A DNA stretch of 64,000 nucleotides from an uncultured Paracoccaceae bacterium (GTDB lineage: Bacteria > Pseudomonadota > Alphaproteobacteria > Rhodobacterales > Rhodobacteraceae). The position numbers and the translations under genes are program-made. Below, piece by piece: positions 1 to 64,000 of the stretch (position 1 is its first letter; each line of letters starts with the position of its first letter). Under the pieces are notes generated by a model that saw only the letters and a program-made list of their open reading frames with translations, did no database searches and had not been told where the DNA came from. The stretch is from NCBI GenBank assembly GCA_938028765.1, contig CALIZF010000008.1, positions 124,001-188,000 on the forward strand. The letters are read 5' to 3'.

Positions 1-121
1 TGACGGCGACGGCGGGCATCCCTGCCGCCTTCGCCCGCTTGACCAGCGCCTTCAGCGGCATCGCGCCTTCGAGCAGCGAATATTCGGTGTGGCAGCGCAG
101 ATGGATGAATCGTGCCGGCAT
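1..121 (-). CDS. dnaE: DNA polymerase III alpha subunit, N-terminal 40 residues (partial)
   Basis: The minus strand from an ATG at 121 reads as the start of the PHP domain of replicative DNA polymerase III alpha. It opens MPARFIHLRCHTEYSLLEGA and continues with a GMPAVAV stretch, the conserved N-terminal pattern of DnaE1 (family: FxHLRxHTEYSLLEGA). The rest of the gene lies outside the window. An in-frame TAG sits four codons upstream of the ATG, so the start is firm. The gene is divergent from xdhA, with 219 bp between them. In that gap I see no other gene, only GC-rich sequence that probably holds both promoters. Confidence 0.88.
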   Translation of the reverse strand, partial: MPARFIHLRCHTEYSLLEGAMPLKALVKRAKAAGMPAVAV

Positions 122-340
122 GGCGCGATCCTATCGCTGCCCGGCCTGCGGGCGCATCCCCCGAAATGCGGTGCCTGCGCGCCCGTCGCTGCGGCATTGC
201 CGGGTCAGCCGACGCGAAGGTCTTGTCAAGGGCGGGCGGCTTGCCGATCTTTCGGCGGTCAAGCGCGCCCTGCCTTACGCCGCATCGGGCAGGGTCCGCC
301 GGGGAACCGGCGCGCGGCGCGAACAGCGGCGCAGGGTTTC

Positions 341-1705
341 ATGACCGACATCACCTTCACGCTGAACGGCGCGCCCGTGCGGGTCGCAGGACAGCCGCCG
401 ACACGCACGCTCCTCGACTGGCTGCGCGAGGATCGCAAGCTGACCGGCACCAAGGAGGGCTGCAACGAGGGCGATTGCGGCGCCTGCACCGTCTGGGTCA
501 GGGATCGTGCGGGCGTGCGCGCGCTCAACGCCTGCATCCTGTTCCTGCCGCAGGTCCACGGCACGGCCGTGCGCACCGTCGAGGGGATGGCGGCGCCCGA
601 CGGAACGCTGCACCCGGTGCAGCGCGCCATGATCGACCACCACGCCAGCCAGTGCGGCTTCTGCACGCCCGGTTTCGTGGTGGCGATGGCCGCCGCGCAT
701 GCCCGGGGCGAAGCCGACCACGACACCGCGCTGGCGGGCAACCTCTGCCGCTGCACCGGCTATGCCCCGATTGTCCGCGCGGCCGAGGCGGCGGCGCGCG
801 AACCCGTTCCCGCCTGGCTGGACGACCCGCTGCCAGAAGCGGGCGATCCGGGCGTGGCCATGCCCGAAACCGCCGACGCGCTGGCCGCCTGGTTTGCCGC
901 CCATCCCCACGGGACCCTGGTCGGAGGGGGGACCGACGCGGGCCTCTGGGTGACCAAGCAGTTCCGCAGCCTCGCGCCGGTGGCCTTCACCGGGCGCTGT
1001 GCCGACCTCCGGCGGATCGAGGTCGGGGCGGACCGCGTCCGCATCGGCGCCGCCGTGACCCTGGCCGAGCTCGAACCCGCGATGGCCGCGCTGCACCCCG
1101 CCTTCGCCGCGCTGATCCGCCGCTTCGGCGGGCCGCAGGTGCGCGCCGCGGCCACGATCGGGGGCAACATCGCCAACGCCAGCCCGATCGGCGACAGTCC
1201 GCCGCCGCTGATCGCGCTGGACGCCACGCTGCACCTGCGCCGGGGCGATGCGCGGCGGTCCATCCCGCTCGAGTCCTTCTTCCTCGCCTACGGCCGGCAG
1301 GACCGCGCGCCGGGCGAGTTCGTCGAGGCCGTCAGCTTTCCCCGCCAGCCCGACCGGCTGCGCGTCTGGAAGGTGTCGAAGCGTTTCGACGACGACATCT
1401 CGGCGGTCTGCGGGGCGTTCCGGATCGCGCTGGACGGCGGCCGCGTGGCCGCGGCACGCATCGCTTTCGGCGGGATGGCGGGCATCCCCGCCCGCGCCCG
1501 CGCGGCCGAGGCGGCGCTGACGGGCCGCGTCTGGGACGAAACCGCCGTCGCCGCCGCGCAGGCGGCGCTGGCAAAGGATTTCCGCCCGATCGACGACCAT
1601 CGCGCCTCGGCCGCCTACCGCATGGCGGTGGCGCAGGCGATGCTGACGCGCTGCCTGATGGCCGACCGCGGCAGCGCCCCGTCGGTGCTGGAGGTTTCGC
1701 CATGA
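341..1705 (+). CDS. xdhA: Xanthine dehydrogenase small subunit (2Fe-2S/FAD)
   Basis: 454 aa. This is the iron-sulfur and FAD subunit of the molybdenum enzyme that oxidises hypoxanthine and xanthine to urate in the cytoplasm. An N-terminal plant-type 2Fe-2S domain carries GCNEGDCGACTVW (Cys41, 46, 49) and Cys65. The second 2Fe-2S domain has CGFCTPGF and GNLCRCTGY. From about residue 190 an FAD-binding domain follows, with AAATIGGNIANASPIGD as the flavin loop, then a CO-dehydrogenase-flavoprotein C-terminal domain. An open frame runs upstream of 341 to 89, but that stretch is Arg/Ala-rich and unlike the family, so the ATG giving MTDITFTLNG was chosen. The stop overlaps the xdhB start (ATGA). 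Confidence 0.95.
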   Translation: MTDITFTLNGAPVRVAGQPPTRTLLDWLREDRKLTGTKEGCNEGDCGACTVWVRDRAGVRALNACILFLPQVHGTAVRTVEGMAAPDGTLHPVQRAMIDHHASQCGFCTPGFVVAMAAAHARGEADHDTALAGNLCRCTGYAPIVRAAEAAAREPVPAWLDDPLPEAGDPGVAMPETADALAAWFAAHPHGTLVGGGTDAGLWVTKQFRSLAPVAFTGRCADLRRIEVGADRVRIGAAVTLAELEPAMAALHPAFAALIRRFGGPQVRAAATIGGNIANASPIGDSPPPLIALDATLHLRRGDARRSIPLESFFLAYGRQDRAPGEFVEAVSFPRQPDRLRVWKVSKRFDDDISAVCGAFRIALDGGRVAAARIAFGGMAGIPARARAAEAALTGRVWDETAVAAAQAALAKDFRPIDDHRASAAYRMAVAQAMLTRCLMADRGSAPSVLEVSP

Positions 1706-3972
1706 GCCTCGGCACCGCCCTGCCGCACGACAGCGCGACGCTGCATGTCACCGGACAGGCGCGCTATACCGACGACATCCCGCTGCCTGCGGGCACGCTG
1801 CATCTGTGCTTCGGCCTGTCGGCCGTTGCGCACGGGGTGATCACGGAGATGGACCTGTCGGCCGTCCGCGCCGCGCCCGGCGTGGTCGATGTGATCACGG
1901 CCGCCGACCTCGCCCGCCCCGCCGACACCTCGCCCGGATGGCACGACGAGCCGCTTCTGGCCGACGGCACAGTGCATCATGTGGGGCAACCGGTGTTCCT
2001 CGTCGTCGCCGACAGCCACCGGGCGGCGCAGCGCGCGGCGCGCCTTGCGCGCGTGACCTACGACGAACGCCCCGCGATCCTGACGCTCGACCAGGCGCTG
2101 GCGGCCGGCAGCCATTTCGAGGGCGGCCCGATCGTCTGGTCGCGCGGCGACGCTGCCGCCGCCATCGCTTCGGCGCCGCGCGTGGTCGAAGGCGCGATGG
2201 AAATCGGCGGTCAGGAGCACTTCTACCTCGAAGGCCAGGCCGCCGCCGCGATCCCCGACGAGGCGGGCGGGATGCATGTCATCGCCTCGACCCAGCACCC
2301 TTCCGAAATCCAGGAAAAGGTCGCCGAGGCCCTGGGCGTGCCGATGCACAGCGTGCGCGTCGAATGCCGCCGCATGGGTGGGGGCTTCGGCGGCAAGGAA
2401 AGCCAGGGCAACGGCCCCGCCGTGGCCTGTGCCGTCGCCGCGCAACGCACCGGCCGGCCCTGCCGCATCCGCTATGACCGCGACGACGATTTCGTCATCA
2501 CCGGCAAGCGGCACGACTTCCGCATCCGCTATCGCGCGGGCGTTGACGCGGCGGGGCGCATCCTCGGGCTGCAGATGGTGCATCACGTCCGCTGCGGCTG
2601 GTCGCGCGACCTGTCCACGCCGGTGGCCGACCGGGCGATGCTGCACACCGACAACGCCTATTTCCTGCCGAACGTCCGCATCGAAAGCCACCGCCTGCGC
2701 ACCAACACGCAAAGCAACACCGCCTTCCGCGGCTTCGGCGGGCCGCAGGGTGTGCTGGCGATCGAGCGGGTGGTGGACCACATCGCCCATGCGCTCGGCC
2801 GCGATCCGCTGGCGGTGCGGCGCGCCAACCTCTATGCCGAAGGGCAGACGACGCACTACGGACAGCCGGTGACGCAGTTCGCCCTGCCGCGGATGATCGA
2901 CCGGCTGGAGCGGACGGCCGACTATGCCGGGCGGCGCGCGGCTGCGGCCGCATGGAACGCGGCGAACCCGGTGCTGAAGCGGGGGCTCGCGCTGACGCCG
3001 GTGAAGTTCGGCATCTCCTTCACGCTGACGCACATGAACCAGGCGGGCGCCCTCGTGCACGTCTATCGCGACGGGTCGATCCACCTCAACCACGGCGGGA
3101 CCGAGATGGGACAGGGCCTGTTCCAGAAGGTCGCGCAGGTTGCGGCGGCGGAATTCGGCGTGGGGCTCGGCGCGGTCAGGATCACCGCGACCGACACCGC
3201 CAAGGTGCCGAACACCGCGCCCACCGCAGCCTCGTCGGGGTCGGACCTGAACGGGATGGCGGTGCAGGCGGCCTGCGCCGCGATCCGCGGGCGGATGGCC
3301 GAGCACCTGGCGGCGTTGCACCAGGCCGATCCGGCCTCGGTCGTCTTCGCGGAGGGGCGGGTGCGCGTCGGCGCCGCCGACATGCCTTTCGCCGAGGCGG
3401 CAGAGCGGTGCTGGCGCGGCCGGGTGGGGCTGTCGGCGGCGGGCCATTACAAGACGCCCGACATCAGCTGGGACCGCGCCGCAGGCCGGGGGCGGCCGTT
3501 CTTCTACTTCGCCCACGGCGCGGCCGTGGCCGAGGTGGTGATCGACACCCTGACCGGCGAATACCGCATCCTGCGGGCCGACATCCTGCACGATTGCGGC
3601 GCCTCGCTGAACCCCGCGATCGACATCGGCCAGATCGAGGGTGGCTTCGTCCAGGGCGCAGGCTGGCTGACGACCGAAGAGCTCGTCTGGGACGACCGGG
3701 GCCGCCTGCGGACCCACGCCCCTGCGACCTACAAGATCCCCGCCTGTTCCGACCGCCCGCGCGTCTTCAACGTCACCCTCTGGGACGAGCCGAACGCGGC
3801 CGCCACGATCGGCCGGTCGAAGGCCGTGGGCGAGCCGCCGCTGATGCTGGCCAATGCGGTGCTGCTGGCGCTGTCGGATGCCGTGGCGGCCTGCGGCGCG
3901 GCCTACCCGGCGCTCGACGCGCCCGCGACGCCCGAGCGGGTGCTGGCGGCGCTGCGCCGGGCGGCGGGATGA
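1702..3972 (+). CDS. xdhB: Xanthine dehydrogenase large, molybdopterin-binding subunit
   Basis: 756 aa, the usual length for the separate bacterial XdhB chain. It holds the molybdenum cofactor and the purine site. The aldehyde oxidase/xanthine dehydrogenase a/b hammerhead fold occupies roughly the first 130 residues and the Moco domain the rest. GGGFGGKE at about residue 226 and QGAGWLTTEE near the C-terminus are Moco-binding loops. The catalytic glutamate lies in AVGEPPLM (about Glu711). Translation is coupled to xdhA by a 4-bp ATGA overlap and to xdhC by another. XdhA2B2 assembly is known for the family and is inferred here. Confidence 0.95.
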   Translation: MSLGTALPHDSATLHVTGQARYTDDIPLPAGTLHLCFGLSAVAHGVITEMDLSAVRAAPGVVDVITAADLARPADTSPGWHDEPLLADGTVHHVGQPVFLVVADSHRAAQRAARLARVTYDERPAILTLDQALAAGSHFEGGPIVWSRGDAAAAIASAPRVVEGAMEIGGQEHFYLEGQAAAAIPDEAGGMHVIASTQHPSEIQEKVAEALGVPMHSVRVECRRMGGGFGGKESQGNGPAVACAVAAQRTGRPCRIRYDRDDDFVITGKRHDFRIRYRAGVDAAGRILGLQMVHHVRCGWSRDLSTPVADRAMLHTDNAYFLPNVRIESHRLRTNTQSNTAFRGFGGPQGVLAIERVVDHIAHALGRDPLAVRRANLYAEGQTTHYGQPVTQFALPRMIDRLERTADYAGRRAAAAAWNAANPVLKRGLALTPVKFGISFTLTHMNQAGALVHVYRDGSIHLNHGGTEMGQGLFQKVAQVAAAEFGVGLGAVRITATDTAKVPNTAPTAASSGSDLNGMAVQAACAAIRGRMAEHLAALHQADPASVVFAEGRVRVGAADMPFAEAAERCWRGRVGLSAAGHYKTPDISWDRAAGRGRPFFYFAHGAAVAEVVIDTLTGEYRILRADILHDCGASLNPAIDIGQIEGGFVQGAGWLTTEELVWDDRGRLRTHAPATYKIPACSDRPRVFNVTLWDEPNAAATIGRSKAVGEPPLMLANAVLLALSDAVAACGAAYPALDAPATPERVLAALRRAAG

Positions 3973-4913
3973 TCGACCTCGGCGCCCTGCGCGCGGCCGT
4001 CGCCGCACACGGCGCGGTCGCCCGCGTCGTGGTGGCCGGGGTGCAGGGATCGGCCCCGCGCGAGGCGGGGGCGGCCATGCTGGTCTGGCCCGGCGGTCAG
4101 GCCGGCACGATCGGCGGCGGCGCGCTCGAATGGCAGGCCGCGGCGGCGGCGCGGGCCTTGCTGGCCTCGGGCGGCGCGGCCGCGGTGGAGCGGGTGCCGC
4201 TCGGCCCTGCCCGCGGGCAGTGCTGCGGCGGGGCGGTCACGCTGGTGACCGAAGTCTGGGACAGCGCCCGCCTTGCCGACCTGCGCATCGAGGCGGACAT
4301 GGCAGTGCGGCGGGTCGAGGGCGCGGGCGAGCCGCCGCTGGCGGTCGCCCGGGCGCTCGCGCGCGCCCGGGGGCAGGGCCTGCGCGCCCCGGTGCTGGCG
4401 GGCGGGTGGCTGGCCGAGCCCGTCGCCGGAGCGACCCGCGTCGTCTGGGTCTGGGGCGCGGGCCATGTCGGCCGCGCGCTGACGGCGGTGCTGGCCCCGC
4501 TGCCGGGCCTCGCGCTGACCTGGGCCGACGTGGCCCCGGACCGTTTCCCCGCGGTCGTCCCGCCGGGTATCACGGTGCTTGCGTCGGCCGACTTGCCGGC
4601 GCTGGCCGCCCGCGCGCCGGCCGCGGCCGAGCATTATGTGCTGACGTTCTCGCACTCGATCGACCTTGCGATCTGCCATCGCCTGCTCGGCCACGGCTTC
4701 GCCCGCCTCGGGCTGATCGGCTCGGCCACCAAGCGGGCGCGGTTCCGGGCGCGGCTCTCCGCCCTCGGCCACAGCGCGGCACAGATCGACCGCATCGCCT
4801 GTCCGATCGGCGATCCCGCCCTCGGCAAGCACCCGCAGGCCATCGCGATCGGGGTGGCCGCGGCGCTGCTGGCCAGCCCGGCTGCCGCCTTACACGCGGA
4901 CGCGGGGCGGTGA
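3969..4913 (+). CDS. xdhC: XdhC, molybdenum cofactor insertion factor
   Basis: 314 aa. XdhC binds the molybdenum cofactor, promotes its sulfuration and delivers it to XdhB; it is not part of the final enzyme. The XdhC/CoxI domain occupies the N-terminus, with GTIGGGALEWQA and a GQCCGGAV cysteine pair (about residues 80-87). The C-terminal Rossmann-type XdhC domain has WGAGHVGRAL near residue 163 and ends with LGKHPQAIAIGVAAALL, typical of the family. The start ATG overlaps the xdhB stop, making a tight three-gene operon. The gene downstream is convergent, with 39 bp between. Confidence 0.94.
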   Translation: MIDLGALRAAVAAHGAVARVVVAGVQGSAPREAGAAMLVWPGGQAGTIGGGALEWQAAAAARALLASGGAAAVERVPLGPARGQCCGGAVTLVTEVWDSARLADLRIEADMAVRRVEGAGEPPLAVARALARARGQGLRAPVLAGGWLAEPVAGATRVVWVWGAGHVGRALTAVLAPLPGLALTWADVAPDRFPAVVPPGITVLASADLPALAARAPAAAEHYVLTFSHSIDLAICHRLLGHGFARLGLIGSATKRARFRARLSALGHSAAQIDRIACPIGDPALGKHPQAIAIGVAAALLASPAAALHADAGR

Positions 4914-4952
4914 GGGCGGCCCGGCTTGCGAGGCCACCCGCGCGCCGCCCGG

Positions 4953-7487
4953 TCACTCCTGCGCGCGCAGCACCCGCGCCGGGCGCGCCGCCAGCGGGCG
5001 CAGCGCGAAGGCAAGGCCGGCCAGCATGACCGCTGCGATGCCGCCGAGGATGATGCCGGCGGCCGAGGCCGGCTCGAAGGCATAGGGCGCCTGCATGACG
5101 AAGCGCATCACCGCCCAGCCGGCCATGCCGCCCGCCACGACCGCCACCGCCCCGGCGGCAGCGCCCATGAGCGCGGCCCGCAGCGCGAAGGACGCAAGGA
5201 TGCGCCCGCGCGTGGCGCCGAGGGTCTTCAGCACCGCCGCCTCGAACACCCGCGCGCGTTCCCCGGCCGCCGCGGCGCCGATCAGCACGACGAACCCCGT
5301 CACCAGCGTCGCCCCCGCCGCCCAGGCCGTGGCCGAGGCCAGCGCGCCGAGGGCCTCGGCCACCTGCTCGACCGCGTCCTGCACACGGATCGCCGTGATG
5401 TTGGGATAGGCCTGCGCCAGATCCCGCAGGATCGCCCCCTCGCGCGCGCCGTCGGCATAGACGGTGGCGATGTGGCTGTGCGGCGCGCCGGCGAGGGCGG
5501 CCGGGTTCATCGCCATGACGAAGCCGATGCCCGCCGTCTCGAACCGCACCTCGCGCAGGCTGGTCACCGCCGCCTCGATATCGCGGCCGAGGATGTTCAC
5601 GGTGATCGTGTCGCCGAGTTTCAGCCCGATCTCTTCGGCCTCATCGGCCGCGAAGCTGACCTGCGGGGGGCCCTGGTAGCCCTCGGGCCACCAGGCGCCG
5701 GCGGTGATCGTCGTGTTCTCGGGCAGCGCTTCGGCATAGGTCACGCCGCGGTCGCCGCGGATCACCCAGTGGTCGCCCGCCACCTCGGCCGCCGGGCGGC
5801 CGTTGATCCGGGTGATGATGCCGCGCAGCATGGGCGCCGTATCCACCCGCTCCACCCCCGGGTCGGCGGCCAGCCGCGCGCGGAACCCGTCGATCTGGTC
5901 GGGCTGGATGTCCACGACGAAATAGGTCGGTGCCCGTGCCGGCAGATCGCGCGCGATGGCACTGCGCAGGTTCGACTCGATCTGCCCCACGGCCGCCAGC
6001 ACGGTCAGGCCAAGGCCGAGCGACAGCACGACCGATCCCGCCTCTTCCCGCGGCCCGCCGATGGCCGCCAGCGCGAGGCGCAGCGACGGCCGCCCCCGCA
6101 CCGCCCGCGCGCGCGCGCCGGCCCGCGCCGCCCGCCGCAAGAGGAACGCCGCCCCCAGCAGAACCGCCAGCGCCGCGACGATCCCCGCCGCCGACCACAG
6201 CGCCAGCCGGGCCACGCCGGAAAACGCGGCCGCGCCCCCGACCAGGGCGGCGGCCAGCAGCGCCGTCGCCGCCATCGCGCGCCATCCCGGCAGACCGCGG
6301 GCGCGCCCCCCCGGTTCGCGGTAGAGCGCCGCGGCGCGGATCCCCGCCGCGCGCGCCAGCGGCCAGAGCGTGAACAGCGCGGCCGTCAGGACGCCGTAGA
6401 ATGCGGCCTCGAGCAACGGACCCGGATAGGGACGGAAGACCGCGGGCACGGGCAGCCGCGCCTCGATCACAGGTGCCAGCAGCAGCGGCACCCCGGCGCC
6501 GACGACAAGCCCGATCGCCACGCCGGCCGCCGTCAGCGCCCCGATCTGGATCGCGTAGGCGACGAAGATCGTGGCCGTATCGGCCCCGAGCGTGCGCAGC
6601 GTCGCGATCACCGGCACCTTTCGTTCGAGATAGGCGCGCACGGCGGCCGACACGCCCACCCCGCCGACCGCCATGCCCGCCAGGCCGACCAGCACGAGGA
6701 AGGCCCCGATCCGGTCGACGAAGGTCGCCACGCCGGGCGCCGCGGCGCGCCGGTCGGTCCAGCGCATCCCGGTGTCGCGGAACAGCGCCTGCGCCTCGTC
6801 GCGGACGGCTGCGATGTCGGCGTCCGGCGGCAGCAGCAGGCGATATTTCGACTGATAAAGCGTGCCCGGCACCAGAAGCCCCGACTCTGCCAGCGCCGGC
6901 AGCGCCACGATCGTGCGCGGGCCGAGGCCGAAGCCCGCCGCCTGCGTGTCGGGCTCGCGCAGCAGCACGGCCGTCAGGCGGAAAGCCTGCAGCCCGAGCC
7001 GGAACGTGTCCCCGACCGCAAGCCCCAGACGGTCCACCAGCACGCGATCCATCACCCCGCCCGGCAGCCCTCCCGCGCCCGCCAGCGCCTGCGCCAGCGG
7101 CAGGGGCGGGTCGAGCACGACCGCGCCGGTCAGCGGATATGCCCCATCCACCGCCTTGACCTGCGTCAGGCCGCGTTCGGCCGCCTCGCCCTCGCCCGCC
7201 ACGGCCATCGACCGGAAGTCGGCGATCTCGGACACGCCCGCGGCGACGCGGGCCATGAAGGCGCGTTCGGCCTCGGAGGCGAAGCGGTAGGTGAATTCCA
7301 TCTGCGCATCGCCGCCCAGCAGGATCGCGCCCTGGTCGGTCAGGCCCTTCTGGATCGCCGCCCGGACGATGCCGACCGCGGCGATCGCGGCCACCCCGAG
7401 CGCCAGGCAGGCGAGGAACACGCGGAACCCCGAAAGGCCGCCGCGCAACTCGCGTCGGGCAAGGCGGAAGGCGGTGGCGATAGCCAT
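4953..7487 (-). CDS. ABC transporter permease, FtsX/YbbP type
   Basis: 844 aa integral membrane protein of the FtsX-like/MacB-like permease family, the long YbbP type. An N-terminal membrane helix (about residues 20-43) precedes a large extracytoplasmic domain. A first FtsX bundle begins about residue 255 (GAFLVLVGLAGMAVGG), a second periplasmic domain follows, and a last FtsX bundle of three helices fills the C-terminal 140 residues. It pairs with the ATPase gene just upstream (62-bp gap). YbbA-YbbP systems next to the tesA esterase are a common arrangement and are thought to handle lipids or lipoproteins; the substrate here is unknown. The very hydrophobic, Ala-rich make-up is normal for this genome. 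Confidence 0.9.
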   Translation of the reverse strand: MAIATAFRLARRELRGGLSGFRVFLACLALGVAAIAAVGIVRAAIQKGLTDQGAILLGGDAQMEFTYRFASEAERAFMARVAAGVSEIADFRSMAVAGEGEAAERGLTQVKAVDGAYPLTGAVVLDPPLPLAQALAGAGGLPGGVMDRVLVDRLGLAVGDTFRLGLQAFRLTAVLLREPDTQAAGFGLGPRTIVALPALAESGLLVPGTLYQSKYRLLLPPDADIAAVRDEAQALFRDTGMRWTDRRAAAPGVATFVDRIGAFLVLVGLAGMAVGGVGVSAAVRAYLERKVPVIATLRTLGADTATIFVAYAIQIGALTAAGVAIGLVVGAGVPLLLAPVIEARLPVPAVFRPYPGPLLEAAFYGVLTAALFTLWPLARAAGIRAAALYREPGGRARGLPGWRAMAATALLAAALVGGAAAFSGVARLALWSAAGIVAALAVLLGAAFLLRRAARAGARARAVRGRPSLRLALAAIGGPREEAGSVVLSLGLGLTVLAAVGQIESNLRSAIARDLPARAPTYFVVDIQPDQIDGFRARLAADPGVERVDTAPMLRGIITRINGRPAAEVAGDHWVIRGDRGVTYAEALPENTTITAGAWWPEGYQGPPQVSFAADEAEEIGLKLGDTITVNILGRDIEAAVTSLREVRFETAGIGFVMAMNPAALAGAPHSHIATVYADGAREGAILRDLAQAYPNITAIRVQDAVEQVAEALGALASATAWAAGATLVTGFVVLIGAAAAGERARVFEAAVLKTLGATRGRILASFALRAALMGAAAGAVAVVAGGMAGWAVMRFVMQAPYAFEPASAAGIILGGIAAVMLAGLAFALRPLAARPARVLRAQE

Positions 7488-7549
7488 TTTTCAACCCTGC
7501 TGTAAGCGGCGCAGGGCGGAAGGCCGCCCCGGCTGAAAGTTCTTGCACA

Positions 7550-8245
7550 TCATTCGGCCGCCCGCCGCAGCCCGTCCGCCACGATCCGCCCGTCTGCCAG
7601 CCGCACCACCCGGTCGCAGCGCGCCGCCAGTTCCGGCGCATGGGTGACCAGCACCAGCGTCGCCCCGTGGCGATCGCGCAGGCCGAACAGGAGGTCCATG
7701 ATCGCCTGCCCGTTCGCGCCGTCGAGGTTGCCGGTCGGCTCGTCGGCGAGAAGGATCGCTGGCCGCGGCGCCGCCGCCCGCGCCAGCGCGACCCGCTGCT
7801 GTTCGCCCCCCGACAGCTGCGCGGGGTAATGGTCCATCCGCGGCCCGAGGCCCACGGCCGTCAGTTCCGCCGCCGCGCGCTCGAAGGCGTCGCGCGCCCC
7901 CATCAGTTCGAGCGGCGTTGCGACGTTCTCGAGCGCGGTCATCGTCGGGATGAGGTGGAACGACTGGAACACGACCCCCATATTCCCCCGGCGGAACCGG
8001 GCAAGCTGGTCCTCGTCCATCGCGGTCAGGTCGCGGCCGAGCGCCCGCACCGTCCCGCCGGTGGCGCGCTCCAGCCCGCCCATCAGCATGAGGAGTGACG
8101 ACTTGCCAGAGCCCGAAGGCCCGACCAGTCCCACCGTCTCGCCGCGCGCGACCGAAAGGGTGATGCCCCGCAGGATCTCCACCGGACCGGCATTGCCCAT
8201 CAGCGTCAGGCGGGCGTCGTTCAGATCCAGAACCGGCTCGGTCAT
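7550..8245 (-). CDS. ABC transporter ATP-binding protein, YbbA/LolD type
   Basis: 231 aa cytoplasmic ATPase that powers the adjacent permease. Walker A is GPSGSGKSS at about residues 42-50, the signature is LSGGEQQRVALARA, and Walker B is AILLADEPTGNLDG. The family is LolD/MacB/YbbA. The chosen start gives MTEPVLDLND; 20 extra in-frame residues upstream would run into the divergent tesA promoter region and lack conserved character. tesA lies divergently only 43 bp away, so the two promoters must overlap. Confidence 0.93.
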   Translation of the reverse strand: MTEPVLDLNDARLTLMGNAGPVEILRGITLSVARGETVGLVGPSGSGKSSLLMLMGGLERATGGTVRALGRDLTAMDEDQLARFRRGNMGVVFQSFHLIPTMTALENVATPLELMGARDAFERAAAELTAVGLGPRMDHYPAQLSGGEQQRVALARAAAPRPAILLADEPTGNLDGANGQAIMDLLFGLRDRHGATLVLVTHAPELAARCDRVVRLADGRIVADGLRRAAE

Positions 8246-8288
8246 CGTCGGGGCACTCCGCGCGTTCCGCACCGCGGCATATGGGGTC

Positions 8289-8933
8289 GTGCGCGCCGCG
8301 GGCAACCTCGGCAGCGCATCCGTGATCGCGCTGGCGGCGCTGCCGGCCCTGGCCGAGACGCGGCTGGTCGCCCTCGGCGACAGCCTGACCCAGGGGTACG
8401 GGCTGCCCGAGGCGCAGGGCTTCGTGCCGCAGCTTCAGGCCTGGCTGCGCGCGCGGGGGCGCGACGTGACGGTGATCAACGCAGGCGTTTCGGGCGACAC
8501 AACCGCAGGCGGTGCCACGCGCGTGGGCTGGGCGCTGGCCGACGGCGCGGATGCGATGATCGTGACGCTGGGGGGCAACGACCTTCTGCGCGGGATCGAC
8601 CCGGCCGCCAGCCGGGCGAACCTCGATGCGATCCTGCGCGCGGCGGGCGCGAAGGGTGTGCCGGTCCTTCTGGTGGCGATGGAGGCGCCGGGCAACTACG
8701 GGCCCGAGTACAAGGCGGCCTTCGACCGCATCTATCCCGACCTTGCCGCCGAGCACGGCGCGCTTCTGGCGCGCGCGTTCCTTGCCCCGCTGCTCGACGG
8801 CGCGGACAGCCCGGCCGAGATCGCCCGGTTCCTGCAGCCCGACGGCATCCACCCCAACGCCGAGGGCGTGGCGCGGATCGTCGAGGGGCTGGGGCCGCAG
8901 GTGCTGGACCTGCTGGACAGGGCAGGCGGATAG
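8289..8933 (+). CDS. tesA: Arylesterase / acyl-CoA thioesterase I, SGNH hydrolase
   Basis: 214 aa from the proposed GTG start, matching TesA length. It is a periplasmic GDSL/SGNH hydrolase of short-chain esters and acyl thioesters. The N-terminus looks like a Sec signal peptide ending PALA before ETRL, so mature enzyme would start near residue 23. The block I nucleophile is Ser32 in ALGDSLTQGYG, GGND is the oxyanion block, and DGIHPN near the end supplies the Asp/His pair. No in-frame ATG exists at the expected position; GTG 8289 gives the only sensible signal peptide. It sits divergent from the ABC genes, as in many Proteobacteria. Confidence 0.88.
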   Translation: MRAAGNLGSASVIALAALPALAETRLVALGDSLTQGYGLPEAQGFVPQLQAWLRARGRDVTVINAGVSGDTTAGGATRVGWALADGADAMIVTLGGNDLLRGIDPAASRANLDAILRAAGAKGVPVLLVAMEAPGNYGPEYKAAFDRIYPDLAAEHGALLARAFLAPLLDGADSPAEIARFLQPDGIHPNAEGVARIVEGLGPQVLDLLDRAGG

Positions 8934-9080
8934 GCCGGCCGACAGGGCGCCGGCGGCCGCACCCTGCCGCCGGGGCGCGCTTGCCGCGACCGCGATCCCT
9001 GCCTCCCTCGGCCGACGCTGGCACGGCGGGACGCAATGGCGCATTGTCCTGTCCGTGACCAGGGGGCGAGGAAGGATGTC

Positions 9081-10484
9081 ATGGCGTTGATGGAGCGGCT
9101 GGCGACGGCGGTCGGGCCGGCGCAGGTTCTGACCGGTGCGGATGCCGCGGCCTACGGGCGCGACTGGACGGGCGCCTATGTCTCGCGCCCCCTCGCCGTC
9201 GTCCGTCCGGGATCGACGGCCGAGGTCGCCGCGGCGGTGCGCGCCGCCGCCGCGGCGCGCGTGCCGGTCGTGCCCGTGGGCGGCAATACCGGCCTTGTCG
9301 GCGGCACGATGGCCGAGGGCGCGGTCATGCTGTCCCTCGAGCGGATGAACCGGATCCGCGCCCTGAAGCCGGGGCCGCGGGTTGTGGTGGCCGAGGCGGG
9401 CGTGGTCCTGCAGCGCATCCACGAGGCGGCGGCGGCCGAGGGCCTCTACTTCCCGCTGTGGTTCGGCGCCCGCGGATCGGCCATGCTGGGCGGGGCGCTG
9501 GCAACGAATGCCGGGGGGTCGAACGTGCTGCGCTATGGCTCCACCCGCGGGCTCTGCCTCGGGCTCGAGGTCGTGCTGGCGGACGGGCGCGTGCTCGACC
9601 TGATGCGCGAGGTGCACAAGGACAACGCCGGCTACGACCTGCGGGACCTTTTCATCGGGTCCGAAGGGACGCTCGGGATCGTCACGGCGGCGGCCATGCG
9701 GCTGGTGCCGCTGCCTGCCGCCCATGCCACCGCGACGCTGGCCGTCCGCAGCGTGCCCGACGCGCTGACGGTCCTGAACCGCCTGCAGGTCGAGACGGGG
9801 GGCGCCGTGGAGGCGTTCGAGGCGATGCCGGCAAGCTACCTGCGGAAGCTGGCGCGACTGCACCCCGACCTCGGCCTGCCCTTCGCCGCGGTCCCCGAGG
9901 TCACGGTGCTGGTCGAGGTCGGCGCCACCGCGCCCCGCGACGCTGCACCGGGGCCGGACGGCGCGGTGCCAGTCGTCGGCCGGCTGGAGGAGACGCTGGC
10001 GGCCCTGATGGACGCAGGGCACGTCCTTGACGCCGTGGTGGCGCGGACCGAGGCGCAGCGCCGCGCCATGTGGGCCCGGCGCGAGGCGGCGGCCGAGATC
10101 ACCTTCGACCGCACGCCCTACGTCGATACCGACGTGGCGGTGCCGCTCGACGCGGTGCAACCCTTCCTCGATGCGGTGGCGGCGCGGCTGGCGCAATACG
10201 ATCCCGGCGCCGTGACGCTCTGGGTCTGCCACCTCGGCGACGGGAACCTGCACTTCACCGTCTATCCCGATCGCGGCGACCCGAGCGCGATCCTCGAGGC
10301 GATCGAGGATGCGGTTGCCGCCCTCGGCGGGTCGTTCTCGGCCGAGCACGGGGTGGGCCTGTCCAAGCGCGCGACGATGGCGCGGCGGAAGGATCCGGTT
10401 GCGCTTCAGGTGATGCGCGCGCTCAAGGCCGCCCTCGACCCGCAGGGCACGCTGAACCCCGGCAAGGTGATCCCGGACGCCTGA
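9081..10484 (+). CDS. FAD-linked oxidase, D-2-hydroxyglutarate/glycolate dehydrogenase (GlcD) family
   Basis: 467 aa cytoplasmic flavoprotein of the VAO/PCMH fold. The N-terminal FAD-binding domain (PF01565) contains VPVGGNTGLVGG and FIGSEGTLGIVTAA. The C-terminal FAD-oxidase domain (PF02913) contains CHLGDGNLHF and EHGVGLSK, histidine-bearing motifs that in related 2-hydroxyacid dehydrogenases position metal and substrate, and ends LDPQGTLNPGKV. It probably oxidises a D-2-hydroxyacid such as D-2-hydroxyglutarate or D-lactate; the exact substrate cannot be read from sequence. A GAAGG ribosome site lies just ahead of ATG 9081, preferred over an upstream ATG at 9036. It appears monocistronic, with a terminator-like hairpin downstream. 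Confidence 0.88.
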   Translation: MALMERLATAVGPAQVLTGADAAAYGRDWTGAYVSRPLAVVRPGSTAEVAAAVRAAAAARVPVVPVGGNTGLVGGTMAEGAVMLSLERMNRIRALKPGPRVVVAEAGVVLQRIHEAAAAEGLYFPLWFGARGSAMLGGALATNAGGSNVLRYGSTRGLCLGLEVVLADGRVLDLMREVHKDNAGYDLRDLFIGSEGTLGIVTAAAMRLVPLPAAHATATLAVRSVPDALTVLNRLQVETGGAVEAFEAMPASYLRKLARLHPDLGLPFAAVPEVTVLVEVGATAPRDAAPGPDGAVPVVGRLEETLAALMDAGHVLDAVVARTEAQRRAMWARREAAAEITFDRTPYVDTDVAVPLDAVQPFLDAVAARLAQYDPGAVTLWVCHLGDGNLHFTVYPDRGDPSAILEAIEDAVAALGGSFSAEHGVGLSKRATMARRKDPVALQVMRALKAALDPQGTLNPGKVIPDA

Positions 10485-10531
10485 CGCCGGCCCCGAACCC
10501 TGGCCCGACCCGGGCCGTCATCTGACCGGCC

Positions 10532-10557
10532 GCGGGATCGGTTCCGGACGATCCCGC
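10532..10557 (+). terminator. Hairpin after the FAD-linked oxidase gene
   Basis: Perfect 9-bp stem (GCGGGATCG / CGATCCCGC) with an 8-nt loop, 48 bp after the stop at 10484. No T-run follows, so it may act as a weak or Rho-assisted terminator or only as a 3' stabiliser. Confidence 0.4.
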
Positions 10558-10721
10558 CGGAGGCCGGCGGCGGCCGCCGCCCGCGCGGCTGCGCGCAGGA
10601 CGGCGGGCTTGACGCGAGCGGCCCGGCGGCGCGAGGGTGACGGCATGTCGCGTATCGCCCTGATGCTGACGCACCCGCCGATCCTGATGATCCTTGCCGC
10701 GGTGGCGGCGGGGCTTGGGTC

Positions 10722-11378
10722 GTGGCGGCGGCCGGGATGCCGTGGCTGTGGCTTCTGGCGCTGCTGGGCGTTCCTGCGCAGATGGTGAACGAGTACCTTC
10801 TGCACCGCTTCGTGTTCCACCTGCCGCCGCCGCGCCCGCAATGGGCTTTCGACCTTCTCTACCGCGCGCACTATGGCCACCACGACTTTCCCACCAACCC
10901 GCGCCTGTTCTTCGCGCCGGGCTTCGTCGTGGTGCCGGTGCTGGCTGGCAACCTGATCGCGGTCTGGGCGATCCTCAGGCTCGCCGGGGCGGACTGGGCG
11001 GTGCCGGGGGCGGCGGCGGTGGTGGCTGTCGGCGGGGGGGTGACGTTCCTTGCCTACGAGTGGTTCCATACGACCGCGCACCTGCCGGTGGCGCGCACCG
11101 CCGTGGAACGGCACGTCGCGCGCCTGCACATGCAGCACCATTTCCGCGACACATCGACATGGTTCCACGTCACCGCCGGCGGCGCGGTGCTCGACCGCGC
11201 CTTCGGCACGGCGATCGGCCGCGAGGATCTGGCAGGCCAGCCGCGGGCTGCCTTCATCCGCACGCTGGGGATGCGCCCCGACGACCCGCGGCTGGTCGCG
11301 GCGCGGGCGCGCTTCGCCGGGCGCTACGGGCTTGGCGCGGCCGAGATCACGCGGGCGGCGCGCGTGACCGGGGGTTAG
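10722..11378 (+). CDS. Fatty acid hydroxylase/sterol desaturase family protein; 5' end probably frameshifted
   Basis: 218 aa from GTG 10722. This is a membrane di-iron enzyme of the fatty acid hydroxylase superfamily (PF04116). Histidine clusters are visible: HRFVFH, HYGHH, FHTTAH and HMQHHF, with two hydrophobic spans between. The substrate is unknown; related proteins hydroxylate lipids or sphingolipid-like acyl chains. The GTG start has no good ribosome site. A better start lies at ATG 10645, preceded by GAGGGTG, which opens a hydrophobic helix in another frame. The two frames would join if the GGG run at 10717-10719 had one more G (see findings). The NADP oxidoreductase gene follows after 2 bp. 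Confidence 0.82.
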   Translation: MAAAGMPWLWLLALLGVPAQMVNEYLLHRFVFHLPPPRPQWAFDLLYRAHYGHHDFPTNPRLFFAPGFVVVPVLAGNLIAVWAILRLAGADWAVPGAAAVVAVGGGVTFLAYEWFHTTAHLPVARTAVERHVARLHMQHHFRDTSTWFHVTAGGAVLDRAFGTAIGREDLAGQPRAAFIRTLGMRPDDPRLVAARARFAGRYGLGAAEITRAARVTGG

Positions 11379-11380
11379 GG

Positions 11381-12382
11381 ATGGAACGGGTCGTCCTCGC
11401 GGCGCGCCCCGACGGCGAACCCGACGCAAGCCATTTCAGGCTGGAGCCGCTGGTGCTGCCGCCGCCCGCCGCGGGCGAGGTGCTGACGCGCACCCTGTGG
11501 CTGTCGCTCGACCCCTACATGCGCGGGCGGATGGACGCGGGCCGGTCCTATGCCGCGCCCGTCGCGGTCGGCGCCACGATGGTGGGCCAGGTGGTGGCCG
11601 AGGTGCAGCAGTCGCGCGATCCGCGCTTCGCGCCGGGGGATCTCGTGGTGGCGCCGTCGGGCTGGGCCACGCATGGCCTGGCGCCGGGGGCGGCGCTGTC
11701 GCGCGTGCCCGCGGGCGTGCCGCCGCAGGCGGCGCTCGGCGTTCTCGGGATGCCGGGGATGACGGCCTGGGTCGGCCTCACGCGGATCGCCGCGGCGCAG
11801 GCGGGCGAGACGGTCTTGATCTCGGCCGCGACCGGGGCGGTCGGCAGCGTCGCAGCGCAACTGGCGAAGGCACGGGGGATGCGCGTCGTCGGCATCGCGG
11901 GCGGGGCGGAGAAGTGCCGGATCGCGGTCGAGGAGTTCGGCTGCGACGCCTGCCTCGACCACCGCGGGGCAACGCCGCGCGATCTCTACCGGGCGATCCG
12001 CGACGCGGCACCGGCCGGGGTGCAGGTCTATTTCGAGAACGTTGGCGGCGCCGTGCTGGAAGCGGTTCTGCCGGCGATGGCCGACTTCGGCCGCATCGCC
12101 CTGTGCGGCGCGATCGCCTGGTATTCGCGGGATGACGGCGGTCCTTCCGCGGCGGCCCTGTGGGGCACGATCCTGACCCGGCGGTTGCGGGTCGAGGGGT
12201 TCATCGTGACCGACCATTGGGCGCAGTTCCCCGCCTTCCTCGCCGAGGCAGCGCCGATGGTGGCCGACGGCCGGCTGCGCTGGCGCGAAACCGTGGCCGA
12301 GGGGCTGGCGGCCGCGCCGGCCGCGTTCCTGGCCATGCTGAAGGGCGGGAACCTCGGGAAACAACTGGTGCGCGTGGGCTGA
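11381..12382 (+). CDS. NADP-dependent oxidoreductase, zinc-free MDR (CurA/PTGR) family
   Basis: 333 aa. A zinc-independent medium-chain reductase of the leukotriene B4 12-hydroxydehydrogenase/CurA/YncB family, which reduces activated C=C bonds of alpha,beta-unsaturated ketones using NADPH. Seen: SLDPYMRGRM in the N-terminal GroES-like domain, then the nucleotide loop ISAATGAVGSVAAQLAK, then YFENVGGAVLEAVLP and LCGAIAWY, all hallmarks of this branch. It lacks the Cys/His zinc ligands of true alcohol dehydrogenases. Starting 2 bp after the fatty acid hydroxylase stop, it is probably cotranscribed, but a functional link is not evident. Confidence 0.9.
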   Translation: MERVVLAARPDGEPDASHFRLEPLVLPPPAAGEVLTRTLWLSLDPYMRGRMDAGRSYAAPVAVGATMVGQVVAEVQQSRDPRFAPGDLVVAPSGWATHGLAPGAALSRVPAGVPPQAALGVLGMPGMTAWVGLTRIAAAQAGETVLISAATGAVGSVAAQLAKARGMRVVGIAGGAEKCRIAVEEFGCDACLDHRGATPRDLYRAIRDAAPAGVQVYFENVGGAVLEAVLPAMADFGRIALCGAIAWYSRDDGGPSAAALWGTILTRRLRVEGFIVTDHWAQFPAFLAEAAPMVADGRLRWRETVAEGLAAAPAAFLAMLKGGNLGKQLVRVG

Positions 12383-12390
12383 CGCGCCGC

Positions 12391-12406
12391 GCGGCCGGGT
12401 GGCCGC
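12391..12406. terminator. Hairpin between convergent genes
   Basis: GCGGCC / GGCCGC stem with a GGGT loop, 9 bp after the oxidoreductase stop and ahead of the convergent trpA stop. More GC-rich inverted sequence follows. There is no T-run, so intrinsic terminator activity is uncertain. Confidence 0.35.
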
Positions 12407-12470
12407 CGCGGCGGCCGCTCCGCCTGCCACGAGGCGCCGCAGCCCCGCGCAGAGGGCTGGCGGCTCGGGG

Positions 12471-13262
12471 TCAGGCGGAGTGCGCCCCGGCGGCCAGACC
12501 GGCCACGAACTCCAGCACGTCGGCCACCGGGCGCCCCTCGCCGATCAGGCGGACGATGGCCGAGCCCACCACGCAGCCGTCGGCCACGCCCGCGATGGCG
12601 CGCGCCGCCTCGGCCGAGGCGACGCCGAAGCCGACGATCACCGGCAGGTCCGTCCGCGCCTTGATCCGCGCCACCTCGGGGCCCACCTCCGCCGCCTGCG
12701 CCGCGGCAGCACCGGTGATCCCGGTGATCGAGACGTAATAGACGAAGCCCGAGGTGTTCGACAGCACGGCAGGCAGGCGCGCATCGTCGGTGGTCGGCGT
12801 GGCGAGGCGGATGAAGTTCAGCCCGGCCGCCTGCGCAGGCAGGCACAGTTCGTCATCCTCCTCGGGCGGCAGGTCCACGACGATCAGCCCGTCCACCCCG
12901 GCCGCCTTCGCCTCGGCGAGGAAACGGTCGACGCCGCGGGCATAGATCGGGTTGAAATAGCCCATCAGCACGACCGGGGTGGCGTCGTCGCCCTCGCGGA
13001 AGGCCCGCACGAGCGCCAGCGTCTTGTCCACCGTCATGCCCGCCGACAGCGCCCGCTGGCCTGCGCGCTGGATCACCGGGCCGTCCGCCATCGGATCGGT
13101 GAAGGGCAGGCCGAGCTCGACGATGTCCACCCCGGCCGCGGGCAGACCCCGCAACAGCTCCAGCGAGGTGTCGGGATCGGGGTCGCCCGCCATCACGTAG
13201 GCGAGGAACGCCTTGCGCCCTTCGGCCTTCAGCCGTGCGAATGTCCGGTCGATCCGCGTCAT
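12471..13262 (-). CDS. trpA: Tryptophan synthase alpha chain
   Basis: 263 aa, normal for TrpA. It cleaves indole-3-glycerol phosphate to indole and glyceraldehyde-3-phosphate inside the alpha2beta2 tryptophan synthase. The TIM-barrel signature is clear: [18 protein letters not shown] with the catalytic Glu, VDLPPEE with the catalytic Asp, then SITGITG and [10 protein letters not shown] around the phosphate site. Start MTRIDRTF was chosen; 18 upstream in-frame codons are not conserved. trpB is not next to it in this window; the downstream neighbour is convergent and the upstream one unrelated, so trpA stands apart from other trp genes here. Confidence 0.96.
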
Positions 13263-13320
13263 GCCCGCCCCCCCTGCCGTCGGGCGCGGTGTCCCCCATC
13301 CCGCGGGGGAAATCAACGGG

Positions 13321-13695
13321 TCAGGGTGCTGCCGTCAGCGCCCGCCGCCGGTCGAGGATGGCCGCGATCCGCGCCACCGCCGCCGCGCGCGTGGGATTGC
13401 CGAGGGCGGGCGCAAGGCGCGCAAGCTCGGCCGCTTCGGCCTGCGTCAGGCCGGTGCGCAGGCCCGCAACGGTCTGCAACTCGGCAAGCCGCGACAGGGC
13501 GCGCAGTTCGGCCGCAAGCGCCGCCTGCCCGCGCTGCGTCAGATCGGCCGCGGCGTTGGCGACGGTCGCCTCGGACGGCAGGCCCTCTCGCCGGGCGGCC
13601 ACGGCGCGGCTGAACTGGTCGCCGCCCACATCGGCGACTGCCGGCGCCGCCACCGCTGCCGCCGCCCATGCCGCCAGGAACGCCCGCCGCCGCAT
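13321..13695 (-). CDS. Small exported protein of unknown function
   Basis: 124 aa, not recognised. It begins with MRRRAF followed by a hydrophobic Ala-rich stretch ending APAVADVGG, which resembles a signal peptide cut near residue 21, so the mature protein is likely periplasmic. The remainder is Ala/Arg/Leu-rich, predicted helical, with no cysteines and no motif I know. A GGGGGTGACG ribosome site precedes the ATG at 13695. Codon third positions are strongly G/C, supporting real coding. It lies 58 bp downstream in orientation from nothing obvious: trpA follows on the same strand, and ychF is divergent. Confidence 0.7.
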
Positions 13696-13740
13696 CGTCA
13701 CCCCCGCACCTGCCACCGTGCGAAGTGGCGCGCCGCGCGG

Positions 13741-13785
13741 CCGCGGCAAGCGCCCTCGCCCCGATGTGAGGGGCGGCTTGCGCGG
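13741..13785. promoter_or_regulatory. Nested inverted repeat in the divergent promoter region
   Basis: In the 139-bp gap between the exported protein gene and ychF there is a nested hairpin. An inner GCCCC/GGGGC stem (13758-13762 with 13770-13774) sits inside an outer GCAAGC/GCTTGC arm that extends through CCGC/GCGG. It could be an operator or a transcript structure; no promoter hexamers are clear. Confidence 0.25.
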
Positions 13786-13834
13786 GCGGCGGCGCGCGCC
13801 TAAACGGGCCCCGCACCGGCCGAGAGGGGGGACG

Positions 13835-14932
13835 ATGGGCTTCCGCATGGGCATCGTGGGCCTGCCGAACGTGGGCAAGTCCACCCTTTTCAACGCGCTG
13901 ACCCGCACCGCGGCCGCGCAGGCGGCAAACTTCCCCTTCTGCACCATCGAACCCAACGTGGGCGAGGTCGCGGTGCCCGACCCGCGGCTGGACCGGCTCG
14001 CGGCGATTGCGGGCAGCCGACAGGTGATCCCGGCGCGGATCACCTTCGTGGACATCGCAGGCCTGGTTCGGGGTGCCTCGAAGGGCGAGGGGCTAGGGAA
14101 CCAGTTCCTCGCAAACATCCGCGAGGTGGACGCGATCGCCCATGTCCTGCGCTGCTTCGATGACGGCGACATTACCCATGTCGAGGGTCGGATCGACCCA
14201 GTCGCCGACGCCGAGACGATCGAGACCGAGCTGATGCTGGCCGACCTTGAGTCGGTCGAGCGGCGGCGGGCGAACCTCGTGCGCAAGCTCAAAGGCGGCG
14301 ACAGGGAGGCGGCCGAGGCCGACCGCCTGCTGGCCGCGGCGCAGGAGGCGCTGGCTCAGGGCCGGCCGGCGCGCACCGTCGCGGTCGCCGCAGACGACCG
14401 GCGCGCCTGGAAGGCGCTGCAGCTTCTGACCGCCAAGCCGGTCCTCTACGTCTGCAACGTCGAGGAGGGCGCGGCGGCGACCGGCAACGCGCAATCCGAC
14501 CGGGTGGCCGAGATGGCAGCGGCGCAAGGGGCGGGGCACGTCGTGATCTCGGCCCGGATCGAGGAGGAACTGGCGCAGCTGCCGGCGACCGAGGCGGCCG
14601 AGTTCCTCGCGGCGATGGGGCTCGAGGAAGCGGGCCTCGACCGGCTGATCCGCGCGGCCTATGCGCTGCTGGGGTTGCAGACCTACTTCACCGTCGGCCC
14701 GAAGGAGGCGCGCGCCTGGACGATCCCGAAGGGCACACTGGCCCCGCAGGCAGCCGGCGCGATCCACGGCGACTTCGAGCGCGGCTTCATCCGTGCCGAG
14801 ACCATCGCCTACCACGACTATGTGGCTTGCAACGGCGAGGCAGGCGCGCGCGAGGCGGGCAAGTTCCGGCTCGAGGGGCGCACCTACGAGGTGCAGGACG
14901 GCGACGTCCTGCACTTCCTCTTCAACGCCTGA
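13835..14932 (+). CDS. ychF: Redox-regulated ATPase/GTPase YchF (Obg family)
   Basis: 365 aa, typical for YchF/Ola1. A ribosome-associated P-loop NTPase that prefers ATP and is linked to stress and translation control. G1 is GLPNVGKST (residues 9-17) and the G3 region reads DIAGLVRGASKGEG. The NKxD-type motif is replaced by NVEE, as usual in this ATP-preferring family. A C-terminal TGS domain ends EVQDGDVLHFLFNA. A GAGAGGGGGG ribosome site precedes ATG 13835. lldD follows after 80 bp on the same strand. Confidence 0.96.
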   Translation: MGFRMGIVGLPNVGKSTLFNALTRTAAAQAANFPFCTIEPNVGEVAVPDPRLDRLAAIAGSRQVIPARITFVDIAGLVRGASKGEGLGNQFLANIREVDAIAHVLRCFDDGDITHVEGRIDPVADAETIETELMLADLESVERRRANLVRKLKGGDREAAEADRLLAAAQEALAQGRPARTVAVAADDRRAWKALQLLTAKPVLYVCNVEEGAAATGNAQSDRVAEMAAAQGAGHVVISARIEEELAQLPATEAAEFLAAMGLEEAGLDRLIRAAYALLGLQTYFTVGPKEARAWTIPKGTLAPQAAGAIHGDFERGFIRAETIAYHDYVACNGEAGAREAGKFRLEGRTYEVQDGDVLHFLFNA

Positions 14933-15012
14933 CGGTTGCGCGGCGCGGGTCGATCTGCGACATGCAGGCGGGTCAGGGCCCGCAGATCGCCGGGCCATCG
15001 CGGGAGGGGCCG

Positions 15013-16176
15013 ATGACCGTTGTGACCTGCATCGAGGATCTGCGGCGGATGCATCGGGCGCGGGCACCGAAGATGTTCTGGGACTACTGCGAATCGGGGT
15101 CCTGGACCGAACAGACCTTCCGCGAGAACACGTCGGACTTCGCCGAGATCCGCCTGCGCCAGCGCGTGGCGGTGGACATGTCGAACCGGACCACGGCGAC
15201 GACGATGGCGGGCCACGAGGTGACGATGCCGGTGGCGCTGGCCCCCGTTGGCATGACGGGGATGCAGCACGCCGACGGCGAGATCCTAGCCGCCCGCGCG
15301 GCCGAGAAGTTCGGCGTGCCCTACACGCTGTCCACGATGTCGATCTGCTCGATCGAGGATGTGGCCATCCGCACGTCCAAACCCTTCTGGTTCCAGCTTT
15401 ACGTCATGAAGGACGAGGATTTCGTCGCCCGCACGATCGCGCGCGCGAAGGCGGCGGGATGTTCGGCGCTGGTCCTGACGCTTGACCTGCAGATCCTCGG
15501 CCAGCGGCACAAGGATCTGAAGAACGGCCTGTCCGCCCCGCCGAAGCCGACGCTGCGGACCCTGCTCGATCTTGCCACCCGCTGGCGCTGGGGCCTCGAC
15601 ATGCTGGGCACGCCGCGGCGGCACTTCGGCAACATCGTGGGCCATGCGAAGGGCGTCAGCGACCCCGCCAGCCTGATGGCCTGGACCTCTGAGAACTTCG
15701 ACCCGCAGCTCGACTGGGGCAAGGTCGCAAGGCTGAAGGACCAGTGGGGCGGGCGGTTCATCCTCAAGGGCATCCTCGATGCCGAGGATGCGCGGCGCGC
15801 GGCCGATGTCGGTGCCGATGCCATCATCGTGTCGAACCACGGCGGGCGGCAGCTCGACGGCGCCCTGTCGTCGATCCGCGTCCTGCCCCAGATCGTCGCG
15901 GCGGTCGGCGACCGGACCGAGGTCTGGCTCGATTCCGGGATCCGGTCGGGGCAGGACGTGCTGAAGGCGCTGGCGCTCGGTGCGCGGGGGACGATGATCG
16001 GACGGGCCTACATCTATGGCCTCGGCGCCATGGGGCAGGCCGGCGTGACCAAGGCGCTCGAGATCATCCGCCGCGAACTGGACGTGACGATGGCGCTCTG
16101 CGGCGAGCGTGACGTGAAGAACCTCGGCCGGCACAACGTGCTGCTGCCCGACGGGTTCCTGACCCGCTACGCCTGA
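15013..16176 (+). CDS. lldD: L-lactate dehydrogenase, FMN-dependent
   Basis: 387 aa member of the FMN-dependent alpha-hydroxy-acid dehydrogenase family, best matched to respiratory L-lactate dehydrogenase LldD, a peripheral membrane enzyme that passes electrons to quinone. The catalytic histidine is in SNHGGRQLDGALSS, the arginine/FMN phosphate region is DSGIRSGQDVLKALALGA, and the substrate side has FQLYVMKDEDF. Start ATG 15013 follows GGGAGGGGCC; an in-frame ATG further upstream at about 14962 would add a non-conserved leader. Glycolate oxidase or mandelate dehydrogenase are less likely alternatives. Confidence 0.9.
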   Translation: MTVVTCIEDLRRMHRARAPKMFWDYCESGSWTEQTFRENTSDFAEIRLRQRVAVDMSNRTTATTMAGHEVTMPVALAPVGMTGMQHADGEILAARAAEKFGVPYTLSTMSICSIEDVAIRTSKPFWFQLYVMKDEDFVARTIARAKAAGCSALVLTLDLQILGQRHKDLKNGLSAPPKPTLRTLLDLATRWRWGLDMLGTPRRHFGNIVGHAKGVSDPASLMAWTSENFDPQLDWGKVARLKDQWGGRFILKGILDAEDARRAADVGADAIIVSNHGGRQLDGALSSIRVLPQIVAAVGDRTEVWLDSGIRSGQDVLKALALGARGTMIGRAYIYGLGAMGQAGVTKALEIIRRELDVTMALCGERDVKNLGRHNVLLPDGFLTRYA

Positions 16177-16239
16177 GCAGCCCACAGGCTTTGCGCGCCT
16201 GCCCCTTCCGCCGGGGCGCGGGGGTGCTACATTTGACCC

Positions 16240-18177
16240 ATGTCCCTGCCCCCCGGCTTTCTCGACGAACTGCGCGCGCGCGTGCCCCTCAGCCAGGTCG
16301 TGGGGCGCAAGGTCGTCTGGGACATGAAGAAGTCGAACCGCGCCCGGGGCGACTGGTGGGCGCCCTGTCCGTTCCACCAGGAACGGACAGCAAGCTTCCA
16401 CGCCGACGACCGCAAGGGATACTACTACTGCTTCGGCTGCCAGGCGAAGGGCGACGCGATCCGCTTCGTGATGGAGACCGAGAATGCGGGCTTCATGGAA
16501 GCGGTCGAGATGCTGGCGCGCGAGGCCGGCATGGCGATGCCCGTGCGCGATCCCTCAGCGGCCCTCAAGGCCGACCGGCGCGCCGTGCTGTCGGCGGCGG
16601 TCGAGGCGGCGGTGCAGCACTACCGGCTGATGCTGCGCAGTGCCGCAGGGGCCGAGGCGCGCGCCTACCTTGCGCGGCGGGGCCTCGGCGAGGGCGCGAT
16701 CGACCGGTTCAGCCTCGGCTTCGCGCCCGACCGTCGGACCGGCCTCGTCGAGGCGCTGGCGGCCAGGGGCATTCCCCCCGACGTGGCGGTCGAGGCCGGG
16801 CTGGCCGCCGTGCCCGAGGGCGGCGGGCCGCCCTATGACCGGTTCCGCGGGCGCGTGATCTTCCCGATCCGCGACGCGCGCGGCCGCGCGATCAGCCTGG
16901 GCGGCCGGGCGATGGACCCGAACGCGCGCGCGAAATACCTCAATGGCCCGGAAACCCCGATCTTCGACAAGGGACGCACCCTTTACAACGCCGGGCCGGC
17001 GCGCGAAGCGGCGGCCAAGGGCGCGGCGCTGATCCTCGCCGAAGGCTACATGGATGTGATCGCGCTGGCCGAGGCGGGCTTCGGGGCCGCGGTCGCCCCG
17101 CTCGGCACCGCGGTGACCGAGGATCAGCTGCGGATGCTCTGGCAGATCGCGGACGAACCGGTGGTGGCGCTCGACGGCGACAAGGCCGGACTGCGGGCGG
17201 CGCTGCGGCTTGTCGATCTTGCCCTGCCGCTGATCGAGGCGGGGCGGGGCCTGCGCTTCGCATTCCTGCCCGCGGGGCAGGATCCGGACGACCTGATCCG
17301 GTCGGGCGGTGCTGCCGCGTTCGCGGCGGTGCTGGCGGCGGCCGAGCCGATGGTGGCCGTGCTCTGGCGGCGCGAGACGGAAGGCCGGGTGTTCGACAGC
17401 CCCGAACGCCGCGCGGCGCTGGATGGGCGCCTGCGCGCCGCGCTGGCCGCGATCCGCGACCCGGGCCTGCGCGCGCACTATGCCGAAGCGTTGCGCGGGA
17501 TGCGGAACGGCCTGTTCGCCCCGGTCCCCCGCGCGGGACGCGCGCGGGCGGCCGGTCCCCGCGGCCGCTGGCCAACGCCCGCACCGGCAGCCCCGCTGCC
17601 TACGACGCGCGCCTCGACCCTCGCCCGCGCCGATGCGCGCGAGGCTGACCGGGTGCGCGCCGCCGTGGTGTTGGCGACGCTGGACCGGCACCCCACCCTC
17701 CTGCCGCGGTTCGAGGCGGCGCTGGAACGGCTGGAGCTCGACCTTGCGGATCATGCGATGCTGCGCGACGCGATGGTTGCCGCGGCGCTTGCGGCCGACC
17801 CCGTGGCGGCCTGGGCCGCGGCGCGGCCGGCGCTGGCCGAGGCGCTTGACCGTATCGCCCGCCACCCCCATGTCCGGGCGGCGCCCTGCGTGGGGCGGTC
17901 CGCAACCGAGGCGCTTGCGGCGCAATGCGTGGCCGACGACCTAGAGCGGCTGGCGGCGGGGCGTGCGGCTTGGGCCGAGGTGGAATATGCGCAGGCGGAA
18001 CTGCAGGGCATGGCGGACGAAGGCGTGACATGGCGCCTCGCTCGCGCCGCCGAGGCGCGCCACCGGGCCGAACGGACGCCGCTGGAGGACGCGCCGGCCG
18101 AGGATCCGGCCGCCGGGGGCGAGGGGCTGATCGACCGCCTGCTGGCCGCCGAAGCCTGGATCAAGCGCCGCCGATGA
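16240..18177 (+). CDS. dnaG: DNA primase
   Basis: 645 aa. Makes RNA primers at the replication fork. The CHC2 zinc finger uses Cys43, His46, Cys64 and Cys67 (CPFHQER...YYCFGCQAKGD). The catalytic core follows, with a Toprim domain from about residue 262 (LILAEGYMDVIAL, then VALDGDKAG). The C-terminal third is the helical DnaB-interaction region, preceded by a Pro/Ala/Arg linker near residues 430-455. No good Shine-Dalgarno is seen; a TACATT hexamer ends 6 nt ahead of the ATG, so a near-leaderless transcript is possible. rpoD follows after 94 bp, the usual macromolecular-synthesis order but without rpsU. Confidence 0.96.
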   Translation: MSLPPGFLDELRARVPLSQVVGRKVVWDMKKSNRARGDWWAPCPFHQERTASFHADDRKGYYYCFGCQAKGDAIRFVMETENAGFMEAVEMLAREAGMAMPVRDPSAALKADRRAVLSAAVEAAVQHYRLMLRSAAGAEARAYLARRGLGEGAIDRFSLGFAPDRRTGLVEALAARGIPPDVAVEAGLAAVPEGGGPPYDRFRGRVIFPIRDARGRAISLGGRAMDPNARAKYLNGPETPIFDKGRTLYNAGPAREAAAKGAALILAEGYMDVIALAEAGFGAAVAPLGTAVTEDQLRMLWQIADEPVVALDGDKAGLRAALRLVDLALPLIEAGRGLRFAFLPAGQDPDDLIRSGGAAAFAAVLAAAEPMVAVLWRRETEGRVFDSPERRAALDGRLRAALAAIRDPGLRAHYAEALRGMRNGLFAPVPRAGRARAAGPRGRWPTPAPAAPLPTTRASTLARADAREADRVRAAVVLATLDRHPTLLPRFEAALERLELDLADHAMLRDAMVAAALAADPVAAWAAARPALAEALDRIARHPHVRAAPCVGRSATEALAAQCVADDLERLAAGRAAWAEVEYAQAELQGMADEGVTWRLARAAEARHRAERTPLEDAPAEDPAAGGEGLIDRLLAAEAWIKRRR

Positions 18178-18271
18178 CCGGCCGCCAGCCCCCGCCGCCT
18201 TTCCGCGGCTGTGATTCGCGCTAATGACTCGCTATTGACCGCCGACCGATTCGGCCACTCGAGGAACATCC

Positions 18272-20257
<1,986 letters not shown>

Positions 20258-20276
20258 GCGCCTTCCGGGCCGCGCT

Positions 20277-20305
20277 GCCTCGGGGCGCGCGGCGCGATCC
20301 GAGGC
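20277..20305 (+). terminator. Hairpin after rpoD
   Basis: A 7-bp perfect stem (GCCTCGG / CCGAGGC) closes a GC-rich loop that can itself pair (GCGC). It starts 20 bp after the rpoD stop. No T-run follows, so it is a candidate rather than a proven intrinsic terminator. Confidence 0.45.
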
Positions 20306-20670
20306 ACCTCGTGCGGCGGGGGGGGGCGGCCCGATACCGCAGTGGCGCCCCGTGGGCCTGCGCCGCTTCGTGCCGCGCATCCCGGAGCTCTGCGCGCGAC
20401 CGGCGGCCCGCCGCGCCGGACCTTCCGCCGCGGCCCTCTGCGCCCGATCTTCTGCGGGCGGCCATCCTGCGGCGCAGGGGGCCGGTGGTGACCTGACCGG
20501 GGCGCGCGCCGGCGCCCCTGCCCCGGCGGCGGGGGTCGTTGCTGCTGCAGCGTCGGCGGATGCGCCAGCCCCTTGAGACCGCGCCGGACGATCCGGTGCG
20601 GCGCGGGATGCCGCCGTCGCCGATCCTGCGGCCGCGACGGCCCTCCGCCGGCGACCGGACCATACGGCGC
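20306..20670. other. Long non-coding stretch between rpoD and the homogentisate promoter
   Basis: About 365 bp without a convincing gene. Open frames here (for example 20352-20576) give Ala/Arg/Pro-rich proteins with falling third-position GC. A perfect hairpin GGGGCGC / GCGCCCC with a 6-nt loop lies at 20499-20518. No tRNA-like fold is seen. It may hold an rpoD 3' region and upstream control sequence for hmgA. Confidence 0.4.
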
Positions 20671-20700
20671 TTGACATCATTGCACTTGCAACGATATCCT
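20671..20700 (+). promoter_or_regulatory. hmgA promoter with palindromic operator
   Basis: A consensus -35 TTGACA (20671-20676) is followed at 17-18 bp by ATATCC/TATCCT as -10. The spacer is almost wholly filled by a 20-bp near-perfect palindrome at 20676-20695: TTGCA-CT-TGCAA flanked by ATC and GAT, with one mismatched pair. A repressor bound there would block RNA polymerase. MarR- or IclR-type control is common for homogentisate genes; the regulator is not encoded next to it. Confidence 0.72.
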
Positions 20701-20726
20701 GTACGCGTGTTTCGATGGGGGATGCC

Positions 20727-22082
20727 ATGACCAGCCACGGCCTGCCCGCGGGCATGATCCGCGCCGCGACGACCACCGGTATCACCGAGGGCTACATGCC
20801 CGGCTGGGCCAACGACTTCGAGACCGAGGCGCTGCCGGGCGCCCTGCCGCGCGGCCAGAACAGCCCGCAGAAATGCGCCTATGGCCTTTACGCCGAACAG
20901 CTTTCGGGCAGCGCCTTCACCCAGGTCCGGCCCGAGCGGACGTGGTGCTACCGCATCCGCCCTTCGGTCAAGCACACCGCCCGGTTCGCGCCGGTCGACG
21001 TGCCCTACTGGAAGTCAGCCCCCCACATCATCCCCGGCGTGACCAGCCTCGGCCAGTACCGGTGGGATCCGGTGCCGCACGCGGGCGAGCCGCTGAGCTG
21101 GGTGACGGGGATGCGCACCATGACCACGGCGGGCGACGTGAACACGCAGGCCGGGATGGCCGCGCATGTCTACCTCGTCACCGACTCGATGCGCGACGAC
21201 TATTTCTTCTCGGCCGACGGCGAGCTTCTGGTGGTGCCGCAGGAGGGGCGGCTGCGCTTCTGCACCGAACTGGGCGTGATCGACCTCGAACCGAAGGAGA
21301 TCGCGATCCTCCCCCGCGGCCTCGTCTACCGGGTCGAGGTGCTGGAGGGCCCCTGCCGCGGCTTCGTCTGCGAGAACTACGGACAGAAGTTCCAGCTGCC
21401 GCACCGCGGACCGATCGGCGCCAACTGCCTTGCGAACCCGCGCGACTTCAAGACCCCCGTCGCCGCCTTCGAGGACCGCGAGGCGCCGTCGCGCGTGATC
21501 GTCAAGTGGTGCGGCCAGTTCCACGAGACGCGGATCGGGCATTCCCCGCTCGACGTGGTCGCCTGGCACGGCAACTATGCGCCCTGCAAGTACGACCTGC
21601 GCACCTATGCGCCGGTCGGGGCGATCCTGTTCGACCATCCCGACCCGTCGATCTTCACGGTGCTGACTGCGCCTTCGGGGCAGGAGGGGACGGCGAACAT
21701 CGACTTCGTCCTCTTCCGCGAACGCTGGATGGTGGCGGAACATTCGTTCCGCCCGCCGTGGTACCACAAGAACGTCATGTCGGAACTGATGGGCAACATC
21801 TACGGGATCTACGACGCCAAGCCCAAGGGCTTTGTCCCCGGCGGCATGTCGCTGCACAACTGCATGCTGCCCCACGGCCCCGACCGACAGGCGTTCGAGG
21901 GCGCCTCGAACGCCGAGTTGCGCCCCGAGAAGCTGGACGAGACCATGAGCTTCATGTTCGAGACCCGCTTTCCCCAGCACCTGACGGAATTCGCCGCGAA
22001 GGAAGCGCCGATGCAGGACGACTACATCGACTGCTGGGCGAGCCTCGAGAAGAAGTTCGACGGGACGCCGGGCGTGAAGTAA
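20727..22082 (+). CDS. hmgA: Homogentisate 1,2-dioxygenase
   Basis: 451 aa. Opens the ring of homogentisate to maleylacetoacetate, the central step of tyrosine and phenylacetate-type catabolism. Iron ligands are visible with the correct spacing: His347 and Glu353 in [11 protein letters not shown] and His383 in LPHGPD (six and thirty residues apart, as in the characterised enzyme). His377 is also conserved. [12 protein letters not shown] and the N-terminal [14 protein letters not shown]-like region agree with the family (here [12 protein letters not shown]). The start MTSHG at 20727 has GGGGG six bases upstream; ATG 20715 is an alternative. First gene of the 6-kb aromatic operon. Confidence 0.95.
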
Positions 22083-22191
22083 ATCCTGGGCAGGGGCGCC
22101 CGCCCACGGTGGACCCGCCTGCGGTGGCCCCGCCCGCCCGACGCCCCCGGCGCGGGGCGGCGCCCCGTCCGATGCCTGAATGCGAGGCCCG

Positions 22192-23454
22192 ATGCCGCTT
22201 GTGAAATCCTGGGTTGCCAGTGCGAACGCGCCCGGCTGCGACTTTCCCCTGAACAACCTGGCCCTCGGCGTGTTCTCCGTCGGCGACGGGGAACCGCGCT
22301 GCGGCGTCGCGATCGGGGACATGATCCTTGATGCGGCGGCGGCCGAAGAGGCGGGGCTGATCGGCCTGCCCGGCGGCCCCTGTCTGGACGTGCCGTTCTG
22401 GAACGAGCTGATGGAGGCAGGGCCGGTCGCCTGGGCCGATTTCCGCACGCAGGTGACGGCCCTGCTGGCCGAGGGCGCGGACCGGGCCGCCGCGCCGTTC
22501 CTCGTGCCGATGGCGGGGGCGGCGCTGCACCTGCCCTTCCTCGTCAGCGAGTATACTGACTTCTACGCGGGCCGGAACCACGCTGCCACGGTCAGCCGCA
22601 TCATGCGCGGCGCCGACAGCCTGCCGCCGAACTGGCTGCACATCCCCATCGGCTACAACGGCCGCGCCTCGTCGGTCGTGGTCAGCGGCACGCCGGTGGT
22701 GCGCCCCCTCGGCCAGACCCTGCCGCAGGGGGCCGAAGCGCCGGTGTTCGGCCCCTCGCGCCGGTTCGACTACGAGCTCGAGCTGGGCGCCATCGTCGGC
22801 ACGCCGTCGCAGGGCATGGTGTCGGTGGCCGAGGCCGAGGCGATGATCTTCGGCTATGTCCTGCTGAACGACTGGTCGGCCCGCGACATCCAGGGCTGGG
22901 AATACCAGCCGCTCGGCCCCTTCCAGGCCAAGGCGACGGCGACGACGATCAGCCCCTGGATCGTCATGGCCGCAGCGCTGGAGCCGTTCCGCGCCGAGGG
23001 CCAGCCGCGCGAGTTCCCGCCGCTGCCGTATCTGCGCGCGCCGCGGCCGGGCTTCTACGACATCGCGCTGTCGGTCGCGCTGGCGCCGGACGGCGGGGCC
23101 GAGACCGTGATCGCGCGCACCTCCGCGCGCGAGCTGACGTGGTCGGCCGCGCAGCAGCTGTGCCACCACACCACCAGCGGCTGCCCGATGAACGCGGGCG
23201 ACCTGCTGGGGTCGGGCACGATTTCCGGCACCACGCCCGACAGCCGCGGCTGCCTGCTGGAGGCGACGATGGGCGGGCGCGAACCCTTGGCGCTGCCGGG
23301 CGGGGCGACGCGCACTTTCCTCGAGGATGGCGATACGGTGATCTTGCGCGGCCACGCGCAGGGCGACGGCTACAGGATCGGGTTCGGGGACTGCGCCGGG
23401 CAGGTCATGCCCGCGCCCGCGGTGCCTGCCTGGGCAAGGGGGGACGCGGCATGA
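22192..23454 (+). CDS. fahA: Fumarylacetoacetase
   Basis: 420 aa. Hydrolyses fumarylacetoacetate to fumarate and acetoacetate, the last step of homogentisate breakdown. The small N-terminal SH3-like domain is followed by the FAH catalytic domain. TDFYAGRNHAATV carries the metal Asp and catalytic His, DYELELGAIVG two metal Glu residues, and NDWSARDIQGWEY the next Asp. GSGTISGTT is the later substrate loop. ATG 22192 is preferred over 22180 because GAGG lies directly upstream. The hmgA-fahA gap (109 bp) has a CGGGGC/GCCCCG hairpin at 22153-22167. The stop overlaps the next start. The intermediate isomerase gene maiA is not seen in this cluster. Confidence 0.95.
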   Translation: MPLVKSWVASANAPGCDFPLNNLALGVFSVGDGEPRCGVAIGDMILDAAAAEEAGLIGLPGGPCLDVPFWNELMEAGPVAWADFRTQVTALLAEGADRAAAPFLVPMAGAALHLPFLVSEYTDFYAGRNHAATVSRIMRGADSLPPNWLHIPIGYNGRASSVVVSGTPVVRPLGQTLPQGAEAPVFGPSRRFDYELELGAIVGTPSQGMVSVAEAEAMIFGYVLLNDWSARDIQGWEYQPLGPFQAKATATTISPWIVMAAALEPFRAEGQPREFPPLPYLRAPRPGFYDIALSVALAPDGGAETVIARTSARELTWSAAQQLCHHTTSGCPMNAGDLLGSGTISGTTPDSRGCLLEATMGGREPLALPGGATRTFLEDGDTVILRGHAQGDGYRIGFGDCAGQVMPAPAVPAWARGDAA

Positions 23455-24401
23455 GCAAGGCATTCGCATCGCAGGGGGATCTGGCCGAGAAGACGGCCAG
23501 CTTCACCGAGATCGGCCCCGACCTTTATGCCTTCACGGCGGAGGGCGATCCCAATTCAGGCGTGATCGTCGGCGACGATTCGGTGATGGTGATCGAGGCG
23601 CAGGCGACGCCGATGCTGGCGCGCAAGGTGATCGCCTGCATCCGCGAGGTTACCGACAAGCCGATCAGCCATGTGGTGCTGACGCACTACCATGCCGTGC
23701 GGGTGCTCGGCGCCTCCGCCTTCGGCGCGCGCGAAGTGATCATGGGCGAAACCGCGCGCGGCATGGTCGCCGAACGGGGGGCCGAGGACTGGGCCAGCGA
23801 GTTCGGACGCTTCCCGCGCCTCTTCCGCGGGCACGAGGAAATCCCCGGCCTGACCTGGCCCACCACGACCTTCCGCGACCGGATGACGGTCTGGCTGGGC
23901 CGCCGCCGGGTCGATCTGTTCCACCCCGGCCGCGCGCACACGGCGGGCGACATCGCGGTGCATGTGCCCGATGCGGCGGTGATGTTCACCGGCGACGTGG
24001 TGGAATACCATTCCGCCTGCTACTGCGGCGACGGGCACTTCCAGGACTGGCCGGCGGCGCTCGAGCGGATCCGCGCGATGGCGCCCGAAGCGATCGTGCC
24101 GGGGCGGGGCGATGCGCTGGTCGGGCGCGCGACGGTGAATGCCGCCCTCGATTCGACCGCGGATTTCGTTACCTCGACCTGGCGGGCGGCCGCATCGGTC
24201 GCCATGCGCGGCGGGTCGCTGAAGGAGACGATGGCGGCCGTCCGTGCCGCCTGCGATCCGAAGTTCGCCGCCTTCGCGATCTACGAACACTGCCTGCCGT
24301 TCAACGTCGCCCGCGCCTGGGACGAGGCGCAGGGGATCGACACCCCGCGCATCTGGACGGCCGAGCGCGACCGGGCGATGTGGGCGGCGCTGCAGGGATG
24401 A
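23451..24401 (+). CDS. MBL-fold metallo-hydrolase-like protein with altered metal motif
   Basis: 316 aa metallo-beta-lactamase-fold protein, ATGA-coupled to fahA. The core motif that should read HxHxDH is H79-Y-H81-A-V83-R84, so the second-metal Asp and His are replaced by Val and Arg. His163 (AHTAGD) and Asp182 (FTGDVVEY) are kept, and the usual late PGH motif reads VPGRGD. It may bind a single metal or have lost hydrolase activity. Known MBL enzymes hydrolyse thioesters, lactones and related bonds; here the neighbours suggest a role in homogentisate or related aromatic metabolism. No signal peptide is seen. Its specific function is unknown. Confidence 0.85.
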   Translation: MSKAFASQGDLAEKTASFTEIGPDLYAFTAEGDPNSGVIVGDDSVMVIEAQATPMLARKVIACIREVTDKPISHVVLTHYHAVRVLGASAFGAREVIMGETARGMVAERGAEDWASEFGRFPRLFRGHEEIPGLTWPTTTFRDRMTVWLGRRRVDLFHPGRAHTAGDIAVHVPDAAVMFTGDVVEYHSACYCGDGHFQDWPAALERIRAMAPEAIVPGRGDALVGRATVNAALDSTADFVTSTWRAAASVAMRGGSLKETMAAVRAACDPKFAAFAIYEHCLPFNVARAWDEAQGIDTPRIWTAERDRAMWAALQG

Positions 24402-24435
24402 CCGCGGTGGGCGCGATCTCTGCCGGATGCGCGGC

Positions 24436-24627
24436 ATGACCGCCGGCCCCGCGCGCGGCGAGCTGCGGCTGCGGCTGGCGGTCAGCCTTGCGGGCCTTGC
24501 CCTGCTTGCCGCGGTGGTCGCGCTGGCGCCGGTGGAGGGCTTGGCCTGGGTCGAGGTCGTAGGGATCGCGGGCCTTTTCTTCGGGCTGAGCGCGGCCCAT
24601 GCGGCACAGGGGCTGAAGCGGCGATGA
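24436..24627 (+). CDS. Small two-helix membrane protein
   Basis: 63 aa (66 aa if ATG 24427 is used). It has a basic N-terminus (RGELRLRLAV), two predicted membrane helices (about residues 15-32 and 37-56) and a basic tail GLKRR. Not recognised. It lies within the homogentisate operon, 34 bp after the MBL gene, and its stop overlaps the next small ORF by ATGA. Codon third positions are nearly all G or C, consistent with real coding. It could be a membrane anchor or part of a small transporter; this is not supported beyond context. Confidence 0.6.
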   Translation: MTAGPARGELRLRLAVSLAGLALLAAVVALAPVEGLAWVEVVGIAGLFFGLSAAHAAQGLKRR

Positions 24628-24875
24628 CGCTGATGCCGGCGGTGCAGGCGGTGACGTTCGCGGTCCGGGCCTTCCCCGCCTTCCGCTTCCTCTTCCGCCT
24701 GCGCGCCGTCGCGGTCAGGGCCGGCGGGCGGCCCTTCCCCGGCCTCGGCGCGAGGCTGCGCGCCGTCCGCGCCGGCACGACCGATCCCGTTTTCGCCGCC
24801 GACCCGCGGCGGCTTCCGATCCCGACTGCGGCCCTTCCGATCCTGTCCGCCGCCCCCGCCCTCCTGCGCCTCTGA
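24624..24875 (+). CDS. Small hypothetical protein (doubtful)
   Basis: 83 aa, starting at an ATGA overlap with the two-helix protein. It is rich in Ala, Arg, Leu, Pro and Phe, with an N-terminal FRFLFRLRAVAVRA segment and no recognised domain. Third-position GC in this frame is above 90 percent, much higher than in the opposite-strand frame, which argues for coding. The repetitive composition argues against. The flavoprotein gene starts 9 bp after its stop. Confidence 0.35.
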   Translation: MTLMPAVQAVTFAVRAFPAFRFLFRLRAVAVRAGGRPFPGLGARLRAVRAGTTDPVFAADPRRLPIPTAALPILSAAPALLRL

Positions 24876-24884
24876 GGCCCTGCC

Positions 24885-26435
24885 ATGCCCTACGACTACC
24901 GGCCCTACCCCGTCCGCCGCGCCCCTGGCCTCGACTCGCCAGAGCCGCGCCATCCTGTGGTCGTTGTCGGCGCAGGCCCCGTCGGCCTTGCGCTGGCGAT
25001 CGACCTTGCGCAGGCCGGCGTGCCGGTCGTCGTGCTGGACGACAACAACGTGGTGTCGGTCGGCAGCCGGGCGATCTGCTGGTCGAAGCGCAGCCTCGAG
25101 ATCCTCGACCGCCTCGGCGTCGGGCAGCGCTGCCTCGACAAGGGCGTGACCTGGAAGGTCGGGCGCACCTTCCACCGGGACGCGCAGGTGTTCGAGTTCG
25201 ACCTATTGCCCGAGGCAGGGCACCGGATGCCCGCCTTCGTGAACCTCCAGCAATATTATGTCGAGGAATACCTGATCGACCGGGCGATGCAGCTGCCGCT
25301 GATCGACATCCGGTTCCGCAACCGCGTGACGGCGGTCGCGCCCGCCGCCGACCACGCCGCGCTGACGGTCGAGACGCCGGACGGATCCTACCGGATCGAG
25401 GCGCGGTGGCTGGTCGCCTGCGACGGCGCGAAAAGCCCGGTGCGGGGGATGCTGGGCCTCGACTTCGACGGGGTGCTGTTCGAGGAACGCTTCCTGATCG
25501 CCGACATCGAGATGCAGGCCGACTTTCCCTCGGAACGCTGGTTCTGGTTCGAGCCGACCTTCCACCCCGGCCAGTCGGCCCTGCTGCACAAGCAGCCCGA
25601 CAACATCTACCGCATCGACCTGCAACTCGGCTGGGACGCCGACCCCGAGGCGGAACGCAGGCCCGAGCGGATCCTCCCCCGGATCGAGAAGGTCGTGGGC
25701 CACCGGGATTTCCGGCTGGACTGGGCCTCGATCTATACCTTCCAGTGCCGCCGTCTGGCCCGCTTCGTCCATGGGCCTGTGATCTTTGCGGGCGATAGCG
25801 CGCATGTCGTGTCGCCCTTCGGCGCGCGGGGCGGCAACGGCGGGCTGCAGGACGTGGACGCGCTCGGCTGGCGGCTGGCGGCAGTGGTGCAGGGCGCGCC
25901 GGCGGCGCTGCTGCAGGCCTATGACCGCGAACGCCAGTGGGGTGCGGACGAGAACATCCTGAACTCGTCCCGCGCGACCCGGTTCATGTCGCCCGATCCG
26001 GGGGTGGAACGGCTGTTCCGCGATGCCGTGCTGGACCTTGCCGGGCGCGCGGACTTCGCCCGGCCGATGGTGAATTCGGGCCGGCTGTCGAAGCCCTGCG
26101 TCTATCCGCTGCACGGCGCGCCCGACGATCCCGCGCTGCCGCCCGCGTCGCGGCCCGGCGCGGTGGCGCCCGATGCGCCGGTCGGCAACGGCTGGCTGCT
26201 GAACGCGCTCGGGGGCGACTTCACGCTGCTTGCGGTCGGCGCGGCGGCGCCTTCGGCGGGGCTGCGCGTGGTGGCGCCGCCGGTGACGGACATGCTGCGC
26301 GCCCGCTACCTCGGGCCGGCGGCAGAGGGGGCCATCTATCTGATCCGGCCCGACCAGGTGGTGGCGGCGCGCTGGCAGCGCGCGGATACGGCGGCGGTGC
26401 GGGCCGCGCTGGCGGAGGCGGGCGGATGCTGGTGA
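24885..26435 (+). CDS. FAD-dependent aromatic monooxygenase-like flavoprotein (MhpA/PHBH family)
   Basis: 516 aa. A group A flavoprotein monooxygenase of the class that hydroxylates phenolic acids with NAD(P)H and O2. The ADP-binding GxGxxG is VVGAGPVGLALAIDL near residue 28. The ribityl/pyrophosphate motif is FAGDSAHVVSPFGARGGNGG (about residues 302-321). WLVACDGAKSPVR is the DG fingerprint. The C-terminal thioredoxin-like region ends the chain. Placed in the homogentisate operon, it plausibly makes the pathway's substrate (for example from 3-hydroxyphenylacetate), but that is inference. The next gene overlaps its 3' end by 10 bp. Confidence 0.85.
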   Translation: MPYDYRPYPVRRAPGLDSPEPRHPVVVVGAGPVGLALAIDLAQAGVPVVVLDDNNVVSVGSRAICWSKRSLEILDRLGVGQRCLDKGVTWKVGRTFHRDAQVFEFDLLPEAGHRMPAFVNLQQYYVEEYLIDRAMQLPLIDIRFRNRVTAVAPAADHAALTVETPDGSYRIEARWLVACDGAKSPVRGMLGLDFDGVLFEERFLIADIEMQADFPSERWFWFEPTFHPGQSALLHKQPDNIYRIDLQLGWDADPEAERRPERILPRIEKVVGHRDFRLDWASIYTFQCRRLARFVHGPVIFAGDSAHVVSPFGARGGNGGLQDVDALGWRLAAVVQGAPAALLQAYDRERQWGADENILNSSRATRFMSPDPGVERLFRDAVLDLAGRADFARPMVNSGRLSKPCVYPLHGAPDDPALPPASRPGAVAPDAPVGNGWLLNALGGDFTLLAVGAAAPSAGLRVVAPPVTDMLRARYLGPAAEGAIYLIRPDQVVAARWQRADTAAVRAALAEAGGCW

Positions 26436-26641
26436 CGACCCCGAACATCGCGGACCCCGACGGGTTCTATGCGGCGCTGCTGGAGGCCCACCGGGGGCTG
26501 GATGCGGCGGGCAGCGCGGCGCTGAACGCGCGGCTGGTGCTGATCCTTGCGAACCACATCGGCGACCGGGCGGTGCTCGACGAGGCGCTGGCGCTCGCGC
26601 GCGGGGTCAGGGCCGAAGCGGAACGCGCCCCGACGGCGTAA
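26426..26641 (+). CDS. DUF2783 family small protein
   Basis: 71 aa acidic/alanine-rich helical protein resembling DUF2783: DPDGFYAALLEAHRGLD, then ARLVLILANHIGD. No membrane segment or signal peptide. It overlaps the flavoprotein 3' end by 10 bp, so the two are translationally linked, and DUF2783 genes typically sit beside such monooxygenases. It may be a coupling or stabilising partner of the hydroxylase. Its last 35 bp overlap the convergent phosphatase gene. Confidence 0.8.
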   Translation: MLVTTPNIADPDGFYAALLEAHRGLDAAGSAALNARLVLILANHIGDRAVLDEALALARGVRAEAERAPTA

Positions 26642-27341
26642 GCTCCCAGACATCCCGCCCTTCGATCACGGCGGCCGTCAGCGGCCCGCCGTAGGCCGCC
26701 CCGGAATCGAGGTTCACGCGGTTGCCGTAGTGGCGCGGCCGGTCCAACGCCGTGTGCCCGTGCACGATCAGCGGCCCGTGGTCGCGCCGGTCGTCGAGGA
26801 AGGCGTCGCGGATCCACAGAAGGTCGACCGCCGACTGCGCGTCGAGGGCCACGCCGGGGCGGATCCCTGCGTGCACGAAATGCGCCTGCCCGCGCGCGAA
26901 GGCGAGGGGCAGCGCGGCGAGGAACGCGCGATGCGCGGCCGGAACCGCCGCCGCCGCATCGGCCCAGACCTGCGCCAACGGCCGGTCGGCCGGCGCGCGC
27001 ACCCCGTAGGCGGCGAGCGTCGCTGCCCCACCGAGGCGCGGATGCAGCCACGACAGATCCCGCCGCAGCCCTTCGGGATGGCGCACGGGATCGTCGAGGA
27101 AATCAAGGAACAGCGCGTCGTGGTTGCCCTTCAGCACCACCCAGGGCTCGCCCCGCGCGATGCCGCCGGCGAGATGCTCGATCACCGCCGGGCTGTCGGG
27201 GCCCCGGTCCACGAGGTCGCCCAGATGCACTACGGGCGACCCCGCATCCCCGGCCGCCGCCCGATCCGCTGCGATCAGGTCGTGCGCGGCCAGCAGGAGG
27301 TCGAGATGGCCGTGGATGTCGCCGATGGCGTAGGTGCGCAT
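26607..27341 (-). CDS. Metallophosphoesterase, serine/threonine protein phosphatase type
   Basis: 244 aa calcineurin-like phosphoesterase of the PP1/ApaH-like bacterial branch. All dinuclear-metal motifs are present: GDIHGH, HLGDLVDRGPDS, LKGNHD, FVHAGIRPG and IVHGHT. Its substrate could be phosphoproteins or small phosphates; the family is broad. ATG 27341 starts the conserved MRTYAIGDIHGH; 15 upstream in-frame codons are not conserved. It lies 99 bp downstream of serA on the same strand and could be cotranscribed. Its 3' end overlaps the DUF2783 gene. Confidence 0.9.
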   Translation of the reverse strand: MRTYAIGDIHGHLDLLLAAHDLIAADRAAAGDAGSPVVHLGDLVDRGPDSPAVIEHLAGGIARGEPWVVLKGNHDALFLDFLDDPVRHPEGLRRDLSWLHPRLGGAATLAAYGVRAPADRPLAQVWADAAAAVPAAHRAFLAALPLAFARGQAHFVHAGIRPGVALDAQSAVDLLWIRDAFLDDRRDHGPLIVHGHTALDRPRHYGNRVNLDSGAAYGGPLTAAVIEGRDVWELTPSGRVPLRP

Positions 27342-27440
27342 GATGGCGGCCGGTCCTGTCGCCGCGGCAGATCCCGTGGGCGTCACGCCCCCCGGCCCCC
27401 CCGCGGCCCGTCTTCGGAACGATGCACGGACACGGCGGGA

Positions 27441-29036
27441 TCAGGCCACGTCGAACTCGAGCGGGCGGACCTGCTGGAACATCCCCGTGTTCTCCAGCGT
27501 CTCGACCACCTTGGGGTCGATCCGTTCGTCGAGGTAGAGGATCGCGATCGCGTCCTGGCCCGGCCCCGACCGGCCGAGGGTGAAGTTGGCGATGTTGACC
27601 CCGTTCTTGCCCATCGTCATGCCCAGAAGGCCGATGATGCCCGGCACGTCCTCGTTGGTGGTATAGAGCATGTGGCGCCCGATCTCGGCGTCGATGTTGA
27701 TTCCCTTGATCTGGATGAACCGCGGCTTGCCGTCCGAGAACACGGTGCCCGCAACCGACCTTTCGCGCCGGTCGGTCACCATCGTCACCTTGATGTAGGC
27801 GTCGAACACCCCCGACTTGTCCTGCCGCGTGGTCGAGACGCGGATGCCGCGTTCCTTCGCCACCACGGGGGCCGAGACCATGTTGACCTCGGGGTTGCCG
27901 GCGCGCAGGACGCCCGCGATCACCGCGCAGTTCAGCGCCTCGAGGTTCATGTCCGCCACCCGGCCGTCGTAGAGGACGTTGATCGCCTTGATCGGCTCGT
28001 CCGTCATCTGGCCGATGAAGCTGCCGAGGTGCCCGGCCAGCTTCACCCAGGGCCCCATCACCGCCGCCTCCTCGGCGGTGACAGAAGGCATGTTGAGCGC
28101 GTTCTGAACCGCCCCCGTCAGCAGGTAGTCCGCCATCTGCTCGGCGATCTGGATCGCCACGTTTTCCTGCGCCTCGGTCGTGGAGGCGCCGAGATGGGGG
28201 GTGCAGACCACGTTCGGCAGGCCGAAGAGCGGGCTTTCGGTCGCCGGTTCCACCGCGAACACATCGAGCGCCGCGCCGGCGACGTGACCCGACTTCAGCG
28301 CCGCGACCAGCGCCTCTTCGTCCACCAGCCCGCCGCGGGCGCAGTTCACGATCCGGACGCCGGGCTTCGTCCGCGCCAGCGCCTCGGCCGACAGGATATT
28401 GCGCGTCCGGTCGGTCAGGGGCGTGTGCAGGGTGATGACGTCGGCCCGCGCCAGCAGCTCGTCGAGCTCGACCTTGGCCACGCCGATCTCGCGCGCGCGG
28501 TCCTCGGACAGGAACGGGTCGTAGGCGATCACCTTCATCTTCAGGCCGAGCGCCCGATCGGCCACGATCGACCCGATGTTGCCCGCCCCGATGATGCCGA
28601 GCGTCTTGTTGAAGAGCTCCACCCCCATGAAACGGCTCTTTTCCCACTTGCCGGCATGGGTCGAGGCGTTGGCCTCGGGGATCTGGCGGGCGAGCGCGAA
28701 CATCATTGCGATGGTGTGTTCGGCCGTGGTGATCGAGTTGCCGAAGGGCGTGTTCATCACGATCACCCCGCGGCGACTGGCGGCAGGGATATCGACGTTG
28801 TCAACGCCGATGCCCGCGCGGCCGATCACCTTCAGCCGATCGGCGCGCTCCAGCAGCTTCGCCGTCACCTTGGTGGCCGACCGGATGGCAAGGCCGTCGT
28901 AGCGGTCGATCACGGCGGCAAGGGCTTCCTTGTCCTTGCCGAGCTTGGGCTGATAGTCCACCTCGAGCCCGCGGTCGCGGAAGATCTGGACGGCGGTTTC
29001 CGAAAGTTCGTCGGACACGAGAACGCGGGGGGGCAT
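27441..29036 (-). CDS. serA: D-3-phosphoglycerate dehydrogenase
   Basis: 531 aa, the long SerA form. First step of serine synthesis: 3-phosphoglycerate to 3-phosphohydroxypyruvate with NAD. The nucleotide-binding loop is IIGAGNIGSIVADRALG, with RGGLVDEEAL and TPHLGAST carrying catalytic-site residues. After residue 315 an intervening (ASB) domain leads to a C-terminal ACT domain (HMLYTTNEDVPGIIGLLG), the site of serine feedback in related enzymes. A GAGGAG ribosome site precedes ATG 29036. serC lies 79 bp upstream on the same strand, forming a serCA operon. Confidence 0.97.
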   Translation of the reverse strand: MPPRVLVSDELSETAVQIFRDRGLEVDYQPKLGKDKEALAAVIDRYDGLAIRSATKVTAKLLERADRLKVIGRAGIGVDNVDIPAASRRGVIVMNTPFGNSITTAEHTIAMMFALARQIPEANASTHAGKWEKSRFMGVELFNKTLGIIGAGNIGSIVADRALGLKMKVIAYDPFLSEDRAREIGVAKVELDELLARADVITLHTPLTDRTRNILSAEALARTKPGVRIVNCARGGLVDEEALVAALKSGHVAGAALDVFAVEPATESPLFGLPNVVCTPHLGASTTEAQENVAIQIAEQMADYLLTGAVQNALNMPSVTAEEAAVMGPWVKLAGHLGSFIGQMTDEPIKAINVLYDGRVADMNLEALNCAVIAGVLRAGNPEVNMVSAPVVAKERGIRVSTTRQDKSGVFDAYIKVTMVTDRRERSVAGTVFSDGKPRFIQIKGINIDAEIGRHMLYTTNEDVPGIIGLLGMTMGKNGVNIANFTLGRSGPGQDAIAILYLDERIDPKVVETLENTGMFQQVRPLEFDVA

Positions 29037-29115
29037 GGGTGTGCTCCTCAGGGAATGGGGAGGGGACGGGGGCGGCCCGGCCTCCAGGGCCGCCCGCCGC
29101 ACAGGATGGCAGGGG

Positions 29116-30273
29116 TCAGGCAGCGGCGGCGAGCGCGGCGATTTCGGTCTGGTAGGCCCAGTCGATCCAGGGCATCAGCGCCGCGACATCGGCGGTCTCG
29201 ACGGTCGAGCCGCACCAAATGCGCAGGCCGGGAGGCGCGTCGCGGTAGGCCCCAGCATCGAGCGCGACCCCCGCCTTCTCGAGCCGCGCTGCGACGGCCT
29301 TGGCGAAGGCGGCGCCGTCGGCGATGCGCGGGTCGGTGAAGCGCAGACAGACCGAGGTGCAGGACGCGGTCGCGGGATCCTCGGCGAGGTTCGCGATCCA
29401 GGGCCGCGTTGCGACGAAATCGGCGATGACCTTCGCATTCGCCTCGGCCCGCGCGATCAGCGCGGGCAGGCCGCCGATGGACTCGGCCCATTTCAGCGCC
29501 ACGATGTAATCCTCGACGCAGAGCATCGAGGGGGTGTTGATCGTCTCGCCCTGGAAGATCCCCTCGATCAGCTTGCCCTTCGCGGTCAGGCGGAAGACCT
29601 TCGGGATGGGCCAGGCGGGCGTATAGCTTTCCAGCCGCTCCACCGCGCGGGGCGACAGGATGATGACGCCATGCGCCGCCTCGCCCCCCAGGACCTTCTG
29701 CCAGGAGAAGGTGGTGACATCGAGCCTGTCCCAAGGCAGGTCCATCGCGAAGGCCGCGCTGGTCGCGTCGCAGATGGTCAGCCCGGCGCGGTCGGCCGGG
29801 ATCACGTCGCCCGAGGGCACCCGCACGCCCGCGGTCGTGCCGTTCCAAGTGAAGACCACGTCGCGGTCCCAGTCCACCCGGGACAGGTCCGGCAGGCGGC
29901 CATAGGGCGCCGTCGTCACCTTGGCGTCGAGCTTCAGCTGCTTGACGGCATCGGTCACCCAGCCTTCGCCGAAGCTTTCCCACGCCAGCATCTCGACGGG
30001 CCGCGCGCCCAGCATCGTCCACATCGCCATTTCCACCGCGCCCGTGTCCGACGCGGGGACGATCCCGATGCGGTAGTCCGAAGGCACGCCGAGGACTGCA
30101 CGGGTGCGGTCGATCGCCTCCTTCAGGCGCGCCTTGCCGACGGCGGCGCGATGCGACCGGCCGAGCGGCGCGGCGGCCAGTATGTCGAGCGTGAAGCCGG
30201 GGATCTTGGCACAGGGGCCGGAGGAGAAGCGCGGGTTGACCGGGCGCGCGGCCGGGGCGGGAAGATCAGCCAT
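29116..30273 (-). CDS. serC: Phosphoserine aminotransferase
   Basis: 385 aa, the alphaproteobacterial SerC type. Transfers the amino group from glutamate to 3-phosphohydroxypyruvate. The PLP lysine is in [15 protein letters not shown], and [16 protein letters not shown] is the conserved start of this branch. ATG 30273 follows GGAAGGAT; a longer in-frame reading to 30396 is not conserved. A CCCCTC/GAGGGG hairpin (30294-30311) lies in the 5' leader just ahead of the ribosome site. serA is downstream and serB divergent. Confidence 0.97.
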
Positions 30274-30404
30274 GGTATCCTTCCAGATATTCGCCCCTCG
30301 TTGGGGAGGGGTGTCCCGCCGCTGCAGGTACGCCCGGCGACGCGACAGCGCAAGTGAAATGTTCGGATGCGGCACATGCCGCGGCATCCGCGACACGCCG
30401 CAGG

Positions 30405-30447
30405 GGCTGGCGCGCGCGGCGGCCCTGGGCTATCGCGCGCGCCAGCC
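30405..30447 (+). promoter_or_regulatory. Leader hairpin upstream of serB
   Basis: A perfect 13-bp inverted repeat, GGCTGGCGCGCGC (30405-30417) with GCGCGCGCCAGCC (30435-30447), closes a 17-nt loop. It ends one base before the AAGGAG ribosome site of serB. Such a stable stem touching the ribosome site could limit or tune translation; no known riboswitch fold is recognised. Confidence 0.5.
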
Positions 30448-30463
30448 AAGGAGCGCAGGCACG

Positions 30464-31336
30464 ATGTATACCGCCACCCTGATCGCCGATCCCGCCCGCG
30501 CGCCGCTCGACCCCGCTACTGCCGGTGCCCTGCGCGATGCCTGGGGCGGCGGGCCGCTGCGCTGGTTGGCGCCGCGCGCGGCGGCCGAGTTCGACGCGCC
30601 GGCGGTGCCGCCCGACGCCTGGGACGCCTGGGCGCGCCTGCAGGGGTTGGGCGTCGATCTCTGCTGGCAGGCCGCGGGGGGGCGGGAACGGCGGCTGCTG
30701 CTCGCGGACATGGATTCCACCATGATCAGGCAGGAATGCATCGACGAACTGGCAGACCTCGCCGGCGTGGGCCCGCAGGTGGCCGCGATCACCGCCCGCG
30801 CCATGGCGGGCGAGGTGGACTTCGAGGGGGCGCTGCGCGAACGGGTGGCGCTGATGGCCGGGCTGCCCGCGACAGTGGTGGCCGAGGTTCTAGCGACGCG
30901 CATCACCTATGCGCCCGGCGGGGCGGTCCTCGTCGCCACGATGCGCGCGCGCGGGGCCTACACGGCGCTGGTCTCGGGCGGGTTCACGGCCTTCACCGGC
31001 CCGGTGGCGGCGCATCTGGGCTTCGACGAGCATCGCGCGAACGAACTGGTGATCGAAGACGGGCGCCTTGCCGGGCGGGTCGTGGAGCCGATCCTCGGCC
31101 GCATGGCCAAGGTCGCGGCACTTGACGACCTCTGCAAGCGGCTGGGGATCGATGCCGCCGCCGCAATGGCAGTCGGCGACGGGGCGAACGACCTCGGGAT
31201 GCTGAAGGCCGCGGGTGCGGGTGTCGCGCTGCATGCCAAGCCCGCGGTGCAGGCCGAGGCGAGGCTTCGGGTGAACCATGGCGACCTGACGGCACTGCTC
31301 TACCTGCAGGGCATCCCGCAGGCCGATTTCGCCTGA
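30464..31336 (+). CDS. serB: Phosphoserine phosphatase
   Basis: 290 aa HAD-superfamily phosphatase, last step of serine synthesis. Motif I DMDSTMI contains the phosphoaspartate, motif II lies in SGGFTAFTG, and motif III/IV is GDGANDLGML. The N-terminal 85 residues form the short regulatory-type domain found in proteobacterial SerB. ATG 30464 (ribosome site AAGGAG) gives the usual length. The frame stays open upstream to an ATG at 30359, but that would translate the leader hairpin. Confidence 0.95.
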   Translation: MYTATLIADPARAPLDPATAGALRDAWGGGPLRWLAPRAAAEFDAPAVPPDAWDAWARLQGLGVDLCWQAAGGRERRLLLADMDSTMIRQECIDELADLAGVGPQVAAITARAMAGEVDFEGALRERVALMAGLPATVVAEVLATRITYAPGGAVLVATMRARGAYTALVSGGFTAFTGPVAAHLGFDEHRANELVIEDGRLAGRVVEPILGRMAKVAALDDLCKRLGIDAAAAMAVGDGANDLGMLKAAGAGVALHAKPAVQAEARLRVNHGDLTALLYLQGIPQADFA

Positions 31337-31342
31337 GGCGCC

Positions 31343-31563
31343 TCAGGCCAGCAGGATCGCGTCGGCGAGCGCGGCAAGGCCCGCCACGCGCGGCCGCGTC
31401 GCATCGACCGGGACGAGCGGCCTCGCCGCGCCGTGATGTCGAACCTGTCGTCGCCGACCGACGGGTCCGGCGCGACGGTCCGCGTCGTGCTCTTGGGCGT
31501 CAGCGTCACCACGACCGGCTGCCGCGCGACGGCGCCGGCGCATGGCAGCCCGGGCAGGCGCAC
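31343..31563 (-). pseudogene. Possible broken small gene, two frames
   Basis: On the minus strand from GTG 31563, one frame encodes a coherent stretch (RQPVVVTLTPKSTTRTVAP then VGDDRFDIT) with G/C third positions. Near 31437 coherence moves to the next frame, which reads RPLVPVDATRPRVAGLAALA and ends at 31343. Joined, they would give a protein of about 73 aa. It may be a frameshifted gene, a sequencing error or chance. No family recognised. It is convergent with serB. Confidence 0.3.
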
Positions 31564-31629
31564 ATCCGCAGGCGATGGACAATGCCGGGCCGTCCGCTCA
31601 GGATTGCGGCATCAACGGGGCGGGGCGGC

Positions 31630-32574
31630 ATGACGGCGCGAAAGATCATCATCGACACCGATCCGGGGCAGGACGACGCGGTGGCGATCCTCCTCGCGCT
31701 CGCCTCGCCCGAGATCGCGCTTCTGGGCATCACCTGCGTGGCCGGCAACGTGCCCCTGCCGCTGACGGTCCGCAACGCCCGCATCGTCTGCGAACTGGCC
31801 GGCCGGCCCGACATCCCCGTCTTCGCCGGCTGCGACCGTCCGGTGGCCCAGCCCCTCGTGACCGCCGAACATGTCCACGGCAACACAGGACTCGACGGTG
31901 CCGACCTGCCGGAACCCATGATGCCCGTGCAGGCCGCCCACGCCGTCGATTTCATCATCGACACGCTGCGCCGCGAGCCGCCCGGCACGGTCACGCTCTG
32001 CCCCATCGGCCCGCTGACCAACATCGCCACCGCGCTCGCCCGCGCCCCCGACATCGCCCCCCGCATCGCCCGCATCGTCCTGATGGGCGGGGCCTATTTC
32101 GAGGTCGGCAACATCACGCCGGCGGCCGAGTTCAACATCTTCGTCGATCCCGAGGCAGCGGCGGCCGTGTTCGCCGCGGGCGTCCCCCTCACCGTCGTCC
32201 CGCTCGACGTCACCCACAAGGCGCTTACCTCCGCCGCCTGGCTTGGGGCGATGCGCAGCCTCGGCACGCCCGTGGGCCGGGCCGTCGCCGGCTGGTGCAA
32301 CTTCTTCGAGCGCTTCGACAAGGAGAAGTACGGGTCGCAGGGCGCGCCGCTGCACGATCCCTGCACCATCGCCTGGCTGCTGGCCCCGCACCTCTTCACC
32401 GGGCGCGAGATCAACGTCGAGATCGAGCTTCAGGGCACCTTCACCCGCGGCATGACGGTGGCCGACTGGTGGCGCGTCTCGGGCCGGCCGCGCAACGCCT
32501 TCTTCCTCGGCGGGGTGGATGCGCAGGGCTACTTCGCCCTTCTGACCGAACGCCTCGCCCGGCTCGTCCCATGA
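31630..32574 (+). CDS. Inosine/uridine-preferring nucleoside hydrolase
   Basis: 314 aa. Hydrolyses ribonucleosides to base and ribose. The calcium-binding fingerprint DTDPGQDDAVAILLAL is at residues 9-24. NVPLPLTVRNA, HGNTGL, LMGGAYFEVGN and the late HDPCTIAWLL motif complete the active site. No signal peptide, so cytoplasmic. RihA/RihB-type specificity cannot be fixed by eye. ATG 31630 follows a GGGGCGGGGCGGC run. The stop is overlapped by the next gene (ATGA), coupling it to an endonuclease-like protein. Confidence 0.93.
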   Translation: MTARKIIIDTDPGQDDAVAILLALASPEIALLGITCVAGNVPLPLTVRNARIVCELAGRPDIPVFAGCDRPVAQPLVTAEHVHGNTGLDGADLPEPMMPVQAAHAVDFIIDTLRREPPGTVTLCPIGPLTNIATALARAPDIAPRIARIVLMGGAYFEVGNITPAAEFNIFVDPEAAAAVFAAGVPLTVVPLDVTHKALTSAAWLGAMRSLGTPVGRAVAGWCNFFERFDKEKYGSQGAPLHDPCTIAWLLAPHLFTGREINVEIELQGTFTRGMTVADWWRVSGRPRNAFFLGGVDAQGYFALLTERLARLVP

Positions 32575-33602
32575 CCCGCGGCCCGATGACCCGCATCTGG
32601 ATGATCCGCGCCGAGGGCGGGCGGATGCTCGACCAGTTCCGCGCCCGCGGCGCCGTCTCGGTCGGCTGGGGCGAGGCGGGCGACCTGACCGCGGCCCCGA
32701 GTGCCGCCGCGATCGAGACCGCCCTGCGCGCCCACAGGCCCGCGAACGAGGCGAAACAGGGCGCAAGCGTGCTCTGGCGTTTCGTCCACGACATCGCGCC
32801 GGGGGACACGGTCGTGACCTACGACCCCGAGGCGCGCCTCTACCACGTCGGCACGATCCGCGGCCCCGCCCGCTTCGAGGCCGCCGCACCGCTCGCCGTC
32901 GGCGCGGGCGAGGACCGGATCGTCCACCCCTACCTGCGCGACACCGACTGGACCCACACCGTCCACCGCGACACGCTCGGTCAGGCCCTGCGCAACACGC
33001 TCGGCAACATCTCCACGCTCTTCCGCATCCGCGATGGCGGGGCCGAACTCCTGCGCCCCGGCGCCGCGCCCGCAGCCCCGCCCCCGCCCACGTCGGCCGC
33101 CGAAGCCCAGGCCGAGGCCCAGGCCGACACCCTCGCCGACCTCGACGCGCGCGCCCGTGCGGCGGTCGAGGATGTCGTCTCGGCCCTCGACGACCGGCAG
33201 ATGGAACTCCTCGTCGCGGGCCTCCTGCGCGCCATGGGCTATCGCACCCGCGTCTCGCCCCGGGGGGCCGACCGCGGCGTGGACATCCTCGCCTCGCCCG
33301 ACGGCTTCGGCTTCCAGGAGCCGCGCATCTGGGTCGAGGTCAAGCACCGACGGAGCCAGACCGATTCCCAGATGATCCGCGCCTTCCTCGGGGCGCTGCG
33401 CCGCCCGGGTGACCGCGGCCTCTTCGTCTCGACCGGCGGCTTCAGCACCGATGCCCGCTACGAGGCCGAGCGCGCGCCCGTCCCGGTCATGCTGATGACC
33501 CTTCCCCTTCTGGTGGATGAGCTTCTCGCCCGCTACGAGACGCTCGACCCCGAAACCCGCGCCCTCGTACCGCTCCGCCGCCTCTACTGGCCGGCCCGCT
33601 GA
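32571..33602 (+). CDS. Mrr-like restriction endonuclease family protein
   Basis: 343 aa. The C-terminal half is an Mrr_cat-type PD-(D/E)xK nuclease: DRQMELLVAGLLRAMGY, then GADRGVDILASPDG with the metal Asp and WVEVKHRRSQ with the ExK pair, then LFVSTGGFS. Mrr-type proteins cut modified DNA (type IV restriction). The N-terminal 130 residues (MTRIWMIRAEGGRMLDQF, then GDTVVTYDPEARLYHVG) look like an accessory reader domain, with an Ala/Pro linker between. ATG 32571 overlaps the nucleoside hydrolase stop; ATG 32586 is an alternative. No methylase neighbour is present. Confidence 0.85.
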   Translation: MTRGPMTRIWMIRAEGGRMLDQFRARGAVSVGWGEAGDLTAAPSAAAIETALRAHRPANEAKQGASVLWRFVHDIAPGDTVVTYDPEARLYHVGTIRGPARFEAAAPLAVGAGEDRIVHPYLRDTDWTHTVHRDTLGQALRNTLGNISTLFRIRDGGAELLRPGAAPAAPPPPTSAAEAQAEAQADTLADLDARARAAVEDVVSALDDRQMELLVAGLLRAMGYRTRVSPRGADRGVDILASPDGFGFQEPRIWVEVKHRRSQTDSQMIRAFLGALRRPGDRGLFVSTGGFSTDARYEAERAPVPVMLMTLPLLVDELLARYETLDPETRALVPLRRLYWPAR

Positions 33603-33630
33603 CCCCTTTCCCTTCCCGTCTTCGGCCCAC

Positions 33631-33670
33631 AGATATCCCGCGGGGGTCGAGGGGCGCGAAGCCCCCGGCG
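33631..33670. repeat. REP-like intergenic hairpin
   Basis: In the 93-bp gap before selO lies ATATCCCGCGGGGG followed by a perfect GGGGC-GCGAA-GCCCC hairpin. Its layout (AT-rich head, G run, GC hairpin) resembles the repeats at 49199-49411 and 61766-61995, but with one hairpin and a different head. Confidence 0.5.
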
Positions 33671-33695
33671 GCCTCCGTCAGCACGGGGCCCTGCC

Positions 33696-35105
33696 ATGAT
33701 CGCCTTCGACAACAGCTATGCCCGCCTGCCCGAGCGGTTCTATGCCCGCGTGCCGCCCACGCCGGTTGCCGCGCCCGCACTCTTTGCACTCAACGAACCG
33801 CTCGCCCGCGCCATGGGCCTGGACCCCGCGGCCCTCGACGCCGCGACGCTCGCCGGCAATCGCCTGCCCGCGGGCGCCGAGCCGATCGCCCAGGCCTATG
33901 CCGGCCACCAGTTCGCCGGCTGGGTGCCCCAGCTCGGCGACGGGCGGGCGATCCTTCTGGGCGAGGTCGTGGGGCCGGACGGCCGGCGGCTCGACATCCA
34001 GCTCAAGGGTGCGGGCCCCACGCCCTTCAGCCGGATGGGCGACGGGCGCGCCTGGCTCGGCCCGGTGATCCGCGAATACCTCGTCTCCGAGGCGATGACC
34101 GCACTCGGCGTGCCCACCACCCGCGCACTTGCCATCGTCACCACGGGCGAGACGGTCTGGCGCGAGGGACCCCTGCCCGGCGCGATCCTGACGCGGGTGG
34201 CGGACAGCCATATCCGGGTGGGCACCTTCCAGTTCTTCGCCGCCCGCGGCGACACCGAGGCCTTGCGGATCCTGACCGATGTCGTCATCGCGCGGCACTA
34301 TCCGGGGGTCGAGGGCGCTCTTGGCCTGCTGCGCGCCGCCGTCGCGGCGCAGGCGCGGCTGGTGGCGCAATGGATGGGCCTTGGCTTCATCCACGGCGTG
34401 ATGAACACCGACAACGCGCATGTCGGCGGGATCACCATCGACTATGGCCCCTGCGCCTTCATGGACGCCTATCACCCTGAAACGGTATTCTCGTCCATCG
34501 ACCGGCACGGCCGCTATGCCTATGCCCGCCAGCCACAGATCGCGGTCTGGAACATGGCGCAGTTCGCGTCCTGCCTCTTGCCGCTGATCGACGCGGATCG
34601 CGACCGCGCGGTGGCCGCGGCGACCGCGGCGGTCCACGCCTTCGCGCCGGCCTACGAGGCCGCCTGGAGCGGGCTCTTCCGCGCCAAGCTGGGGCTGGCG
34701 ACGGCGCAGGAGGGCGACGCGGCGCTGGCGGAAGGGCTGCTCGCGCTGATGGCCGCGCAGGGCGCGGACTTTACCCGCACCTTCCGCGGCCTTGCGACCG
34801 GCACCGCGGCGGCCGAATTCGCCGACCCGGCCCCGTTCCGGGCCTGGGAGGCGCGTTGGCACGCCCGCCTGGCCGCCGAGCAGCGGGACCTCGCGGCGGC
34901 GCAGGCGGCGATGCGCGCGGTCAACCCGGCGGTCATCCCCCGCAACCACCGCGTGGAAGAGGCGATCGCGGCCGCCCTGGCCGGCGACCGCGCGCCGTTC
35001 GACCGGCTGCACGCCGCGCTCGCCCGCCCGTTCGAGCCGGCCGGCGACCTCGAAGCGGCGCCGCGTCCCGATCAGGTCGTGGGCGTCACCTTCTGCGGCA
35101 CCTAA
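33696..35105 (+). CDS. selO: Protein adenylyltransferase SelO (YdiU)
   Basis: 469 aa pseudokinase-fold enzyme that transfers AMP to protein Ser/Thr/Tyr residues. Seen: [18 protein letters not shown], the [16 protein letters not shown] segment with the nucleotide-binding Lys/Arg, and [20 protein letters not shown] with the catalytic-type Asn and Asp. The protein ends VTFCGT; the Cys three from the end sits where eukaryotic SelO has selenocysteine. The usual bacterial DNMSI reads DNAHV here. It is convergent with the EamA gene, the stops overlapping by 4 bp. Confidence 0.95.
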
Positions 35106-35998
35106 GACGGGCGGCGCGCCGGCCAGTTGATCAGGACGAGGCCCCCCGCCACCGCCGCCCCTGCCGCCAGCAGAGACGGTCCGACCGGCTCGTCCAGGAT
35201 CGCCCAGCCGAGCGCGATCCCGAACAGCGGCGACAGGAACGCGAAGCTTGCGACCGCGCCCGAGGGATAGCGTGCCAGAAGCCAGAACCACGCGAGGAAC
35301 CCCGCGGCCACGATCACCACCGACTGGAACACGAGCACCCCCCATTCCAGCACCCCCGGATCGCGCAGGAACGGGCCGAAGCGCGGCGCGGCCACCGCGA
35401 GCAGCGGGGTCGAGACGGCCAGCATCCACAGAAGCTGCATCTCGGGCGATACGCCGCGCGCGCCCTGAGCCCGGGCAAGGATCGCCACCGCCGTCCAGCC
35501 CAGGGCGGCCATCAGTGCAAGCACGTCGCCGAGGATCGGTGCCGTGGCCCCGCCGCCGCCGCTGCGGTCGGCCATGGCCAGCGCCACGCCGCCAAGCGCG
35601 AGCGCGAGCCCCGCCGCGCGACGGGGCGTGATCCGCTCGGCGGGGTAGAGGCGATGCGCGGCCAGCGCCAGCCAGACCGGCATCGAATACATGAACACCG
35701 TCGCCCGCGTCACCGTCGTCAGGTCCAGCGCGAGGTAGAGGCACAGGAACTCGGCCGCGAAGGCGGCCCCCGCCGCAAGGCCGAGGGCGACGGTGCCCGA
35801 GGCGATGCGGAACGACCGGCCGGTCGCCGCCATGTAGGCCGCCACGCAGGCCGCCGCGATGGCCGACCGCAACGACGCGCCCAGGATCGGCTGGAAGCCG
35901 CCGTTGACGATCTTGATCGACACCTGATTGCCGGCGAACAAGAGCGCCAGCATGATCAGCGCGAGTGCTCCGGCCGCATCCATCCGGTCCTTGCGCAT
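35102..35998 (-). CDS. EamA/DMT family transporter
   Basis: 298 aa inner-membrane protein with about ten hydrophobic helices arranged as two EamA repeats (roughly residues 10-140 and 155-295). N-terminal [20 protein letters not shown] and C-terminal [20 protein letters not shown] are typical. Members export amino acids or other metabolites; the substrate is unknown. The ATG at 35998 lacks a clear ribosome site; an internal start at residue 6 (Met) is possible. Confidence 0.9.
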
Positions 35999-36211
35999 CC
36001 GCCGCCGTCCTTGCCCGTTTCGCCGCGCCCTGGCCCGTCCGGCCGCGTCGCCCGCTGCGCACCCTTCCCGTGTGCTCCTGCGTGCGTCAACCCCCGGCGC
36101 CGCGTCCCGACCGCCCCCGCCGGGCTTTGCGGCAACCGCGTGATCCCTCGCGCCGGCCGCCGACCCGCCGGTGTCCTTCGCGGACTCGCGCAGGGCCGCC
36201 CACGGGGGGGG

Positions 36212-36240
36212 TTGACCCGCGCGCCGGCTTCCCCACTACT
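36212..36240 (+). promoter_or_regulatory. Possible promoter of the bactofilin gene
   Basis: TTGACC (36212-36217) is followed after 17 bp by ACTACT, 66 bp before the start. The rest of the 307-bp gap (35999-36305) is GC-rich with no gene I can support. Confidence 0.3.
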
Positions 36241-36305
36241 CTGCCGCTCAGACGGCGGCGCCGGCGGCCAGAGGCCGCAGGGTGCAGCGGCGCGGGAGGG
36301 ATCCG

Positions 36306-36746
36306 ATGTTTTCCAAGACCCAGGACGACCGGGGCGCCGATCCCGCGCGGGCGGGGCGCACCGGCGCGGGCCAGCGCTCGGTTCTTGCCTCGGACCTCAG
36401 GATCGACGGGATCGTGGCGACCGAAGGCGCGCTGGAGGTGCACGGCCGGATCGAGGGCGAGGTTGCGGCGGACCAGCTGCTCTTGGGCGAGGACGGCACG
36501 ATCACCGGCAAGGTGCGGGCCAACCAGGCCGACCTGCGGGGCGCGCTGACCGGCGAGATCGCGACCTCCCGCCTGACCCTGCGCGCCCCGGCGCGGCTGG
36601 AGGCAGACGCAACCTGCGAGACGCTGGTGATCGAGGCGGGCGCGACGGTCGAGGGGCGCTTCTCGCGGCCGCCCGCGCCGCCGCCGCCCGACCCGCCGGC
36701 CCCGCCGCCGCCCGCCGCGCCGCCAGCGGCCGAACCCGTCCCCTGA
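36306..36746 (+). CDS. Bactofilin (polymer-forming cytoskeletal protein)
   Basis: 146 aa. The central DUF583/bactofilin beta-helix core (about residues 25-115) shows the repeating pattern SDLRIDGIVATEGALEVHG, GRIEGEVAADQLLLGEDGTI, then GKVRANQADLRGALTGEI. Flexible tails flank it; the C-terminal 27 residues are almost only Pro and Ala, an extreme proline-rich tail. Bactofilins form membrane-associated filaments that position cell-wall enzymes. The ribosome site GGGAGGG lies ahead of ATG 36306. It is monocistronic. Confidence 0.92.
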   Translation: MFSKTQDDRGADPARAGRTGAGQRSVLASDLRIDGIVATEGALEVHGRIEGEVAADQLLLGEDGTITGKVRANQADLRGALTGEIATSRLTLRAPARLEADATCETLVIEAGATVEGRFSRPPAPPPPDPPAPPPPAAPPAAEPVP

Positions 36747-36780
36747 GGCGCCGGGGCACCGGCGGTCCTCGAACGCGGCA

Positions 36781-36818
36781 CCCCCGCCCGCCGCCACCGT
36801 GGCGCGGCCGGGCGGGGG
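36781..36818. terminator. Bidirectional hairpin between convergent genes
   Basis: A perfect 10-bp stem, CCCCCGCCCG (36781-36790) with CGGGCGGGGG (36809-36818), encloses a second smaller hairpin (GCC-ACCGT-GGC). It lies in the 153-bp gap between the bactofilin gene and the convergent thioesterase gene. It probably ends both transcripts, though no T-run is present. Confidence 0.55.
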
Positions 36819-36899
36819 CGGCGCGCTGCGGACAAGGCCCCGGGCACCGCCGCCCCCGACCGCCGGCGCGCGGCCCGCGCTGCCGGCCCGCCGCAGCGA

Positions 36900-37319
36900 T
36901 CAGCGCGGCGGGATCGAATAGGTCGCGGTCGCCCGCGCCACCACGGGCTCTGTCCCTTCGCTGCGGATCAGCACGTCGCCGACCGCCAGCGCCCGGCCGA
37001 GCTTCAGCAGTCGCGCCTCGGCCAGCAGATCCCGCCCTGCGGGCGGCTTGCGCATGAAGTCGATCGACATGTTCGTGGTGACCGCCAGCCCGACCGGCCC
37101 GATCCGGGCCAGGATCGCGAGATAGACCGCAACGTCGGCCAGCGCGAACATCGCCGGGCCGCTGACCGTTCCGCCCGGCCGCAGGTGCCGCTCGTGCGCG
37201 AGAAGGCGCATCACGATCCCCTCCGGCGTCAGATGTTCCACCCGGAAGTCTCCGGCGACCTGGGGAAAGGCCTCGTCCATGAAGGCGGCCAGCGCCGCCT
37301 TGTCCATCACGATGTCCAT
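36900..37319 (-). CDS. PaaI-family hotdog thioesterase
   Basis: 139 aa hotdog-fold acyl-CoA thioesterase. RPGGTVSGPAMFALADVAVY is the helix region with active-site Gly and Asp, and TTNMSIDFMRKPPAGRDL is the strand typical of PaaI-like enzymes. It is divergent (72 bp) from an enoyl-CoA hydratase gene, suggesting a role in acyl-CoA turnover. The ATG at 37319 (MDIVMDKAAL) could instead be the internal Met at residue 5. Confidence 0.88.
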   Translation of the reverse strand: MDIVMDKAALAAFMDEAFPQVAGDFRVEHLTPEGIVMRLLAHERHLRPGGTVSGPAMFALADVAVYLAILARIGPVGLAVTTNMSIDFMRKPPAGRDLLAEARLLKLGRALAVGDVLIRSEGTEPVVARATATYSIPPR

Positions 37320-37391
37320 GCGTTCCCTCCCCCGCCCTTCCCTCCCCGGCTGTCGCGGCGTAAGGTTTCCTCGGGCGGGAGGAATGGCAAG

Positions 37392-38183
37392 ATGGACGGA
37401 CTGGTTCTGCGCACGGACGACGCATCGGGCGTGGTCACGCTGACGTTGAACGCGCCCGACCGGCTCAACGCGCTGTCGGATGCGATGCTGGGGGCGCTAG
37501 CCGATGCCTTCGCGGCGCTGGCGGACGACCGGCGGGCGAAGGCGGTGGTGCTGCGCGGCGCGGGGCGGGCCTTCTGCGCCGGGCACGACCTGCGCGAGAT
37601 GCAGGCGGGCCGGCAGGCCGAGGACGGCGGTCGGGCCTATTTCGCCGATCTCTTCGCCCGCTGCGCGGCGGTGATGCAGGCGATCCCGCGCCTGCCGCAG
37701 CCGGTGATCGCCGAGGTCCACGGCATCGCCACCGCGGCGGGGTGCCAGCTTGTCGCCAGCTGCGACATGGCGGTGGCGGCCGAGGACGCGCGGTTCGGCG
37801 TCAACGGCGTCAACATCGGCCTATTCTGTTCCACCCCGATGGTCGCGCTCAGCCGGGTGGTGCCGCGCAAGGCCGCGTTCGAGATGCTGACGACCGGAAG
37901 CTTCATCGACGCCGCGCGCGCGCGCGAGCTTGGCCTTGTCAACCGCGTCGTCCCCGCCGACCGGCTTGCGGACGAGGCGCAGGCGCTGGCCCGGACGGTG
38001 GCGGGCAAGCTCGGCAGTGCCGTGCGGATCGGCAAGCGCGCCTTTTATGACCAGGCCGAGATGGGCCTTGCCGCCGCCTACGACCACACCGGGGCGGTGA
38101 TGGTCGAGAACATGCTCTGGCGCGACACCGCCGAGGGCATCGCCGCGTTCCTCGAGAAGCGCAAGCCGGACTGGCCCGCCTGA
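37392..38183 (+). CDS. Enoyl-CoA hydratase/isomerase family protein
   Basis: 263 aa crotonase-fold protein. FCAGHDLREMQAG forms the first oxyanion-hole loop and GIATAAGCQLVASCDMAVA the second. It lacks an obvious Glu pair of classic ECH1: ATAAGCQ stands where GGGCEL is usual, so it may be the hydratase-like ECHDC3-type branch with another acyl-CoA reaction. ATG 37392 lies 9 bp after a GGGAGG ribosome site. It is divergent from the thioesterase and convergent with the lytic transglycosylase gene. Confidence 0.87.
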   Translation: MDGLVLRTDDASGVVTLTLNAPDRLNALSDAMLGALADAFAALADDRRAKAVVLRGAGRAFCAGHDLREMQAGRQAEDGGRAYFADLFARCAAVMQAIPRLPQPVIAEVHGIATAAGCQLVASCDMAVAAEDARFGVNGVNIGLFCSTPMVALSRVVPRKAAFEMLTTGSFIDAARARELGLVNRVVPADRLADEAQALARTVAGKLGSAVRIGKRAFYDQAEMGLAAAYDHTGAVMVENMLWRDTAEGIAAFLEKRKPDWPA

Positions 38184-38215
38184 GGCGCGCCCGTCGCCCC
38201 CCGCCCCACGACCGG

Positions 38216-39472
38216 TCAGCGCAGGCGGTTCAGAAGGTCCATCGTGGCGTAGCCGTCGGGCGTCAGGCCCTGGGCGACCTGGAAGGCGCGGATGGCGGCG
38301 ACCGTGGCCGGGCCGATCTTGCCGTCCACGCCCTGCGTATCGAATCCGCGGCCGGTCAGGCGCGCCTGCAGCTCGCGCCGCTCGTCCGCCGACAGCGCGC
38401 GGTCGCCGCGGGGCCAGGCCCCCGCGAAGGGCCCCGCCCCGCGCAGCCGGTCGGCGAGGTGGCCGACCGCGATGACATAGGAATCGGCGTTGTTGTAGCG
38501 CGCGATCACCCGGAAGTTGTCGAAGATCATCAGCGCCGGCCCCCGCGCCCCCGCCGGCAGCAGGATCGAGGCCGCGCCCGCATTCGGGATCGGCGCACCG
38601 GTCGCGCTGCGCACGCCGAGCGCCTGCCAGTCGCGCGGCGGCTTCTTCGTGCCCTTGCCGGCAAGGCCGTAGTTGAACCCGCGCGGCAGCGTCACCTCGA
38701 CCGCCCAGGGCTGTCCGGTCGTCCAGCCGTGGCGGGCGAGGTAGGCGGCGGTCGAGGCCAGCGCGTCGGTCGGGTCGTCCGACCAGATGTCGCGCCGCCC
38801 GTCGCCCGTGAAATCGACCGCATAGGCAAGGTAGGACGTCGGCATGAACTGCGTGTGCCCCATCGCGCCGGCCCAGGAACCGGTCATCCGTTCCGGCGTG
38901 GTATCGCCGGCCTGCAGGATCTTCAGCGCCGCGATCAGCTGGCCTTCGAACATCGCGCCGCGCCGGCCGTCGTAGGCCAGCGTCGCGAGGGCGGGGATGA
39001 TCGGCGTGGTGCCGCGATAGGTGCCGTAGGCGGATTCGAGGCCCCAGACCGCCACGATCACCTCGGCCGGCACGCCGTAATGCGCCGCGATCCGGTCCAG
39101 GCTGCGGCGATGCTCGGCCAGCATCCGGCGGCCGTTCTCGATCCGGGTGTCGGACACGGCGCTGTCGAGATAGTCCCAGATCGGGCGGGTGAACTCGGCC
39201 TGCCGGCGGTCCTTCGCGATGATGTCGGGCTGGTAGCTGACGCCGCTGAAGGCGCGGTCGAAGGTCGCGGGCGTGATGCCCTGCGCGAGCGCCCGCGCGC
39301 GGAACCCGCGAACCCAAGCGTTAAAGCCGGGGTTGGGCGCGGGTGCGGACAGCGGCTCGACCCCCGTCACCGCGCGGGGCGCGGGCCGGGGCGACACCTC
39401 GGGGCCCGCGTAGCTGCAGCCGGCGATCACGATCGCCCCCGCAAGAGCCGGAAGGAAGGATGCCTGCCGCAT
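38216..39472 (-). CDS. Lytic murein transglycosylase lipoprotein, MltB family
   Basis: 418 aa. Cleaves peptidoglycan glycan strands to 1,6-anhydro products. Its N-terminus is a lipoprotein signal with lipobox IAGC (Cys19), so it is probably anchored to the outer membrane. The SLT_2/MltB domain has the catalytic Glu in VWGLESAYGTYRG, and GAMGHTQFMPTSYL and FTGDGRRDIW are diagnostic. A C-terminal peptidoglycan-binding domain (about residues 360-416) ends GLTPDGYATMDLLNRL. A palindrome sits upstream at 39501-39520. Confidence 0.94.
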   Translation of the reverse strand: MRQASFLPALAGAIVIAGCSYAGPEVSPRPAPRAVTGVEPLSAPAPNPGFNAWVRGFRARALAQGITPATFDRAFSGVSYQPDIIAKDRRQAEFTRPIWDYLDSAVSDTRIENGRRMLAEHRRSLDRIAAHYGVPAEVIVAVWGLESAYGTYRGTTPIIPALATLAYDGRRGAMFEGQLIAALKILQAGDTTPERMTGSWAGAMGHTQFMPTSYLAYAVDFTGDGRRDIWSDDPTDALASTAAYLARHGWTTGQPWAVEVTLPRGFNYGLAGKGTKKPPRDWQALGVRSATGAPIPNAGAASILLPAGARGPALMIFDNFRVIARYNNADSYVIAVGHLADRLRGAGPFAGAWPRGDRALSADERRELQARLTGRGFDTQGVDGKIGPATVAAIRAFQVAQGLTPDGYATMDLLNRLR

Positions 39473-39500
39473 GAACTCACCTGTTCGCCTGCCCGGTTTT

Positions 39501-39520
39501 TTCCGCAGTCTAGTGCGGAA
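39501..39520 (-). promoter_or_regulatory. Palindrome upstream of the lytic transglycosylase gene
   Basis: A perfect 7-bp inverted repeat TTCCGCA / TGCGGAA with a 6-bp centre, 28 bp upstream of the start at 39472, next to a TTTTTT run on the plus strand. Its placement fits an operator near the promoter. The orientation of the T-run does not suit a terminator for either neighbouring gene. Confidence 0.4.
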
Positions 39521-39560
39521 CCCTTGCAGCGCAAAGCCCGATGCGCAGCGGACGGCGGGC

Positions 39561-39584
39561 CGCCGCGCGACCCTCGGCGCGGCG
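39561..39584 (-). terminator. Hairpin after the hpa operon
   Basis: CGCCGCGC / GCGCGGCG, an 8-bp perfect stem with an 8-nt loop, 40 bp beyond the hpaI stop. No T-run. Likely end of the homoprotocatechuate transcript. Confidence 0.4.
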
Positions 39585-39624
39585 CGTCGAGGCACCAGCC
39601 GAAGGACGGCTGCCCGGCGGCGCG

Positions 39625-40389
39625 TCAGAACCGCGCGCGCAGCGCCCGGGCGGCGGTGCGGAACACGCCCACGTCGCCGCCGACCGCGATGAAGCTGGCG
39701 CCCCAGCCGATATAGCGCCGTGCCGCAGCTTCCTCGGTCGCAAGGATCCCGGCCGCCTTGCCCGCGGTGCGGATGCGGGTCAGCGCGTGCTCGATCGCAG
39801 CCTGCACCTCGGGATGGCCGGTCTGGCCGGGGTGGCCCATGTCGGCGGCGAGGTCGGACGGGCCGACGAACACGCCGTCCACCCCCTCGGTCGCGGCGAT
39901 GGCATCGACGGCGGCGATGCCATCGCGGCTTTCGATCTGCGGGATCAGCGCGATCTGGGCGTCCGCGGTGGCGATGTAGTCGGGAATGGTGCCGAAGCGC
40001 CCCGCCCGCGCGAAGGACGCCCCCACCCCCCGGATGCCTGCCGGCGGGTAGCGCACCGCGCGCACCAGCGCCGCCGCCTGGTCCGCCGAGGCGACCATCG
40101 GCACGAGGATCGACTGCGCGCCCGCGTCCAGCACCTGCTTGATGACCCAGGCCTCGCCCACCGGCACCCGCACGACCGGCGCGGCGCGCGACGCGGCCAG
40201 CGCCTGCAGCTGCGCCACGATCGTGGTCAGCGTGTTGGGCGCGTGTTCCCCGTCGATCACCAGCCAGTCGTAGCCGCATTCGCCGAGGATCTCGGCCGCG
40301 AAGGCGTTGTGCATCGCCATCCACAGGCCGATCAGCGGGCGGTCGGCGGCGGCGAGGGCGGCCTTGAAGGCGTTGGGTGGTGCGGGCAT
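39625..40389 (-). CDS. hpaI: 4-hydroxy-2-oxoheptanedioate aldolase (HpcH/HpaI family)
   Basis: 254 aa class II aldolase. Splits 4-hydroxy-2-oxoheptane-1,7-dioate into pyruvate and succinate semialdehyde, the final step of homoprotocatechuate meta-cleavage. The catalytic His is in IDGEHAPNT, the metal Glu in IPQIESRDGI and the Asp in VFVGPSDLAADMG. It is the last gene of the hpa operon, 3 bp after hpaH. The family also contains 2-dehydro-3-deoxyglucarate aldolases, but the operon fixes the role. Confidence 0.93.
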   Translation of the reverse strand: MPAPPNAFKAALAAADRPLIGLWMAMHNAFAAEILGECGYDWLVIDGEHAPNTLTTIVAQLQALAASRAAPVVRVPVGEAWVIKQVLDAGAQSILVPMVASADQAAALVRAVRYPPAGIRGVGASFARAGRFGTIPDYIATADAQIALIPQIESRDGIAAVDAIAATEGVDGVFVGPSDLAADMGHPGQTGHPEVQAAIEHALTRIRTAGKAAGILATEEAAARRYIGWGASFIAVGGDVGVFRTAARALRARF

Positions 40390-40392
40390 CGG

Positions 40393-41193
40393 TCACGCGA
40401 AGCGAAGGGCAAGACTGCCGAGGCGGCCGAAATCGGCGTGGATGACGGAGCCCGGAGGGCATTCGACCGCCCGGACGAACGATCCCGACAGCACGACCTG
40501 ACCGGGCTCGATGCGGCTACCATAGGCGGCAAGCCGCGCCGCAAGCCAGGCGATCCCGCGTAGGGGATCGTTGAGGACACCGGCGCCGAGGCCGGTTTCC
40601 TCCACCGTGCCGTTGCGCGACAGGATCGCACCGCACCAGCGCAGGTCGATCGCGTCGGGCCGCATCGGCCGGCCGCCGGTGACGAGTCCAGCGTTGGCCG
40701 CGTTGTCGGACACGGTATCGACGATCGTGCGCGTCTGTTTCGTCTCGGGATCGACCCGCACGATCCGCGTGTCGAGGACCTCGAGCGCGGGCACTACCCA
40801 GGCGGCGGCATCCAGCACCTGCGCCGGGCTGACCGGACCGGACAGCGGCGCGCGGAAGATGAAGGCCAGTTCCGCCTCGACCCGCGGCGCGATGAAGCGC
40901 CCCGCCGGCACGGTCGCCCCGTCCTCGAACGCCATGTCGTCGAGCAGGACGCCCGAATCGGGGGTGGCGATCCCGAGCTGCGCCTGCATCGCGCGGCTGG
41001 TCAGGCCGATCTTCCAGCCGATCCGGCGGCGGCCCGGTTCCGCAAGACGTTCGCCCACGAAGGCGGCCTGCACGGCGTAGGCGTCTTCCAGCGTCATGCC
41101 GGGATACTGGCGCGACAGAAGGCCGATCTGCCGGCGGTCGCGTTCCGCCGCGGCCAGCCGGCGCCCGGCGTCGGCGATCTGGTCTGGCGTCAT
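40393..41193 (-). CDS. hpaH: 2-oxo-hept-4-ene-1,7-dioate hydratase
   Basis: 266 aa, normal for HpaH. Adds water to 2-oxohept-4-ene-1,7-dioate to form the aldolase substrate. It belongs to the FAH-like hydratase/decarboxylase family: RIGWKIGLTSRAMQAQLG, then PRVEAELAFIFRAPL with the metal Glu residues, then NAANAGLVTGGRP. The end reads SFVRAVECPPGSVIHADFG. Its ATG overlaps the upstream FAH-family gene stop by 4 bp. Confidence 0.93.
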   Translation of the reverse strand: MTPDQIADAGRRLAAAERDRRQIGLLSRQYPGMTLEDAYAVQAAFVGERLAEPGRRRIGWKIGLTSRAMQAQLGIATPDSGVLLDDMAFEDGATVPAGRFIAPRVEAELAFIFRAPLSGPVSPAQVLDAAAWVVPALEVLDTRIVRVDPETKQTRTIVDTVSDNAANAGLVTGGRPMRPDAIDLRWCGAILSRNGTVEETGLGAGVLNDPLRGIAWLAARLAAYGSRIEPGQVVLSGSFVRAVECPPGSVIHADFGRLGSLALRFA

Positions 41194-42035
41194 TCCTCGG
41201 CCACCCCGTTCGTCAGTTCCCCGATCCCCTCCGCCGCGACCGTGACGGTATCGCCAGGTTTCAGCCACACCGGCGGGTCGGATCGCGCCCCCGCGCCGGC
41301 GGGCGTGCCGCACAGGATCACGTCGCCCGGCACCAGGGTGGCGAAGGTCGAGATGTAGGCGACGATCCGGCGGAAGGTGAAGATCATCCGCGATGTGCGG
41401 TCGTCCTGCCGCAGCGCGCCGTTCACCGTCGTGGTCAGCCGGATGTCGTCGAGCTGCGCAGGGTTCGCGAACGGCAGCATCCACGGGCCGATCGAGCCCG
41501 ACCTGTCCCAGTTCTTGCCCTGCGTGACGTTGAACTTCGCATGCCGCACCCAGTCGCGGATCGTGCCCTCGTTGGCCAGCGTCACGCCCGCGACATGGGC
41601 GTAGGCGTCGCGTTCCGCGATGCGCCGGCCGGGCCTGCCGATGACGATGGCCACCTCGCCCTCGTAGTCGAGCTGCGGGCTTTCGGGCGGCCGGATCAGC
41701 GGCGCGCCATGCGCGGTGAAGCTGCGCGGAAAGCGCACGAACAGCGAGGGGTTCGGCGGTGCGGCCTGACCGTCCCGGTATTCCGCGTTCCGGTCGGGAA
41801 AGTTGACGCCGACGCAGATGATCTTCTCGGGGTTTGTGACCGGGATCGTGCGGTCTGCCGCATCCCAGTCGAAGTCGGGCGCGCCCTCGCCGAAGCGGGC
41901 CAGCGCCCCGGCCTCGATCACCGACCGCAGGGTGGGGAAGGCGGGGTTGCGCGCGCCGTGGTCCACCACGCCGCCCGCCACCTCGACGCCCCATCCGGGG
42001 CGCCCGTTCCGCACGAAGCTGACGAAGCGCGTCAT
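41190..42035 (-). CDS. hpaG: Fumarylacetoacetate hydrolase family protein, HpaG-type isomerase/decarboxylase
   Basis: 281 aa with one FAH domain. In E. coli C, HpaG is about 430 aa with two such domains, decarboxylating 5-oxo-pent-3-ene-1,2,5-tricarboxylate and isomerising the product. Here only one domain is encoded: CVGVNFPDRNAEYR, then LDYEGEVAIVIGRPGRR and VTLANEGTIRDWVRH, then GTPAGAGARSDPPVWLKPGD. Position in the operon supports the decarboxylase/isomerase role. It is ATGA-coupled to hpaD upstream and to hpaH downstream. Confidence 0.85.
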   Translation of the reverse strand: MTRFVSFVRNGRPGWGVEVAGGVVDHGARNPAFPTLRSVIEAGALARFGEGAPDFDWDAADRTIPVTNPEKIICVGVNFPDRNAEYRDGQAAPPNPSLFVRFPRSFTAHGAPLIRPPESPQLDYEGEVAIVIGRPGRRIAERDAYAHVAGVTLANEGTIRDWVRHAKFNVTQGKNWDRSGSIGPWMLPFANPAQLDDIRLTTTVNGALRQDDRTSRMIFTFRRIVAYISTFATLVPGDVILCGTPAGAGARSDPPVWLKPGDTVTVAAEGIGELTNGVAEE

Positions 42036-43012
42036 GGCGCGATGATCGGGCTGGCCTTCAGCGCCGCTTCGCGCTGCGCAACGCCGAGGAAGGCCGATCC
42101 TTCCTCGAACCAGGACCGCGGCGCGGGGGCCCCCCACAGCGTCTGGCGCTGCGGATCGGTCAGGCTCCAGCGGATCGGTTCCAGATCCGGGTCCACCGTC
42201 TGGTAATCGGAACAGTAGATCTCGATCCGGTTTCCGTCAGGGTCGCGGACGTAGAGGAAGAAGGCGTTGGAAATCCCGTGCCGGCCCGGGCCCCGCTCGA
42301 TGTTCTTCAGCCAGCCGGTGGTGGACATCAGGTCGAGGAGGTCGATGATGTTCAGCGGCGTCGGCACCCAGAAGGCAGTGTGATGCAGCCGCGGACCGAG
42401 GCCGTTCGTGAAGGCCATGTCGTGCACGCCGCCCTTGCGGTGCATCCAGGCGGCCCAGAGTTTTCCGCTGTCGTCGTCCTCGGTGTATTCCGTCACGCGG
42501 AAGCCCATGCCGTTCCAGAACGCGACCGAAGCATCGACATCCGGGCTGAAGGTGTTGAAATGGTCGATGCGCAGCGGCTTCACACCCTTGTAGAGAGCGT
42601 ATTTCTGGTGGATCGGCGGCAGCCGGTCCATCGTCGCGAAGAATTCGAGCGGCACGCCAAACAGATCGGCGGTGCGCAGGGTGCGGCCCTGGTAGGGCCG
42701 TTCGACGAAGGCCGTGGGGCAGCCCCTGGCGCGGAACCACGCCTCGGCCCGGTCGAGGTCGCCCTCGGACCAGACCTTGAAGCCCAGAACCTCCACCCCT
42801 GCGGCATCCGCCCTGCGCAGGACGATGCAATGGTGCCCGCGTTCCTCCATCGCGCGCAGCCAGATCGCCTCCGCAGTCTCGTCGGTGACCTGAAGCCCCA
42901 GGATGTCCACATAGAAGGCCCGCGACGCGCCGAGGTCGGTCACGGCATAATCGACATGGCTGAGGCGGACCGTGTTGAAGTCGGGCGAGAGGTTCGGGGC
43001 AGGAACAGGCAT
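42032..43012 (-). CDS. hpaD: 3,4-dihydroxyphenylacetate 2,3-dioxygenase
   Basis: 326 aa extradiol dioxygenase of the VOC fold, the Arthrobacter/Brevibacterium HPCD type rather than the LigB-like E. coli HpaD. It opens the homoprotocatechuate ring next to the diol. Metal ligands are seen at His151 (RIDHFNTF), His210 or His211 (RLHHTAFWV) and Glu264 (NRIEIYCSDY). Two VOC modules occupy residues 15-125 and 145-275. The start MPVPAPNLSP lies 4 bp after hpaE. The stop overlaps the hpaG start. Confidence 0.94.
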   Translation of the reverse strand: MPVPAPNLSPDFNTVRLSHVDYAVTDLGASRAFYVDILGLQVTDETAEAIWLRAMEERGHHCIVLRRADAAGVEVLGFKVWSEGDLDRAEAWFRARGCPTAFVERPYQGRTLRTADLFGVPLEFFATMDRLPPIHQKYALYKGVKPLRIDHFNTFSPDVDASVAFWNGMGFRVTEYTEDDDSGKLWAAWMHRKGGVHDMAFTNGLGPRLHHTAFWVPTPLNIIDLLDLMSTTGWLKNIERGPGRHGISNAFFLYVRDPDGNRIEIYCSDYQTVDPDLEPIRWSLTDPQRQTLWGAPAPRSWFEEGSAFLGVAQREAALKASPIIAP

Positions 43013-43016
43013 CGGG

Positions 43017-44528
43017 TCAGCCCTCCAGCTTCGGGATCGCGTGGGGCACCGTGGCGAAGGCCACATTGCGCGTTTCCATGTAGAAATCGAACGACCAGTC
43101 GCCGCCGTCGCGGCCGAGGCCCGAGTTCTTGACGCCGCCGAAGGGCGCGGGCAGGTGGCGGAGGTTCTCGGAGTTGACCCAGGTCATCCCCGCCTCCAGC
43201 CGCTCGGTCACGCGCAGGGCGCGGTCGAGGCTGCCGGTCCAGAGGTAGGCGGCAAGGCCGTAGGGAACGTCGTTGGCGATCGCCACCGCCTCGTCCTCGG
43301 TCGCGAACGGGATCGCGGTCAGGACGGGGCCGAAGATTTCTTCCTGCGCGATGGCCATGTCGTTCCGCGCCCCGGTGAAGAGGGTGGGCCGCACGTAGCA
43401 GCCCGGCCCCGGCAGCTTCTCGCCCCCGGCAGCCACCGTGGCGCCTTCCGCGCGGGCCTTCTCGAAGTAGGACAACACCTTGCGTTCGTGCTCGGGGTGG
43501 ATCAGCGGGCCGATCACGGTGGCCGGATCGAGCGGATGCCCGACGGGGATGCGCGCCGCCCTTTCGGCGACCTTCGCCACGACGGCATCGTGCACCGACG
43601 CCTCGACCAGCAGGCGGGACGAGGACGTGCAGCGTTCGCCGTTCAGCGAATAGATCATGAACACCGCGGCGTCGGCCGCGCGGTCGAGATCGGCATCCGC
43701 GAAGACGATCACCGGGTTCTTGCCGCCGAGCTCGAAGTGAACCCGCTTCAACGTCGCCGCGCCCTGCGCCATGATGCGGCTGCCGGTCCGCGTCTCGCCC
43801 ACGAAGGCGATGGCCTTGATCGCGGGGTGTTCGGTCAGCGCGCGCCCGGCATCCTCGCCCAAGCCGTTGACGAGGTTGAGGACACCGGGAGGCAGGCCCG
43901 CCGACTCCGCGATCTCGACCAGCAGCCGCGCGGTGATCGGGGAAAACTCGGCCGGCTTGTGCACCACCGTGCAGCCCGCCGCCAGCGCCGGCGCGATCTT
44001 CCAGGTGGCCAGCATGAAGGGTGTGTTCCACGGCGTGATCACGCCGACGGGGCCGATCGGAGCCCGGTTCGTCACGTTCCACTGGCCGGGGGCATACATC
44101 GCCTTGCCGTCGCGCGCCTCCGGCGCCTTGTCGGCGAAGAAGCGGAAGTTCTCGGCCCCCCGCAGCGCCGCCTTGGACATGAACCGCAGCGCCTGCCCGG
44201 TGTCGAGGCATTCGAGAAAGGCGATCTCTTCCGCGCGCGCCTCGATGGCGTCGGCAATGCGGTGCAGGATGCGCCGGCGTTCGGCGCCCGGCAGCGCTGC
44301 CCAGGCGGGAAAGGCCGCCTTCGCCGCCACCGCAGCAGCATCCACGTCGCGCGCGTCCGATTTGGCCACCCGCGCCAATGGCGAAAGGTCGGCCGGGCCG
44401 ATAGTCTCGAACCAGTCGCCCGAGGCTGCGGGCAGATCCTGCCCCCCGATCCGGTTCAGCACGCCGCCCGCCCGATAGCGGGCGAGGTAGGCTTCGGCCA
44501 TGGCCAGGTTCGACCGATAATCGCCCAT
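43017..44528 (-). CDS. hpaE: 5-carboxymethyl-2-hydroxymuconate semialdehyde dehydrogenase
   Basis: 503 aa NAD-dependent aldehyde dehydrogenase, first gene of the operon; oxidises the ring-cleavage aldehyde. TPWNTPFMLATWKIAPALAA is the cofactor helix region, FELGGKNPVIVFADAD carries the general-base Glu, and NGERCTSSSRLLVE the nucleophilic Cys. Length is normal for HpaE (about 490 aa). The promoter and operator lie upstream at 44544-44577. GGGGG precedes ATG 44528. Confidence 0.94.
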   Translation of the reverse strand: MGDYRSNLAMAEAYLARYRAGGVLNRIGGQDLPAASGDWFETIGPADLSPLARVAKSDARDVDAAAVAAKAAFPAWAALPGAERRRILHRIADAIEARAEEIAFLECLDTGQALRFMSKAALRGAENFRFFADKAPEARDGKAMYAPGQWNVTNRAPIGPVGVITPWNTPFMLATWKIAPALAAGCTVVHKPAEFSPITARLLVEIAESAGLPPGVLNLVNGLGEDAGRALTEHPAIKAIAFVGETRTGSRIMAQGAATLKRVHFELGGKNPVIVFADADLDRAADAAVFMIYSLNGERCTSSSRLLVEASVHDAVVAKVAERAARIPVGHPLDPATVIGPLIHPEHERKVLSYFEKARAEGATVAAGGEKLPGPGCYVRPTLFTGARNDMAIAQEEIFGPVLTAIPFATEDEAVAIANDVPYGLAAYLWTGSLDRALRVTERLEAGMTWVNSENLRHLPAPFGGVKNSGLGRDGGDWSFDFYMETRNVAFATVPHAIPKLEG

Positions 44529-44543
44529 GCGACCCCCGTTTCA

Positions 44544-44577
44544 TTAACTCGTTAAGTTAAAGGCCGGGCCGCGTCAA
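44544..44577 (-). promoter_or_regulatory. hpa operon promoter with inverted-repeat operator
   Basis: On the minus strand TTGACG (44572-44577) is a good -35, with the -10 region 17 bp on. Overlapping the -10 is TTAAC-TC-GTTAA (44544-44555), a perfect 5-2-5 inverted repeat followed by a second GTTAA, a typical MarR operator. It is 16 bp from the hpaE start and 64 bp from hpaR, so one site may control both. Confidence 0.68.
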
Positions 44578-44618
44578 GCCCCGCTGGACAGCCGCCCGCC
44601 GACGCGGCATCAGGGGGC

Positions 44619-45134
44619 ATGTCCGACGCCCCCCCGCGGCCCGCCTTCCTGCCGACGGATGTGCGCCATTCGCTGCCGATGGCGCTTCTGCGGGCGCGCG
44701 AGGCGGTCATGGCGCGCTTCCGGCCCATGCTCGACCGGCACGGCGTGAACGAACAGCAATGGCGCGTCCTGCGCGTTCTGGCCGAGGCCGAGGAACTGGA
44801 CGCAACCCAGGTTGCCGCGCGCGCGTCGATCCTTGCCCCCTCGCTGACGCGGATGGCGAAAAGCATGGCCGAACGCGGCCTGATCGCACGCCGGAAGGAC
44901 GCGGGCGATGCCCGGCGCGTCCTTCTGCGCCTCGCGCCGGCGGGCGAGGCGGTGCTGCGGACCGCCGCCTCCGAAAGCCGCGCCCTGACCGAAGCGCTGA
45001 TCGCCGAATTCGGGGCAGAACGGACGGCGGCGCTGATCGACCACCTCAATGCGCTGGCCGCCCTCGGGTCCGAGGCCGCGCTGCGCGCCGCGGACAGGGC
45101 CGGGCACGAGGCGAGGGACGCGGGCGACGGCTGA
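44619..45134 (+). CDS. hpaR: MarR-family regulator, probable homoprotocatechuate repressor HpaR
   Basis: 171 aa winged-helix regulator. The MarR core covers residues 15-150: ARFRPMLDRHGVNEQQWRVL, then AARASILAPSLTRMAKSMAE as recognition helix and RRKDAGDARRVLLRL as the wing. It has the length and placing of HpaR, divergent from hpaE, and would be released from DNA by homoprotocatechuate or a related ligand. No HpaA-type AraC activator or hydroxylase hpaBC is seen in the window. Confidence 0.88.
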   Translation: MSDAPPRPAFLPTDVRHSLPMALLRAREAVMARFRPMLDRHGVNEQQWRVLRVLAEAEELDATQVAARASILAPSLTRMAKSMAERGLIARRKDAGDARRVLLRLAPAGEAVLRTAASESRALTEALIAEFGAERTAALIDHLNALAALGSEAALRAADRAGHEARDAGDG

Positions 45135-45160
45135 CGCCGCCGCTGTCATCCCGATTTTAC

Positions 45161-45189
45161 TTGAGGCCGGGAAGCATACCCCCTATGTG
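45161..45189 (+). promoter_or_regulatory. Probable promoter of the polyamine genes
   Basis: TTGAGG (45161-45166), 17-bp spacer, TATGTG (45184-45189), 58 bp before the start at 45248. Good spacing and an AT-rich setting (ATTTTACTTGAGG) that stands out from the GC-rich surroundings. Confidence 0.5.
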
Positions 45190-45247
45190 CGCGGCTCGCC
45201 GGGCTGGCCCGTGCGACTCTGACCTTTGCCTGACGGAGGGGCCCGAG

Positions 45248-46366
45248 ATGCCGGACACCGCCTTGCTGCCGACCCCCTGCTACGTGATCGACAAGGGGCG
45301 GCTGCTGCGCAACCTCGAGATCATCGCGGCGCTGCGCGATGCCTCGGGCGCGCGGTCGCTTCTTGCGCTGAAGTGCTTCGCCACCTGGGGCGTGTTCGAC
45401 CTGATGGCGCGCTACATGGACGGCACCACCTCGTCCTCGCTCTACGAGCTGCGGCTGGGGCGCGAGGAGTTTCCGGGCGAGGCGCATGCCTATTCCGTGG
45501 CCTGGGAAGACCAGGAATTCGACGACGTCATCCGCTATTCCGACAAGATCATCTTCAATTCCATCGGCCAGCTCGACCGCTTCGGCCCCCGCGCCGCCGC
45601 CGCGGGGCGGATCGCAGGGCTGCGTGTGAACCCCGGCGTGTCGTCCTCGTCCTTCGACCTCGCCGACCCGGCCCGCCCCTTCTCGCGCCTCGGCGAGCAC
45701 GACCCCGAGCGCATCGCGGCCGTGGCCGACCGCATCAGCGGCTTCATGTTCCACAACAACTGCGAGAACGCGGATTTCGACCGCTTCGACGCGATGCTGG
45801 GCCACATCGAGCAGCGGTTCGGCTTCCTGATCCGGCGGATGGACTGGATCAGCCTCGGCGGGGGCATCCATTTCACCGGCGAGGGCTACCCTGTCGCCCG
45901 GCTGGCCGACCGGCTGAAGCGGTTCGCGGATGCCCATGGCGTGCAGGTCTATCTCGAACCCGGCGAGGCGGCGATCACCCGCACCACGACGCTGGAACTG
46001 ACGGTGCTCGACACGCTGTGGAACGGCCGGAACCTGGCGATCGTCGATTCCTCGATCGAGGCGCACATGCTCGACCTGCTGATCTATCGCCAGCAGGCGC
46101 GGGTGGAGCCGGACGAAGGCCCGGACGAATGGATGGTCTGCGGCAAGTCCTGCCTCGCCGGCGACATCTTCGGAACCTTCCGCTTCCCGGCCCCGCTGAA
46201 ACCGGGCGACCGGATCAGCGTGCAGGACGCCGGCGGCTACACGATGGTGAAGAAGAACTGGTTCAACGGCGTCAGGATGCCCGCGATCGCGGTGCGCGAA
46301 ACGGACGGCACCGTGCGCGTCGTGCGGCAGTTCGGCTACGGCGAGTTCAAGGCGGCGCTTGGCTGA
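45248..46366 (+). CDS. nspC: Carboxynorspermidine/carboxyspermidine decarboxylase
   Basis: 372 aa PLP enzyme of the alanine-racemase fold. Removes CO2 from carboxy(nor)spermidine, the last step of the aspartate-semialdehyde route to spermidine. The PLP lysine is Lys42 (LALKCF). Other conserved pieces are LRVNPGVSSSSFDLADP, MFHNNCENADFDRF, GGGIHFTGEGYP and CGKSCLAGDIFG. ATG 45248 follows a GGAGGGGC ribosome site. The partner dehydrogenase gene starts 13 bp downstream. Confidence 0.94.
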   Translation: MPDTALLPTPCYVIDKGRLLRNLEIIAALRDASGARSLLALKCFATWGVFDLMARYMDGTTSSSLYELRLGREEFPGEAHAYSVAWEDQEFDDVIRYSDKIIFNSIGQLDRFGPRAAAAGRIAGLRVNPGVSSSSFDLADPARPFSRLGEHDPERIAAVADRISGFMFHNNCENADFDRFDAMLGHIEQRFGFLIRRMDWISLGGGIHFTGEGYPVARLADRLKRFADAHGVQVYLEPGEAAITRTTTLELTVLDTLWNGRNLAIVDSSIEAHMLDLLIYRQQARVEPDEGPDEWMVCGKSCLAGDIFGTFRFPAPLKPGDRISVQDAGGYTMVKKNWFNGVRMPAIAVRETDGTVRVVRQFGYGEFKAALG

Positions 46367-46379
46367 AGGAGGGTTGGGC

Positions 46380-47618
46380 ATGAAGCGGGACGTGCTGATC
46401 ATCGGGGCTGGCGGCGTGGCGCAGGTCGTCGCCCACAAGTGCGCGCAGAACAACGACGTTCTGGGCGACATCCACATCGCCTCGCGCACGAAGGCCAAGT
46501 GCGGGGCGATCATCGCAACCGTCCACGCAAAGGGCGCGCTGAAGGTGCCGGGTCGGATCGAGGCCCACGCGCTGGACGCAATGGACGCGGGCGCGGTGGC
46601 GGCGCTGATCCGCGAAACCGGCGCGCAGATCGTCATCAATGTCGGCTCCGCCTTCGTGAACATGACCGTGCTCGAAGGCTGCCTTGCGACGGGCGCGGCC
46701 TACATGGACACCGCGATCCACGAGGATCCGGCCAAGATCTGCGAAACGCCCCCCTGGTATGCCAACTACGAGTGGAAGCGGGCCGACCGGTGCCGCGCGG
46801 CGGGCGTCACCGCCGTGCTCGGCGTCGGGTTCGATCCGGGCGTGGTCAACGCCTATGCCCGGCTGGCCGAGGACCGGTTCCTCGACACCATCGACAGCAT
46901 CGACATCATCGACATCAACGCCGGGTCGCACGGGCGCTGGTTCGCCACCAACTTCGACCCCGAGATCAACTTCCGCGAGTTCACGGGCGTCGTCTGGTCC
47001 TGGCAGGGCGGCGCCTGGCGGCAGAACCGCATGTTCGAGGTGCCGCGCGACTGGGACCTGCCGGTGGTCGGCCGCCAGCGCACCTACATGACCGGCCACG
47101 ACGAGATCCATTCGCTGTCGCGCCGCTACCCGCAGGCCGACATCCGGTTCTGGATGGGCTTTTCCGACCACTACGTGAACGTATTCACGGTGCTGAAGAA
47201 CCTCGGCCTGCTGTCGGAACGGCCGGTGCGCACGGCCGAGGGGCAGGAGGTCGTCCCACTCAAGGTCGTCAAGGCGGTGCTGCCCGACCCCGCGAGCCTC
47301 GCGCCCGACTACACGGGCAAGACCTGCATCGGCGACCTCGTGAAGGGCACGAAGGACGGCAAACCGGCCGAGGTGTTCATCTACAACATCTCCGATCACC
47401 GCGAGGCGTTCGAGGAGGTGGGCTCGCAGGGCATCAGCTATACCGCCGGTGTGCCGCCCGTGGCGGCCGCCATGCTGATTGCCGACGGCACCTGGGACGT
47501 GGGCGAGATGCGCAACGTCGAGGATCTCGATCCGGTGCCGTTCCTCAAGCTTCTGAACCGGATCGGCCTGCCGACGCGGGTAAGGGACGCGGCCGGCGAC
47601 CGGCCGTTCGAAGGCTGA
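46380..47618 (+). CDS. Carboxynorspermidine/carboxyspermidine dehydrogenase (saccharopine dehydrogenase family)
   Basis: 412 aa. Condenses a diamine with aspartate semialdehyde and reduces the product with NADPH, giving carboxyspermidine for NspC. The Rossmann loop is IIGAGGVAQVVAHKCAQN at the very start. MDTAIHEDP and GVGFDPGVVNAYARLA follow, then DINAGSHGRWFATNF, all typical of this branch. The ribosome site GAAGGAGGG precedes ATG 46380. Order decarboxylase then dehydrogenase, with glpD 17 bp downstream, suggests one transcript. Confidence 0.92.
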   Translation: MKRDVLIIGAGGVAQVVAHKCAQNNDVLGDIHIASRTKAKCGAIIATVHAKGALKVPGRIEAHALDAMDAGAVAALIRETGAQIVINVGSAFVNMTVLEGCLATGAAYMDTAIHEDPAKICETPPWYANYEWKRADRCRAAGVTAVLGVGFDPGVVNAYARLAEDRFLDTIDSIDIIDINAGSHGRWFATNFDPEINFREFTGVVWSWQGGAWRQNRMFEVPRDWDLPVVGRQRTYMTGHDEIHSLSRRYPQADIRFWMGFSDHYVNVFTVLKNLGLLSERPVRTAEGQEVVPLKVVKAVLPDPASLAPDYTGKTCIGDLVKGTKDGKPAEVFIYNISDHREAFEEVGSQGISYTAGVPPVAAAMLIADGTWDVGEMRNVEDLDPVPFLKLLNRIGLPTRVRDAAGDRPFEG

Positions 47619-47635
47619 GGGCAGGGCCGCCGCCG

Positions 47636-49183
47636 ATGCGCGACGTCGATCTGTTCGTCATCGGCGGCGGCGTCAACGGCACGGGCATCGCCCGCGACGC
47701 CGCAGGGCGCGGCCTCAAGGTGATGCTCGCCGAGCAGGGCGATCTCGCGCAGGCCACGTCCTCGGCCTCGACCAAGCTCTTCCACGGCGGCCTGCGCTAC
47801 CTCGAGTTCTTCGAGTTCCGGCTGGTGCGCGAATCGCTCGAGGAACGCGAGACGCTGCTGGTGGCGATGCCGCATATCAGCTGGCCGATGCGGTTCGTCC
47901 TGCCGATCGATCCCGCGATGCGGTTTCCGCCGGATACGCCGGCGGGGCGGCTGCTGGCCGTCCTGATGCCCTGGGCAAAGGGGCGCCGACCGGCGTGGAT
48001 GATCCGCGCGGGCCTCGCGCTCTACGACCGGATGGGCGGCCGGCGCATCCTTCCCCCCCACCGGACGCTGGACCTTGCGCGCGACCCCGCCGGCGCGGCC
48101 CTGCGCCAGGATCTGTCGCGGGCCTTCGAGTATTCGGACTGCTGGGTCGAGGACAGCCGGCTCGTGGTGCTCAATGCCCGCGACGCCGCCGCCCGCGGCG
48201 CGACGATCCTGACGCGCGCACGCGTCACCGCGGCCCGGCGCGAGGGCGACGGATGGACCGTCGCCGTCGAGGGCCACGGCAGCGTCCGCGCCCGTGCCCT
48301 CGTCAATGCCGCCGGGCCCTGGGTGGCCGAGGTGATCGGCGGCGTCATCGGCCTGACCAGCCGCGAGACGGTGCGCCTCGTCCGCGGCAGCCACATCGTG
48401 ACCCGCCGCCTCTTCGACCACGACCGCGCATATTTCTTCCAGGGGCCGGACGGTCGGATCGTGTTCGCGATCCCCTATGAGGCCGACTTCACGCTGATCG
48501 GCACGACCGACCGGGATCACGACGGCCCCCCGGGCGCGGCGCGCTGCACCGAGGACGAACGCGATTACCTTCTGGCCTTCGCAGGGCGCTACTTCGCCCG
48601 GCCGCCGACCGAGGCCGATGTTGTCTGGACCTACGCGGGCGTCCGCCCCCTCTACGACGACGGGGCGAAATCGGCCACCGCGGCCACGCGCGACTATGTC
48701 CTGTCGCTCGACACCGCAGGGGGCGCGCCGCTCCTGAACGTGTTCGGCGGCAAGATCACCACCTACCGGCGCCTCGCCGAGGCAGCGGTCAGCCGGCTCG
48801 CCCCGCATCTCGGGGTGGCGAAGGGGCCCTGGACCGCCCGCGTCCCCCTGCCCGGCGGCGCCTTCCCGCACGACGGTGCGCCGCGCCTCGCCGACGACCT
48901 GCGCGCCGCCCACCCGTTCCTGACCGAGGCCTGGGCCACCCGCCTCGTTCGCCACTACGGAACCGACGCCGCTTGCGTGCTGGCGGGCGCACGGGCCGAG
49001 GCCGACCTCGGCCGCGCCTTCGGCGCGACGCTGACCGAGGCCGAGGTGCGCTGGCTGATGCGCCACGAATGGGCGCTTACCGCCGAGGACGTCCTGTGGC
49101 GGCGCACCAAGCTGGGCCTGCGCCTGACGGCGGCCGAGGCCGCGGAACTCGATGCCTGGATGCGCGCCGCGGCCGCCGCCTGA
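47636..49183 (+). CDS. glpD: Aerobic glycerol-3-phosphate dehydrogenase
   Basis: 515 aa FAD enzyme at the inner membrane. Oxidises glycerol-3-phosphate to dihydroxyacetone phosphate and reduces quinone. FAD loop [17 protein letters not shown] is at residues 9-25, [13 protein letters not shown] follows, GTTDRDHDG is in the substrate region, and the C-terminal helical DAO_C domain includes [20 protein letters not shown]. Sits 17 bp after the polyamine dehydrogenase, with glpK 310 bp downstream beyond a repeat element. Confidence 0.95.
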
Positions 49184-49198
49184 CCCGATCGGCGCAAG

Positions 49199-49411
49199 GA
49201 GGGGGGGCCTTCTGCCCCCCTCTTGCCTTCGGCAATTCACCCCCCGAGAGTATTTCCGACAAGATGAAGCAGGGGAGGCGCATGGTGTTCCGTCAGGGCG
49301 GCCAGGGCGGGACCGACGCGCAGCGGGCCGCGGTACCGCCGCCCGTCTTCACCTTGTCGAAAATACTCCCCGGGGGAGCCGCCCGCAGGGCGGCCGGGGG
49401 CGGGCAGCCCC
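49199..49411. repeat. Inverted pair of hairpin repeats between glpD and glpK (copy 1)
   Basis: Two copies of one repeat face each other around a 76-bp spacer (49271-49346). Each has a head reading, outward, CTTCA-CTTGTC (one variable base) then AAATACTC, a run of G, then two GC hairpins: TTGCC-GAA-GGCAA plus a G7/C7 stem in the left arm; GCCGCCC-GCA-GGGCGGC plus GGGGGC/GCCCCC in the right arm. The 310-bp gap has no supported gene. The same arrangement occurs at 61766-61995. Confidence 0.8.
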
Positions 49412-49493
49412 CGCGTGTCGCCGCGGATGCGGCGGCCAAGAAGGGGCGTGCGGCCGCAAGGCCGCGCCGCGTGGCACCTGCGGGAAGGGCAGC

Positions 49494-50972
<1,479 letters not shown>

Positions 50973-51061
50973 GGGCGGCGGACTCCGGCCCGCGCGGGCC
51001 GGCCCGCGTTGCGGCCGCGGCGCGCGCATGCGACAAGCGGGTTGTCGAGTGCCGAGAATCC

Positions 51062-52843
51062 ATGCCGCGTTTCGTCCCGATCGCCGCCTTTCTCGCTGCC
51101 CTTGCGGCGGCCCCCGCCGGCGCGCTCGATCCGGTGGAACTGACCGCCCCCGGTGCGCCGCCCGACCTCGGGCCGCGGTTGCGCGGTGCGTCGCTGGTGA
51201 TCGGCGCCGAGGCCGAGGGGCGCACCGACCCGCAGGACATCTACGCCGCCGCCCGGCAGGACTACGCGCGCCTGCTGCGCGTGCTCTATGCCGCGGGGCA
51301 TTATTCCGGCGTGGTCTCGATCCGGCTCGACGGGCGCGAGGCGGCCGAGATCCCGCCGCTCGAGGCGCCGCGGACCATCCGCCGGGTGGACATCCGCGTG
51401 GATGCCGGGCGCCCGTTCGCCTTCGGCCGGGCGCGGATCGGTCCGCTCGCGCCGGGCACCGACCTGCCCGAGGGCTTCGCCGCAGGCGCCCCGGCACCCT
51501 CGGGCCTGATCGCCGACACCGCCGATGCCGCGATCCTCGCCTGGCGCGAGGCCGGCCACCCCAAGGCGCGCATCGCGCGCGAGGGGCTGACGGCCGACCA
51601 CGGCGCGGCGCGGCTCGACGCCGACATCGCACTGGACCCTGGCCCGCGCGCCACCTTCGGGCGCATGACCTTCTCGGGCCACGACCGGATGCGGATCGAC
51701 CGGCTGCACCACATCGCGGGCCTGCCCGCAGGCCGGGTCTATTCCCCCCGCGACCTGCGCCGGGTGGCCGACCGGTTGCGGCGGACCGGCGTGTTCCGGT
51801 CGGTCACGCTGACCGAGGCCGAGACGCTCGGCCCCGGCGCGACGCTCGACCTGAACGCGGCGCTGGTCGAGGAAGCGCCGCGCCGCTTCGGCTTCGGGGC
51901 CGAGGTGGCCAGCTTCGACGGCGCGACGCTGACCGGGTTCTGGCTGCACCGCAACCTTTTCGGCGGGGCCGAGCGGCTGCGGATCGAGGGCGAGGTGGCG
52001 CAGATCGGGTCGCAGAACTCGGGCATCGACTACCGCCTCGGGGTGACCCTCGACCGGCCCGCGACATTCCACCCGGACATCACGCTCGGGTTCTCGTCCC
52101 TCGTTGCCCGTGTCGAGGACGCGGACCAGACCACCGACAAGATCGAGGCGGGCATCCGCCTGACCCGGTATTTCACCGAGACGCTGACCGGCCGGGTCGG
52201 GCTTGTCTTCCGCAACACCGCCGTGCTCGACTCCACCGGGCTGAACACCTTCACCAAGCTCGCGCTGCCCGTGGGCGTGATCTGGGACCGGCGCGACAAT
52301 GCCTTCGACGCGCGGCGCGGCACCTACCTCGAGGCGGAACTGGCCCCTTACGTCGGTTTCGGCAACACCAACGCAGGGGCGCGCGTGACGCTCGATGCCC
52401 GCGCCTATCAGCCGCTTGGCGACCGGCTGGTGCTGGCAGGGCGCGTCCAGGCGGGCGCGGTGCTGGCCGACGGCATCGGCCGCACGCCGCGCGACGACCT
52501 GTTCTACTCGGGCGGCGGCGGGACGGTGCGGGGGCAGCCCTACCAGGCGCTCGGCGTCAACGTCATCCCCGGCCAGCGCACCGGGGGGATGACCTTTCTC
52601 GGCGCCTCGGCCGAGGCACGGGTGCGGATCACGCCGTCGATCGGGGCGGTGGCGTTCTACGACCTGGGCGCGATCGGGGCTGAGGGGTTCTTCGATGCCG
52701 CGGGCGGCTGGCACGGGGGCGCGGGCATCGGCCTGCGCTACGCCACCCCGATCGGCCCGATCCGGCTGGACGCCGCCGCCCCGGCGGGGGGCAACACCGG
52801 GCGCGGCCTGCAGCTTTACCTCGGCATCGGGCAGGCCTTCTGA
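51062..52843 (+). CDS. tamA: TamA, outer-membrane Omp85-family assembly factor
   Basis: 593 aa. Outer-membrane partner of TamB in envelope protein and lipid transport. A signal peptide covers the first 21 residues (cut near PAGA). POTRA domains follow (about 22-275) and then a 16-strand Omp85 barrel. The loop-6 motif is VRGQPYQALG, with Gln where Phe/Tyr is common. The barrel ends LQLYLGIGQAF with a terminal Phe. An upstream ATG at 50969 overlapping the glpK stop would add a non-signal leader, so 51062 was chosen. tamB starts at the last base of the stop. Confidence 0.92.
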   Translation: MPRFVPIAAFLAALAAAPAGALDPVELTAPGAPPDLGPRLRGASLVIGAEAEGRTDPQDIYAAARQDYARLLRVLYAAGHYSGVVSIRLDGREAAEIPPLEAPRTIRRVDIRVDAGRPFAFGRARIGPLAPGTDLPEGFAAGAPAPSGLIADTADAAILAWREAGHPKARIAREGLTADHGAARLDADIALDPGPRATFGRMTFSGHDRMRIDRLHHIAGLPAGRVYSPRDLRRVADRLRRTGVFRSVTLTEAETLGPGATLDLNAALVEEAPRRFGFGAEVASFDGATLTGFWLHRNLFGGAERLRIEGEVAQIGSQNSGIDYRLGVTLDRPATFHPDITLGFSSLVARVEDADQTTDKIEAGIRLTRYFTETLTGRVGLVFRNTAVLDSTGLNTFTKLALPVGVIWDRRDNAFDARRGTYLEAELAPYVGFGNTNAGARVTLDARAYQPLGDRLVLAGRVQAGAVLADGIGRTPRDDLFYSGGGGTVRGQPYQALGVNVIPGQRTGGMTFLGASAEARVRITPSIGAVAFYDLGAIGAEGFFDAAGGWHGGAGIGLRYATPIGPIRLDAAAPAGGNTGRGLQLYLGIGQAF

Positions 52844-55800
52844 TGCGCCGCCTCGCCCTGACCCTCGCGCTTGCCCTCGCCCTGCCGGCCGCGCCGGCCC
52901 CGGCGCAGGGCGACGACCGCGGGATCCTGACCCGTTTCATCGAGGACAACCTGTCGGGCGCGGGCCGCACCGTCCGGATCGAGGGGTTCGAGGGCGCGCT
53001 GTCCTCGGTCGCGCGGATCCGCGAGTTGAGCATCGCGGACGACGACGGCGTATGGATCGCCCTGCGGGGCGTCGAACTCGACTGGAGCCGCGCCGCCCTG
53101 TTCCGCGGCCGGCTGGAGGTCAACCGCCTGTCGGCCGCCGAGATCGCGCTGACCCGCGTGCCCGGGGGCAGCGGGGGCCGCAGCCTGCCATCGCCCGAGG
53201 CGACCCCCTTCGCCCTGCCCGACCTGCCGGTGTCGGTGTCGATCGGCACGATCAGTGCAGCCCGCGTGTCGCTCGGCCCCGCGGTGCTGGGCGAACCCGT
53301 CGCGCTGGCGCTCGACGGATCGGCGCAGCTTGCGGGGGGCGAAGGCCAGGCGCGGATCGAGGCGGTGCGGATCGACGGGCGGCTCGGCCGGGTGACCTTC
53401 GCGGGCGGGTTCTCGAACGCCACCCGCGGCCTTGCGCTCGACCTTGCGGCGGTCGAGGAGGCGGGCGGCATCGCCGCGCGGCTGATCGGCATTCCCGGCG
53501 CGCCGGCGTTGGAACTGACCGTGGCCGGGACCGCGCCCCTCGACGATTTCGCGGCACGCATCCGCCTTGCGTCGGACGGGCAGGAACGTCTCGCGGGGAC
53601 CGTCGCGCTGACCGCGGACGGCGAGACCAGCGGCTTTGCGGTCGATGTCGCGGGCGACATCGCGCCCCTGTTCCTGCCGGATTACCGGGCCTTCTTCGGC
53701 GATCGCATCGCCCTGACCGCTGCCGGGCGGCGCACCGCCACCGGCGCGCTGGTGCTCGACGACCTCACGCTGGCGGCGGCGCAGGTGACGCTGGCGGGCG
53801 CGGGGCGCATCGCACCGGACGGCGTGCCCGAGGCGCTGGCGCTCGACCTTGCCATCGCGGCGGGCGGCGCCGCGCCGGTGCTGCTGCCGATCCCCGGCGA
53901 TCCGGTCCGGGTCGGCGGCGCGCGGCTGACCCTCGCCTTCGACCCGGCCGCAGGCGACGAAGGCTGGCGGATCGCCGGCACGCTCGACGCGCTCGATGCG
54001 CCGGCCGTCGCCATCGACCGGCTGTCGCTCGACGGCTCGGGCCGCATCGCCCGCCAGAGGGGCGGCGCGCAGGCGGTCGGCGGCACCCTGCGATACGGCG
54101 CAACGGGCCTTGCGCCGCGCGATGCGGCGCTGGCGCAGGCGTTCGGGCCCGCGCTCGACGGCGTCGTGCGGTTCAACTGGCTTAAGGGCGGGGCGCTGCG
54201 CATCACTGACCTGACGCTGAACGGCGAAGGTCTGTCGGCCGCCGCCGCCCTCGCCTTGTCCGCCGCCGGCCGGCCCGCGGTCGAGGGGCGCCTCGTGGCC
54301 GAAGTGGCCGATTTCGCTCGCGCCTCGGGCCTTGCCGGCCGCCCGCTCGGCGGGGCGGGGCGACTTTCTGTCGAGGGGCGGACGGTCCCGCTCGACGGCG
54401 CCTTCGACGCGCGTCTGACGGTCGAGGGGCAGGACCTGCGCGCCGGGATCGCCGAGCTCGACAACCTCCTGCGCGGCCAGTCCTCGATCGCGCTGGACGC
54501 GGCACGGGACGAAACCGGCACGACGATCCGCGCCCTGACCGTGCGCGCGGGCACGCTGGCGGTCGATGCGGCGGGCGCGATCCGCACCCGGGGCACGACG
54601 CTGGATGCGCGCCTGCGCTTCGAGGACCTGCGCGTGCTGGGGCCGGCCTATGGCGGCGCGCTGACGGCCGACGCGCGGATCGTGCAGGACGGCGGCAGCG
54701 ACCGGCTGGCCTTCACCGCCCTGGCGCGCGACCTGTCCGTGGGAATCGCGGAAGCCGACGGCTTCCTGCGGGGCGAGACGCGGCTGGCGGCCGATCTTGC
54801 ACATCGCGACGGCACGGTGACGGTGGACCGGCTGACAGTCGACGGGCCTTCGGTCGCGCTGGCCGCTGCGGGCCGCGCGACGCCGGGCGACCCGCTGGCG
54901 GCCGACCTGACCGCCGACCTGACGCTGCCGGACCTCGCGCGCCTCGGCCCCCCCTGGGGCGGGCGCGTCGCGCTGCGCGCCGCGCTGACCGCGGCGGGCG
55001 GGCGCGAGGCGCTGGCGCTGACCGGCACCGCCGACGGGCTGCGCACCGGCCTTGCCGAGGCCGACGGCCTCATGGCCGGCCCCCTGCGGTTCGACGCGGC
55101 GCTGGCGCGGACAGGCGGCACGATCGCGGTGGACCGCCTGCGCCTCGAGGGGCCCGCGCTCTCGGCTGCCGTCGCGGGCACCGTCGCGCCGGGCGAGGCG
55201 CTGGCGGCGGCCCTGACCGCGGACCTTCTGCTGCCGGACCTGCGCGCCCTCGGCCCACGCTACGGCGGGCGGCTCGAGGGGCGCGCGACGCTGAACGCCG
55301 AGGGCGGGACCGAGGCGCTGACGCTCGACGCCCGCGCGTCCGACCTGCGCATCGGCCAGGCCGAGGCCGACCGGCTTCTGGCAGGCCCCGCGACCCTCGG
55401 CCTTGCCGCGCGGCGGGAAGGCGGGGTGATCCGCCTCGACCGGCTGCGGCTCGACGGCGCGCAGGTGACGGCGACCGCGACCGGACGCAACGCCGGCGAC
55501 CGGACCGAGGCGACGGTGGAGGCCCGCCTGCGCGACCTCGCGCTGCTGGTGCCCGATGTGCCGGGGCCGGTGACCCTGGCCGGCTCGGTCACGGCGGATC
55601 CGGCTGGATACGGGCTGGATCTTGCCCTGCGCGGCCCGGGCGGGGTCAATGCGACCGCCGCCGGGCGCATCGCCCCTGACGGCGCAACGGCGTCCCTGCG
55701 CGCGCAGGGACGGGCGGAGTCCGCGCTGGCCAATGCCTTCATTGCGCCTGCGGCGGTCAGCGGCCCCGTCACCTTCGACCTCGCGCTGAACGGCCGGCCC

Positions 55801-56991
55801 GCGGTGGCGTCGCTGTCGGGCCGCGCGGCGCTGGCCGGCGGCCGGATCACGGTCGCCGACCCGCCCCTCGCCTTCGCGGATGCGGACGCCACCGCAACCT
55901 TCGCGGGCGGGCGCGTGACGCTCGATGCGCGCGCGCGCGCCCAGCCGGGCGGCACGCTGGCGATTGCAGGCGCCGTGGGGCTGACCGCACCCTACACCGG
56001 CGACCTAACCATCAGGCTCGACCAGCTCGTGCAGCGCGACCCGAACCTTTACGCCACCACCCTGACCGGCAGCGTGCGGATGGACGGGCCGCTGACGGGC
56101 GGCGCGCGGATCGCGGGGGGCATCACGCTTGGCGCCACCGAACTCCGCATCCCGACCTCGGGCCTCGGCGCCGCGGGGGCGATCCCCGATCTGCGCCATC
56201 TGCGCGAGCCCCCGGCCGTGCGCCTGACCCGCGCCCGCGCGGGCCTGCTCGCAGCCGGCGACGCCACCGCCGGCCGCGGCGCGGCGACCGCGCGCCCCTA
56301 CCCGCTCGATCTGACCTTCGACGCGCCGAACCGCGTGTTCATCCGCGGCCGCGGGCTCGATGCGGAACTGGGCGGCACCCTGCGCGTCGCCGGCACCACG
56401 GCGGCGCCGGTCCCGATCGGCGGGTTCGAGCTGATCCGCGGGCGGCTGGACCTTCTGGGCAAGCGCTTCACGCTCGACCGGGGCAAGGTGTTCCTCGAAG
56501 GCGATTTCGTCCCGCGGCTGGAACTGTCGGCGACCTCGCAGTCCGACGAGATCACCGCCACCATCAGCATCGAGGGCCGCGCGGACGACCCCGAGATCCG
56601 CTTCCGCTCGCAGCCGGAACTGCCGGAGGAAGAAGTGGTCGCGCGCCTGCTGTTCGGCCGGGGTCTGCAGACGCTGTCGGCCTTCCAGGCGGCGCAGCTT
56701 GCGGCCGCCGTGGCGACGCTGACCGGCCGGGGCGGCGCCGGCATCGTGGACCGGCTGCGCAGCGCCTTCGGCCTCGACGACCTTGACGTGCAGACCGGCG
56801 CCGACGGCGCCACCGCCTTCCGCGCCGGCAAGTATCTGGCCGAGAACGTCTATGCCGATGTGATCTTCGGGTCGAGCGGGCGCACCGAGGTGACGCTGAA
56901 CTACGACGTGTCGCGCAGCGTCACCATCCGCGGCCGGGCGCGGACGGACGGCACCACGGGCTTCGGCGTGTTCTTCGAACGGGACTACTGA
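52843..56991 (+). CDS. tamB: TamB, translocation/assembly module inner-membrane protein
   Basis: 1382 aa AsmA-like protein thought to span the periplasm as a long hydrophobic groove that works with TamA. An N-terminal membrane anchor or signal occupies residues 1-21. A very long beta-rich body follows, and the DUF490/TamB domain fills roughly the last 340 residues (RGRLDLLGKRFTLDRGKVFL, LLFGRGLQTLSAFQAAQLAA, RTEVTLNYDVSRSVTIRGRA). Residues 535 to about 900 contain tandem repeats of 99-102 residues. It overlaps the tamA stop by one base (TGATG). Confidence 0.93.
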   Translation: MRRLALTLALALALPAAPAPAQGDDRGILTRFIEDNLSGAGRTVRIEGFEGALSSVARIRELSIADDDGVWIALRGVELDWSRAALFRGRLEVNRLSAAEIALTRVPGGSGGRSLPSPEATPFALPDLPVSVSIGTISAARVSLGPAVLGEPVALALDGSAQLAGGEGQARIEAVRIDGRLGRVTFAGGFSNATRGLALDLAAVEEAGGIAARLIGIPGAPALELTVAGTAPLDDFAARIRLASDGQERLAGTVALTADGETSGFAVDVAGDIAPLFLPDYRAFFGDRIALTAAGRRTATGALVLDDLTLAAAQVTLAGAGRIAPDGVPEALALDLAIAAGGAAPVLLPIPGDPVRVGGARLTLAFDPAAGDEGWRIAGTLDALDAPAVAIDRLSLDGSGRIARQRGGAQAVGGTLRYGATGLAPRDAALAQAFGPALDGVVRFNWLKGGALRITDLTLNGEGLSAAAALALSAAGRPAVEGRLVAEVADFARASGLAGRPLGGAGRLSVEGRTVPLDGAFDARLTVEGQDLRAGIAELDNLLRGQSSIALDAARDETGTTIRALTVRAGTLAVDAAGAIRTRGTTLDARLRFEDLRVLGPAYGGALTADARIVQDGGSDRLAFTALARDLSVGIAEADGFLRGETRLAADLAHRDGTVTVDRLTVDGPSVALAAAGRATPGDPLAADLTADLTLPDLARLGPPWGGRVALRAALTAAGGREALALTGTADGLRTGLAEADGLMAGPLRFDAALARTGGTIAVDRLRLEGPALSAAVAGTVAPGEALAAALTADLLLPDLRALGPRYGGRLEGRATLNAEGGTEALTLDARASDLRIGQAEADRLLAGPATLGLAARREGGVIRLDRLRLDGAQVTATATGRNAGDRTEATVEARLRDLALLVPDVPGPVTLAGSVTADPAGYGLDLALRGPGGVNATAAGRIAPDGATASLRAQGRAESALANAFIAPAAVSGPVTFDLALNGRPAVASLSGRAALAGGRITVADPPLAFADADATATFAGGRVTLDARARAQPGGTLAIAGAVGLTAPYTGDLTIRLDQLVQRDPNLYATTLTGSVRMDGPLTGGARIAGGITLGATELRIPTSGLGAAGAIPDLRHLREPPAVRLTRARAGLLAAGDATAGRGAATARPYPLDLTFDAPNRVFIRGRGLDAELGGTLRVAGTTAAPVPIGGFELIRGRLDLLGKRFTLDRGKVFLEGDFVPRLELSATSQSDEITATISIEGRADDPEIRFRSQPELPEEEVVARLLFGRGLQTLSAFQAAQLAAAVATLTGRGGAGIVDRLRSAFGLDDLDVQTGADGATAFRAGKYLAENVYADVIFGSSGRTEVTLNYDVSRSVTIRGRARTDGTTGFGVFFERDY

Positions 56992-57872
56992 TCCTTCCCC
57001 GCCAGCACCGCGTTCAGCGCGCCGCCCATAAGGACGGCATAGGCGCCGAGATAGACCCAGATCATCAGCGCCGCCACCGCCCCGATCGAGCCATAGACGG
57101 CGTTCGCCGTCGGGAAATTCGCAAGATAGAGGGCAAAGGCCTCGGACGCCGCCACCCACAGCGCGAAGGCCAGCCACAGTCCCGGCGACAGGAAGCGGAC
57201 GCGCCGGCCCGGCAGGTTCGGCCCGTAACGGAACAGAAGCGCCATCGCCGTCAGGGTAATCAGCGGCAGCACCGTCCATCGCGCCGCCGCCACTGCCCAG
57301 GCCTGCGCCGGCCCGAGCGGCGCGAAGGCCAGCGCCAGCGGCACGACGATCCCGGCCGCCAGCACCGCCAGCGCCGCCGCCACCAGCGCCAGCGTCATCG
57401 CCAGCGCCGCGACCTGATGCGCAATGCCGCTCCGCTGCGGCGTCCCGTGCACCGCGCAAAGACCCTGCATCAGCGCCGCGACGCCGGCGCGCGCCGACCA
57501 CAGCGCCGCGGCCAGCGTCAGCGCGCCCGCCCAGCCCAGCCTGCCGGAGGGGCCGCCCGTCACCGCCTCGATCTGGGCGGCGACGATGGCGAAGGCTTCG
57601 GGCGGCAGGTAGTCGCGGCCGCGTTCCAGTTCCTCGGCCACCAGCGCGGGGTCGGCCACCATCCCCCACAGCGCAACCAGCGCGGCCAGCGCCGGAAAGA
57701 CCGACAGCATGGAAAAGAACGCCACCCCCGCGGCGACCAGGCCGAGGTGGCTTTCCCCCGCCCGCGCCGCCACCGCCCGCGCGACCGCAAGGGCCGACCG
57801 GGCGCGCGGGCCACCGCGCCAGCGCAAACGAAAAAGGCCGGCGCAGGCCGGCCTTTCCCGGATCTGGCGCAC
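56985..57872 (-). CDS. YihY/BrkB-family inner-membrane protein
   Basis: Up to 295 aa. About six membrane helices. The conserved entry is LVAAGVAFFSMLSVFPALAAL and the end NAVYGSIGAVAALMIWVYLGAYAVLMGGALNA, typical of the family once miscalled ribonuclease BN; function unknown. The longest frame starts at GTG 57872, but its first 13 codons overlap a strong terminator (57831-57856). The true start may be TTG 57827 or later. It is convergent with tamB (7-bp overlap). Confidence 0.85.
   Translation of the reverse strand: MRQIRERPACAGLFRLRWRGGPRARSALAVARAVAARAGESHLGLVAAGVAFFSMLSVFPALAALVALWGMVADPALVAEELERGRDYLPPEAFAIVAAQIEAVTGGPSGRLGWAGALTLAAALWSARAGVAALMQGLCAVHGTPQRSGIAHQVAALAMTLALVAAALAVLAAGIVVPLALAFAPLGPAQAWAVAAARWTVLPLITLTAMALLFRYGPNLPGRRVRFLSPGLWLAFALWVAASEAFALYLANFPTANAVYGSIGAVAALMIWVYLGAYAVLMGGALNAVLAGKDQ
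57831..57856 (-). terminator. Rho-independent terminator of the YjbE-like gene
   Basis: AAAGGCCGGC / GCCGGCCTTT, a perfect 10-bp stem with a 4-nt loop, ending on the minus strand in five U residues. It is the clearest intrinsic terminator in the window and starts 20 bp after the small gene's stop at 57877. Confidence 0.85.
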
Positions 57873-57876
57873 AGTC

Positions 57877-58056
57877 TCAGGGCGTGGTGGAGGTGGACGA
57901 GCTGTTCGTCAGCGCAAGGCCGATGAAGGCCAGGAACGACACGCCCGCGATCACGCCGTCGGTGCCGAGCCCGGCCAGGACGCCGGCCTCGGCCTGCGCG
58001 TTGGCAGCGGACGACGCGCCGGCGAGGATCATGGCGCAAAGTACAAGTTTCTTCAT
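57877..58056 (-). CDS. Small YjbE-like secreted protein
   Basis: 59 aa. It begins MKKLVLCAMILAGASSAANA, a signal peptide, then a Gly/Ala hydrophobic segment (GVIAGVSFLAFIGLALTN) and a Ser/Thr tail SSSTSTTP. The plan matches the small YjbE proteins of Yjb exopolysaccharide loci, and YjbF- and YjbH-like genes lie upstream on the same strand. An AGAGGTC ribosome site precedes the ATG. It has its own probable promoter region (158-bp gap) and a strong terminator, so it may be made in excess of its neighbours. Confidence 0.8.
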   Translation of the reverse strand: MKKLVLCAMILAGASSAANAQAEAGVLAGLGTDGVIAGVSFLAFIGLALTNSSSTSTTP

Positions 58057-58077
58057 GGCGGACCTCTGTGGATGAGC

Positions 58078-58094
58078 CTACACCAGCTGTGTAG
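58078..58094 (-). promoter_or_regulatory. Palindrome upstream of the YjbE-like gene
   Basis: CTACAC / GTGTAG with a 5-bp centre, 22 bp before the start codon. It sits where a -10 or operator would be expected. The regulator is unknown. Confidence 0.4.
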
Positions 58095-58214
58095 CATCGC
58101 CGCAGGCGCGAGGAAAGGCGGATTGACGCGATCGGGCCGCGGATCGGCGGGGAGTCGCGGAAATCACACAGCGTTTCGCCCGGGTCGCCCGGTTTCGCGG
58201 CGGCGGGCGATGGC

Positions 58215-58892
58215 TCAGCGCATCGGATCGACGATGACCGCATAGCCGCCCGCCTCGCCGATCCACTGCCGCGACTGGCGGATCCGGCCCGTCCGGTCGA
58301 ACCAGTAGCGGTTCTCGACCGTCAGGCCATCCGCGCCCGCACAGGTCTCGGCCACCACCGTCGTCGGAACCGTCAGCCCGATCAGCGACAGCGTCTCCGC
58401 CCCTGCCGGCGCCAGCGTGCAGTCGAGCGCGACCTTCCGCGTCGCATCGGTGCCGGTCAGATAGTCGTGGACGCGGCGGTGCCCGCCCGCGCCGCGCCGC
58501 AGCGCCGCCGCCTCGGGCGCGTCGGCCGACATCAGGTCGGGGCCAAGGCCGCGCGTCGCCACGAGCACGCCGTCGCGCAGCGCCAGCGTCACCGCATTCG
58601 CGGTGGAATAGACGGTGACGCGGCCGTTCCGCGCGATCGCATTGAGCGCCGCGATCTGCCTCGAGGCTTCGAGCCCGACGATGGCGACCGGCGCCGCCGA
58701 TCCGTCGATCGCCGCGCGCGTCGGCAGCGCGGGTGCCGCCGGGGCACGCCGCGCCGCCCCAGTCACCCGCGCAAGAAGCGCATTCCCGACCTCCAGATAG
58801 AACGAGGTCTGCCCGCGCTGCGTGTCCGGGGTGCCGCAGCCGGCCAGCGCGACCAGCGCCGCCGCTGCGGCCAACCGCATCCCTACCGCCAT
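58215..58892 (-). CDS. YjbF-family lipoprotein, exopolysaccharide export-linked
   Basis: 225 aa. N-terminal lipoprotein signal with lipobox ALAGC (VALAGCGTP). The rest matches the YjbF/GfcB group: SFYLEVGNALLARV, IVGLEASRQIAALNAIARNGRV, RDGVLVATRGLGPDLMSAD, and a C-terminal YWFDRTGRIRQSRQWIGE. It probably sits in the periplasm anchored to a membrane and helps secrete a polysaccharide. ATG 58892 overlaps the YjbH stop; ATG 58880 is an alternative. A YjbG homologue is not seen. Confidence 0.85.
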   Translation of the reverse strand: MAVGMRLAAAAALVALAGCGTPDTQRGQTSFYLEVGNALLARVTGAARRAPAAPALPTRAAIDGSAAPVAIVGLEASRQIAALNAIARNGRVTVYSTANAVTLALRDGVLVATRGLGPDLMSADAPEAAALRRGAGGHRRVHDYLTGTDATRKVALDCTLAPAGAETLSLIGLTVPTTVVAETCAGADGLTVENRYWFDRTGRIRQSRQWIGEAGGYAVIVDPMR

Positions 58893-61033
58893 ACCCGCCC
58901 CCAGGACGCATCCAGCGCCGGCCCGTGCGCGCCCCGCACCGCCTCGTAAAGCCGCCCGTCGACCGACAGCCGCGCACCGCCGTCGCGCTGCACCGGGCGG
59001 ATCAGCGCGCCGGTCGCCGATCGGGTCGGCCGCCCGGCGATCGCGTTCAGCGGGATCGTCAGGCGGATGCCCTTGTCGAACGACCCCTCGCCGAACCGGC
59101 TGAAGGGCACGTCGGTCAGCGTGGCGAAGGCGCCGACGCGCCAGCCGTTGGCGAATTCGCGATCGAGCGACAGGGTCGCGCCGTAGTCGCCCGCAAGGTA
59201 GCGCCCGACGTCGAGCTGCGCATGATAGCCGTTGTCGAAGGCATAATAGGCCGACAGGTGCCCCGTCACGATGCCGTAGTCCCTGAACCCCAGCCCGCCG
59301 TCGAAGGCGCGCTGCCGGGCGTAGTTGATCTCGGCCCCGAGGGCGAGCCGGCTGCCGACCGGCTTCCACAGGAGTTCGGCCGAGACACCGCCGAACATCC
59401 GTTCAAGATAGCCGGCGGTGATACGGCTGTAGAGATTCTCGGCCGGCCGGGCGTACCAGGCGGCGGTCAGCGTTTCGACCACCGGATCGGCGCGGTTGTA
59501 GAGGTTCGCCTCCGACCGCACCCGCGGCAGCACCGAATCCGAGGCGCGCGTCGCCGTGTCGAGGTTGCCGATCAGCTTCTTGATGACCGACCCGCTGACA
59601 ACCACCCCCGGCGCGATATCGAACCGCCCCGACAGGCGCAGGCCGAAGTCGGCCCGCCAGGGGTTGTCGGGGTCGAACAGCGCGGTGTTGACATAGGGCC
59701 CCAGCGACCAGGCGAACCGGGGATAGAGACCCTCGCCCCGCATCGCGCCCGGCGGCAGGGGCCCTGCGGCGTCCGAGAACGCGACCCGCGCCCGCAGCGC
59801 CGCGGCGGCGTCCGGGGCGAATTCCAGCGCCTCAAGGTCGCTGCGGCGGATCGTGACGCGCGCGGCGGGCAGATTGCCCTCGACGGGGACGATGTCGAAG
59901 GTCTCGACACTGGCCGGCAGGACGCGCGCCATCGCCCGCGCCGCCCGACCGACCGCCTGCGCGGCGGCATCGAAGCGCGGGTTGCGGATGCGCAGCTCGG
60001 CCCGCGCGGGGCCAACCGCCAGCGCCTCGAGCACCAGGCCCTCGGCCGCCAGCGCCTCGGCCAGCGGGCCGCGCAGGCCCGCGGCCGGCGCGGGGCCGGC
60101 CGCCCAGGCCTCGTCCCAGGCACGGGGTGCCGCGGCGCGCGCCGGGCGCAGCGCCACGGGCTGCGGCGCGGGGCCATAGAGGAAGGCGCCGCCCGCCCGC
60201 TCCTTCGGGTTGAGCGCAACATGGGCGGCAACGCCGAACCGGTCGCCGTAGAGCCAGTAGGCGCCCAGGCGGATGCCCGGCGTGGGTTCGTATTCGGCGC
60301 CGAAGTTCAAGGACGACCGGCGCGCGAAGAGGCCCTGCCGCGGGCTGGTCTCCAGCCGGTAGGCGTCCGAGGAATACTCGGCCTTGAAACCCAGCCGATC
60401 GGTCGGCTGCCACTCGATTCCGCCGAACAGCGCCGCCGGCCCGCGAAACCACTGGCCGAAGTTCACCGTGCCCCCCGTCGGGTCCGAGGGCCCCGGCCGC
60501 GTGCCGGTCGAGAAAAGCGGATTGACCGTGCCGAAGCGGCCCCAGCCGAGCCCCGCGGTGACCTTGATCCGCGGCGTGAGGTGCTTGGTCGCCGCGATAT
60601 ACTCGCCCGAGAAGGTGCCGGTGCCGATAAAGTCCTGCAGGCCCACCGTCAGAGACGGCTGCCACCGCCCCTCGCGCAGCAGCCGGATGCGCAGGTCGAA
60701 GCTTCGGTCGTAATAGACGTCGCCCCGCCCGAACCCGCCGAGGATCAGCCCCGCAAGCCCGCTGTAGCGGAAACTGCCCTGCATCCACGGCGCGATCTGG
60801 AAGGTCAGCGTCGTGCGCGTGATCGCGCCGAACCCGGCGACCGACAGCGCCAGTTCCGCGTCACGCTGCATCTCGCCCGACGGCATGTCGATCAGGCCGG
60901 TGACGCCGTAGAAATTGAGCGTCGGCGCCGCGCGCTCGGCCGCGGCTGGCACGGCCGTCACCACGGCAAGCAGGGCCGCCAGCGCCGCGCCGCAGGCGGG
61001 CCGGGACCGCGGCAGGGGTCGGAAGGGTGTCAT
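58883..61033 (-). CDS. YjbH-family outer-membrane exopolysaccharide protein
   Basis: 716 aa, close to the E. coli YjbH length. Signal peptide ends near residue 32 (PAAAERA). The body is a YjbH beta-barrel-like protein: GVTGLIDMPSGEMQRDAELA, SFDLRIRLLREGRWQPSLTV and GLGWGRFGTVNPLF in the first half, and the matching YNRADPVVETLTAAW and GYLERMFGGVSAELLWKPVG in the second. Thought to form or support an export channel for the polysaccharide. It is ATGA-coupled to the sugar transferase gene. Confidence 0.9.
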   Translation of the reverse strand: MTPFRPLPRSRPACGAALAALLAVVTAVPAAAERAAPTLNFYGVTGLIDMPSGEMQRDAELALSVAGFGAITRTTLTFQIAPWMQGSFRYSGLAGLILGGFGRGDVYYDRSFDLRIRLLREGRWQPSLTVGLQDFIGTGTFSGEYIAATKHLTPRIKVTAGLGWGRFGTVNPLFSTGTRPGPSDPTGGTVNFGQWFRGPAALFGGIEWQPTDRLGFKAEYSSDAYRLETSPRQGLFARRSSLNFGAEYEPTPGIRLGAYWLYGDRFGVAAHVALNPKERAGGAFLYGPAPQPVALRPARAAAPRAWDEAWAAGPAPAAGLRGPLAEALAAEGLVLEALAVGPARAELRIRNPRFDAAAQAVGRAARAMARVLPASVETFDIVPVEGNLPAARVTIRRSDLEALEFAPDAAAALRARVAFSDAAGPLPPGAMRGEGLYPRFAWSLGPYVNTALFDPDNPWRADFGLRLSGRFDIAPGVVVSGSVIKKLIGNLDTATRASDSVLPRVRSEANLYNRADPVVETLTAAWYARPAENLYSRITAGYLERMFGGVSAELLWKPVGSRLALGAEINYARQRAFDGGLGFRDYGIVTGHLSAYYAFDNGYHAQLDVGRYLAGDYGATLSLDREFANGWRVGAFATLTDVPFSRFGEGSFDKGIRLTIPLNAIAGRPTRSATGALIRPVQRDGGARLSVDGRLYEAVRGAHGPALDASWGRVWR

Positions 61034-61734
61034 GCGCTCGGGGCCCCGCGGTCGGTGATGCTCGGCACCCTAGGCGCGGCGGTCTGGCGCGGCAAGCGCC
61101 GTCCACGCGCCCCGCGGCGTCCAGGGCCGCGGCGCAACACCCGCGCGGCCGTCCACCACAGGATGGCGATGTCGAGCCAGACCGTCCGCCGTCGCTGATA
61201 GATCAGATCGAGCCGCGCTTTCCGCGGCACGCAGCGGCGGGCATAGACGGCATCGGTCTCGGCCGGCGTCCGGCAGGCGGCGAGGATACGCTCTTCCCAC
61301 CGATGCGCCGCCAGGGTTGCAAGGCCCGTGATGCCGGGACGCGACCGCAGGACGGCGGCATAGAGGTCCGGGAACCGCTCGACATAGGCGCGCAGCGGCG
61401 GGCGCGGTCCGACCAGGCTCATGTCGCCGCGCAGGACGTTCCACAGCTGCGGGATCTCGTCGGCGCGCATCCGGCGCAGGATGGCGCCGGTCGGCGTGAT
61501 CCGCGCCGCCTTGTCGGCCCCCGTGACCCCCGAATCGGCCGGCGCGACCGTCATCGTCCGCAGCTTCCACAGCGCAAAGCCTGCGCCGGGCGCCCGCATC
61601 CGTTCCGACACATGGAACAGCGGCCGCCCTTCGCGCCCGAGCGCCCAGAGCGCCAGCGCCGCAAAGGGCAGCGCCAGCAGCAGCGCCAGCCAGAGCGACA
61701 CCACGACATCGAAGACGCGCTTTGCGGGCGTCAT
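61030..61734 (-). CDS. Sugar transferase (undecaprenyl-phosphate hexose-1-P transferase type)
   Basis: 234 aa. First gene of the exopolysaccharide operon; members load the first sugar phosphate on the lipid carrier at the inner membrane. An N-terminal membrane helix (about residues 8-32) precedes LWKLRTM, then RADEIPQLWNVLRGDMSLVG and PRPPL, the family signature. Unlike WcaJ-type proteins it lacks the N-terminal four-helix half, so it is the short PglC/RfbP-core type. The C-terminal 40 residues are Arg-rich and not conserved. Confidence 0.92.
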   Translation of the reverse strand: MTPAKRVFDVVVSLWLALLLALPFAALALWALGREGRPLFHVSERMRAPGAGFALWKLRTMTVAPADSGVTGADKAARITPTGAILRRMRADEIPQLWNVLRGDMSLVGPRPPLRAYVERFPDLYAAVLRSRPGITGLATLAAHRWEERILAACRTPAETDAVYARRCVPRKARLDLIYQRRRTVWLDIAILWWTAARVLRRGPGRRGARGRRLPRQTAAPRVPSITDRGAPSA

Positions 61735-61765
61735 CGCGCCCCCACACGCCCGGCCGCGCCCGTGC

Positions 61766-61995
61766 AGGGGGGGCTGCCTGCCCCCCCTCTCGCCTGCGGC
61801 AATTCACCCCCCCGGGAGTATTTGGGACAAGATGAAGCCCACAAGGGCAGCGGATGATTGCGCCGTCCGCGGAAGCGCAGGGATCCTGCATCGGCATCGC
61901 GCACGGCTGCGTCCCCTGCGGCGCCTGCTTCATCTTGTCCCAAATACTCCCGGGGGGTGAGCCGCGAAGCGGCGAGGGGGGCGGGAAGCCCCACT
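61766..61995. repeat. Inverted pair of hairpin repeats (copy 2)
   Basis: Arms at 61766-61837 and 61928-61995 face each other around a 90-bp spacer. The heads are exact complements over CTTCATCTTGTCCCAAATAC and CTCCCGGGGGG. Each head is followed outward by two GC hairpins (GCC-GCA-GGC and a G7/C6 stem left; GCCGC-GAA-GCGGC and GGGGC-GGGAA-GCCCC right). It lies between the sugar transferase and the epimerase genes. The spacer differs from that of copy 1. No supported gene in this 292-bp gap. Confidence 0.85.
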
Positions 61996-62026
61996 TGGGC
62001 CCCTGCGCCGGGGCCGACGGGCGCGA

Positions 62027-62830
62027 TCATGCCGCAAGCCCTGGCGCCGCGCGCCACTCTGCCGCGATGGCGGCCGGGTCGGCCGGATCGAGCGGCACCA
62101 GCGACGCAAGCAGGCGGCAGTCCATCACGGCATGGGCGACCGCCCAGGGCGGGGCGGGTCGCCAGACGTAGGGCACGCCCGCTGCCGCGAGGATTGCCGC
62201 GAGGTCGACCGCGCCGGGGCTGGCCACGTTCAGCACCGGCGGCAGCGCGGGCGCCAGCGCAAGCGCGGCGACCACGCGCGCCAGCGTCGCCGGGCCGATG
62301 CAGGACCGGCGAGGGCCGCTGCCGTCCGGGAAACGGTCGAATCGGATCGGCTGGCCGGCTGTCGCGGCCTCGACCGCGGCCTGCAGGGCGTCGGCCCCGA
62401 TCGCGTTGCCGATGCGCAGGACCGCGGCGCGACCGGCCAGCGCGCGCTCGGCCGCGAGCTTGGCCACGCCGTAGGGGGTTCTGGGTGCCGGGCGGCGCGT
62501 CTCGGCCGCCGCCGGCCCCGTATCGCCATAGACCGCGACGGTGGACGCGAACAGGACGCGCCGCCCGCGCGCGGCGGTGGCCACCGCATGGGCAAGGCGG
62601 GCGTTGATCGCAAGTTGGGCGTCGGTGCCGCGGGTCACGCCCGACAGGTCCAGCACCGCATCGCATGGGGGGATGGGGTCGGCTGAGAGCGGATCCCAGA
62701 GGGCCCAGCCCGGCCCGGCGGCGGCGCGCGCCTGCCAGACCGGGGTCAATCCCGTGGGGGGGCTGGCCAGCCAGGCTGCCCGCAGGCATCGCCCGATCCG
62801 CCCCGTTGCGCCGACCACCAGAAGCCGCAC
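62027..62830 (-). CDS. NAD(P)-dependent epimerase/dehydratase family protein
   Basis: 267 aa extended short-chain dehydrogenase-like protein. Rossmann loop VVGATGRIGRCLR near the start, FASTVAVYGDTGP with the Ser, and TPYGVAKLAAERAL with the YxxxK pair. It could act on a nucleotide sugar; its place behind the exopolysaccharide genes fits, but the substrate is open. The proposed start is GTG 62830 with GGAGGGG upstream; longer in-frame sequence to 63064 runs across the intergenic region. Confidence 0.82.
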   Translation of the reverse strand: MRLLVVGATGRIGRCLRAAWLASPPTGLTPVWQARAAAGPGWALWDPLSADPIPPCDAVLDLSGVTRGTDAQLAINARLAHAVATAARGRRVLFASTVAVYGDTGPAAAETRRPAPRTPYGVAKLAAERALAGRAAVLRIGNAIGADALQAAVEAATAGQPIRFDRFPDGSGPRRSCIGPATLARVVAALALAPALPPVLNVASPGAVDLAAILAAAGVPYVWRPAPPWAVAHAVMDCRLLASLVPLDPADPAAIAAEWRAAPGLAA

Positions 62831-62961
62831 CCGAACCCGTCCCCTCCGCCCTGCCTTGCCGCTGCGGCCGTAACCGCACGGAAGGATCCGGCGCGGCGGG
62901 ATCGCGCGCAAGGGGCGCGGCGCGGGCCGGCGGCTTTCTGCCGGGCGCTGCGGGCGCGCGG

Positions 62962-64000
<1,039 letters not shown>

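Follow-up and report, generated by a model that had tools for sequence, protein, structure and literature searches.

What is the paired inverted element that lies between two genes near the end of a 64,000-nucleotide stretch (hereafter the window) of the genome of an uncultured Paracoccaceae bacterium, and how did it come to be there? The original prediction proposed either a member of a non-autonomous repeat family, with a conserved frame around a variable cargo, mobilized by a REP-associated transposase (RAYT/TnpA_REP), or a structured RNA with a variable centre. The best explanation, given with moderate confidence, is a mobile repeat family of Rhodobacteraceae, dispersed and non-autonomous, of which the feature would be one copy in doublet form. 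The enzyme behind its movement is probably not a RAYT.

The window element and its relatives in the same genome

The composite element (61747–62032, minus strand) consists of two inverted units and a spacer, and its whole strand folds with a z of −9.1. It is bordered by two minus-strand genes, an epimerase gene upstream (stop at 62027) and a sugar-transferase gene downstream (start at 61734). One gene upstream of the epimerase, 62962–63894 (−) encodes a CcrM-like DNA methylase carrying a RAMA domain (PF01555 and PF18755). Unit 1 (61766–61837, +), delimited by its sequence, by the motif match and by the architecture common to complete copies, begins with a hairpin made of a G-run (61767–61773) and a C-run (61781–61787), continues with a second hairpin (61790–61802, one mismatch), TTCA and a second C-run (61807–61813), and ends, after GG, with the 22-bp head GAGTATTTGGGACAAGATGAAG (61816–61837). 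Unit 2 (61928–61994, −), recognized by sequence, motif match and architecture, has its 22-bp head at 61949–61928, its second C-run at 61957–61952, its second hairpin (GCCGC/GCGGC) at 61973–61961 and a first hairpin composed of a C-run (61981–61976) and a shortened G-run reaching 61994. The near-perfect complementarity announced for the heads (61813–61837 and 61928–61952) was confirmed, as the 31-nt arms at 61808–61838 and 61927–61957 are perfect reverse complements (100%). Both heads match the motif, which has 0 matches in shuffles of the window, and they enclose a non-coding spacer of exactly 90 bp (61838–61927, no strand). The other pair of the window, at 49.2 kb, comprises a unit located downstream of a glpD-like gene (49204–49269, +, head 49248–49269) and a unit located upstream of a glpK-like gene (49347–49412, −, head 49368–49347). 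Its spacer, previously given as 76 bp, measures 77 bp (49270–49346) and, as predicted, has no sequence in common with the 90-bp spacer.

The repeat is dispersed. Its 22-bp head, GAGTATTT-NNNN-CAAGRTGAAG, occurs in 55 copies in the draft genome (2.94 Mb, 75 contigs, 83.6% complete) when at most two mismatches to GAGTATTTNNNNCAAGATGAAG are allowed, and the reversed control gives 0. All 55 copies are intergenic, none of them overlapping by more than 10 nt a gene predicted by a simple codon-usage finder. The architecture of complete copies is conserved: a G-run/C-run hairpin, an optional second hairpin, a second C-run and then the head, which has the form GAGTATTT-N-CAAGATGAAG and is located 3' of the hairpins. 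In type A the second hairpin is present and, in most copies, TCA or TTCA comes after it; type B has a single hairpin (for example CCGGGGCGCTGCCCCGG) followed by ACCCCG and the head. The hairpin stems have many different sequences and keep their pairing: of 47 copies, 45 have a stem of at least 5 bp beside their second C-run, versus 6.0 in dinucleotide shuffles, this comparison being the test, since the list of stem sequences was picked for perfect pairing. The second C-run also tends to be as long as the G-run of the hairpin (32 versus 13.3 by permutation, which is significant), a figure that is inflated by related copies and is therefore only suggestive. Within the head, bases 9 and 10 are free to vary and the remainder is almost fixed, the fixed columns, unlike the variable ones, being partly a product of the copy-finding pattern. 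The assembly breaks inside or beside copies at eight contig ends (C18, C27, C31, C51, C59, C60, C62 and C75), so some apparent single copies may be halves of pairs. Two inward-facing copies on contig C67 enclose an ordinary-looking set of genes.

Eight head-to-head pairs were found in this genome, with spacers of 90 bp (five pairs), 77, 127 and 204 bp; were spacings uniform between 60 and 210 bp, the probability that even three pairs coincide would be 0.002. The 90-bp spacers mostly share no common sequence. The spacer of the window element and that at C30:14153 agree, ungapped, in 59 of their 90 positions (z 7.8); with the C51 spacer, the former gives a z of 3.3, all other comparisons being at or near chance. 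Of the predicted conserved frame around variable cargo, the frame stands, but the match with C30 shows that the spacer cannot be regarded as free cargo. In six of the eight pairs, the two heads do not complement each other at their variable bases, which suggests that sequence, and not pairing between arms, is the reason why the head is kept; the feature may nevertheless be a structured RNA with a variable centre. A decayed partner was recognized for at least one copy that appears single (C60:7809). Pairs with similar gaps are rare elsewhere (3 of 295 genomes, this one included). Among named relatives they occur in Pseudooceanicola and Rhodobacterales, and three Pseudooceanicola loci have gaps of 87, 99 and 98 bp; 90 bp is therefore not a family-wide constant.

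Insertion at overlaps of operon genes

The window element shares 82% ungapped identity over 286 bp with a copy on contig C30 (L022, 1306–1591), the flanking genes being unrelated and the homology stopping at the gene borders. The genes flanking the C30 copy, which we take to be ccmA and ccmB by sequence resemblance, overlap by ATGA in 21 of the other genera compared. In the genome studied here, ...TTCGCATGA and ATGAGGGCG lie 292 bp apart, and the stop and the start are both intact: an element is inserted at an ancestral gene overlap. Four other genera carry differently built members of the family at the same point, and one genus carries a different palindrome. In the same way, livG and livF overlap by ATGGCTGA in four genera and are separated here by a 110-bp interval that holds a type B insert, CATGGCTGAG standing at either border, while bchN and bchB, whose overlap is ATGA in most genera, are separated by a 70-bp interval with an element. 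At these two junctions, as at ccmA/ccmB, both the stop and the start codons are kept. The window junction has ATGA at both borders, one with the stop codon of the upstream gene (62027–62030, −) and the other with the start codon of the downstream gene (61731–61734, −), which would be the two sides of a target duplication.

Repeats of at least 9 bp flank 3 of 22 junctions, versus 1.7% for mismatched flanks. These repeats of 9–10 bp fit the empty sites; averaged over all junctions, however, the longest repeat is not significant (p 0.11), and whatever the mechanism, only insertions into an overlap that preserve both codons would survive. In gene trees, the inserts are scattered and require 4 to 7 changes. 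Few of the branches are well supported, and the trees do not separate repeated gain from repeated precise loss. In the genomes compared, the livG/livF inserts are all in sense orientation (L116, L117, L121, L134 and L140–L142) and the bchN/bchB inserts all in antisense orientation (L154, L156 and L165). Unrelated palindromic inserts that keep both codons were found at the same overlaps, in ccmA/ccmB of G074 (L090) and in livG/livF of G101 (L114). The ccmA/ccmB and livG/livF junctions may accept several kinds of element.

Transcript-level and protein-binding readings

The hairpins and the conserved tail could also act on transcripts, by setting the 3' ends or the stability of mRNAs within operons and between genes, the element being then kept by selection and spreading only slowly. 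The strong pairing of the hairpins, the many copies located just 3' of stop codons and the occupation of the same junctions in several genera, with a uniform sense orientation at livG/livF, would fit such a role, as would the tendency of the second C-run to match the G-run in length, which makes an alternative pairing possible. However, single copies between co-directional genes are 8 in sense and 9 in antisense orientation (convergent genes flank 8 others and divergent genes 4, with genes called on both sides), the hairpins match no terminator consensus (hairpin plus T-run), Rfam gave no family and only a sub-threshold SRP match, and copies lie within the ccmAB, bchNB and livGF operons, where termination would be harmful. 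We thus regard a transcript-level element as rather unlikely. Ordinary terminators are unlikely too, given the balanced orientation, the lack of terminator matches and the lack of an Rfam family. The two circumstances that the original prediction had named as speaking against it, a spacer belonging to a neighbouring gene and arms explained as ordinary terminators, were not found. The sole Rfam match of the window at the gathering threshold is a serC leader RNA (RF00517, 72.4 bits) at 30270–30321 (−).

Alternatively, a DNA-binding protein (of the nucleoid, of DNA repair or of another kind) could recognize the repeat, which would have spread by recombination, the hairpins being secondary. The bipartite head, its unconstrained gap and the occurrence of one dialect per genome are compatible with this, but it leaves unexplained the stems that vary in sequence and yet remain paired, the fixed spacing of the doublets and the precise insertion at gene overlaps, and it appears quite improbable.

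Distribution, mobilizing enzyme and related systems

The general head pattern was found in 31 of the 120 genera/genomes sampled from Rhodobacteraceae, with up to 125 copies and a control of 0, and a second dialect pattern in 21 of the 120 family genomes. Each genome has one head dialect, for example NNNGCAAGATGAAG or NNNAAAAGAAGAAG. The richest relatives are G134 (125 copies), G128 (74) and G130 (43), all at least 99% complete. Plasmids gave two weak matches and phage sequences none.

Could a RAYT whose gene is missing from the draft, or which was active only in the past, have moved these elements as REPs or REPINs? Doublets of fixed spacing with decaying partners resemble REPINs, and the NF047646 profile detects RAYT genes in 7 of 15 copy-rich genomes. 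An earlier negative obtained with PF01797 over 22 genomes was rejected as false, since this profile, at an E of 0.001, missed RAYT genes (L179–L184) picked up by NF047646, and it was replaced by an examination of the RAYT neighbourhoods. The repeat lies beside none of the eight RAYT genes found in other relatives when some 1.5 kb is inspected to either side (a contig end shortens this in one case), and several of them (among L179–L184) carry GTAG-tagged palindromes or REPs instead. No RAYT was detected in the genome studied here (83.6% complete) by either PF01797 or NF047646, nor by NF047646 in G134, G128, G130 and four other copy-rich genomes, that is, in seven copy-rich relatives in addition to its own genome. 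Transposition of the IS200/IS605 type is known for leaving no target duplication, unlike what is suggested here. RAYTs being absent from the most copy-rich genomes and the repeat absent beside them, this reading is largely refuted and seems very improbable. The predicted non-autonomous family is therefore retained, as a dispersed, probably mobile one with a conserved frame and REPIN-like doublets, without its predicted mover. A route through RNA copying has no support, as this genome and several of the copy-rich relatives lack reverse transcriptases (PF00078), which do not track copy number over 15 genomes.

Returning to the mobile repeat family, the following model can be drawn. The unit consists of a folded part, with hairpin 1, in most cases hairpin 2, and the second C-run, followed by the 22-bp head, whose two fixed blocks and free gap of 2–3 bases would form the recognition site of a mobilizing or binding protein. 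A REPIN-like doublet arises where two such units face one another with a set distance between them. New copies, probably moved by an enzyme acting in trans, would enter intergenic DNA, including the overlap of consecutive operon genes. Insertion would produce, as part of the reaction, a short target duplication, of about 9–10 bp where it is cleanest. This would restore both the stop and the start codon and let both genes survive. The repeat has no linked transposase, which speaks against the model.

REPINs are inverted REP doublets that form hairpins and have a conserved spacing of 71 or 110 bp (Bertels and Rainey 2011, PMC3116915). Like them, the repeat described here is short, intergenic and present in tens of copies, occurs also as singlets, some with a decayed partner, and keeps a doublet distance (here 90 bp) across a spacer that is itself little conserved. 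Unlike them, it has no cognate RAYT and shows signs of target duplication, its head faces the spacer from a position 3' of the hairpins, and its hairpin stems are free in sequence. It also differs from the GTAG/CGTC-tagged REPs (PMC3733652) as it bears neither tag at the base of the palindrome; the true GTAG REPs found beside RAYT genes in relatives are a separate family. As a whole, the evidence points to a dispersed, REPIN-like and probably mobile repeat family without RAYT. Bacterial MITEs are non-autonomous, dispersed elements with target duplication. The repeat resembles them by being non-autonomous and dispersed and may share the duplication, of about 9–10 bp, that is suggested at some junctions, but inspection of its outer ends by eye revealed no conserved or recognizable terminal inverted repeats. 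It is conceivable, although doubtful, that it represents a distinct class of small mobile elements, whose enzyme would read the bipartite head and the folded flank and which would have repeatedly entered stop/start overlaps of operons across genera, in an orientation specific to each locus, separating the genes without damage.

The repeat is common in a large and well-studied bacterial family and seems to lack a published description, none having been found in a literature search with thin coverage of subscription journals. RAYTs being missing from the most copy-rich genomes, finding the mobilizing enzyme is a direct and answerable question. The loci described above clearly illustrate how an element can settle in the overlap of two operon genes without damage to either, and relatives provide the empty sites.
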